Below, piece by piece: positions 1-31,727 of a stretch of 31,727 nt of DNA. Position 1 is the first letter of the stretch. Every line of letters starts with the position of its first letter. The stretch is from the IMG/VR virus record IMGVR_UViG_3300044641_000537, positions 1 through 31,727 of that record; one strand, written 5' to 3'. The position numbers and the translations under genes are program-made. The notes below the pieces were generated by a model. The model was given only the letters and a program-made list of their open reading frames with translations. It had not been told where the DNA came from and did not search any database. This DNA comes from a virus.

Positions 1-62
1 GGCGGTCAGCGGTCACAAAACCAGCTACATTTACGCCATTGCCCAATGTCAAACGCTGGTAG
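1..62 (+). CDS. terL: Large terminase subunit, 3' end (partial)
   Basis: The first complete codon is at base 3 and the TAG stop is at 60-62. The residues read here are identical to the C-terminal end of the complete large terminase at 30283-31509. This fragment exists only because the circular genome was cut inside the gene. The full description is given at the complete copy. Confidence 0.95.
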   Translation, partial: RSAVTKPATFTPLPNVKRW

Positions 63-280
63 ATAATCGCCCCAAAAGGACAAATATGGCACGAATACCC
101 AATGACCAACGCCTTGCCAATCTGCACTCTGAAGCACTGAGGCAGTTCAACGACATACAAACTGCGCTGCGGGATGAACGTCTGCAATGCCTGCAAGACA
201 GACGGTTTTATTCTCTTTGCGGCGCACAGTGGGAAGGCCCATTGTGGGATCAGTACGAAAACAAACCCAAGTTTGAAGTC
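1..280. repeat. Terminal redundancy of a circular contig, left copy
   Basis: These 280 bases recur at the right end of the window with six single-base differences, at 128, 140, 181, 217, 250 and 277. The repeat covers the last codons of the large terminase, the terminase-portal gap and the first 65 codons of the portal gene. It shows that the contig closes into a circle of 31,447 bp. It is most simply an assembly overlap of a circularly permuted or circular genome, not a biological terminal repeat. Confidence 0.95.
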
Positions 281-2146
281 AACAAAATCATGTTGGCTGT
301 TATTCGTATCGTCAACGAATACCGAAACAATCGCATCACAGTCGATTATGTAAGCAAAGACGGGACAGAGAACGACAAGCTGGCCGAAGTCTGCGATGGC
401 CTCTACCGTGCTGATGAACAAGCATCGGTGGCTGATGAGGCTTATGACAACGCCTTTGAGGAAGCTGTTGGCGGTGGCATTGGCGCATGGCGTTTGCGGA
501 CTGTCTACGAGGACGAGGAAGACCCAGAGAACGAACGCCAGCGCATCAGGTTCGAGCCAATCTTTGATGCTGACTCCAGCGTGTTCTTTGACTTGAACGC
601 CAAGCGGCAAGACAAGTCCGATGCCAAGTATGCCTTTGTGGTCACCAGTATGACCCGTGAAAGCTACAAAGAAACCTACAACGATGACCCAACGGACTGG
701 CCGAAGATCATCCACCAGTACGAGTTTGACTGGGCAACGCCTGATGTTGTATTTGTTGCCGAGTACTACAAGGTCGAGGAAAAGACCGAGGTCATCCGCA
801 TATTTGAAGCCATTGATGGAACTGAAGAACGCTACACCCAAACGGATTTTGCGAACGATGAGGCGCTAGAGGAAACCCTGATGGCAATCGGCACTCGCGA
901 GGTGCGCCAAAAGCGTATCAAGCGGATGCGAGTTCGCAAATACATCATGTCGGGCGGCAAGGTGCTCGAGGACGCAGGCTACATTGCAGGCCGAAACATT
1001 CCCATTGTGGTGGTCTACGGCAAGCGGTGGTTTGTGGACAACATTGAGCGTTGCATGGGTGCTGTGCGCCTGGCTAAAGATGCCCAACGTCTCAAGAATA
1101 TGCAACTGTCCAAGCTGGGTGAGATCAGCGCACTGTCGAGTATCGAAAAGCCCATCATGACCCCTGAGCAAGTAGCAGGGCATCAAGTGATGTGGGCTGA
1201 AGACAATCTGCGGGATTACCCTTATCTGCTGGTCAACCCAATCACTGGGCCAGATGGCAACACTCAAGTGACTGGGCCATTGGCTTACACCAAGTCGGCA
1301 GCAATCCCGCCTGCAATGGCGGCACTGTTGCAGATTACCGAGCAGGATATGCAGGACATTTTGGGCAACCCACAAGGGGCTGACAAGATGGTTTCAGGCG
1401 TATCAGGCAAAGCGGTGGAGATGATTCAAACCCGTGTGGATATGCAGACGTTCATTTACATGAGCAACTTCGCCAAGGGTATGAAGCGATGCGGCGAGAT
1501 ATGGCTTGGCATGGCAAAGGAAATCTACATCGAGGACAAGCGCAAGATGAAAACCATTGCGCCCACTGGTGAGGCTGGCATGGTTGAACTGATGCAACCC
1601 ACGATTGACACCGAGACTGGTGCTGTGGTGATGGCAAATGACCTGTCCAGTGCCACATTTGATGTGGTTGCCGAGGTTGGACCATCATCCAGCAGTAAAC
1701 GTGCGGCCACAGTTAGGGCGTTGACAGGAATGCTACAAATCACCCAAGACCCTGAGACAGCCCAAGTTCTGACTGCAATGGCGATGATGAACATGGAAGG
1801 CGAGGGCGTTGGGGATGCAAATGCTTATTTCCGCAAGAAGTTACTGCGGATGGGTGTTGTACAGGCAACCGAGCAAGAAGCACAGGAAATGATGGCCGAG
1901 ATGCAAGGGCAGACCCAAGACCCGAACGCTGTATTCCTGCAAGCGGCGGCTGAAGAGGCAATCGCTAAAGCAGCCAAAGCCAGAGCGGATACTGTGGAAA
2001 CTGTGGCGGCGGCAGAACTCAAACGTGCTCAAACACTGGAAACTTTGGGCAAAGTTCAAGAGAACGCACAAAACATGGCATTGACAAATACCGAGGCTGT
2101 TCAGCAAATTCTGCAAGGGCAGATTGTTCAGCCTGTTGTCAGGTAA
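86..2146 (+). CDS. Portal protein, P22 type
   Basis: The 686-residue product sits directly after the large terminase and before the scaffold and coat genes, which is the portal position in all P22-like phages. The length is close to the 725 residues of P22 gp1. The portal is the dodecameric ring at one capsid vertex through which DNA enters and leaves, and on which the tail is built. The N-terminal half is rich in charged residues and aromatics. The last 90 or so residues are a helical, Ala/Gln/Glu-rich stretch, resembling the C-terminal barrel helices of P22 portals. An AAAAGGA ribosome site at 74-80 lies five bases before the ATG. The identification rests on order, size and overall composition, plus resemblance to environmental P22-like portals. 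Confidence 0.92.
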   Translation: MARIPNDQRLANLHSEALRQFNDIQTALRDERLQCLQDRRFYSLCGAQWEGPLWDQYENKPKFEVNKIMLAVIRIVNEYRNNRITVDYVSKDGTENDKLAEVCDGLYRADEQASVADEAYDNAFEEAVGGGIGAWRLRTVYEDEEDPENERQRIRFEPIFDADSSVFFDLNAKRQDKSDAKYAFVVTSMTRESYKETYNDDPTDWPKIIHQYEFDWATPDVVFVAEYYKVEEKTEVIRIFEAIDGTEERYTQTDFANDEALEETLMAIGTREVRQKRIKRMRVRKYIMSGGKVLEDAGYIAGRNIPIVVVYGKRWFVDNIERCMGAVRLAKDAQRLKNMQLSKLGEISALSSIEKPIMTPEQVAGHQVMWAEDNLRDYPYLLVNPITGPDGNTQVTGPLAYTKSAAIPPAMAALLQITEQDMQDILGNPQGADKMVSGVSGKAVEMIQTRVDMQTFIYMSNFAKGMKRCGEIWLGMAKEIYIEDKRKMKTIAPTGEAGMVELMQPTIDTETGAVVMANDLSSATFDVVAEVGPSSSSKRAATVRALTGMLQITQDPETAQVLTAMAMMNMEGEGVGDANAYFRKKLLRMGVVQATEQEAQEMMAEMQGQTQDPNAVFLQAAAEEAIAKAAKARADTVETVAAAELKRAQTLETLGKVQENAQNMALTNTEAVQQILQGQIVQPVVR

Positions 2147-2208
2147 GAAAAAAAGTACGACAATCAAAACAACGGTTACCACCCAGCCGTTCAAAGTGGG
2201 TGAGTTGA

Positions 2209-3054
2209 ATGGGGTCAAAGATGAATCAAAAGGCAGTAATTGAAGACAATGAACCAGAAGTAGAAGAAGAGGAAATCGAAGTCAACGAACCCGTTGAAGA
2301 GATTGAACCAGAAGATACCGAAGAAGTTGTTGTCAGCATTGGTGAGGAAGCGCCACCTCCCGAAGAACATACTCCTGCGCCTGAATGGGTAAAAGAGTTG
2401 CGTAAGACGAACCGAGAACTGCAACGGCAGAATCGTGAATTGCAAGGCAGGCTACAAGCCGCACCACCTGAGACCAAGCCAGTGGTGATTGGAAATAAGC
2501 CAAAGCTGGAAGATCACGACTATGACGCTGATAAGTACGAGGAAGCATTGGCAAATTGGTTTGAGCGCAAGCGACAAGCTGATGATGCTAACGCCAAGCA
2601 AGAAGCTGAAGTTATGAACCAGCAGAAAGCATGGCAGGCCAAGTTGGATGGTTACGGCAAGGCGAAAGCCGAGCTTAGAGTGAAGGACTTTGAAGATGCT
2701 GAAGAAGTTGCTCAACAAGTTTTTTCTATCACCCAGCAAGGCGTTTTGCTGCAAGGTGCAGATAACCCTGCACTCGTTGTTTACGCACTCGGAAAGAACC
2801 CTGCAAAGGCTAAAGAGTTGGCTGAAATCAAAGACCCCGTAAAGTTTGCCTTTGCGGTAGCAAAACTGGAGAAAGACTTGAAAGTTACAAACCGTAGGCA
2901 AGCACCCGCACCCGAAAGAATCATCAGTGGTACTGGTCGTTCATCAGGTGCGGTGGACTCAACACTTGAACGGCTGAGAGAAGATGCGGCTCGTACTGGC
3001 AACATGACGAAAGTCATTGCCTACAAAGCGCAAAAACGATCAGCTACTAAATAA
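2209..3054 (+). CDS. Scaffolding protein
   Basis: This gene lies between portal and coat, the place of P22 gene 8. The 281-residue product has the composition expected of a scaffold. It has a very acidic N-terminus (residues 10-50 are mostly Glu, Asp and Pro), then a basic and Gln-rich coiled-coil segment (about 60-80). Lys/Ala/Glu-rich helices follow, and the C-terminal tail is basic and ends in a Lys/Arg/Ser-rich stretch. In P22 the basic C-terminus binds coat protein and templates procapsid assembly before the scaffold exits. Two start codons are possible: ATG 2209 and ATG 2221. The second has a GGGG stretch about six bases upstream, so the real protein may be four residues shorter. Confidence 0.85.
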   Translation: MGSKMNQKAVIEDNEPEVEEEEIEVNEPVEEIEPEDTEEVVVSIGEEAPPPEEHTPAPEWVKELRKTNRELQRQNRELQGRLQAAPPETKPVVIGNKPKLEDHDYDADKYEEALANWFERKRQADDANAKQEAEVMNQQKAWQAKLDGYGKAKAELRVKDFEDAEEVAQQVFSITQQGVLLQGADNPALVVYALGKNPAKAKELAEIKDPVKFAFAVAKLEKDLKVTNRRQAPAPERIISGTGRSSGAVDSTLERLREDAARTGNMTKVIAYKAQKRSATK

Positions 3055-3072
3055 ACCAATTAGGAGTTTTCC

Positions 3073-4365
3073 ATGAGCAATTCATTCAGTAAAGAAGAGC
3101 GCGTAGCGTTCGAGGACATCCTCGAAGGCTTCAACGATGCTTTGGTGCTGTCCCGCAACGTGTCCATCTATAACACAGATGGTTCGATGATGGAACGCAC
3201 CAATAACGTCATCTATCGTCCACAGCCTTACATCGCACAGTCGTACGATGGCATGGACCAGACTGGCAACTTTGGCGCATACACCCAGCTTTCAGTTCCA
3301 GCGACGCTTGGCTTTCAAAAGTCTGTGCCGTTCATTCTGGACGCATTGGAATTGCGTGATGCACTGCAAGAGGGTCGCTTGGGCGAAGCTGCAAAGCAGA
3401 AACTGGCATCCGACATCAACATCGCCATCATGAATACTGCCGCAAACCTCGGTTCGTTGGTGGTCACTGTCAACACAGCCGCTGGTGACTATGACGATAT
3501 CGCTTTGTGCGACAGCATCATGAACGAACAAGGCGTACAAGCCTTTGACCGTTACTTGGCATTGTCCAGTCGTGACTACAACGGCATCGCTGGCAACATT
3601 GCTGGTGGTACTGCTTTGTCAGGAACTGCTTCTCGTAGTTTCGCTGGCAACAAGTCAAACAATGCGTTTGAGCGTTCTTACGTTGGTATGGTCGCAGGCT
3701 TTGAGACCTACAAACTGGACTACGCAAACCGCATTGCAGCGGCAACTGGTTCTGACCCAACGATGAGCACTTTGGCCTCGGCAAATAACTACTATGTGCC
3801 TGTTGCCACTTCAACTGCGGTCACTGGTGAAACTGCCAACGTGGACAATCGTTTCCAAACGATTACCGTGTCAAGCACCACCGACTTGCCAGCAGGCACT
3901 GCCATCGAGATCGAAGGCGTTGAGGCTGTCCATCACATCACCAAACAAGGTACTGGTTTCTCCAAGACCTTCCGTGTGGTGAGCGTGACCAATGCAACCA
4001 CTTGCGTTATCACACCTCCAATCATTTCTGCCCAAGGTGGAACTGATGCCGAGTTGCAGTATCAAAACTGTATCGTGACTGCCGCCTCTGGTCGCACCAT
4101 CAACCGCTTGAATGTCGATGCCGCACCTATCAACTGCTTCTGGCAGAAAGATGCGCTGGAGATTCTGCCTGGCCGTTACGCTGTCCCGTCCGATGCTGGT
4201 GTTGCAGTAATGCGTGCCTCCACCGATCAGGGCATCGAGCTGGTCATGCAGAAGCAATACGATGTGAACACCATGAAAACCAAGTATCGTTTGGATACCT
4301 TGTTTGGCGTGGTTAATAAACAGCCAGAGATGTCCGGCATCCTGTTGTTCAACCAAACACCTTAA
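3073..4365 (+). CDS. Major capsid (coat) protein, P22 gp5 family
   Basis: The product has 430 residues, the same length as P22 coat protein. It shows the expected pattern. An N-terminal HK97-fold segment has an Asn-rich turn near residue 45. A 'MNTAANLGSLV' helix stands in place of the P22 'VANMAAEMGSLV' segment. A telokin-like inserted domain begins at a 'VDNRFQTITVSSTT' strand that matches P22 'VDNRFATVTLSATT' nearly residue for residue. The coat forms the icosahedral shell together with the upstream scaffold. A TAGGAG ribosome site at 3061-3066 lies six bases before the ATG. The following putative decoration gene is nine bases downstream. Confidence 0.95.
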   Translation: MSNSFSKEERVAFEDILEGFNDALVLSRNVSIYNTDGSMMERTNNVIYRPQPYIAQSYDGMDQTGNFGAYTQLSVPATLGFQKSVPFILDALELRDALQEGRLGEAAKQKLASDINIAIMNTAANLGSLVVTVNTAAGDYDDIALCDSIMNEQGVQAFDRYLALSSRDYNGIAGNIAGGTALSGTASRSFAGNKSNNAFERSYVGMVAGFETYKLDYANRIAAATGSDPTMSTLASANNYYVPVATSTAVTGETANVDNRFQTITVSSTTDLPAGTAIEIEGVEAVHHITKQGTGFSKTFRVVSVTNATTCVITPPIISAQGGTDAELQYQNCIVTAASGRTINRLNVDAAPINCFWQKDALEILPGRYAVPSDAGVAVMRASTDQGIELVMQKQYDVNTMKTKYRLDTLFGVVNKQPEMSGILLFNQTP

Positions 4366-4374
4366 GGAAAAATC

Positions 4375-4989
4375 ATGAGTTACAACGTAATCTTTGCACA
4401 AGGCACGGCTACCGTTACTGTGCCAGCAGGCGAGAAAATCGCCGTTCAAGCCTACTCGCCAGCAAGTGTGTTTCAAGAAGTTGGTTACCCCAATTTCCCT
4501 GAATCACAGGACTTGCTGACCGTAGTCGACAACACCACTTATGTATCAGGCGCATTCACTAATGCCACCAGCGTGACTATTCAAGCTGGTGCATCGGGTG
4601 CTTACTACTCGATTGGTGTAGCACCTGACATTAGCAACAATGGCAACTGGCAACCTCAAGGTGCGCCAGCCAACATTGCTGATGGCGGCACGATGATTGC
4701 CACAGCAGCCAATGTGCTGACTGGCATCATTACTGCAACACCAACTCAAGCCCGTGATATTCAACTGCCAACAGGTGCAAACCTTGACTTGGCAACTGAA
4801 TGGGCGATTGGTGATTCGTTTGACTTCAGCGTTATCACTTTGGCTGCATTTGCTTTGACCATCACGGTCAATACAGGAATTACATCCATCGTGGGTTCTG
4901 CTGCAACTGGTGCTACCTCAGGCTCTGTTGCTCGGTTCCGTCTGCGTAAGACTGCCGCTGATACATTCACTGCGTATCGCGTTGGTTGA
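4375..4989 (+). CDS. Putative capsid decoration or head-associated protein
   Basis: This 204-residue protein directly follows the coat gene and precedes a strong terminator, so it is probably made at high level with coat. It is rich in Thr, Ala, Gly and Val with alternating hydrophobic residues, which suggests an all-beta protein. The N-terminal 90 residues and the C-terminal 100 residues look like two separate beta domains joined by an Asn/Pro/Gly linker around residues 85-100. The C-terminal part, ending in a 'RLRKTAADTFTAYRVG' strand, resembles domains that follow coat genes in environmental phages. A surface decoration role is inferred from position and composition only. A minor structural role is also possible. 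Confidence 0.6.
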   Translation: MSYNVIFAQGTATVTVPAGEKIAVQAYSPASVFQEVGYPNFPESQDLLTVVDNTTYVSGAFTNATSVTIQAGASGAYYSIGVAPDISNNGNWQPQGAPANIADGGTMIATAANVLTGIITATPTQARDIQLPTGANLDLATEWAIGDSFDFSVITLAAFALTITVNTGITSIVGSAATGATSGSVARFRLRKTAADTFTAYRVG

Positions 4990-4998
4990 TAAACCCTG

Positions 4999-5027
4999 AC
5001 AGGCCAGCAGAGATGTTGGCCTGTTTT
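4999..5027 (+). terminator. Intrinsic terminator after the coat operon
   Basis: An 11-base stem, ACAGGCCAGCA paired with TGTTGGCCTGT with one G-U pair, closes a GAGA tetraloop of the stable GNRA class. It is followed at once by four T. It lies ten bases after the stop codon of the putative decoration gene. It probably reduces transcription into the tail genes, so that coat and decoration mRNA are in excess. The short T run suggests that termination is partial. Confidence 0.75.
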
Positions 5028-5041
5028 ACATGGAGATCGAA

Positions 5042-5209
5042 ATGCCAATGAAACAAGGTTATTCCAAAAAGACCATCGGCAAAAATATTGCTATGGAAAT
5101 GAAGTCAGGCAAGCCCCAAAAGCAAGCCGTTGCAATGGCACTTGGCATGGCAAGCAAGTCGGCAAAAGCCGCTGGCAAGCCTAGCAAAGCACCAATGAAA
5201 AAGAAATGA
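5042..5209 (+). CDS. Small lysine-rich phage protein
   Basis: This 55-residue basic protein has a GGAG ribosome site at 5032-5035 and a stop that overlaps the next start (ATGA). It has a 'GYSKKTIGKNIAMEMKSGK' segment followed by 'PQKQAVAMAL', a pattern I recognise from small proteins of many environmental tailed phages, where it recurs near head and tail genes. The C-terminal third is almost only Lys, Ala, Gly, Ser and Pro. The function is unknown. The strong positive charge suggests contact with DNA or with an acidic virion protein. It is the first of four small Lys-rich proteins scattered in the tail region. Confidence 0.75.
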   Translation: MPMKQGYSKKTIGKNIAMEMKSGKPQKQAVAMALGMASKSAKAAGKPSKAPMKKK

Positions 5210-5550
5210 TCAAGTCAGCCGCAATCGTCAAGACCAAGACTCTTTCCCCGTGGAAGGAGTTGCGGCTGCAAAAGCGCAAGCTGAAAAAGTCTCAGGCCGC
5301 AGAGCGCAAAGCAACTAAACAGGTCTGCCCATCGCCCATTGGCAAGCGGATGCCTGCAGTTATTGAAACGCCTGAAATTGTTGAAACCTTTGTTGAGGAA
5401 ACTTCTGTTGAGGATACCCCACCGACCCGTGAGGAAATGTTGCAACAGGCAGAGTTGATGGGCTTGAAGGTTGACAAACGCTGGTCAGATGCGACACTTC
5501 TGAAACACATTGAGGAATCAGCATGGGCTACACAAAACGACAGTTTGTAA
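5206..5550 (+). CDS. Hypothetical protein with C-terminal helix-extended-helix-like region
   Basis: This 114-residue protein is translationally coupled to the gene before (ATGA) and overlaps the gp4-like gene after it by 28 bases. The first 50 residues are very basic. A short acidic and Pro-rich linker follows (about 51-75). The last 35 residues ('REEMLQQAELMGLKVDKRW' then 'SDATLLKHIEE') have the shape of a HeH/SAP-type small DNA- or protein-binding helical motif, as found in other phage head proteins. I do not recognise the family as a whole. The position suggests a head-completion or tail-joining accessory role. Confidence 0.6.
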   Translation: MIKSAAIVKTKTLSPWKELRLQKRKLKKSQAAERKATKQVCPSPIGKRMPAVIETPEIVETFVEETSVEDTPPTREEMLQQAELMGLKVDKRWSDATLLKHIEESAWATQNDSL

Positions 5551-6005
5551 GTGCCGCCTTTGAGGAAATCGGGCTTGCGTCTTACGTCTTTGACTTGCAA
5601 CCAGAGCAGTTGGAATCTGCCCTGCGCCGCCTTGATGCAATGATGGCAGACTGGAACGCCAAGGGCATCCGTTTGGGTTACCCTTTGCCATCCAGCCCAC
5701 AGGATAGCGACTTGGACGAAGAAACCCTTGTCCCTGACTCGGCTTATGAAGCCATTATTTGCAGTCTCGGTATCAGGCTGGCTCCAAGTTATGGCAAGAC
5801 CGTAATGATTGAGACCAAGACCACGGCAAAGCAAGGGTATGACATCCTGCTGCAAAGAGCCACATTCCCGCTTGAACAGCAACTGCCTGCAACAATGCCT
5901 GCTGGTGCTGGTAATAAGCCTTGGAGGGTCTACGACAATCCGTTTATCAGACCACCAGCCAATCCAGTCACTGCTGGCCCTGATGGGCCTCTTGAATACT
6001 ATTAA
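5523..6005 (+). CDS. Tail accessory factor gp4-like (head completion)
   Basis: The 160-residue product matches P22 gp4 (166 residues) in length and pattern. It has an N-terminal helix, then '[24 protein letters not shown]' split over residues about 30-55 (P22 has the corresponding Leu-Glu-Ala-Met-Met-Ala-Glu-Trp helix). An '[10 protein letters not shown]' helix corresponds to the P22 'LACRIAPDYA' segment, and a 'MPAGAGN' turn near 125 corresponds to P22 'MPTGSGN'. In P22, gp4 binds the portal ring after packaging and forms the first ring of the tail. It is followed after eight bases by a fibre-like gene, and then by the gp10-like gene. Confidence 0.9.
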
Positions 6006-6013
6006 GGACAGTC

Positions 6014-7003
6014 ATGCCACAAATCAATCAGTTACCCGTTCTCAGCACTGTTTCAAGCGGAGACCAGTTACCCGTTTACTCGCCCAACAATGGGGATGCA
6101 AGACGCACCTCGATTGGAAGTTTGCTGACGTTTTTCCAGCAAAGTTTTGCATCACCAACGCTGTCGGTGAATCTTTATGTGCCTGGCTCTGGGTTCAACA
6201 TTACAGTTCCAACTCCTGTCAGCCAAGACCAATGGATGCTATTGCAACCCGCAGGAACGCTGGCAACTGGCACGATTACCCTGCCGCTGAACACTGGTGT
6301 TCCTGATGGCACTACGGTGCTGATTACCACCACCCAAGAGATTACATCACTGACCATTGCGTTGAATGGTGCGACTGCGCTTTATGGCGGCGTGACATTC
6401 TTGAGCGCAGGGACTGCCACAGCCATTCGGTTTTATCAGCCCACAAACTCTTGGTATCAGATTAATGCTGATGCGGTTTATGGCGCAAATGTGCAGGCAT
6501 TTTTGGCTGTGCCATCAAGTGCCAACCTACGGGCGGCAATGACCGACGAGACTGGCACTGGTCTGTTGGTATTTGCAACCAGCCCAACCCTGACAACCCC
6601 GATACTTGGCACGCCGACATCGGGAACGCTGTCAAATTGCACAGGATTGCCGCTAACGACTGGCGTGACTGGCGCTTTACCAGTTGCAAATGGTGGCACT
6701 GGGGCATCAGCAACAGTGCAGTCACTGAGTGGCGCAGGTGCGGTGAATATCACAAGTCTTGCCACTGCTTTCACTTCAACTGCCACTGGCAATGCACTGA
6801 CACTTGCAGATGGCGCACAAGGCCAACTTAAGACAATTATTTATGTTGCAGAAGCGGCTGGTGGTGATACTGGTGTTTTGACCCCAACCAACCTTGGCAG
6901 CGGAACTACAATCACTTTTAATGCGGTTGGTGATTCGGTAACTCTCCAGTTTGCTGGCACTGACTGGTGGGTTGTTGGATTCCGTGGTGCGGCAGTCGCC
7001 TAA
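6014..7003 (+). CDS. Fibre-like structural protein
   Basis: This 329-residue protein is low in charge and rich in Thr, Gly, Ala and Ser. Residues 1-45 ('QINQLP', '[11 protein letters not shown]') resemble an attachment domain seen in environmental phage fibres. Residues about 170-235 hold short repeats of the type '[18 protein letters not shown]' and '[11 protein letters not shown]', which are typical of trimeric phage fibre shafts. The C-terminal 90 residues are beta-rich and end in a Trp-containing strand ('[12 protein letters not shown]'). Its place between the gp4-like and gp10-like genes suggests a fibre attached near the head-tail junction. Whether it binds the host cannot be told. Confidence 0.7.
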
Positions 7004-7188
7004 TGGCAACCAAGCCCAAGTCCTCTGTTAATGCGGCTGGCAACTATACAAAGCCAACCATGCGTAAGCGTCTCTTTGAGGAAATCAAAGGTTCGGCTGT
7101 GCAAGGGACTGCGGCTGGTGAATGGTCGGCTCGCAAAGCCCAATTGTTGGCCAAGAAGTACAAAGAAAAAGGTGGCGGTTATAAATGA
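7003..7188 (+). CDS. Small lysine-rich conserved phage protein
   Basis: The ATG overlaps the preceding stop (TAATG), and the stop overlaps the next start (ATGA), so translation is coupled on both sides. The 61-residue product has the pattern 'YTKPTMRKRLFEEIKGS' then 'GEWSARKAQLLAKKYKEKG', which I recognise as a short family common in environmental phages and of unknown function. It is strongly basic and probably helical. It is the second of the four small Lys-rich proteins and the first of three adjacent ones. Confidence 0.8.
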   Translation: MATKPKSSVNAAGNYTKPTMRKRLFEEIKGSAVQGTAAGEWSARKAQLLAKKYKEKGGGYK

Positions 7189-7418
7189 AAGCCACACAAA
7201 AAAGCCTCAAAGACTGGGGGGCGCAGAAATGGCGCACCAAGTCGGGAAAGCCATCGTCTGAGACTGGCGAAAGATACCTGCCTGAGAAGGCCATCAAGTC
7301 ACTGACAGCGGCTGAGTATGCGGCAACCACAAGGGCAAAGCGTGAGGCTACCAAGGCAGGCAAGCAGTTTGCCAAGCAACCTAAAAAGATTGCCGAAAAG
7401 ATTAAGGGGTTTAGATGA
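7185..7418 (+). CDS. Small lysine-rich conserved phage protein
   Basis: This 77-residue basic protein has a conserved core 'KWRTKSGKPSSETGERYLP' followed by 'SLTAAEYAATTRAKREATK'. I have seen this pattern in short proteins of many tailed phages and some large eukaryotic viruses, where it is sometimes carried as a domain of unknown function. It is coupled at both ends by ATGA overlaps. The C-terminal 25 residues are Lys-rich and may bind nucleic acid. No function is known to me. Confidence 0.8.
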   Translation: MKATQKSLKDWGAQKWRTKSGKPSSETGERYLPEKAIKSLTAAEYAATTRAKREATKAGKQFAKQPKKIAEKIKGFR

Positions 7419-7708
7419 AAACGCCAGCTTACGCACGCAAGGAAGGCCAGAACCCTAAAGGCGGCTTGAATGCTAAGGGCAGGGCTGCGGCAAAGGCTGA
7501 AGGCATGAACCTCAAGCCACCAGTCAAGTCAGGCGACAACCCACGCAGAGCATCGTTCTTGGCTCGCATGGGCGGCAATGCTGGCCCTGAATACAAAGAC
7601 GGTGAGCCTACCCGCTTGCTGTTGAGTTTGAGGGCTTGGGGCGCATCATCAAAGGCAGATGCCAAAGCAAAGGCGAAGCGCATCAGTGAACGCAACAAGG
7701 CTAAGTGA
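7415..7708 (+). CDS. Small lysine-rich conserved phage protein (DUF6321-like)
   Basis: This 97-residue protein opens with 'YARKEGQNPKGGLNAKGRA' and continues with 'LKPPVKSGDNPRRASFLARM'. This arrangement resembles the domain of unknown function listed as DUF6321, but I give the number from memory. The C-terminus is Lys/Ala-rich. It overlaps the upstream gene by ATGA, and its TGA overlaps the ATG of the gp10-like gene. It completes a three-gene cassette of small basic proteins placed just before the tail hub gene. Confidence 0.75.
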   Translation: MKTPAYARKEGQNPKGGLNAKGRAAAKAEGMNLKPPVKSGDNPRRASFLARMGGNAGPEYKDGEPTRLLLSLRAWGASSKADAKAKAKRISERNKAK

Positions 7709-9114
7709 TGCAAATACCTATTCTTAACGGCATCTACACCGACAGCACCCCTGAACTGCGTACAAGTTACCCAGTCAACCTTGTGCCTGTGCCAAAACAA
7801 TCAGGCATCAGCAATGGGTTTCTGCGACCAGGCGATGGGATTGTGTCCAACGGCACAGGGCCAGGCATTGATCGTGGTGGCGTAAACTGGCAAGGCAATC
7901 TATATCGGGTGATGGGTACAAAACTGGTAGAGATAAGTGGCGCAAGTACAGTAACTGTGTTGGGCGATGTAGGTGGTCCAACTGACCAGTTGGTGACCTT
8001 TGATTACAGCTTTGACCAATTGGCGATTGCATCAGGTGGGCGGTTGTATTACTGGGACGGCTCGACCCTGACGCAAGTGACTGACCCTGACTTGGGTGTG
8101 GTGCTAGATGTGGTGTGGGTAGATGGATACTTCATGACCACAGATGGCGAGTTTTTGGTAGTTACTGAGTTGTCTGACCCGACCCAAGTTAACCCGCTGA
8201 AATACGGCAGTTCAGAGGTTGACCCTGACCCCGTGGTGGCTTTGCTCAAGCTGCGAAACGAGGTCTATGCATTGAACCGCAACACGATTGAGGTATTCGA
8301 CAACGTGGGTGGCGAGTTATTCCCATTCGCACGAATTGATGGCGCACAGATACAAAAGGGCGTGATTGGCACACAAGGGTGCTGTGTGTTTATTGACCGC
8401 ATTGCTTTTTTGGGCAGTGCAAGGAATGAAGCACCAGGCATTTATGTGGGCGCAGCCGCCGTGACTGAGAAAATCAGCACACAGGAAATCGACAATCTAC
8501 TGCTGGAGTACACCGAGGCGCAATTAGCCTTGGTCAAGCTAGAAGCAAGGAACGACAAGAACCATGAGCATCTTTATGTCCACCTGCCTGACCGCACAAT
8601 AGTCTTTGATGCATCGGCATCCAAAGCCTTAGAAACGGCGGTTTGGTTTACCCTGACTACAACTTTGGCTGGATTTGCACAATACCGAGCCAGAAACATG
8701 GTTTGGGTTTATGACAAGTGGATGGTAGGTGACCCACAATCCAGCAATATCGGCTACTTGGTGCAGGACACAGGTCATCATTGGGGGCAACAAGTGCGCT
8801 GGGAGTTTGGCACTTTGATTGTTTACAACGAAAGCAACGGGGCAATCTTTAATGAGATGGAACTGGTCAGCTTGACTGGAAGCATTGCACTGGGCGAAAA
8901 CCCTCAAATTAGCACAAGTTACTCTTTGGATGGGCAAGTCTATTCACAAGAAAAATTCATTGCTGTTGGCACGATTGGCAACCGCAAGAAGCGTTTGGCT
9001 TGGTTTCAGCAGGGTCACATGAGGAATTGGCGCATCCAGCGTTTCCGTGGGGACAGTGATGCCCATGTGTCCTATGTGCGTCTTGAGGCGCAGATTGAAG
9101 CATTGGCGTACTAA
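7708..9114 (+). CDS. Tail hub / packaged-DNA stabilisation protein gp10-like
   Basis: The product is 468 residues from ATG 7708. A GTG one codon earlier (7705) is an alternative start. P22 gp10 has 472 residues and shares the order of features. The N-terminus is 'YPVNLVPVPKQSG' followed by a 'GFLRPGDGI' segment (P22 has 'LPVNMLATPKE' and 'GYLRSFPGI'). Beta-propeller-like blades follow, and near residue 305 a 'HLPDRTIVFDASAS' strand matches P22 'HLPRHVLVYDASSS'. In P22, gp10 forms the hexameric hub below gp4 to which tailspikes and needle bind. The TGA of the preceding gene overlaps this start. Confidence 0.92.
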   Translation: MQIPILNGIYTDSTPELRTSYPVNLVPVPKQSGISNGFLRPGDGIVSNGTGPGIDRGGVNWQGNLYRVMGTKLVEISGASTVTVLGDVGGPTDQLVTFDYSFDQLAIASGGRLYYWDGSTLTQVTDPDLGVVLDVVWVDGYFMTTDGEFLVVTELSDPTQVNPLKYGSSEVDPDPVVALLKLRNEVYALNRNTIEVFDNVGGELFPFARIDGAQIQKGVIGTQGCCVFIDRIAFLGSARNEAPGIYVGAAAVTEKISTQEIDNLLLEYTEAQLALVKLEARNDKNHEHLYVHLPDRTIVFDASASKALETAVWFTLTTTLAGFAQYRARNMVWVYDKWMVGDPQSSNIGYLVQDTGHHWGQQVRWEFGTLIVYNESNGAIFNEMELVSLTGSIALGENPQISTSYSLDGQVYSQEKFIAVGTIGNRKKRLAWFQQGHMRNWRIQRFRGDSDAHVSYVRLEAQIEALAY

Positions 9115-9983
9115 TGGCAACCGCACCCATCTCCCGCAAGCTGAACCTGACCCGTGACCAGCTTGCCACATTCCTGACTGATCAACAGCAAATCAGGCAG
9201 TTTGAACTTTTATTTTCGACTGTTGATGCGATTGCGCCCGATGTGGTGCTTGAGATAAATATTGCCGCAGGGACAGCCCAATCAACAGCAAATGATGCAT
9301 TGGCGCAGATCATTGCCTTGGCGCAAGAGACTGAAGTTAATGATGCAGCATTGACCGCCAAGGCGCAGGACGCACTGGACAGGATTGCATTGCTGGCGCA
9401 AGAAACTGCGGTGACTGTGGCATTGGCTGAAAGCAAAGCAAATCAGGCTTTGGCACTGGTGGACAAGCTGAATAAAGCGGTTGAGGGTTTGCAGATGACC
9501 CCTCCGCCACGAGAGTTCAAACGAGCAAGATATGGGTCGTTTTACGACACCACCACCCAGACAGCCACCACAATCAACACAGCCAAGGCCATCACATTCA
9601 ACAGCACGGACCTGAGCAATGGGGTATTTATTGGCAGTCCAACATCAAGAATCGTGGTGGACAGTGAAGGCATTTACAACTTTGACACATCGTTTCAGCT
9701 TGATAAAACTAGTGGCGGTGTAGCAGAGTTTTATTTTTGGTTTAGGCTTAACGGAACTGATGTGCCAGACAGTGCAAGCCAGATTAGGGTTCAGGGTAAT
9801 AACGGTGAAATTTTCTCGTCGCTGAATTATTTTTTCGACCTGAAGGCCAATGATTATGTTGAACTGATGTTTTCGGTGAGCGACCTCAGTGTTGAATTAC
9901 TTTCTGTTGTCGCAACGCCACCAGTTCCAGCTATTCCGTCCATAATCCTGACAGTTTCAAATAATATCGGAGGTGTCCAATGA
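9114..9983 (+). CDS. Putative tail needle or fibre with C-terminal jelly-roll knob
   Basis: This 289-residue protein starts on the stop of the gp10-like gene (TAATG), exactly where gene 26 (tail needle) lies in P22. Residues about 35-125 are an Ala-rich heptad-like helix with repeated 'ALAQETEV'/'LAQETAV' units, as expected for a long trimeric coiled coil. A Pro-rich hinge follows. Residues about 140-270 are beta-rich ('RIVVDSEGIYNFDTSFQL', 'AEFYFWFRLNG', 'NDYVELMFSVSD'), a pattern typical of TNF/C1q-like jelly rolls. Phage Sf6 has a needle with such a knob. The needle role is inferred from position and architecture. A side fibre is the alternative. Confidence 0.65.
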   Translation: MATAPISRKLNLTRDQLATFLTDQQQIRQFELLFSTVDAIAPDVVLEINIAAGTAQSTANDALAQIIALAQETEVNDAALTAKAQDALDRIALLAQETAVTVALAESKANQALALVDKLNKAVEGLQMTPPPREFKRARYGSFYDTTTQTATTINTAKAITFNSTDLSNGVFIGSPTSRIVVDSEGIYNFDTSFQLDKTSGGVAEFYFWFRLNGTDVPDSASQIRVQGNNGEIFSSLNYFFDLKANDYVELMFSVSDLSVELLSVVATPPVPAIPSIILTVSNNIGGVQ

Positions 9984-10315
9984 CAGTTACAGTAAAAGTG
10001 TTAATCCCTGCAAAACAGGCAGAGAACAGCCAAACCACCCAATACACCGCCAGCAATGTCAAGGCGATTATTGACAAGTTCACGGTGACCAACACCAGTG
10101 CCAACAATGTGACTTTCAGTTGCAACTTAGTAACTACTGGCGGCACGGCAGGGGCATCAAACCTGATTATCGACACACGCACCATCGTGCCAGATGAAAC
10201 TTACACCTGCCCTGAATTGGTGGGACAAGCACTGGAGGCTGGTGGTTTTATTTCTACAATCGCAGGGGCGGGAACATCCCTGACCATCCGAGCATCAGGC
10301 CGAGAAATCAGTTAA
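9980..10315 (+). CDS. Conserved small structural protein
   Basis: This 111-residue protein overlaps the upstream stop by ATGA and has a GGAGG-containing ribosome site ten bases before the start. It is rich in Thr, Ser and Val. It begins 'MTVTVKVLIPAKQAEN', has a central 'DKFTVTNTSANNVTFSCNL' strand pair, and ends in a Gly/Ala-rich segment. I recognise the overall pattern from small proteins that recur beside tail genes in environmental podophages. It is probably an all-beta virion protein of unknown location. No enzyme motif is visible. Confidence 0.65.
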   Translation: MTVTVKVLIPAKQAENSQTTQYTASNVKAIIDKFTVTNTSANNVTFSCNLVTTGGTAGASNLIIDTRTIVPDETYTCPELVGQALEAGGFISTIAGAGTSLTIRASGREIS

Positions 10316-10325
10316 GGAGAACAGC

Positions 10326-10721
10326 ATGAAAGAATTTATGGTTATCCCGCGGGGCTTTAATGGCTTGCCGATGGACGAGGAGTTTTTGACCAATGCCCAA
10401 AACAAGAAGAACTATGCCGTTGCGGTGGCTGACTGGAACTATGGCCCTGAAATGCCCACCAATGAGGCTGGCGCAAACAAGGAGTTCTACGCAGGGCTGG
10501 CAGAGGCGATGCAGTGCGATGAAAAAGACGCACGGCGTAAGCATTGCTCAAACTGCGGGTATTACGACAACAGCTTTATGACCCAAGTTCGGATTGATCG
10601 CATCCCGATGGCGGCTTATGACAAAGGCGCAGGCTTCAGGGGTCACTGCGAAAAGCTGGACTTTATCTGCAACGATATGCGGGTTTGTCAGGCTTGGGAA
10701 GACGAAGAATATGAGGATTGA
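10326..10721 (+). CDS. Cysteine-containing protein, possible metal or cluster binding
   Basis: This is a 131-residue acidic protein with a GGAGA ribosome site. It has six cysteines in its second half: C64, C74, C77, C108, C115 and C121, with H73 and H107 beside two of them. The pattern HC-x2-C with a later C-x6-C-x5-C recalls small iron-sulfur or zinc proteins, including high-potential iron-sulfur proteins. I have seen similar proteins between tail genes of environmental phages. The C-terminus is highly acidic. The ligand and role are not known to me. Confidence 0.6.
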   Translation: MKEFMVIPRGFNGLPMDEEFLTNAQNKKNYAVAVADWNYGPEMPTNEAGANKEFYAGLAEAMQCDEKDARRKHCSNCGYYDNSFMTQVRIDRIPMAAYDKGAGFRGHCEKLDFICNDMRVCQAWEDEEYED

Positions 10722-10796
10722 CCTTTTGTCAATTTGTGCGAAAATTCAGTCGCTGAGTTCTGGCATCCAGCGGCCTGCCCTGTATAGGAGTTGTGC

Positions 10797-11240
10797 ATGA
10801 CCGATGGACTGCGAGAGAACCTGACCAAGGTTTTTATGCTTCCCCAACCAGCCGTTGAGTGGTTGGTAATGGTCTATGACGCAATTCAAGTCTTTGATGA
10901 CGTAGCAGATGGCGATCCAGTAGCACGGGAAGACCTGAATGCGGCCATTTGGAATACGCTGGTGGGTATGCACCAGAACGCATTTTTTATCGGCAACAGC
11001 AACCATTTAACGCCCTTGTTGGCGACAATGATTCTCAAGTGGCAAGCCTCGGACACGGCAGAGCGCAATAAACAAGCGGATGCCAAGTCGTTCATGTGGC
11101 GAGCTGGATATTACGATTTGATTTTGATGGCGGTCTCGCTGGTGCATGGGGCTGGTTTTGCTACCAAGCACGGTCATCATGTGATGGCTTTATATGGCGA
11201 AACGCTAGAAGATTATTTAAAGGAGTTCGGCGATGCCTGA
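10797..11240 (+). CDS. Hypothetical helical protein before the ejection genes
   Basis: The ATG at 10797 is preceded by TAGGAG (10785-10790) at a six-base spacing. A TTG two codons upstream would have no useful site. The 147-residue product appears mostly helical, with an acidic central segment ('VFDDVADGDPVARED') and a conserved-looking 'FMWRAGYYDLILMAVSLVHGAG' stretch that I quote only for its Trp, Tyr and His at about residues 99-120. It lies where P22 has gene 14, but I see no similarity that supports that identity. Its 3' end overlaps the gp7-like start by eight bases. Confidence 0.6.
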   Translation: MTDGLRENLTKVFMLPQPAVEWLVMVYDAIQVFDDVADGDPVAREDLNAAIWNTLVGMHQNAFFIGNSNHLTPLLATMILKWQASDTAERNKQADAKSFMWRAGYYDLILMAVSLVHGAGFATKHGHHVMALYGETLEDYLKEFGDA

Positions 11241-11985
11241 TCCAATTACAGGTCTATCCATTGGGGCATCCCTGCTTGGCAGCAAAATGCAAGCAGATGC
11301 CGCAAGCGAAGCATCAGGCGCACAGGTTCAATCTGCTGAAGCTGGCATTGCAGAACAGCGTAGGCAGTTTGATGCAATGCGTGAAATACTAAAACCGTAT
11401 GTTGCCGTTGGGGAGGGTGCTCTTACTGGAATGCAACCTTTTGCAGAGTCAGGCGCACCAGCACTAAGACAGCAACAAGCGTTAATTGGTTTGCTTGGAC
11501 CAGAGGAAGAACGCGCCGCCATCGAGCGTATTAGCGGGGGTGAGCGTTTTCAGGAACTTACACGCCAAGGCGAGGAAGCGTTACTTCAAAGAGCATCAGC
11601 CACTGGTGGGTTAAGGGGCGGCAATATTCAAGGCGCATTAGGTCAATTTAGGCCACAGCTTTTGTCCAGCTTGATTGAGGAGCAATACGGGCGGTTGGGT
11701 GGCTTGGCAAATGTTGGACTTACAACCCAGCAGAACTTGGCAAAAATTGGTCAATCATCAGCCGCAGGCGTTGGTGCTGGCGGTATGGAGTCGGGTACAA
11801 ATATTGCCAACTTGCTTGGGCAACAAGGTGCGGCACGAGCTGGTGGTATTCGTGGTGAAGCCACTGCTTATGGCAAATTATTAAATGCACCTTTTCAATT
11901 CGCTGGGTTTCAATCGGGCGGCGGTTTAAGTGGCCCAATGAATTTTGATCCGTTCAATCAAATTGGCGGGGGGATGTTTTTCTAA
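11233..11985 (+). CDS. DNA transfer (ejection) protein, gp7-like
   Basis: The 250-residue protein resembles P22 gp7 (229 residues), one of three proteins ejected with the DNA to form a channel across the cell envelope. Shared features are a Gln/Ala-rich N-terminal helix with 'LKPYVAVGEGAL' (P22 'LAPFTPLADKYI'), and then the 'FQELTRQGEEALLQR' and 'ASATGGLRGGNIQGAL' segments (P22 'YKDLAGQARYQNL' and 'AATGGLGSTATSNQL'). A 'LGGLANVGLTTQQN' helix follows (P22 'YQNLANIGLGALTG'). The C-terminal 50 residues are Gly-rich. It starts inside the upstream gene and is coupled to the next by TAATG. Confidence 0.88.
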   Translation: MPDPITGLSIGASLLGSKMQADAASEASGAQVQSAEAGIAEQRRQFDAMREILKPYVAVGEGALTGMQPFAESGAPALRQQQALIGLLGPEEERAAIERISGGERFQELTRQGEEALLQRASATGGLRGGNIQGALGQFRPQLLSSLIEEQYGRLGGLANVGLTTQQNLAKIGQSSAAGVGAGGMESGTNIANLLGQQGAARAGGIRGEATAYGKLLNAPFQFAGFQSGGGLSGPMNFDPFNQIGGGMFF

Positions 11986-13370
11986 TGGCAACAATTAGCC
12001 CAAACCTACCACAACCGATAGATTATTCTATTGACGTAAAAATGCCGTTTGAAGCCTCTTTGGAAGGCTTTAAATTAGGTTCAGATGTAGCAACAATTCA
12101 AGCTGCACAGCAGAAGCGTTTGCTTGACCAGCAAGCAATGCAACAAACACAAGCACGGCAAGCTGAACTTGGCACAAGACTCAAAAGTTTTTATAACAAA
12201 AAACCAGAGGAAAGAAACTTTGAGGAAATCGAGCAGTTATTTGCATTCGCAGGAAACAAAGAACAGCTAGATGCTTTGAAGTTAATGGCTGAAGGTACGG
12301 ATAAAAGACGGCTTGATGCTGACAAGCGTTTTTATGCTCAAGTCATGCTTGGGTTGGAATCAGAGCCAACTGCTGCATATAAGTTATTAGATGACAAGAT
12401 TTTGGCAGAAAAAGACCCAGGCCAAAAAGCGGCATTGGAAACAATTAAAAGAACTGCTGAAACTGTCAATCCAGCCGCCGCAGTAAATTTAATTGAACCA
12501 TATACAGCCTCAATATTTGGAAAAGACTGGTATGCAGGCTTAAAAGAAGCTCGTGGTGAAAGACGATTGCGCGAACAAGAAAAGCCCACTCTCGAAAAAT
12601 TAGAAGCCGAAGCAAAATCAGCAGGAGTGACAGCAGAATTTGCACGTCCATTAGCACAAGCTCAACTTGATAAAGCTAATAAAGAAAAACTTGCCCCAAG
12701 TGTGCAAGAAGCGCTTGATTTTGCAAATCTAACCCCAGAGCAACAAAAAACATTTTCTTCACTGCAAGTTCTAAAAAAACCTGCTGGCGCAGTAACAAAC
12801 GTAAATGTTACTAACCTAGAAAAAACGGCAGAAGGTGAACTTGGCAAATTAGTACCTGACCTATACAACCAAGCTAATTCAGCAGCAACTCAGCTAACTG
12901 ACTTACCAAGATACCGTAAGGCATTAGGTGTTGCCATCACAGGCCCATTGGCAAATGTCCGTCTTGATGCAAACAGGATTGGTGAAGCATTAGGTTTTAC
13001 TGGCGATAAGAAAATCAATGCAACCAGAGAATTGATACAAGGACTCTCTGAAATGGCTTTGAAGTCGCGGTCAATGTTGACTGGTCAAGGCGCAATCACC
13101 GACAGAGAGCAGGCACTTTTATTGCAAGCCCGTAGTGGTGATATAAGTTTTTCAAAGGGCGAGTTGGACGTTATTTTTAATGTCGCTGAGCGTGCGGCAA
13201 CAGCACAGTATGAAAAAAGTAAAAACCTTTTACGTTCTGCCGCAGCAAAAAGCCCAACAGCGCAATTATTTTTGGACAATGTTGAAACTTTGCCTGGGGC
13301 TGTTGGCGGCGGTAGGGGTACAGTAAACCCACCAGCGGCTGGTCAGCGCAATGTAACTGTGGATTATTGA
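11985..13370 (+). CDS. Ejection-type DNA transfer protein (gp20 position)
   Basis: This 461-residue protein follows the gp7-like gene (TAATG), as gene 20 does in P22 (471 residues). It is Ala-, Gln-, Lys- and Glu-rich and almost wholly helical. It has an amphipathic Gln-rich stretch at 35-70 and a segment at about 310-400 ('TGPLANVRLDANRIGEALG', 'SRSMLTGQGAITDREQALL', 'ARSGDISFSKGELDVIF') that I recognise from annotated phage DNA transfer proteins. It would be packed in the capsid and ejected. No enzymatic motif is visible. The exact correspondence to gp20 is inferred from position and composition. Confidence 0.75.
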   Translation: MATISPNLPQPIDYSIDVKMPFEASLEGFKLGSDVATIQAAQQKRLLDQQAMQQTQARQAELGTRLKSFYNKKPEERNFEEIEQLFAFAGNKEQLDALKLMAEGTDKRRLDADKRFYAQVMLGLESEPTAAYKLLDDKILAEKDPGQKAALETIKRTAETVNPAAAVNLIEPYTASIFGKDWYAGLKEARGERRLREQEKPTLEKLEAEAKSAGVTAEFARPLAQAQLDKANKEKLAPSVQEALDFANLTPEQQKTFSSLQVLKKPAGAVTNVNVTNLEKTAEGELGKLVPDLYNQANSAATQLTDLPRYRKALGVAITGPLANVRLDANRIGEALGFTGDKKINATRELIQGLSEMALKSRSMLTGQGAITDREQALLLQARSGDISFSKGELDVIFNVAERAATAQYEKSKNLLRSAAAKSPTAQLFLDNVETLPGAVGGGRGTVNPPAAGQRNVTVDY

Positions 13371-13371
13371 T

Positions 13372-15768
13372 ATGCCATATTCAATAACAACAAAAGACGG
13401 CATCACAATTAACAACATTCCTGACAATGTTCCTGCTGATTCGCCTGAACTGAAAGCAAGGGTGGCGGCAATTCGTGCTGGACAGCAACCTACCGAAAGC
13501 GCATTAGAGGCGGCTGGCGCACCAACACCAGAAGAACCGCCAAAGATGGGCTTTTTTGAGGGTATTGCTGAATCAGTAACTGGTCGTGCCCGTGCTACAC
13601 CAGAGACGCAAGCATTGCCTGAATGGACTGGAATGCCAGAACTCAATCAAATGAGTGTGGCAAGTTTTAAGTCTGCGCTTGGCAGTTTACTGTCCAACCC
13701 AAAAGAGACTGTGCAGATTTTGCAATCCAACTTTCCACAACTTGGTGTGCGGCAGGATGCAAAGGGCAATTACATCTTAAAGTCATCGGTTGACCAAAAA
13801 GAATATGTAATCCCGCCTGGCTTTTCTATGGGTGATATTCCCCGTGCTGTTGGCGGTTTGCTGGCTTTTACTCCAGCAGGCAGAGCAACGACTATTGTTG
13901 GTGCGGCTGGCAAAGCTGGATTGACACAGACGGGCATTGAGGCCACACAAGCCGCAACTGGTGGAGAGATTAGCCCAACAGAAATAGCCGTAGCAACCGC
14001 CACAGGCCCATTAGGACAAGTCATTCAAAGGGCTGTCCCGCCAGTAGTAACGGCTGTAAAAAAAGGCGTAGAACGGGTTACAGGACGACCAACACCAGCC
14101 CCAAGGGTTGAGCCACAGATGGAGACTGGTGCGCCGATGGGTACAGCATTAGCACCTGAAGGCCCTGCGGTAGTTCAAGCTGTTGAGGAAGTGGTAACCC
14201 CATCTACTGCGCAAGTCGTAGCGCCAGCCGTTGAAATTACCGAGGAGGAAGTTGGCACTTTGGTCAAAAAAGCATCAGGCACTGGCTTTGGTTCGACTGC
14301 GGCAAGAGACAGATTGGCTGACTTGGCACAGGTCAATGTGGCAGCAAAAGAAGCCGCAGACCGTCTTGGCATCCAACTGCCTGCTGATGTGTTCAGCGAT
14401 AACCCACAAGTAAGGGCGGCGGCTGGATTGACCCGTTCTGTTGCTGGCGGGGACCCAGAGGCCGCATGGCGTAATACAGTATCTCAAGCTGTTGACAAAG
14501 CAGATGATGCAATTAAGCAGTTTGATGCAACTTTTGTCGAGGGTGCTGTTGCGCCTGGTGTGGTATCGCAAAAAATTAAAGATACTCTGACCAAGACTCG
14601 TTCAGACCTTAACACGGCGGCAGGGAAAATATATAACTCAGTCGATGAAAAAGTGCCAAAGACAACTGTGGTTGATTTGCCAAAACTGCGAGAAACACTC
14701 GATGCAGTTAAAGCTGAAGTCGGCGATGCTGGGATGTCAGTAGCAGAACGTAATTTGTCAAAGATGATTGAGGCTGGCAATGTGACCTATGGTCGATTGA
14801 AGCGTGAAAAACAGTTAATTGGCAACGCAATCAATAAGCTGGAATCACCTTATGGCAGTATGGCTGAAGCTGATTTAAAGCGGCTATATGCGGCTTTAGC
14901 GGACGATCAACTGACCAATGTTGGAAATGTTGGCGGAGAAACATTACGGCAAGAACTACGAGCCGCTAATCTTTTGTATGCCAAAGAGAGGGCATTGGGC
15001 AAGCGCATCGTTAATGCATTTGGTCAAGATATTGAAGGCAGCGTTGCCAACAAGATGCGAACAGCGATTACAAGTGCCGCCAAAGGTGATACTGGCGAAT
15101 TCAACCGCCTTTTGAAAACAGTGCCTGATGACTTACGCAAAGAAACACTTGCAACAGCATTGGCATCGGTTACCAGATCGGCAAGAGGCGCAGAAAAGGG
15201 CGGCTTTGGATTCTCTGAGTTTGCTGACCTATACCCCAAGTTAAGAGCCAACCCGCCTGTTTTTAAGACCATTGTGGACACGTTGGGCAAAGACTCGGCA
15301 GATGTACTCAGGGACTTGTTTGAGGTCTCTAAGCGGGTCACAGAGGCACGGGCAAACGTATTGACAACAGGTAAAGCAAATCAAGCCTTATTACAAGGGA
15401 TGCAAGCGGAAAGTTTGATTGGCAAGGTCATGGAAAGCACACTTGCAAAAGGTGTTGTGACTGGTGCGGCGGCTACTGGTGGTCCTATTTTGGCTGGAGC
15501 AGCATCAGTTATCACAAGCGCATTGACGCAGGGCAACAAAGATGCTTTGAAGTCGGCAGGCAAATTGTTTGCTGATGAAAGTTTCCAAAGTCTTGCAGTA
15601 GAAGCTGCAACCAAAGGTGAGAGTGCCGCAAGTCTACGCAGAGCCGCCGCATCGCCTGCATTCAGTAAATTTGCAGATGCAGTTGGTTTGCCAAAGAATG
15701 TTGATGCGAGAATTCAATTCTTACAAAGCGCAATCCAAGCTGGTCAAGCTACACAGGAGAATGAATAA
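13372..15768 (+). CDS. Large ejection-type protein (gp16 position)
   Basis: This 798-residue protein is the third in the gp7-gp20-gp16 order, though longer than P22 gp16 (609). The N-terminus 'MPYSITTKDGITINNIPDN' with 'SPELKARVAAIRAG' is a short module that opens many phage virion and transfer proteins. Residues about 160-250 are Ala/Gly/Pro/Val-rich and may associate with membrane ('GGLLAFTPAGRATTIVGAAG'). From 270 onward it is helical and charged, and another Ala/Gly-rich hydrophobic patch follows near 690-720. No lysozyme-type active site was seen. The start follows the previous stop by one base. Confidence 0.75.
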   Translation: MPYSITTKDGITINNIPDNVPADSPELKARVAAIRAGQQPTESALEAAGAPTPEEPPKMGFFEGIAESVTGRARATPETQALPEWTGMPELNQMSVASFKSALGSLLSNPKETVQILQSNFPQLGVRQDAKGNYILKSSVDQKEYVIPPGFSMGDIPRAVGGLLAFTPAGRATTIVGAAGKAGLTQTGIEATQAATGGEISPTEIAVATATGPLGQVIQRAVPPVVTAVKKGVERVTGRPTPAPRVEPQMETGAPMGTALAPEGPAVVQAVEEVVTPSTAQVVAPAVEITEEEVGTLVKKASGTGFGSTAARDRLADLAQVNVAAKEAADRLGIQLPADVFSDNPQVRAAAGLTRSVAGGDPEAAWRNTVSQAVDKADDAIKQFDATFVEGAVAPGVVSQKIKDTLTKTRSDLNTAAGKIYNSVDEKVPKTTVVDLPKLRETLDAVKAEVGDAGMSVAERNLSKMIEAGNVTYGRLKREKQLIGNAINKLESPYGSMAEADLKRLYAALADDQLTNVGNVGGETLRQELRAANLLYAKERALGKRIVNAFGQDIEGSVANKMRTAITSAAKGDTGEFNRLLKTVPDDLRKETLATALASVTRSARGAEKGGFGFSEFADLYPKLRANPPVFKTIVDTLGKDSADVLRDLFEVSKRVTEARANVLTTGKANQALLQGMQAESLIGKVMESTLAKGVVTGAAATGGPILAGAASVITSALTQGNKDALKSAGKLFADESFQSLAVEAATKGESAASLRRAAASPAFSKFADAVGLPKNVDARIQFLQSAIQAGQATQENE

Positions 15769-16260
15769 ATGTCAGCACTATCAGTAGAACCACCATTCCC
15801 ATCCTTTGCGGGTGCTGATGGACAGCCGCTGGACGATGGTTATATCTGGATTGGCACTGTCAATCTGAACCCAATCACCAATCCGATTGTTGCCTATTGG
15901 GACGCGGCGCTGACCATCACTGCTGTCCAACCCATCCGCACCAGTGGGGGTTATCCTGTTTATCAAGGCACACCAAGTCGCATCTATACTGCAAGCGATT
16001 ACTCCATCCAAGTACAGGACAAGAACGCCACGGTGGTTTATACATCGTTGAACGGAAATGCTTTCCCTGGCTCTGCTGGCAACTTGTTTCTAAACGCTAC
16101 TGGTACAGGCACACAGACCATTTTTGCTGTTCCATTTAACCCAAGTCTGATTTATATCAACGGCGTATACCAGAACCAGAACACTTACACATTCACTGCT
16201 GGCAACGTAACATTCAGCGAAGCCCCGCCCGTAACCTCAATCATTGAATTCGTATTGTGA
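15769..16260 (+). CDS. Tailspike head-binding adaptor (P22 gp9 N-terminal domain-like)
   Basis: Residues 1-100 match the pattern of the P22 tailspike head-binding domain: 'FAGADGQPLDDGYIWIG' with 'NPITNPIVAYWD' (P22 '[21 protein letters not shown]'), then 'RTSGGYPVYQGTPSRIYT' and 'YSIQVQDKNATVVY' (P22 'YSMAIYDANGSQV'-like strand). The remaining 55 residues form a small beta module with 'FAVPFNPSLIYINGVYQN' and 'TFSEAPPVTSIIEFVL', often seen as a connector in phage fibres. No receptor-binding part is fused to it. The gene therefore encodes an adaptor that probably attaches to the tail hub and carries one of the two following fibres. The start is ATG 15769, ten bases after AGGAG. Confidence 0.82.
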   Translation: MSALSVEPPFPSFAGADGQPLDDGYIWIGTVNLNPITNPIVAYWDAALTITAVQPIRTSGGYPVYQGTPSRIYTASDYSIQVQDKNATVVYTSLNGNAFPGSAGNLFLNATGTGTQTIFAVPFNPSLIYINGVYQNQNTYTFTAGNVTFSEAPPVTSIIEFVL

Positions 16261-16270
16261 GGAATAAACC

Positions 16271-17095
16271 ATGTTAAAATCAGTCTCATCCATCACCAAC
16301 GCCATCGGTGCGTTGAACTTTAAAGGCACGTGGGATGCCAACGCCAACAGTCCTGCACTGGCCTCTAGCGTTGGCACAAAGGGCGATTACTACGTTGTTG
16401 GCACAGCAGGCTCGACTAACCTGAACGGCATCAGCAACTGGGGCGTGGGCGATCTTGCAACCTTCAACGGCTCTGTCTGGCAACGGGTCGAGGGCGGCGC
16501 TGATCTGAATGGTGTGAATCTTTCTGTTTCTGGCACAAGCACCCTATCCGGCTTGACCGCATCCACTGCGCTGGCACTGAACGCAAGCAAAGAGATTATC
16601 AGCGTCACCAACACTGGCACGGGCAACAATGTGCTGGCAACCACACCGACTTTGGTTGGCGATGTCACGCTGTCCACTGGCAATCTTGTTGTAGCAGATA
16701 CAAAAGGCATCGACTTTTCTCTCACTCCAGGCACAGGCACAAGCGAGTTGCTGGACGACTATGAGGAAGGTACATGGACGCCAAACCAAGGTGCTGATTT
16801 AGTTGTTGTGGGTACGTTTAGTTCTAGCGGTACATACACTAAAGTTGGAAATATGGTGACAGTACAGGCGCATTTGCAAGCAACAACAAGCATAGCTTGG
16901 TCGAGCAATCCAACCATAGTTTCAACAAATCTACCTTTTGTTTCTGCAGGTGGTAGAGAATTTACTGGTACTGGACACAATCAAAATTATGCAACTTTTT
17001 TTGCAACATTTGCTGGCGGCTCAAGCACTATTTTTGCAGTTGGGGCGTCATCAGCAGCTCCTAGTGTTGATCTTAGCCTGACGTACTTTGTCTAA
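16271..17095 (+). CDS. Tail fibre protein
   Basis: The 274-residue protein has three visible parts. Residues 10-75 ('LNFKGTWDANANSP', 'GDYYVVGTAGST', 'GDLATFNGSVWQRVEGG') form the small carbohydrate-binding-like module common near the N-terminus of phage fibres. Residues 80-160 are a Thr/Ser/Leu-rich shaft with 'TTPTLVGDVTLSTGNLVV'. Residues 165-274 start with 'DYEEGTWTPN' and 'GTYTKVGNMVTV', a knob domain found at the end of many fibres. A GAGGA ribosome site precedes the ATG. Together with the spike downstream it probably determines host range. Confidence 0.75.
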   Translation: MLKSVSSITNAIGALNFKGTWDANANSPALASSVGTKGDYYVVGTAGSTNLNGISNWGVGDLATFNGSVWQRVEGGADLNGVNLSVSGTSTLSGLTASTALALNASKEIISVTNTGTGNNVLATTPTLVGDVTLSTGNLVVADTKGIDFSLTPGTGTSELLDDYEEGTWTPNQGADLVVVGTFSSSGTYTKVGNMVTVQAHLQATTSIAWSSNPTIVSTNLPFVSAGGREFTGTGHNQNYATFFATFAGGSSTIFAVGASSAAPSVDLSLTYFV

Positions 17096-17104
17096 GGAAT
17101 AACA

Positions 17105-18676
17105 ATGTCACTTACCAAAGTTTCGTATTCAATGATCCAAGGCGCTGTTGTCAACGTCTTAGATTTTGGCGCTGACCCAACAGGCGTTGCTGATTCAACA
17201 ACCGCAATTCAAGCAGCAATTAATTCGCTTGCGCCCACATCATCAGCAGTTACGCCAGCAAATGCTGGTGGCGGTACTGTCTACATTCCTGCGGGTAAGT
17301 TTCGCATCACTGACACATTGCTTATTGGCTATGGAATCACCTTAATGGGTGATGGCGCAGGCGGCTATCCATACCTTGCCAACAACGCGCAAATGTCTGA
17401 AATTCAAGTGGATTTTGGCGCAAACGTTAATAAGTGGGCAATTGACAGCGCAACATACGTTACTGCTACTGGACTTCGTGTTGCCTATAACGCTTACGTC
17501 AATGGAAACATTGATGCAGACTACAATGGACTTCAACTTGTAGCCATTCGAGGAATAACATTATTTCAACTTGGCGGTCAAACAAACATACCTTATGGCG
17601 GCATCCGTTTAATTGGTTGCCCCAATATGGTCATTGATGAAGTGACCATTCAAGGTTTTGGTGTCGGCCTTCAACTCAATACTTGTTTTGGTTCAAGCAT
17701 CACGCGCATTACTTCGCAGTCTAACTATTACGGATTGCTGTGCTACAACGCCAACAACAACATCTATGTTCAAGGTCAGTTTGACAAGATTGTTGATCCA
17801 TTAGACTTGACAGTGCCAGCGGGAAGAGTTCCAACATGGATGCCAAGCAATGCCGACTTTATATCAAGTTATTACATGGCGGGGACACATAACGCCGCAA
17901 GCAAGGGTGTAATTGTTGCTGCTGATGCGCCTGTCGGGTCTAACAGTGCAACGCTAAATGTCATCACGCAAGGTTGGAATGACCCTGCATTTTTCTTTAA
18001 TTCTTATGCAACCACATTAGTTAGTCTTTATGTGGAAGGGACTCAAGCGCAAAATATTATTTCTTCAGCGCAAGCGTCATGGACTTGCGTCAATATGCAA
18101 AACTTTACCCTAGCGGCAACACGAGTTGTTGACATGGGTTTTCAAAGCGTTGGGCAAATTAATATTGGCGCAAATAATCTATCAACAACTTTTATCCGAA
18201 ACCTTTGGGGAAGTTTATCGCCAGCTGACCCTTCATATTTGTTGTTGCAAAACACATCCAACACAACTACGGCATTTTCTATTCCAGATCACCCGAGATT
18301 ACGCAGATTAGTTGGGCAAAACCGTGGCGATGTGACAATGGATGTGACTTCCGCAACGGGAACAATCACATCGGTCACAAACAAAGAAGCGTACTTCATC
18401 AAGTACGGTAATCAAGTCACCATTTACTTTACGTTTACTGTTGCCGACAACGGAACAGGCGCAACATACATAACAGTTACTGGTATGCCATTCCCATGTT
18501 CTAGCACCATCGGCGCATCGGGTACAGCGCACAATTCAACTTTAGGTTTGTGTGAAATTTATGTTAATCCAACATTTAGTACGTTTATTATTGAAAAATA
18601 CGATGGGACGTATCCAGCAACAACTGGAGATGTGATTTCAGGTTCGTTCACATATTACACAGCATCAACCATTTGA
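17105..18676 (+). CDS. Tailspike with pectate-lyase-like beta-helix
   Basis: The 523-residue protein begins with a short stem and then 'NVLDFGADPTGVADSTTAI' followed by 'GGGTVYIPAGKFRIT', the start signature of the right-handed beta-helix (pectate lyase superfamily) found in phage depolymerase spikes. The helix spans roughly residues 15-390, with repeated short strands such as 'NMVIDEVTIQGFGVGLQLN'. Residues 395-523 form a separate beta-rich C-terminal domain. No head-binding domain is present, so it probably joins the virion through the adaptor two genes upstream. Polysaccharide-cleaving activity is likely but no catalytic residues can be assigned. An AAGGA ribosome site precedes the ATG. 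Confidence 0.82.
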   Translation: MSLTKVSYSMIQGAVVNVLDFGADPTGVADSTTAIQAAINSLAPTSSAVTPANAGGGTVYIPAGKFRITDTLLIGYGITLMGDGAGGYPYLANNAQMSEIQVDFGANVNKWAIDSATYVTATGLRVAYNAYVNGNIDADYNGLQLVAIRGITLFQLGGQTNIPYGGIRLIGCPNMVIDEVTIQGFGVGLQLNTCFGSSITRITSQSNYYGLLCYNANNNIYVQGQFDKIVDPLDLTVPAGRVPTWMPSNADFISSYYMAGTHNAASKGVIVAADAPVGSNSATLNVITQGWNDPAFFFNSYATTLVSLYVEGTQAQNIISSAQASWTCVNMQNFTLAATRVVDMGFQSVGQINIGANNLSTTFIRNLWGSLSPADPSYLLLQNTSNTTTAFSIPDHPRLRRLVGQNRGDVTMDVTSATGTITSVTNKEAYFIKYGNQVTIYFTFTVADNGTGATYITVTGMPFPCSSTIGASGTAHNSTLGLCEIYVNPTFSTFIIEKYDGTYPATTGDVISGSFTYYTASTI

Positions 18677-18687
18677 AGGAAATAATC

Positions 18688-18960
18688 ATGGCACTCAAGA
18701 AAACAATTTCTTTTACCCCTGCTGGGTTTAGCACACCAGCAACGCTACAAGACGCATATTGCAAAGTTGTTCAAATCAATGGAGATAAAACAAAAATCTA
18801 TTTTGATGTCGTGTGTTTTAATAAAACGGACGATGGCATGACTCCTGCGCTTAAAAAGCAGTATGAGTTTGCGCCATCAATGGATGGCCGCAACTTTATC
18901 GCTCAAGCATACGAGCATTTGAAAACCCTGCCAGAATTTGCTGGCTCAACCGATTGTTAA
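18688..18960 (+). CDS. Hypothetical protein downstream of the tailspike
   Basis: ATG 18688 is preceded by AAGGAAAT at a good spacing, so it is preferred over TTG 18673. The 90-residue product has a beta-strand-rich N-terminal half with two cysteines ('AYCKVVQING', 'IYFDVVCFNK') and a helical C-terminal end ('FIAQAYEHLKTLPEFAG'). I do not recognise the family. The position between spike and small virion genes could mean a spike chaperone or a minor virion protein, but nothing in the sequence decides this. Confidence 0.6.
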   Translation: MALKKTISFTPAGFSTPATLQDAYCKVVQINGDKTKIYFDVVCFNKTDDGMTPALKKQYEFAPSMDGRNFIAQAYEHLKTLPEFAGSTDC

Positions 18961-18966
18961 ACCAAA

Positions 18967-18986
18967 GCCCAAGTGGATTCTTGGGC
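18967..18986 (+). promoter_or_regulatory. Intergenic RNA hairpin
   Basis: A perfect seven-base stem, GCCCAAG paired with CTTGGGC, encloses a six-base loop TGGATT in the 43-base gap between two small genes. No T run follows, so it is unlikely to be an intrinsic terminator. It may mark an mRNA processing or stability site after the tailspike segment. Confidence 0.5.
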
Positions 18987-19003
18987 AATACTAGGAGAGC
19001 ATC

Positions 19004-19249
19004 ATGTTGGAAAAAGTAACAGTAATTGACCGCATTGAAGTGGTTGAATCAGGTGTTGTGCAAGTTCGCACAGCTACACGCATCATGGAAGATGGCAAGC
19101 AGATTAGCAGCACATTTCATCGTCATGTTGTCGTGCCCGGCGATGATTACAGCGCAGAAGATGCTCGTGTGAAAGCCATCTGTGCTGCAACGCACACGGC
19201 TTCTGTGGTAAGCGCATATCAAGCAGCCCAAGCTGCAAGAGGAGTCTGA
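19004..19249 (+). CDS. Conserved hypothetical protein
   Basis: The 81-residue product follows an AGGAG ribosome site. It has alternating strands ('DRIEVVESGVVQVRTATRI'), a His-containing segment ('SSTFHRHVVVPGDDYSAED') and a helical Ala-rich end. It resembles short proteins found between fibre and lysis genes in environmental phages, where it is always of unknown role. The next gene starts two bases after its stop. Confidence 0.65.
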   Translation: MLEKVTVIDRIEVVESGVVQVRTATRIMEDGKQISSTFHRHVVVPGDDYSAEDARVKAICAATHTASVVSAYQAAQAARGV

Positions 19250-19250
19250 C

Positions 19251-19604
19251 ATGGCACAGAATAGTCAAATTGCATTTGCCCCACTTGGCAAAACCGTTGT
19301 CATCCCTGCGGCGGCTAGTGCGCCGACTGGCGTCCAGGCGCTGGTTGATGCACGTTTTGACGCACAAAGCACAGGGCAATACCGCATCATCAATTCCAGC
19401 GCAAACACAGTTTTCTTGGGTGTTGGTAGCACGGCTGCAATCGCCACGGCAAATGCTGTTGCGCCTGTTGCTGGTACGCCATCTTCAGCCATTGTGTTAG
19501 TGCCTGGTGCTGTTGAAGTCTTGCGCTTTGGGCGTGCATCATTCTTCAGTGGCTTGGCCTCTGCCGCCTCGACTGTTTACATCGTGCAGGGCGAGGGTAT
19601 GTAA
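19251..19604 (+). CDS. Hypothetical small structural-type protein
   Basis: The 117-residue product is rich in Ala, Val, Ser and Gly with few charges, and looks all-beta ('YRIINSSANTVFLGVGS', 'SSAIVLVPGAVEVLRFGRA'). Such a pattern is common in small phage virion or decoration proteins. It has an AGAGGAG site before the ATG and shares TAATG with the next gene. No family can be named, and a virion role is only inferred. Confidence 0.6.
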   Translation: MAQNSQIAFAPLGKTVVIPAAASAPTGVQALVDARFDAQSTGQYRIINSSANTVFLGVGSTAAIATANAVAPVAGTPSSAIVLVPGAVEVLRFGRASFFSGLASAASTVYIVQGEGM

Positions 19605-19801
19605 TGGCCGAGGATACTGACACACGGCTGGCGGTGCATGAGGCAGTTTGCGCTGAAAGATATGCCGCCATTGAAAAGTCTTTTGCTTCAGGCTCACAAC
19701 GCATGACCCGCATTGAGTATTTGCTTTATGTGGTGATTGCTGCTGTGTTGCTTGGGCCAGGCTTTGCTGGTGAGTTGGTCAAAAAAATACTGGGGCTGTA
19801 A
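19604..19801 (+). CDS. Small single-span membrane protein (possible lysis-cassette member)
   Basis: The 65-residue product has an N-terminal charged amphipathic region (1-36) and one membrane span at about 38-57 ('EYLLYVVIAAVLLGPGF'), ending in a short basic tail. The shape resembles small phage membrane proteins often called holins or antiholins. Because the 106-residue two-span protein at 20848 is the better holin candidate, this one may be a regulator. It starts on the preceding stop (TAATG). Confidence 0.6.
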   Translation: MAEDTDTRLAVHEAVCAERYAAIEKSFASGSQRMTRIEYLLYVVIAAVLLGPGFAGELVKKILGL

Positions 19802-19837
19802 ATTGACCCGATCAGCATTTGTCTGCTTGCCGCAGGC

Positions 19838-20491
19838 TTGGTTAAGCAAATACAAGCTGGGTGTGAGCTGTACAAACAGGCAAAAGAATCTTTCGTTGAG
19901 ATTAAGCAAACTGCTGATGAAGTTATCGCCATTGGCAAAGAGGTGCATGGCTTTTGGGGTCAATTACTTGCGTTTTTCAGACCCAAGCCCCAAGCGTCCA
20001 AGCCTGTGGCGAAAAAGAGGTCAACCTATGTCGCAGTTGACGAGACACAGGTCAAGATCGACATTGTAAAAAACTTAACTGAGTTTTTCAGACTGCAAGA
20101 GCAGTTAGCGGCACACATAAGAGAAGAGGAAGAGAAAAGCCTAACAGTCTATGACCCTAATCAGAACTTGATGGAGGCGGCGCTCAAGCGAGTGATGGCA
20201 CAGCAGGAGATGGATAGATTGGTTGTGACAATTAGGGAGACGATGGTGTACCAATCGCCCAAGGAAATGGGCGCACTGTACTCAGAAGTTCACAAGATGA
20301 GGGATGTCATACAAGGCGAACAGGAAAAAGCTAGACTTGCAAAAGAAGCGCAAGAGAGGCAAATGCGATGGCAACGGCGGCAAGAGGAAAGAAACCTCCA
20401 GCTAAAGCTGGCGGCAGTAATAGCAACTACTATATTCCTCCTTTACCTGTGGCTGTGGCTGCTCCTGTTAAGTCGCTGGCGGCAGATATGA
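19838..20491 (+). CDS. Coiled-coil protein with C-terminal membrane anchor
   Basis: The 217 residues read from TTG 19838 have a helical N-terminus, a Lys/Pro linker near 50-62, long charged coiled-coil helices (70-185) and one strong membrane span at about 190-210, rich in Leu and Trp. The frame stays open upstream to the stop of the previous gene. The 12 codons between read I-D-P-I-S-I-C-L-L-A-A-G, and related phage proteins usually begin M-D-P-I. True translation may therefore start at ATT 19802, directly after the TAA at 19799-19801. The gene overlaps the following one by 124 bases. The role is unknown, and its position suggests lysis or membrane attachment. Confidence 0.6.
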   Translation: MVKQIQAGCELYKQAKESFVEIKQTADEVIAIGKEVHGFWGQLLAFFRPKPQASKPVAKKRSTYVAVDETQVKIDIVKNLTEFFRLQEQLAAHIREEEEKSLTVYDPNQNLMEAALKRVMAQQEMDRLVVTIRETMVYQSPKEMGALYSEVHKMRDVIQGEQEKARLAKEAQERQMRWQRRQEERNLQLKLAAVIATTIFLLYLWLWLLLLSRWRQI

Positions 20492-20658
20492 TGGGCTGGA
20501 TTTTTGCGTGCGTGCTGGTGGGTTTGTTATTGCCCATGCTTGGGTTGCTGTATGTGGACATATTGGAAGCAAAGCATGAAGTCAGGCAACAGCTTGAGAA
20601 GGTGGAAAAATTAAGACGCGAGATTGAACAGGAGAAGCGTAAACATGACAAAACATGA
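20368..20658 (+). CDS. Type II membrane protein with coiled coil
   Basis: This 96-residue protein lies in a different frame and shares its first 124 bases with the upstream gene. AGAGG lies eight bases before the ATG. The N-terminus is basic and Pro/Gly-rich (1-35). One membrane span follows at about 42-63 ('GWIFACVLVGLLLPMLGLL'), and then a heptad-like charged helix (64-96). With the basic N-terminus inside, the helix would face the periplasm, which is the layout of an inner-membrane spanin subunit. The next gene, a lipoprotein, overlaps its end by 14 bases. The function is inferred only from architecture. Confidence 0.6.
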   Translation: MATAARGKKPPAKAGGSNSNYYIPPLPVAVAAPVKSLAADMMGWIFACVLVGLLLPMLGLLYVDILEAKHEVRQQLEKVEKLRREIEQEKRKHDKT

Positions 20659-20848
20659 ACTTACATTGCTGGCGCTAACTGTTTGCATTGGTATCCTTTG
20701 CGGTTTGCTGACTGGTTGTGCAGATCGTTTTCGCTATCCATGCCAAGACCCTAAGAACTGGGAACTTGATGAGTGCAAGCCGCCAATCTGCACTGCCACT
20801 GGCACTTGCCCAGAACAACTTGTTAAACCAGAACAGGAGAAAAAGTAA
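20645..20848 (+). CDS. Small phage lipoprotein
   Basis: ATG 20645 is preceded by AGGAG at 10 bases, better than the in-frame TTG at 20624. The 67-residue product has a signal peptide and a lipobox L-T-G-C at 22-25, so C25 would carry the lipid. The mature part is short with four more cysteines (C33, C44, C49, C55) and the pattern 'RYPCQDPKNWELDECKPP', which I recognise from small lipoproteins of environmental phages near lysis genes. It overlaps its upstream neighbour and is coupled to the next gene (TAATG). It may act in the outer membrane during lysis or superinfection exclusion. Confidence 0.75.
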   Translation: MTKHELTLLALTVCIGILCGLLTGCADRFRYPCQDPKNWELDECKPPICTATGTCPEQLVKPEQEKK

Positions 20849-21168
20849 TGCCTACTGTGACCTACAAACCAAACAACCGCCTGACTGCAGACGAAATTGA
20901 AGTTAGGGTATGGGCATTTGTTATTGTGGTCTTGGTGACCATTCTGCTTGGTGCTATGGGTATGTTCTTGTACTCAGTTTCGTTTGTAGTTCAGCCTATG
21001 TCGGGCATGGCTAAAATCGACTCTGTTTACTTGCAACAAATCAACACTATCATGGTGTTCATTACTGGCGTTCTTGGCGGTGTGGCGGGTCGGACTGGTG
21101 TCAAAGCTATTGCCAATGCAACTGCCAAGGCTGAAGCTACTGACAACGATGAGTCGCCCAAGCCATGA
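20848..21168 (+). CDS. Putative holin, two membrane spans
   Basis: The 106-residue protein has a short charged N-terminus, a membrane span at about 21-47, a short loop, a second weaker span at about 64-82 with 'GVLGGVAGRTGV', and a charged C-terminal tail. Size, topology and position just before the Rz/Rz1 and endolysin genes fit a class II-type holin, which makes the holes in the inner membrane that start lysis. It is coupled to both neighbours through TAATG and ATGA. Holin function is inferred from context. Confidence 0.68.
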   Translation: MPTVTYKPNNRLTADEIEVRVWAFVIVVLVTILLGAMGMFLYSVSFVVQPMSGMAKIDSVYLQQINTIMVFITGVLGGVAGRTGVKAIANATAKAEATDNDESPKP

Positions 21169-21638
21169 GTTTGTTTAACCCTTGGGTGATTCTTGGCATC
21201 GTCATGGCGGTGCTAGGTAGTTTTGGTGTTGGGTACTTCACTGGCGAATTGAATGAGTATGAACGCCAACAACTGGAGATTGCTGCCCTGAATGCCAAGG
21301 CAAGGGAAACCGAACAGACAATGGCAAAGGTAGCGCAGACTTATGCAGAGACATTACGAAAGGCAAACCATGTTGCAAAGATCAAAGAAACCCGTTTGCG
21401 TGATGATATTGCCACTGGTGCTCTCGGCCTGCGGATTGCTGTCAAAGCCCCCCAGTGTGCCGTACAAGCCGCCACAGATGCCGCCCCTGCCAGCGGAGGT
21501 GACGCAGGAACAACATCAGCCGAACTTGACAGATCGGTTGCTGATGCTCTTATCGCCATCACCGCAGAAGGAGATGCCGCCATCAGAAAACTCAACACCT
21601 GCATCCAAACCTATGACCAAATGAGGAGCATGAAATGA
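21165..21638 (+). CDS. Rz: Inner-membrane spanin subunit, Rz-like
   Basis: The 157-residue protein has an N-terminal membrane span at about residues 7-27 and then a long periplasmic Ala/Glu/Arg/Lys-rich helix (30-85) that can form a coiled coil. This is the layout of lambda Rz. The stretch from residue 60 to about 153 also encodes a lipoprotein in the +1 frame, as expected of embedded Rz/Rz1 pairs. Spanins connect inner and outer membranes and fuse them once the peptidoglycan is degraded. The start overlaps the holin stop (ATGA), and the endolysin starts inside its last codons. Confidence 0.85.
   Translation: MSLFNPWVILGIVMAVLGSFGVGYFTGELNEYERQQLEIAALNAKARETEQTMAKVAQTYAETLRKANHVAKIKETRLRDDIATGALGLRIAVKAPQCAVQAATDAAPASGGDAGTTSAELDRSVADALIAITAEGDAAIRKLNTCIQTYDQMRSMK
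21370..21624 (+). CDS. Rz1: Outer-membrane spanin lipoprotein, Rz1-like, embedded in Rz
   Basis: This 84-residue reading frame lies wholly inside the Rz gene in another frame. It has a short basic N-terminus, a hydrophobic core, and a lipobox L-S-A-C with C21 as the lipidated residue. A Pro-rich mature part follows ('KPPSVPYKPPQMPPLP'), all hallmarks of Rz1. ATG 21370 is preferred to ATG 21343 because it gives a normal signal peptide and has AAAGG seven bases upstream. Full embedding of Rz1 in Rz, as in lambda, is a known arrangement. Confidence 0.85.
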   Translation: MLQRSKKPVCVMILPLVLSACGLLSKPPSVPYKPPQMPPLPAEVTQEQHQPNLTDRLLMLLSPSPQKEMPPSENSTPASKPMTK

Positions 21639-22063
21639 ACTTATCCCCAAACTTCACACTTGATGAGTTAACCCACACCGACCAACGCAACATGGACAAC
21701 ACGCCCAACGATGCTGAACTAGAAAACTTGGTTCGCTTGGCTGAGTTTTTGGAACAGGTCAAAGAAGTGCTTGGCGGCAAGCCAATCATCGTGAATTCTG
21801 CGTTTAGGTCAAAAGCCGTAAATGATGCAGTGGGTTCAAAAGATTCCAGTCAACATCGGCGTGGGTGTGCGGCTGATATTCGAGTGCCAGGCATGAAGCC
21901 AGATGAGGTGGTTAGGGCAATTATTGAGGCAGGGTTACCTTATGACCAAGTTATCAGGGAATTTGACCGCTGGACCCATGTCAGCATACCTAATGCAGGG
22001 GATATTAAGCCCAGAGAAATGGCCTTGATTATTGACAAATCAGGGACAAGGGCGTTTGCTTAA
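21635..22063 (+). CDS. Endolysin, peptidase M15-type zinc peptidase
   Basis: The 142-residue protein has the M15A-type arrangement. It begins with a short 'FTLDELTHTD' segment, followed by 'IIVNSAFRSKAVND'. The zinc motif S-x-H-x-x-G-x-A-x-D follows, with H74 and D81 ('SQHRRGCAADI'), and the second zinc ligand H115 lies in 'WTHVS'. These enzymes cut peptide bonds in peptidoglycan cross-links and serve as endolysins in many phages. There is no signal peptide, so it needs the holin for release. It starts four bases before the end of Rz and ends tail to tail with the leftward block. Confidence 0.92.
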   Translation: MNLSPNFTLDELTHTDQRNMDNTPNDAELENLVRLAEFLEQVKEVLGGKPIIVNSAFRSKAVNDAVGSKDSSQHRRGCAADIRVPGMKPDEVVRAIIEAGLPYDQVIREFDRWTHVSIPNAGDIKPREMALIIDKSGTRAFA

Positions 22064-22152
22064 TCGGCATAAAAATGCAGCATTGCCAATAAAACGCCAA
22101 TGCCGATGATTGCGCCAATAAACAAAATTGCGATGGTTATGAGGACTTCCAT
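22060..22152 (-). CDS. Thirty-residue membrane peptide
   Basis: This short leftward frame encodes 30 residues with one membrane span ('LITIAILFIGAIIGIGVLL') and a short polar tail. It overlaps the upstream leftward gene by 16 bases and ends four bases inside the convergent endolysin stop. A GGAG lies 11 bases before the ATG, which is long but usable. It is the last possible gene of the leftward block. It could be a membrane regulator of lysis, but it may also be chance. Confidence 0.42.
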   Translation of the reverse strand: MEVLITIAILFIGAIIGIGVLLAMLHFYAD

Positions 22153-22337
22153 TTTTTGCACATCTCCTGTACTTTTTGGGACTTTTTCTTTTTATCACAA
22201 ATATTGCTGAGTTGTTTCAATTTGTACTGCATTTGCATTTGTGCTGGAGTTGGTGGAACTGGTGGATCTTTCGGCAATAAACCCGCCACACCCAGCCAAC
22301 AGCACCCAGCGGCAACAAGTAGACGATCAAATATCAT
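22137..22337 (-). CDS. Small protein with N-terminal hydrophobic segment
   Basis: The 66-residue product starts inside the preceding stop (ATGA) and has AGGGGG four bases upstream. The first 20 residues are hydrophobic with a C12-C13 pair, either a membrane anchor or a poor lipobox. A Pro-rich link is followed by a very basic tail with two cysteines (C47, C60; 'CDKKKKSQKVQEMCKKW'). I do not recognise it. The basic tail is unlike that of the neighbouring acidic small proteins. Confidence 0.5.
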   Translation of the reverse strand: MIFDRLLVAAGCCWLGVAGLLPKDPPVPPTPAQMQMQYKLKQLSNICDKKKKSQKVQEMCKKWKSS

Positions 22338-22546
22338 TCTTCCCCCTCATGCTCTTTAAGTCTGCGCTGTAGCCGCCCGATGCGCTCGACGTTGTACGTG
22401 ACAATTGACGCCGCATACTCGACCGCCGACTCGGCCTCCAGCTTCTTGATGACAGCCTCTCTCAGTTCCTTGGCGATGATTTCGTTAATCGTCTTGGGTC
22501 TGGTCAACTCTTTGAAGTATTTCAACGTTGGGTCAATCCAGCTCAT
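22334..22546 (-). CDS. Small helical protein
   Basis: ATG at 22546 is chosen because an AAGGGAAAAG stretch precedes it. A longer frame from 22585 adds 13 residues. The 70-residue product is charged and helical ('ELREAVIKKLEAESAVEYA', 'IGRLQRRLKEHEGEE') and may be a coiled coil. It is coupled to the next gene by ATGA. Similar small helical proteins occur in early regions of phages, and I cannot assign a function. Confidence 0.6.
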   Translation of the reverse strand: MSWIDPTLKYFKELTRPKTINEIIAKELREAVIKKLEAESAVEYAASIVTYNVERIGRLQRRLKEHEGEE

Positions 22547-22571
22547 GTGTTCTTTTCCCTTAAGTTTGGTT

Positions 22572-22778
22572 TCAATGGTCAACACATTGATGCAGTACGA
22601 CTAGCTTTGCCAGTTCATACATCCATACGGCATGTTGGTTGTCTACATGTGACGAAAGTGTTTTAAGTTCATCATCTTCATAAAACAACACAATGCAAGA
22701 CTGGTCAGGTTGTATGCGTTCTATTGCATGGGTGAGCATGGCAGTAGCATCCCAATCTTTAAGGTGGTGTACTTTCAT
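22572..22778 (-). CDS. Small acidic protein
   Basis: The 68-residue product starts at ATG 22778, six bases after an AGGAGAAG site. The start overlaps the stop of the upstream gene (ATGA). It has a strand-rich centre ('QSCIVLFYEDDELKTLSSH') and a helical C-terminus with His and Cys. No family is recognised. It belongs to the chain of small early leftward genes, a class that often encodes host-modifying proteins, but that role is only a possibility here. Confidence 0.58.
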   Translation of the reverse strand: MKVHHLKDWDATAMLTHAIERIQPDQSCIVLFYEDDELKTLSSHVDNQHAVWMYELAKLVVLHQCVDH

Positions 22779-22987
22779 GTGTTCTTCTCCTGTGGTGGTG
22801 TGCAGGTATGAATGTCGTTTGTGCGTTTGCCGCATCGTGGGCAGAAGTTCTGCTCTGTGCGCTGTGACAATCTTTCAAGTTCATCTGCCGCTTGCAAGAT
22901 GACTTCTTTAGGGCAGTACTCGTGGTTCAAGCGTAAATCTTCTATCAATGCTTCCAATTCCAATACTTTAATTTCATCTTTTGTCAT
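22775..22987 (-). CDS. Small zinc-ribbon-like protein
   Basis: This 70-residue protein has an N-terminal helical part (1-47) and a C-terminal C49-x2-C52 pair with a later H60-x-C62, which can bind one zinc ion. The centre is acidic. Small zinc proteins of this sort are common in phage early operons and may bind DNA or host RNA polymerase. Both ends are coupled to neighbours by four-base overlaps. Confidence 0.62.
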   Translation of the reverse strand: MTKDEIKVLELEALIEDLRLNHEYCPKEVILQAADELERLSQRTEQNFCPRCGKRTNDIHTCTPPQEKNT

Positions 22988-23178
22988 TTCAATCCTCTGA
23001 TGTGAATAGCAAAGCTGTTCAAGGTGTCTTGACCAAAACCCTCCATTTTCTCGATATGCTGTGCAACCTCCTCGATAACTTGGTCTCGGTAAGGGTTGGT
23101 TGATACGCCTTGCACGGCACGTTTACGCCACAGGCTTTGGCGATCCAGTTCGGCAAATGCTTCATCTTCTTCAGTCAT
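22984..23178 (-). CDS. Small hypothetical protein
   Basis: ATG at 23178 follows a GGGAG site and overlaps the stop of the winged-helix gene. The 64-residue product has an acidic N-terminus, 'DRQSLWRKRAVQGVS' and a C-terminal helix with His residues. I do not recognise it. It lies in the middle of the chain of small leftward genes, and all of its neighbours are coupled by overlaps. Confidence 0.58.
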   Translation of the reverse strand: MTEEDEAFAELDRQSLWRKRAVQGVSTNPYRDQVIEEVAQHIEKMEGFGQDTLNSFAIHIRGLK

Positions 23179-23489
23179 ATCAACTCCCGCTGTATAGGCA
23201 CGAAACACCATTCACGTTCTGTCCTGCCTGACTTGGACTTGGTAACCCGACCAGTTAACTCCACCAAGCCTATCTTGGCCAACTCAGGCAACCGCCTTGC
23301 GACTTGGTGGCCATCCAGCCCAGTTAACTCAGCAATGCCATCTTTGCCCCGTGCGCCAAAACGCTGAAGGCAATCCACAATCAACCCAAAGTGCTGCCGA
23401 GCCAAGTCCTGTGCTTGGTCTGCGGCGGCGTGGCTGGTGGCTGGGTCAAGAGACCTTGCCCGATTAAAATGGGATTGTTGTATCGTCAT
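23175..23489 (-). CDS. Winged-helix DNA-binding protein
   Basis: The start at 23489 is chosen because GGGAG lies seven bases upstream. A longer frame from 23552 would overlap the SSB-like gene even more. The 104-residue product has 'DPATSHAAADQAQDLARQH', and then a winged-helix pattern: 'LIVDCLQRFGARGKDGIAE' helices, 'LTGLDGHQVARRLPELAKI' as the recognition helix region, and 'GLVELTGRVTKSKSGRT' as the wing. Such proteins occur next to phage recombination genes. It could regulate the leftward operon or assist replication. It overlaps the SSB-like gene by 26 bases. Confidence 0.7.
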   Translation of the reverse strand: MTIQQSHFNRARSLDPATSHAAADQAQDLARQHFGLIVDCLQRFGARGKDGIAELTGLDGHQVARRLPELAKIGLVELTGRVTKSKSGRTEREWCFVPIQRELI

Positions 23490-23709
23490 TATCAAACTCC
23501 CGTGGCTGTTGGCGTTCAGTTGGCTTGAGGTCGTAACAGTTTGCCCATCCATCCCACCCGCCTTTGGGCAGGGGTATCACATCCAGTTTGATTTTAAGGT
23601 TGCCGTTATCTTCAAACACCGAGCCGATGTTTTGATAGCGTTTCTTTTCCTCGCCCATCTTGTTAACGTATGAGCCAGTAACCACGGTGATGTCTTTGAT
23701 CTTTTTCAT
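23464..23709 (-). CDS. Small single-stranded DNA-binding protein
   Basis: The 81-residue product has one likely OB-fold made of strands such as 'DITVVTGSYVNKMGEEKKR' and 'NIGSVFEDNGNLKIKLD'. It ends in an acidic tail 'DNDDTTIPF' at 73-81. That ending is the standard SSB C-terminal tip (acidic residues followed by I-P-F), with which bacterial SSB binds partner enzymes. It lies directly after the exonuclease and Erf genes, so it probably coats single-stranded DNA during phage recombination. At 81 residues it is much shorter than bacterial SSB (about 175). It starts four bases before the end of the exonuclease gene (ATGA). Confidence 0.72.
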   Translation of the reverse strand: MKKIKDITVVTGSYVNKMGEEKKRYQNIGSVFEDNGNLKIKLDVIPLPKGGWDGWANCYDLKPTERQQPREFDNDDTTIPF

Positions 23710-24311
23710 GCAAGGCTTTCAAGTTGTTGGATTTTCAGGTCTACATCACCCAGAAATTGGATGACTGAATTCTCAAGCGAATCAACCAGTTGTTTGTCAA
23801 AGTTGATGCGCTTGATGAATAGTTGGTATTTTTCTGGCATCCGTGGGTCAAAGGATACAAAGTCGCACCACGGGCGTTCTGTGCAGGCCATTTGCCACAT
23901 CATTTGCGTGATGTATTTTTCTGGCACTTTTTGGTCTAGCAGGGTTGCAATATGGGTGGCGGTATTGGGGCATTTGATTTCCACCAATCCCTTGTCTGCC
24001 AAGCCATCAGGAGACGCACCAGACATCTCAATGCGTGGGTGGGTAATGAACCCTACCTCGGTTACCAAAATGTCAGCCTTGGCCTCGTAAGCGGCCCTCG
24101 CAAATGGTTCGGTATCAGTACCCCATTGCATGGCTGAGTTGCTAAAAGACTCTGCTGGTTTGCCTGTCATGCGTTCGCAGACCAGTTGGGCCATGTAGTT
24201 ATCCCTGCTGGTGCTGTAACCCGTCTTGGTCTTGGCGATGATGTCCGCAACCCTGCTGGCGGTGACCTTGCCGCATCTGGCGGCAAACCATTCTGTTGTA
24301 CCTTGGTCCAT
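23706..24311 (-). CDS. YqaJ-type (lambda exonuclease family) recombinase nuclease
   Basis: The 201-residue protein opens with 'TTEWFAARCGKVTASR', the start signature of the YqaJ/lambda exonuclease family. The PD-(D/E)xK nuclease core follows, with E68, D102 in 'SGASPDGL' and E111-x-K113 in 'LVEIKCP'. A conserved Gln-containing helix lies near 135-140 ('YITQMMWQMACT'). The enzyme digests one strand of double-stranded DNA ends, leaving single strands for the Erf annealing protein encoded just before it. The starts and stops of the three genes overlap, so they form one module. Confidence 0.92.
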   Translation of the reverse strand: MDQGTTEWFAARCGKVTASRVADIIAKTKTGYSTSRDNYMAQLVCERMTGKPAESFSNSAMQWGTDTEPFARAAYEAKADILVTEVGFITHPRIEMSGASPDGLADKGLVEIKCPNTATHIATLLDQKVPEKYITQMMWQMACTERPWCDFVSFDPRMPEKYQLFIKRINFDKQLVDSLENSVIQFLGDVDLKIQQLESLA

Positions 24312-24880
24312 TATTTCGCTCCTTCCAGCAAAACCTTTTTAGCGTCTTTTTTGGCGATGACCTTGCTAACCCATGCCTGTTCGCCTTTGGTGGCTGTATA
24401 GGCCGTTTTATAGGTTTTCTGCAACTCTGCGATAGTGGTGACTTCATCCATTGCCGCCAGCAGGTCAGCCATTTGGTTTTCGTTGACTTCGGACTTAACC
24501 TCAGTGCGTCTGCTGGCGCTGTTGCCATCGTCATCCTCTGGTGCAATACCGCAGGCAGCCATCAAACTGTACCGCCTGGCATAGGTCAGGGCAGAGCCAA
24601 ACCCTTGCGGGTCTTGCTTGGCGGCTGGAACGTGCAGGATGCCGCACTCAAGCATTTCGCCCGATTCGTGCAGGAATACGGTTTCAACCATCACCCCATC
24701 GTTGCAGTCGTAGTTCTTTTGAATCAGGGCAATGCCGTTGTCGTTTAGCCCTTGAATGACTGCCTCAACGCAGGCGGCAAGGTCAGCGTAGCGACTTTTG
24801 AAGTGCGGATTGGTGGAAGATTTTAGAGCAGGGCCAAAGGCTTTTTGTGCCTTGACCAGTGCGGTTGCGATGTGTTTCAT
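24311..24880 (-). CDS. erf: Erf-family single-strand annealing protein
   Basis: The 189-residue protein shows the ERF superfamily core: 'ALVKAQKAFGPALKSSTNP', 'HFKSRYADLAACVEAV', and 'GFGSALTYARRYSLMAACG' with 'EDDDGN' after it. P22 Erf is about 204 residues. The protein anneals complementary single strands and circularises or concatenates phage DNA. Its partner nuclease is encoded immediately downstream with a one-base TGATG-type overlap. The C-terminal 60 residues are a separate helical, Lys-rich part. Confidence 0.93.
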   Translation of the reverse strand: MKHIATALVKAQKAFGPALKSSTNPHFKSRYADLAACVEAVIQGLNDNGIALIQKNYDCNDGVMVETVFLHESGEMLECGILHVPAAKQDPQGFGSALTYARRYSLMAACGIAPEDDDGNSASRRTEVKSEVNENQMADLLAAMDEVTTIAELQKTYKTAYTATKGEQAWVSKVIAKKDAKKVLLEGAK

Positions 24881-24889
24881 GTTGACCCC

Positions 24890-25159
24890 TTAAAAAGTTT
24901 TGTTGAAATGTGCATTGATTGCCCGTGCCACACGCTGGCGACTCGGGGGTTCGTACCCAGCATATTCTTTGACTTCTTCTTCAATCCATTGGAAATGCAG
25001 CTTGGGCAAGTCGTAAGTGATGTCGATACCATCTTTGAAAACAAAGATGTCAAAGTGACCATCGGCATAGCAATCTTCATCTTCGTACCAAGTCCACTTG
25101 ACTGTGACTTCATCCCAAATCAGGAAAGTGGTGAATTCGCCTTCTTCTTCGTCATACAT
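24890..25159 (-). CDS. Acidic hypothetical protein
   Basis: ATG at 25159 follows GGAGGG by seven bases. A TTG two codons upstream is less likely. The 89-residue product is highly acidic and aromatic in its first 60 residues ('FLIWDEVTVKWTWYEDED') and has a more basic helical end ('RQRVARAINAHFNKTF'). Charge and shape recall DNA-mimic or nuclease-inhibitor proteins made by phages, but I recognise no family. It starts two bases after the stop of a small membrane gene. Confidence 0.58.
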   Translation of the reverse strand: MYDEEEGEFTTFLIWDEVTVKWTWYEDEDCYADGHFDIFVFKDGIDITYDLPKLHFQWIEEEVKEYAGYEPPSRQRVARAINAHFNKTF

Positions 25160-25161
25160 GG

Positions 25162-25278
25162 TCAAGCCCTCCAGTAAAAAACGTCTAAAGCAACCACCAC
25201 AAGGGCGGCAATGGATACAACCCAGAGGGCAACATTTGCCCAGTTGGTTGGTTTTTTGTAGTGTTCAATGTCAAACAT
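25162..25278 (-). CDS. Small single-span membrane protein
   Basis: A 38-residue frame with ATG at 25278 is preceded by TAGG. It has a polar N-terminus ('DIEHYKKPTNWANVALW') and one membrane span at about 16-34 ('LWVVSIAALVVVALDVFYW'). It lies neatly between two leftward genes, 11 bases from one and two from the other, which supports it being real. Early phage membrane peptides of this size can act in exclusion or host control. Nothing more can be said from sequence. Confidence 0.55.
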   Translation of the reverse strand: MFDIEHYKKPTNWANVALWVVSIAALVVVALDVFYWRA

Positions 25279-25289
25279 GGTTTTACCTA

Positions 25290-25517
25290 TCAGTTTTGAG
25301 AAAAATCGTATTCAAGGCGTTCTGAAAAAGATGGGTTCCAACCATTTTCAAAAGCGTCAGATTGAGCCCAGCGCAAAACAAATTGCTGGGCTGTAAGGTT
25401 GCGAGGGTCAAATATTTCGCATTTATTTGCATCAGCAGTAATTTCAATTAGTTCTGCTGGTGTTAAGTTAATGCCGTAATTGGCATAAATTTCTTGAGTA
25501 TCGATTGATGTAACCAT
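25290..25517 (-). CDS. Hypothetical protein, first gene behind the second leftward promoter
   Basis: The 75-residue product starts behind TTTAAGGAAA and follows a promoter-leader cassette that is a near copy of the one before the 26673-26873 gene. It is acidic, with 'EIYANYGINLTPAELIEIT' and 'LTAQQFVLRWAQSDAFENG', probably helical. I recognise no family. Being first behind its own promoter, it is probably made early and at high level. Confidence 0.65.
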   Translation of the reverse strand: MVTSIDTQEIYANYGINLTPAELIEITADANKCEIFDPRNLTAQQFVLRWAQSDAFENGWNPSFSERLEYDFSQN

Positions 25518-25534
25518 TTTGTTTCCTTAAAGAC

Positions 25535-25554
25535 CCCTTGCGAAATTGCTAGGG
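25535..25554 (-). promoter_or_regulatory. Leader hairpin, copy A
   Basis: In leftward RNA, CCCTAGC pairs with GCAAGGG around an AATTTC loop, with one A-A mismatch. It sits between the promoter at 25564-25592 and the TTTAAGG ribosome site of the 75-residue gene. Copy B at 26891-26911 keeps the CCC/GGG and GC/GC pairs and the AATTYC loop, although other bases differ. This suggests a conserved RNA or DNA element that controls translation or transcription. Confidence 0.5.
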
Positions 25555-25563
25555 CATGAGTGA

Positions 25564-25592
25564 ATTGTAAAGGGTTCTAAACAGTTTGTAAA
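25564..25592 (-). promoter_or_regulatory. Leftward sigma-70-type promoter, copy A
   Basis: Read leftward, TTTACA (-35) is followed by exactly 17 bases and TACAAT (-10), five of six matches to each consensus. The spacer contains TAGAACCC. The whole element and its leader recur at 26921-26949. It probably drives the chain of genes from 25517 to 22060, including the recombination set. Confidence 0.75.
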
Positions 25593-25633
25593 GAACTTTT
25601 CGCTGCTTTTATTAGGACTTTCCCTATGTTTGC

Positions 25634-25658
25634 AAAAAAAACAAGGGGCAAAAGCCCC
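25634..25658 (-). terminator. Leftward intrinsic terminator after DUF932 gene
   Basis: In leftward RNA a five-base GC stem (GGGGC/GCCCC) with a TTTT loop is followed by TTG and eight T. It lies six bases after the DUF932 stop codon and before promoter A. It separates the first leftward transcript from the second. The long T run makes it a convincing terminator despite the short stem. Confidence 0.75.
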
Positions 25659-25663
25659 AAGTT

Positions 25664-26632
25664 TTATGCCAATAAAAGTGATTCGGCTTCGGTTTTCAGT
25701 CGATTGCCATTGCCAAACCAAGCGTTATTCATGCGGCTGTCAACATTGTGGCCACGTTCATGGTCGATATATTGAGTCACCGCATTGAGTAAACCCCAGC
25801 GTGTGCCGTAAACACCTCGTCTGGTTGAACCCATGCCAGCGCCATCGAATAGATCAAGTACTCTTTTGAAGCCCCGTGATTCTTTAAGCGCTTGGGTTTC
25901 TGGGTCAAATGATGGTGGAAATAATTGGCTGAAAAAATCTTTTGTATATGCCGATGTGACATCTTGTCGTGCAAATGCTCTGTATTTGTCCATCATTCCA
26001 TCAAACCCACCAACGATGATGCCCAGTCTTTCACGCATCAGGCTTGAATCAAAATCTGTGCCATGTGTCAACATGACCCGACTTGGAGTTTTCTCGTTAT
26101 CAGCCGCAGAAAGTGTGTTGTTGCACACAACCCTGATGCTGGTAAATTGACCAATCGTTGCGGCAGAACCATCAAAGGATGTACTCAGTAAAAGATAACC
26201 CTTGACTGCATCATCGTGTAAAACCACAGCTTCTTTGTTGACATTTGCTAATGCCCAAATACGCTTGCCGCCTTTGATTGCGCCAGCAACCTCTAATGTG
26301 AATCCAGCCGATTGCACCAAGGTATTGAAAAAATCCAAAACATCTGCTGGTTGGTGGATTTTGTAGCGATCAGATACCACGCCCAAAGGTGTATCGTTGT
26401 CATTGCGGTAAATGACACTTTTGTTTTTAACTATTTGCGGTGCGCCATGACCTTCAGGCCAAAACATGACTGGAGAGACCTGTGCCTCCCAGTCAAGACC
26501 AGCCTCTTTGCGCCACACATCAATGGGTGCATCTTGGGTCAACTGTTGACCAAGACCATGCCAAGGGGTTCTGTTTGCGTAAGCGATCTTTGCTTTGCCT
26601 GTGATTGCATTGTTTTCGATTAAGTGAGCCAT
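25664..26632 (-). CDS. DUF932 family protein (phage/plasmid-like)
   Basis: This 322-residue protein has the conserved start of the DUF932 / phage-plasmid-like family: 'RTPWHGLGQQLTQDAPIDV' and 'WRKEAGLDWEAQVSPV'. The family segments 'LGVVSDRYKIHQPADVLDF' and 'TSIRVVCNNTLSAADNE' follow in the usual order. Family members are found on plasmids, phages and mobile elements and have no established biochemical role. It has a TTTAAGGAAAAATC leader before the ATG and is preceded by a stable UUCG hairpin. It is followed by a strong terminator, so it is the last gene of the first leftward transcript. Confidence 0.9.
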   Translation of the reverse strand: MAHLIENNAITGKAKIAYANRTPWHGLGQQLTQDAPIDVWRKEAGLDWEAQVSPVMFWPEGHGAPQIVKNKSVIYRNDNDTPLGVVSDRYKIHQPADVLDFFNTLVQSAGFTLEVAGAIKGGKRIWALANVNKEAVVLHDDAVKGYLLLSTSFDGSAATIGQFTSIRVVCNNTLSAADNEKTPSRVMLTHGTDFDSSLMRERLGIIVGGFDGMMDKYRAFARQDVTSAYTKDFFSQLFPPSFDPETQALKESRGFKRVLDLFDGAGMGSTRRGVYGTRWGLLNAVTQYIDHERGHNVDSRMNNAWFGNGNRLKTEAESLLLA

Positions 26633-26649
26633 GATTTTTCCTTAAAGAT

Positions 26650-26663
26650 GGGGCCGAAGCCCC
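26650..26663 (-). terminator. Leftward UUCG hairpin, attenuator-like
   Basis: Leftward RNA forms GGGGC-UUCG-GCCCC, a five-base GC stem closed by the extra-stable C(UUCG)G tetraloop. ATCTTT follows, with only a short T run. It lies between the 66-residue gene and the DUF932 gene, 18 bases before the DUF932 start. It may act as a partial terminator or stabilise the upstream mRNA, lowering DUF932 expression. Confidence 0.6.
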
Positions 26664-26672
26664 GTTGGTTGA

Positions 26673-26873
26673 TTAAGCGTTTGCGAGTTGTTCGTTGGTA
26701 GGGATGTTTAAAAAGCAAGCATCTAAAACGCCTGCATCAACTACCCGACCAGAGGGTGTGGTGTATCGAAGTTCAACAATAAATTTATTGATTGCTTCTA
26801 CTGTGTAAACAGTGGCATCTGGTAGATCGGTTGCCACCACTTTCATGCCTTTGTGAATGTCTTGAGGTTTCAT
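26673..26873 (-). CDS. Hypothetical protein, first leftward gene from the control region
   Basis: The 66-residue product begins 'MKPQDIHKGMKVVATDLPD' and continues 'TVYTVEAINKFIVELRYT', a strand pattern like small SH3-type barrels. Such folds are common in small phage proteins that bind nucleic acid or host factors. It starts behind CTTTAAGGAAA and promoter B, 41 bases from the predicted RNA start. By position it corresponds to the first gene after lambda PL, but there is no similarity to the N antiterminator. The role is unknown. Confidence 0.65.
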   Translation of the reverse strand: MKPQDIHKGMKVVATDLPDATVYTVEAINKFIVELRYTTPSGRVVDAGVLDACFLNIPTNEQLANA

Positions 26874-26890
26874 CGTTTTTCCTTAAAGTA

Positions 26891-26911
26891 CCCTATGCGG
26901 AATTGCTGGGG
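26891..26911 (-). promoter_or_regulatory. Leader hairpin, copy B
   Basis: The leftward RNA segment CCCCAGC-AATTCC-GCATAGGG can fold with outer CCC/GGG and inner GC/GC pairs and a bulge. It matches copy A at 25535-25554 in layout, loop and distance to promoter and start codon. Because base changes keep most of the pairs, a structured element is likely. It could bind a phage regulator or act on ribosome access. Confidence 0.48.
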
Positions 26912-26920
26912 AATGGTTGG

Positions 26921-26949
26921 ATTGTAAAGGGTTCTATACGAATTGTAAA
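26921..26949 (-). promoter_or_regulatory. Leftward sigma-70-type promoter, copy B (PL-like)
   Basis: Leftward TTTACA, 17 bases and TACAAT form a strong promoter identical in both hexamers to copy A. The spacer shares TAGAACCC with copy A. It points away from the Cro-like gene and starts the first leftward transcript. It therefore occupies the place of lambda PL in a divergent control region. Confidence 0.76.
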
Positions 26950-26961
26950 TGTGATTATTTT

Positions 26962-26986
26962 AAGTCCTACTATTTTGTGGGGACTT
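26962..26986. promoter_or_regulatory. Possible operator: inverted repeat in the control region
   Basis: AAGTCC at 26962-26967 and GGACTT at 26981-26986 are inverted with 13 bases between them. The right arm overlaps the likely -35 region of the rightward promoter. The left arm lies 12 bases upstream of promoter B. A GGACTT half-site also occurs 22 bases upstream of promoter A (25615-25620). A dimeric repressor such as the Cro-like protein could bind here, but the short arms could also be chance. Confidence 0.4.
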
Positions 26987-27013
26987 TAATGTTTCGGTTG
27001 CTTAACATACAAT
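26985..27013 (+). promoter_or_regulatory. Rightward promoter (PR-like) for the Cro-like gene
   Basis: TACAAT at 27008-27013 is a strong -10 hexamer, with TTTAAT 17 bases upstream as a weak -35. The predicted RNA start is at or within a base or two of the ATG at 27020, so the transcript would be nearly leaderless. No ribosome site precedes the ATG. A weak -35 suggests that an activator or repressor controls it. Confidence 0.52.
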
Positions 27014-27019
27014 GCTCAC

Positions 27020-27184
27020 ATGACAAAAGAACAGATTATCAGATTGGCGGGCTCACAGAGTGAGCTTGCACGTATTTTGGGTATCACTAGGGCGGCTGTA
27101 AATCAATGGCGGCAGATACCTGAAGGTAGACTTTGGCAACTCAGGGCCATTCGCCCACAATGGTTTTTAACGGAGGAAACATGA
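27020..27184 (+). CDS. Cro-like helix-turn-helix repressor
   Basis: The 54-residue product has a Cro-type helix-turn-helix at about residues 11-31: 'GSQSELARILGITRAAVNQW'. The 'ITRAAVNQW' recognition helix is like those of many short Cro and YdaS-type proteins. Cro proteins are dimeric repressors that turn down early transcription in lambdoid phages. It is the first rightward gene, divergent from promoter B and followed by replication genes, the classic cro position. No larger CI-type repressor is found beside it. Its TGA overlaps the ATG of the next gene. No ribosome site is visible, which fits a leaderless mRNA. Confidence 0.82.
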   Translation: MTKEQIIRLAGSQSELARILGITRAAVNQWRQIPEGRLWQLRAIRPQWFLTEET

Positions 27185-27330
27185 AAAAAACACTGATTGC
27201 AATTTGGATTGCGGTATCAACCACAACGGTCTGGGCGGCTTGTTCGACACATACTTACTATGCAAATGGCAGGTATGTAACTTGCACAACCTGTTGCTAC
27301 GGAAATAATTGCAATACAAACTGTTATTGA
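27181..27330 (+). CDS. Secreted cysteine-rich miniprotein
   Basis: The 49-residue product has a strong ribosome site (GGAGG, five bases before ATG) and a clear signal peptide: basic MKK, a hydrophobic core to residue 18 and cleavage expected after A19 (V-W-A). The mature peptide of about 30 residues has six cysteines (C21, C35, C38, C39, C44, C48) in a Thr/Asn/Tyr-rich context ending 'CNTNCY'. It would be exported and probably folded by disulfides in the periplasm, although metal binding is possible. I have seen similar short sequences in environmental phages but know of no function. It is coupled to the Cro-like gene (ATGA), so it is an early product. Confidence 0.75.
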   Translation: MKKTLIAIWIAVSTTTVWAACSTHTYYANGRYVTCTTCCYGNNCNTNCY

Positions 27331-27431
27331 TATATAGTTGAGACACGGCTACCTTTAGCGGGGGAAAAGGCGATTCATCACCGTCCTGCCGATGTTTCTT
27401 TTTGTGATGATGACCAATGATGTGAGGTTCT

Positions 27432-28199
27432 ATGCACTACTATCAGTTCAATATAGGTGACTACAAAAGTCATACTGAACACCTTTCCGAAATGGAAGAT
27501 TTGGCCTATCGGCGATTGCTCGATTGGTACTATCTACACGAAAAACCCATCCCACTTGACAGCAACGAAACAGCAAGACAAATTCGTATGCGTTCGCATG
27601 GCGATTGCATTGCATTGGTATTGCAAGAGTACTTTGAGCGCACAGCGGATGGATGGATACATCACAGGGCAAATGCTGAGATTTTGAAGGCTGGCGATAG
27701 GTCTCAAAAGGCAAGTGCCAGTGCCAAAGTTCGATGGCATAAGAGTTCTGATGCGAACGCATTGCAGTCGCAATCCGAACCCAATGCTACACAGAACACA
27801 GAACACATTACACAAAACACAATAGATATTTATTTGTCTGACGACAAATCTGAGTCAGCAAAAAAATTACCAGACTGTGAACACAAGGGGGTCATTGAAC
27901 TTTACCACCAATGGTTACCAACCCTACGAAAGGTCGAGGTCTGGAACGCAACAAGACAAGGTTATTTGCGGCAAAGATGGCGGGAAGTTGCTGAAGAGCT
28001 GGCGCAGGAAAAGCCGATTGATACTGCCCATGTTTTGAATTGGTGGGGTGATTTTTTTCAGCACATTGGAAAAAGTAAATTCCTGACTGGAAAAGTCAAC
28101 AGCAAGGATGGTCGAGCATTTACTGCCGATCTTGAGTGGATTTTGAAACCAAGCAATTTTGCAAAGATCATTGAAGGGAAATACCATGGCAATCACTAA
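27432..28199 (+). CDS. DUF1376-containing replication protein (O-like)
   Basis: The 255-residue protein starts with the DUF1376 signature 'YYQFNIGDYKSHTEHLSEM' and 'EDLAYRRLLDWYYLHEKPI' (residues 3-42). A low-complexity linker follows, with Gln, Ser, Asn and Thr (100-135). The C-terminal region ends 'FTADLEWILKPSNFAKIIE', a motif found in phage replication initiators and primosomal proteins. It probably recruits host replication proteins to the phage origin. A GAGGT site precedes the ATG. It is the first large gene of the rightward early block, as O is in lambda. Its end overlaps the next gene by 14 bases. Confidence 0.85.
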   Translation: MHYYQFNIGDYKSHTEHLSEMEDLAYRRLLDWYYLHEKPIPLDSNETARQIRMRSHGDCIALVLQEYFERTADGWIHHRANAEILKAGDRSQKASASAKVRWHKSSDANALQSQSEPNATQNTEHITQNTIDIYLSDDKSESAKKLPDCEHKGVIELYHQWLPTLRKVEVWNATRQGYLRQRWREVAEELAQEKPIDTAHVLNWWGDFFQHIGKSKFLTGKVNSKDGRAFTADLEWILKPSNFAKIIEGKYHGNH

Positions 28200-28410
28200 G
28201 TTCAGAAAAGACGAGCCGCAAGAAAATTTTGACTATCTGATGTGTTCTGTGGCTGGATGTTCAAAACGATGGGCAGTTCACATGGAGGGTCAAAGACCAA
28301 TGTGTTCTAACCATCAATGGTCAGATAAAAAACCAGCAACAGCAAGGGATATTGCCGCACTTTTACCTAATGCCCCTGTAAAGCACTGGACTGATGATGA
28401 GGCATTCTGA
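28186..28410 (+). CDS. Small zinc-binding-type protein beside the replication gene
   Basis: ATG 28186 is chosen because GAAGGGAAA lies five bases before it. A TTG start at 28159 is less likely. The 74-residue product contains C20-x4-C25 and a later C40-x2-H43, spaced like a small treble-clef or zinc finger ('MCSVAGCSKRWAVHMEG', 'PMCSNHQW'). It is encoded inside the end of the replication gene and is probably co-regulated with it. A DNA-binding role in replication is plausible but unproven. Confidence 0.65.
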   Translation: MAITKFRKDEPQENFDYLMCSVAGCSKRWAVHMEGQRPMCSNHQWSDKKPATARDIAALLPNAPVKHWTDDEAF

Positions 28411-28413
28411 TGT

Positions 28414-28689
28414 ATGACCACAAATCCTTACTGGACAGAAGACGGGAAGGCCAAGAATTTAGCCTTGCTGACATCAACCGAGCGTTGCAAGATGCTGGAG
28501 ACCTTGCGCCAGACCGAAGCGAGAGACTGGATTCGCCGATACCGATTAAAAGCGAAAGAACTTGGGCAACAACAGACACAGTTATGGTGGCTGGATGTAA
28601 AGATGAGCCTAAAGAAGCGGCGTGGCCAGGCTGGTCTCGATACCTTGACGCAAGAAATGGAGAAACAACGTGATGTCAATCGTCTTTGA
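28414..28689 (+). CDS. Helical phage protein of the replication region
   Basis: The 91-residue product is rich in Arg, Lys, Gln and Trp with a regular helix pattern ('ERCKMLETLRQTEARDWIR', 'LGQQQTQLWWLDVKMSLKK', 'RGQAGLDTLTQEMEKQ'), a type often seen before resolvase genes. A second frame (28410-28673, 87 residues) covers the same DNA and joins its neighbours through neat TGATG overlaps. I favour this frame because of its coherent helices and conserved-looking Trp pair, but the other cannot be ruled out. Its end overlaps the resolvase start by 17 bases. Confidence 0.6.
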   Translation: MTTNPYWTEDGKAKNLALLTSTERCKMLETLRQTEARDWIRRYRLKAKELGQQQTQLWWLDVKMSLKKRRGQAGLDTLTQEMEKQRDVNRL

Positions 28690-29092
28690 TGTGCCGCTTG
28701 AACCCAAGGGCAAAGGCAGGCCGAGGTTTTCCCGACATGGAAAGTTCACCAAGGTTTACACCGACCAAGCAACACTTGATTACGAAACCGCAATCCAACT
28801 GTATGCAAGCAAAGCAATGGGTGCAAGCAAACCCCTAGAAACGCCTGTGAGCGTTTATTTGTACATCAGGGTATCAATTCCCCAGTCGTACTCAAAAAAG
28901 CGCACAGAGGCTTGTTTAAGCGGTTCTGAGCGCCCAGCAAAGAAGCCAGATATTGACAATGTGGCAAAGGCATTTTTGGATGCGATGAACGGCACTGTTT
29001 ACCTTGACGATACCCAAGTGGTTGAGTTGAACATTAAAAAGGTTTATTCAGCGGTGGCTGGAGTGGATGTGGCAATCATGGAGGCAAAATGA
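28673..29092 (+). CDS. rusA: RusA-family Holliday junction resolvase
   Basis: The 139-residue product shows the RusA pattern: 'PLEPKGKGRPRFSRHG' near the N-terminus, then 'KPDIDNVAKAFLDAMNG' with catalytic-type D93 and D95, and 'VYLDDTQVVELNIKKVY' with D112/D113. RusA dimers cut four-way junctions that arise during phage recombination and packaging-linked replication. ATG 28673 is preferred over GTG 28670. The protein probably works with the Erf/YqaJ system encoded on the other strand. Its stop overlaps the next start (ATGA). Confidence 0.93.
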   Translation: MSIVFDVPLEPKGKGRPRFSRHGKFTKVYTDQATLDYETAIQLYASKAMGASKPLETPVSVYLYIRVSIPQSYSKKRTEACLSGSERPAKKPDIDNVAKAFLDAMNGTVYLDDTQVVELNIKKVYSAVAGVDVAIMEAK

Positions 29093-29418
29093 GACCAGAA
29101 GATGCGGCGCAAGCCATCAGAGACAAAGCCCCAGCATTTGGGGAAGCCAAAGCCCAACGGGTATACCTTGAGGAATTCCGCAAATCCAAAAAAGCCCTGC
29201 TGATGAAAGATGCCTTAACATTGGGCATTGAAGCGGCAAACGCGCAGGAACGAGAAGCGTATGCACACCCAAGTTATCAACAGCTTATTCGTGGATTGGC
29301 TGAAGCGATTGAAAAAGAGGAAACGCTGAAATGGGAGATTGAGGCGGCACGGCTGGACATCGAGATTTGGCGTTCACGGGAAGCAACCAACAGAAACCAA
29401 GACAGGGCGCACCAGTGA
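29089..29418 (+). CDS. Conserved helical protein of the replication region
   Basis: The 109-residue product is charged and helical, with 'AFGEAKAQRVYLEEFRKSK' and 'LLMKDALTLG' in the first half, and 'YQQLIRGLAEAIEKEETLK' with 'LDIEIWRSREATNR' in the second. I recognise this combination from short proteins that follow resolvase or replication genes in other phages. No catalytic motif is present. It may act as an adaptor, possibly forming a coiled-coil dimer. It overlaps both neighbours by four bases. Confidence 0.65.
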   Translation: MRPEDAAQAIRDKAPAFGEAKAQRVYLEEFRKSKKALLMKDALTLGIEAANAQEREAYAHPSYQQLIRGLAEAIEKEETLKWEIEAARLDIEIWRSREATNRNQDRAHQ

Positions 29419-29600
29419 AATGCCCAGTTTGTGGGACATGGACAATCGTCAAAGAGACCCGAACATCAACAGGCAACACAAGGCGCAGGCGCATGGAATG
29501 TGCAAATGAGCACAGGTTTACAACACTGGAGACAATCGTTGATAGAAAAACACCAATACGTCAGAAGCAAAAAACTGCTGAAGATGGTGGCAAGTCTTGA
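29415..29600 (+). CDS. NrdR-like zinc ribbon protein, GTG start
   Basis: The 61-residue product starts at GTG 29415, overlapping the previous stop (GTGA). It has C3-P-x-C6-G, then a basic run (R-R-R-R near 23-26), C29 and H33, followed by 'RFTTLETIV'. This is the pattern of the NrdR zinc ribbon ('CPxCG ... RRRRxC ... RFTT') without the ATP-cone domain. The fourth ligand is probably His instead of Cys. It may bind DNA as a small transcription factor. It overlaps the HNH gene by 62 bases in another frame. Confidence 0.72.
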   Translation: MKCPVCGTWTIVKETRTSTGNTRRRRMECANEHRFTTLETIVDRKTPIRQKQKTAEDGGKS

Positions 29601-29856
29601 CTGCCAAGCCTGCGGGTCGGGTCACATGGTCCAAGCCGCACACACAAACTGGGGCGGCGGCAAGGGTAGAGGAATCAAAGCGGATGACAATCTGGTGGCG
29701 GCTTTATGCCTGAAATGCCATTACGAGATTGACCAAGGGAAAAACTTGAGCAAAGAAGAACGGCAAAAAATGTGGATGGATGCACACAAAGCCACAATAA
29801 AAGCACTTGAAGCCGATTGGCCTGTAAACTTGCCTAAACCGATGGAGATTGTATGA
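29539..29856 (+). CDS. HNH-type nuclease-like protein, TTG start
   Basis: The start is placed at TTG 29539 because GGAG lies seven bases upstream. It gives a 105-residue protein with the N-terminus expected of the family ('YVRSKKLLKMVASLDCQAC'). An ATG at 29584 would be shorter, and ATG 29431 would overlap most of the previous gene. Motifs are C22-x2-C25, H35 in 'QAAHTNWGGGKGRGIKADD', and C57-x2-C60-H61, as in Ref-like or DUF968-like phage HNH proteins. It may assist recombination or packaging, since many phages keep an HNH gene just before the terminase genes. Confidence 0.75.
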   Translation: MIEKHQYVRSKKLLKMVASLDCQACGSGHMVQAAHTNWGGGKGRGIKADDNLVAALCLKCHYEIDQGKNLSKEERQKMWMDAHKATIKALEADWPVNLPKPMEIV

Positions 29857-30290
29857 AAACCGTCAATAAACCAAAGACAAAGCCAAAAAGCCCAGATAGA
29901 GCAGAACTAGCCGATTTGGTCTTTGCGGGTATGCGAAACGGTCTAAGCGCCCACCAAGCCTGCAAACAAATCGGCCTGCCTCAAAGTACATTTAATCACT
30001 GGCTTAATGATGACTCTAAAATGGCGGCAGAGTACGCGCGCGCGAGGGAAGACTTAATCGAGCACATAGCCTCGGAGACCTTAAGAATTGCTGATACTCC
30101 TGTTGGAAGTACAGACAGCGGCGCAACCGATTCTGGCGCAGTGCAAAAACAGAGATTGCAGGTTGACACTAGAAAATGGCTTTTGTCTAAGTTAGCCCCG
30201 AAAAAATGGGGCGATAAGTTAGAGCTTTCCAGTGACCCAGAAAACCCACTGTTTGAAAAACTTGAACGTGTTGTAGTCAAAAATGGGTAA
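29853..30290 (+). CDS. terS: Terminase small subunit, Sf6 type
   Basis: The 145-residue product has an N-terminal helix-turn-helix ('LSAHQACKQIGLPQSTFNH' with 'WLNDDSKMAAEYARARED', residues about 31-65) for binding the packaging site. A central oligomerisation helix follows, and then 'LQVDTRKWLLSKLAPKKWG', which matches Sf6 TerS 'LRVDTRKWALARMNPRKYG' closely. The protein marks phage DNA and regulates the large subunit. It precedes the large terminase with an eight-base overlap. Sf6 relatives package by headful cutting, which fits the circular assembly. Confidence 0.92.
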   Translation: MKTVNKPKTKPKSPDRAELADLVFAGMRNGLSAHQACKQIGLPQSTFNHWLNDDSKMAAEYARAREDLIEHIASETLRIADTPVGSTDSGATDSGAVQKQRLQVDTRKWLLSKLAPKKWGDKLELSSDPENPLFEKLERVVVKNG

Positions 30291-31509
30291 AACCCTACAA
30301 ATCCACACTCCAGAATGGTGCTTGCCATTGCTTGAGCCAGCCCGATACAAGGGCGCATGGGGTGGTCGGGGCAGCGGTAAGTCCCATGCCTTTGCCGAGC
30401 TGATGATTGAGGAACACATCATCGACCCCAAGCGCAGAAGCGTTTGCGTGCGTGAAATACAGAAGTCCCTTAACCAATCGGTCAAACGCCTGCTGGAGAC
30501 CAAGATTGAGGCCATGAATGCGGGGGCGTACTTTGAGGTACAGGATGCGGTCATCAAGTCCAAAAAGGGCGATGGTGCGATTATTTTCCAAGGGATGCAG
30601 AACCACACCGCCGACAGCATTAAATCGCTGGAAGGGTACGACTGCGCTTGGGTTGAGGAAGCCCAGTCATTAAGCCAGACCAGCCTTGACCTACTGAGGC
30701 CAACAATCCGCAAGCCCAACAGCGAACTGTGGTTTACATGGAATCCAAGGCAGCAGTCTGACCCTGTGGATTTTCTACTGCGGGGGCCAGAGCCGCCAGC
30801 CAGTGCAACGGTCATCAAGGTGAACTTTGGTGAAAATCCGTGGTTTCCACAAGTCCTGAAGGACGAGATGGAGTACGACAAACGGCGTGACCCTGACAAG
30901 TATCAGCACGTTTGGATGGGTCAGTACTTGCGAAACAGCAACAGCAGGGTATTCAGAAACTGGAAGATTGACGATTTTGAAGCCCCAGCAGAGGCCATTC
31001 ACCGACTGGGTGCGGACTGGGGATTCTCTGTTGACCCGACAGTTTTGGTGCGATGCCACATTATTGGGCGCACCCTGTACATTGACTATGAGGCTTACAT
31101 GGTGGGCTGTGAGATTGTCAACACGCCTGAACTGTTCATGCAAGTGCCAGAAGCTGAGAAGTGGCCTATCGTTGCCGACTCAGCCCGACCAGAGACCATC
31201 AGCCACATGAAGCGCAACGGCTTTCCCAAGATCATGACAGCGGTCAAAGGGCCAAAGTCTGTCGAGGAGGGCATCGAGTTCTTGAAAAATTACGACATCG
31301 TGGTTCACCCTCGATGCATTCACACCATTGACGAACTGAGCCTGTACAGTTATAAATCAGACCCATTGACGGGGCGAATCCTGCCCCAGCTTGAGGACAA
31401 AAAGAATCATGTGATTGATGCTTTGCGATATGCGTGTGAGGGCATCAGGCGGTCAGCGGTCACAAAACCAGCTACATTTACGCCATTGCCCAATGTCAAA
31501 CGCTGGTAG
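30283..31509 (+). CDS. terL: Terminase large subunit, PBSX/Terminase_3 type
   Basis: The 408-residue protein has the ATPase Walker A motif 'GGRGSGKS' at 27-34 and Walker B 'CAWVEEAQ' at 121-128. A coupling-type segment 'WFTWNPRQQSDPVD' lies near 150-163. The RNase H-like nuclease has D245 in 'GADWGFSVDPT', D299 in 'VADSARPE' and D379 in 'HVIDALRYAC'. It pumps DNA into the procapsid and cuts it. The next gene in the circular genome is the portal, to which it docks. The gene ends inside the assembly overlap, and its C-terminal codons recur at bases 3-62. Confidence 0.97.
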   Translation: MGKTLQIHTPEWCLPLLEPARYKGAWGGRGSGKSHAFAELMIEEHIIDPKRRSVCVREIQKSLNQSVKRLLETKIEAMNAGAYFEVQDAVIKSKKGDGAIIFQGMQNHTADSIKSLEGYDCAWVEEAQSLSQTSLDLLRPTIRKPNSELWFTWNPRQQSDPVDFLLRGPEPPASATVIKVNFGENPWFPQVLKDEMEYDKRRDPDKYQHVWMGQYLRNSNSRVFRNWKIDDFEAPAEAIHRLGADWGFSVDPTVLVRCHIIGRTLYIDYEAYMVGCEIVNTPELFMQVPEAEKWPIVADSARPETISHMKRNGFPKIMTAVKGPKSVEEGIEFLKNYDIVVHPRCIHTIDELSLYSYKSDPLTGRILPQLEDKKNHVIDALRYACEGIRRSAVTKPATFTPLPNVKRW

Positions 31510-31727
31510 ATAATCGCCCCAAAAGGACAAATATGGCACGAATACCCAATGACCAACGCCTTGCCAATCTGCACGCTGAAGCACTGCGGCAGTTCAACGA
31601 CATACAAACTGCGCTGCGGGATGAACGCCTGCAATGCCTGCAAGACAGACGGTTTTATTCTCTCTGCGGCGCACAGTGGGAAGGCCCATTGTGGGACCAG
31701 TACGAAAACAAACCCAAGTTTGAGGTC
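31448..31727. repeat. Terminal redundancy of a circular contig, right copy
   Basis: This is the second copy of bases 1-280, with six substitutions and no insertions or deletions. All six fall in the portal coding part, and five are silent. The differences are too ordered to be random sequencing error. They suggest that the assembly joined reads from two close relatives in one population. Confidence 0.95.
31533..31727 (+). CDS. Portal protein, 5' end (partial, second copy)
   Basis: This is the start of the portal gene repeated at the right end, open to the end of the window at codon 65. It differs from the complete copy by one residue (Ala instead of Ser at position 15) and five silent changes. 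It is not a second gene. The complete gene at 86-2146 gives the description. Confidence 0.92.
   Translation, partial: MARIPNDQRLANLHAEALRQFNDIQTALRDERLQCLQDRRFYSLCGAQWEGPLWDQYENKPKFEV

Follow-up and report, generated by a model that had tools for sequence, protein, structure and literature searches.

An optional phage gene encoding a predicted exported six-cysteine mini-protein that may act at the host envelope

An optional gene carried by uncultured phages encodes a 49-residue pre-protein, composed of a predicted signal peptide and about 30 mature residues that hold six cysteines, and its product belongs to a large family that is unnamed in the family libraries searched. The member analysed here is encoded by the IMG/VR virus record IMGVR_UViG_3300044641_000537, all 31,727 nucleotides of which form the stretch of DNA under analysis (the window). 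We favour, with a probability of about one half, a reading in which the mini-protein is an accessory early envelope factor directed at a conserved, virion-independent target, such as a host envelope component, on which its effect would most likely be inhibitory. In general terms, the mini-protein probably helps the phage to control the host envelope. To our knowledge, early exported phage proteins are few, and the known ones (Llp, Cor and Spackle) are each linked to a single phage group or receptor. The present mini-protein is tiny, easily synthesised and found on hundreds of uncultured phage contigs with different virion types, and its target would reveal a common vulnerable point of the bacterial envelope. 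The features of the region are the following:

27020-27184, + strand: Cro-like HTH gene, 54 aa (P22_Cro PF14549, E 4e-11; phrog_409), with a 4-nt overlap with the mini-protein gene
27181-27330, + strand: gene of the putatively exported six-cysteine mini-protein, 49 aa (open reading frame, family and purifying selection)
27181-27237, + strand: predicted signal peptide, residues 1-19, with predicted signal peptidase I cleavage between VWA and AC (A-x-A type site in relatives)
27238-27327, + strand: mature part, 30 residues, predicted three-stranded beta-meander with implied disulfides C2-C19, C16-C29 and C20-C25 (AlphaFold2 and strand register)
27309-27314, + strand: TTGCAA, likely -35 box of a downstream RNA promoter, in codons 43-45 (third-base bias of codon N24)
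27333-27338, + strand: TATAGT, candidate -10 of the downstream RNA promoter
27342-27410, + strand: int-alpA RNA (RF02996), a separate small RNA gene (36.8 bits against a gathering threshold of 35.8)
27432-28199, + strand: next gene, DUF1376 primosomal/replication-type protein (PF07120, 8.7e-22; phrog_9327)

The gene and its family

The open reading frame at 27181-27330 is translated as MKKTLIAIWIAVSTTTVWAACSTHTYYANGRYVTCTTCCYGNNCNTNCY*, with the cysteine spacing C-x13-C-x2-CC-x4-C-x3-C. A GGAGG Shine-Dalgarno sequence lies immediately 5′ of the gene, and the ATGA of its start overlaps the stop of the Cro-like reading frame. An earlier note on this DNA had described a six-cysteine protein of this pattern at these positions, with a strong ribosome site and an ATGA overlap with the Cro-like gene; the translation and the upstream sequence agree with it on every count. 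The string ATGA is uninformative by itself, being present in every member with an ATG-AAA start; a true -4 overlap with the upstream gene was found in 24 of 37 Cro, 16 of 16 RHH-like and 14 of 23 winged-helix-like contexts.

Relatives of the mini-protein are encoded on at least 554 IMG/VR stretches, and other query sequences recovered relatives on 535 and 478 stretches. The low-complexity filtering of BLAST probably conceals more of them, because the matches end at the cysteine-rich half. A single relative was found in the 84,980 genomes of GTDB, on a 5.3-kb Burkholderiales MAG contig (L160) that carries cellular-type genes and where it stands beside WYL and MerR regulators. A cellular origin of the family was considered and rejected, since an HMM search covering some 800 related genomes returned this already known contig and weak matches only, the latter being apparently signal-peptide or chance matches. 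Comparison with Pfam, PHROG and NCBIfam gave no match above cut-off, no relative was found among PDB sequences, and literature searches on exported cysteine-rich phage peptides yielded no report of the family. Two GenBank records from Manatee Spring contain the gene unannotated, a hypothetical gene on the opposite strand being annotated there instead; such an arrangement is seen in MW202462.1 (L082), with the unannotated gene at positions 755-898.

Members share a signal peptide followed by the motif [AS]CxTHTxxx[NG]G[RK]x[VT]TC[TQ]TCCxGxxCxT[NT]C[FY]. In 121 distinct mature coding sequences, T4, T18 and T27 are invariant, as is every one of the six cysteines, and synonymous sites are saturated (pS 0.79). 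Between close pairs, dN/dS reaches 0.41 in the signal peptide but only 0.095 in the mature part, which is under strong purifying selection. The family as a whole lies far beyond chance.

Predicted export and fold

The signal-peptide pattern is uniform in 96 distinct members: all have Ala at position -1 and one to three Lys/Arg within positions 2-6, and position -3 is occupied by V, A, T or L. Export, as the earlier note had proposed, is predicted for all of them. The strict lipobox [LVI][ASTVI][GAS]C was found in none of the 96 members, and a lipoprotein reading was rejected on these cleavage-site statistics together with a clade that lacks the first cysteine. Elsewhere in the window, a lipoprotein-like reading frame of the lysis region with six cysteines (20645-20848, + strand; MTKHELTLLALTVCIGILCGLLTGCADRFRYPC...) is possibly Rz1-like.

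Structure prediction, which the earlier note had suggested, was performed with AlphaFold2 using 80 relatives as the alignment. The mature peptide was confidently modelled as a three-stranded meander (strands 2-9, 12-21 and 24-29) with a mean pLDDT of 92.2 and a pTM of 0.42, bearing in mind that AlphaFold can be over-confident for a 30-residue peptide. The turns of the meander are formed by NG at 10-11 and G/N at 22-23, and counting the antiparallel register off these two turns implies the three disulfides given above. Insertions found in L127, L273, L278 and L101 map to the same two turns. In a variant clade (L170, L393, L407, L429 and L444), M replaces C2 and S replaces C19, and a pattern scan aimed at the C19S form found no member without just one of the two. 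Such joint natural loss would provide an independent check on the predicted C2-C19 pair; it may represent a single event, as the mature parts of the clade are closely alike. The model of this four-cysteine variant retains the meander.

A Foldseek search of the PDB with the model gave nothing below E 1. In BFVD, A0A6J5M8Q5, a 49-aa protein of an uncultured Caudovirales phage, matched with 73% identity, a TM score of 0.94 and an rmsd of 0.5, and is a member of the family with the same predicted fold. Its automatic name 'Lipoprotein' is ill-fitting for a family without a strict lipobox, one variant of which is devoid of the first cysteine. A knottin (inhibitor cystine knot), suggested by the C-C-CC-C-C framework, was also considered and rejected: it needs pairs C1-C4, C2-C5 and C3-C6, whereas the register of the model points to C1-C3, C2-C6 and C4-C5, and the joint loss of C1 and C3 likewise opposes it. 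Judged from the register only, the threonine pairs T4/T17 and T6/T15 would lie on one face of the mini-protein, for which an ice-binding-like reading was considered.

Gene contexts, carrier phages and putative role

The upstream same-strand gene was scored at about 158 loci, many of them from related contigs, using a simple ORF caller. The mini-protein gene lies directly behind small regulators at 76 of these loci (Cro-like at 37, a 124-aa winged-helix-like protein at 23 and RHH-like at 16) and behind SSB-like or acidic-tailed proteins of ERF/YqaJ recombination operons at 39, the labels winged-helix, RHH and, in part, SSB-like describing the sequence appearance of proteins without a library match. 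These contexts are still diverse when counted as distinct proteins. A terminase small-subunit-like gene is found just downstream at about 14 loci, and a few copies are near an SU10-like portal, so that the gene is not exclusively early. Most homologues nevertheless occupy early regions rather than virion operons, as expected from the early gene described in the earlier note, the timing being read from gene order. Identical mature peptides with different signal peptides occur behind Cro and SSB-like genes, behind Cro and winged-helix genes, and behind Cro and RHH genes. Because the upstream partners vary, the view of Cro and the mini-protein as a functional pair was rejected. The gene is optional, only 5 carriers having been found among the 68 DUF1376 loci whose upstream sequence was long enough.

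A second family of putatively exported mini-proteins, with four cysteines (CPxxxxYxCx(8)GKxxCGC) and a mature part unrelated to that of the six-cysteine family, immediately follows Cro-like genes in L214 (3409-3540) and L324 (4001-4132), again overlapping them by -4, and is found behind SSB-like genes in L328, L329, L332 and L333. Because two families use the same slots, their arrangement suggests a dedicated early export position for mini-proteins. A bolder version, which we regard as a tentative proposal, is that a standard early 'export slot' is common to phages of unrelated virion types and can take unrelated disulfide-stapled mini-proteins of the six-cysteine and four-cysteine kinds, which act on a conserved host-envelope target. 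If true, phage takeover or exclusion at the cell envelope would have a widespread layer that is so far uncharacterised.

The window is an approximately complete P22-like genome of about 31.4 kb that encodes P22-type ejection proteins. Its positions 1-280 and 31448-31727 overlap over 280 bp with 97.9% identity, and the record, though classed linear, is probably a complete circularly assembled genome. Portals in the carrier records are of at least four types: strong P22-like portals were recognised in 12 of 51 records (window included), HK97-type portals in 5 of 40, T7-like connectors in 3 of 40, and an SU10-like portal was also seen; no contractile sheath was found. A tyrosine integrase was found neither in 50 carrier records nor among the annotated proteins of the window, and no S24-type repressor was found in the 51 records formed by the 50 carriers and the window. 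The carriers appear to be mostly lytic-looking uncultured phages, apparently lacking lysogeny genes. The earlier note had placed the gene next to the repressor, which these records do not support, and had looked to the gene neighbours for linkage to immunity or exclusion regions. Since neither S24 repressor nor integrase was found, it is early regulators and genes of recombination that the gene is linked to, rather than an immunity region.

In the reading we favour, the optional early cassette would encode the ~30-residue mini-protein together with the first regulators or recombination proteins, and, going by gene order, the product would reach the envelope early. Computation predicts export by the Sec route, cleavage by signal peptidase I and folding in the periplasm into a three-stranded beta-meander with a three-disulfide staple. 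The folded peptide would then bind a conserved component of the host envelope, or some other target common to competing phages, with inhibition as the likely effect, e.g., a second phage would be excluded or an envelope response blocked. A conserved envelope target or a shared target appears most likely because phages whose heads and tails are unrelated carry one and the same peptide. This reading best accounts for the gene's early position, predicted export, strongly conserved mature part, optional presence and spread over virion types. Superinfection exclusion and inhibition of host defence are both possible roles; exclusion would perhaps be of a new type, and receptor-specific exclusion is less likely.

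A known case of receptor-specific exclusion is T5 Llp, an early small lipoprotein that blocks FhuA from the periplasmic face (PMC9586334). In the style of Llp or of T1/phi80 Cor, the peptide would bind, on its periplasmic side, the outer-membrane receptor that its own phage uses, and would thereby shield infected cells and debris from further adsorption. The mini-protein would share with Llp and Cor the features of a small, early, exported, disulfide-containing envelope protein of lytic-type phages, and yet we consider this mode rather unlikely. Unlike Llp and Cor, it is no lipoprotein by sequence, is predicted to form a 30-residue beta-meander and shows no detected sequence similarity to them. 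Moreover, blockers should vary with the receptor, whereas phages with unrelated virions and portals have almost the same mature sequence, and identical mature peptides recur in different gene contexts. Receptor-blocking and Spackle-type modes both predict a tie to one receptor or tail type, and no such tie was seen.

A role as periplasmic inhibitor, directed against a host defence or an envelope-stress sensor and not at the exclusion of other phages, would agree with the early export position and with a surface whose conservation across phages suggests a conserved host target; we think it improbable, no defence partner or counter-defence neighbour having been recognised in the neighbourhoods read. 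T4 Spackle offers another precedent: this exclusion protein is periplasmic, is made early and inhibits gp5, the tail lysozyme (PMC7677548). A mini-protein that likewise inhibits a tail or ejection component of superinfecting phages, such as a virion lysozyme, would also be early, periplasmic and small, and the window phage does have P22-type ejection proteins. Spackle itself binds the T4 tail lysozyme and is roughly three times the size of the mini-protein (its PHROG profile, phrog_1586, has 96 positions); members of the main family gave no match to this profile and the four-cysteine family matched with E 0.1-0.4 only, spread over the signal peptide. The portal types differ among carriers, which makes a shared tail target unlikely unless it has a very common fold, and leaves this mode with a small chance.

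Six cysteines in 30 residues, with one conserved His, could also serve as a thiol or metal sink that upsets periplasmic disulfide formation or metal balance, an interference that the earlier note had listed among its candidates. This is very unlikely, and the idea loses ground to the variant clade, which drops one predicted pair cleanly and keeps the rest, a behaviour that fits structural disulfides better than a six-cysteine metal cluster; the cysteine positions also fit a predicted beta-sheet with cross-strand disulfides. A secreted signalling peptide (arbitrium-like) or a lysis-timing antiholin, which the predicted secretion and the proximity to a Cro-like gene in some genomes might evoke, is hardly credible given that no lysogeny genes were detected, that the mature peptide varies hardly at all, in contrast to phage-specific signals, and that holin or lysis genes were not seen adjoining the gene.

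RNA elements downstream of the gene

In the window, the int-alpA RNA sits between the mini-protein gene and the DUF1376 gene. The two were considered as one system, and this was rejected: 41 of the 63 relatives that lack the mini-protein have the RNA, and many carriers are without it. The int-alpA RNA is a neighbour and not part of the function of the mini-protein. At least five further RNA-like elements occupy the same position in relatives, with no Rfam match at that place in the loci tested. The 3′ end of the mini-protein gene likely contains the -35 box of the downstream RNA promoter, as judged from a third-base bias in one codon. At codon N24 of the mature part, the third position is T in 75 of the 79 genes that precede an RNA element (type A, B, D, E or F), against 11 of the 45 genes with no downstream RNA or with type C (Fisher p about 1e-16, the sequences being not fully independent).

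Type B (L028:6151-6275, L082:899-1022 and relatives) is a candidate structured RNA downstream of the gene that ends in a T-run terminator, and 5 of its 35 predicted pairs show compensatory changes. Type C (L114:370-455, L129:2240-2325 and relatives) is a small intergenic RNA-like element, GGCCGAAAGCGGATG...GACGCAGCGAGTAGGCC, in which 6 of 12 predicted pairs carry compensatory changes.
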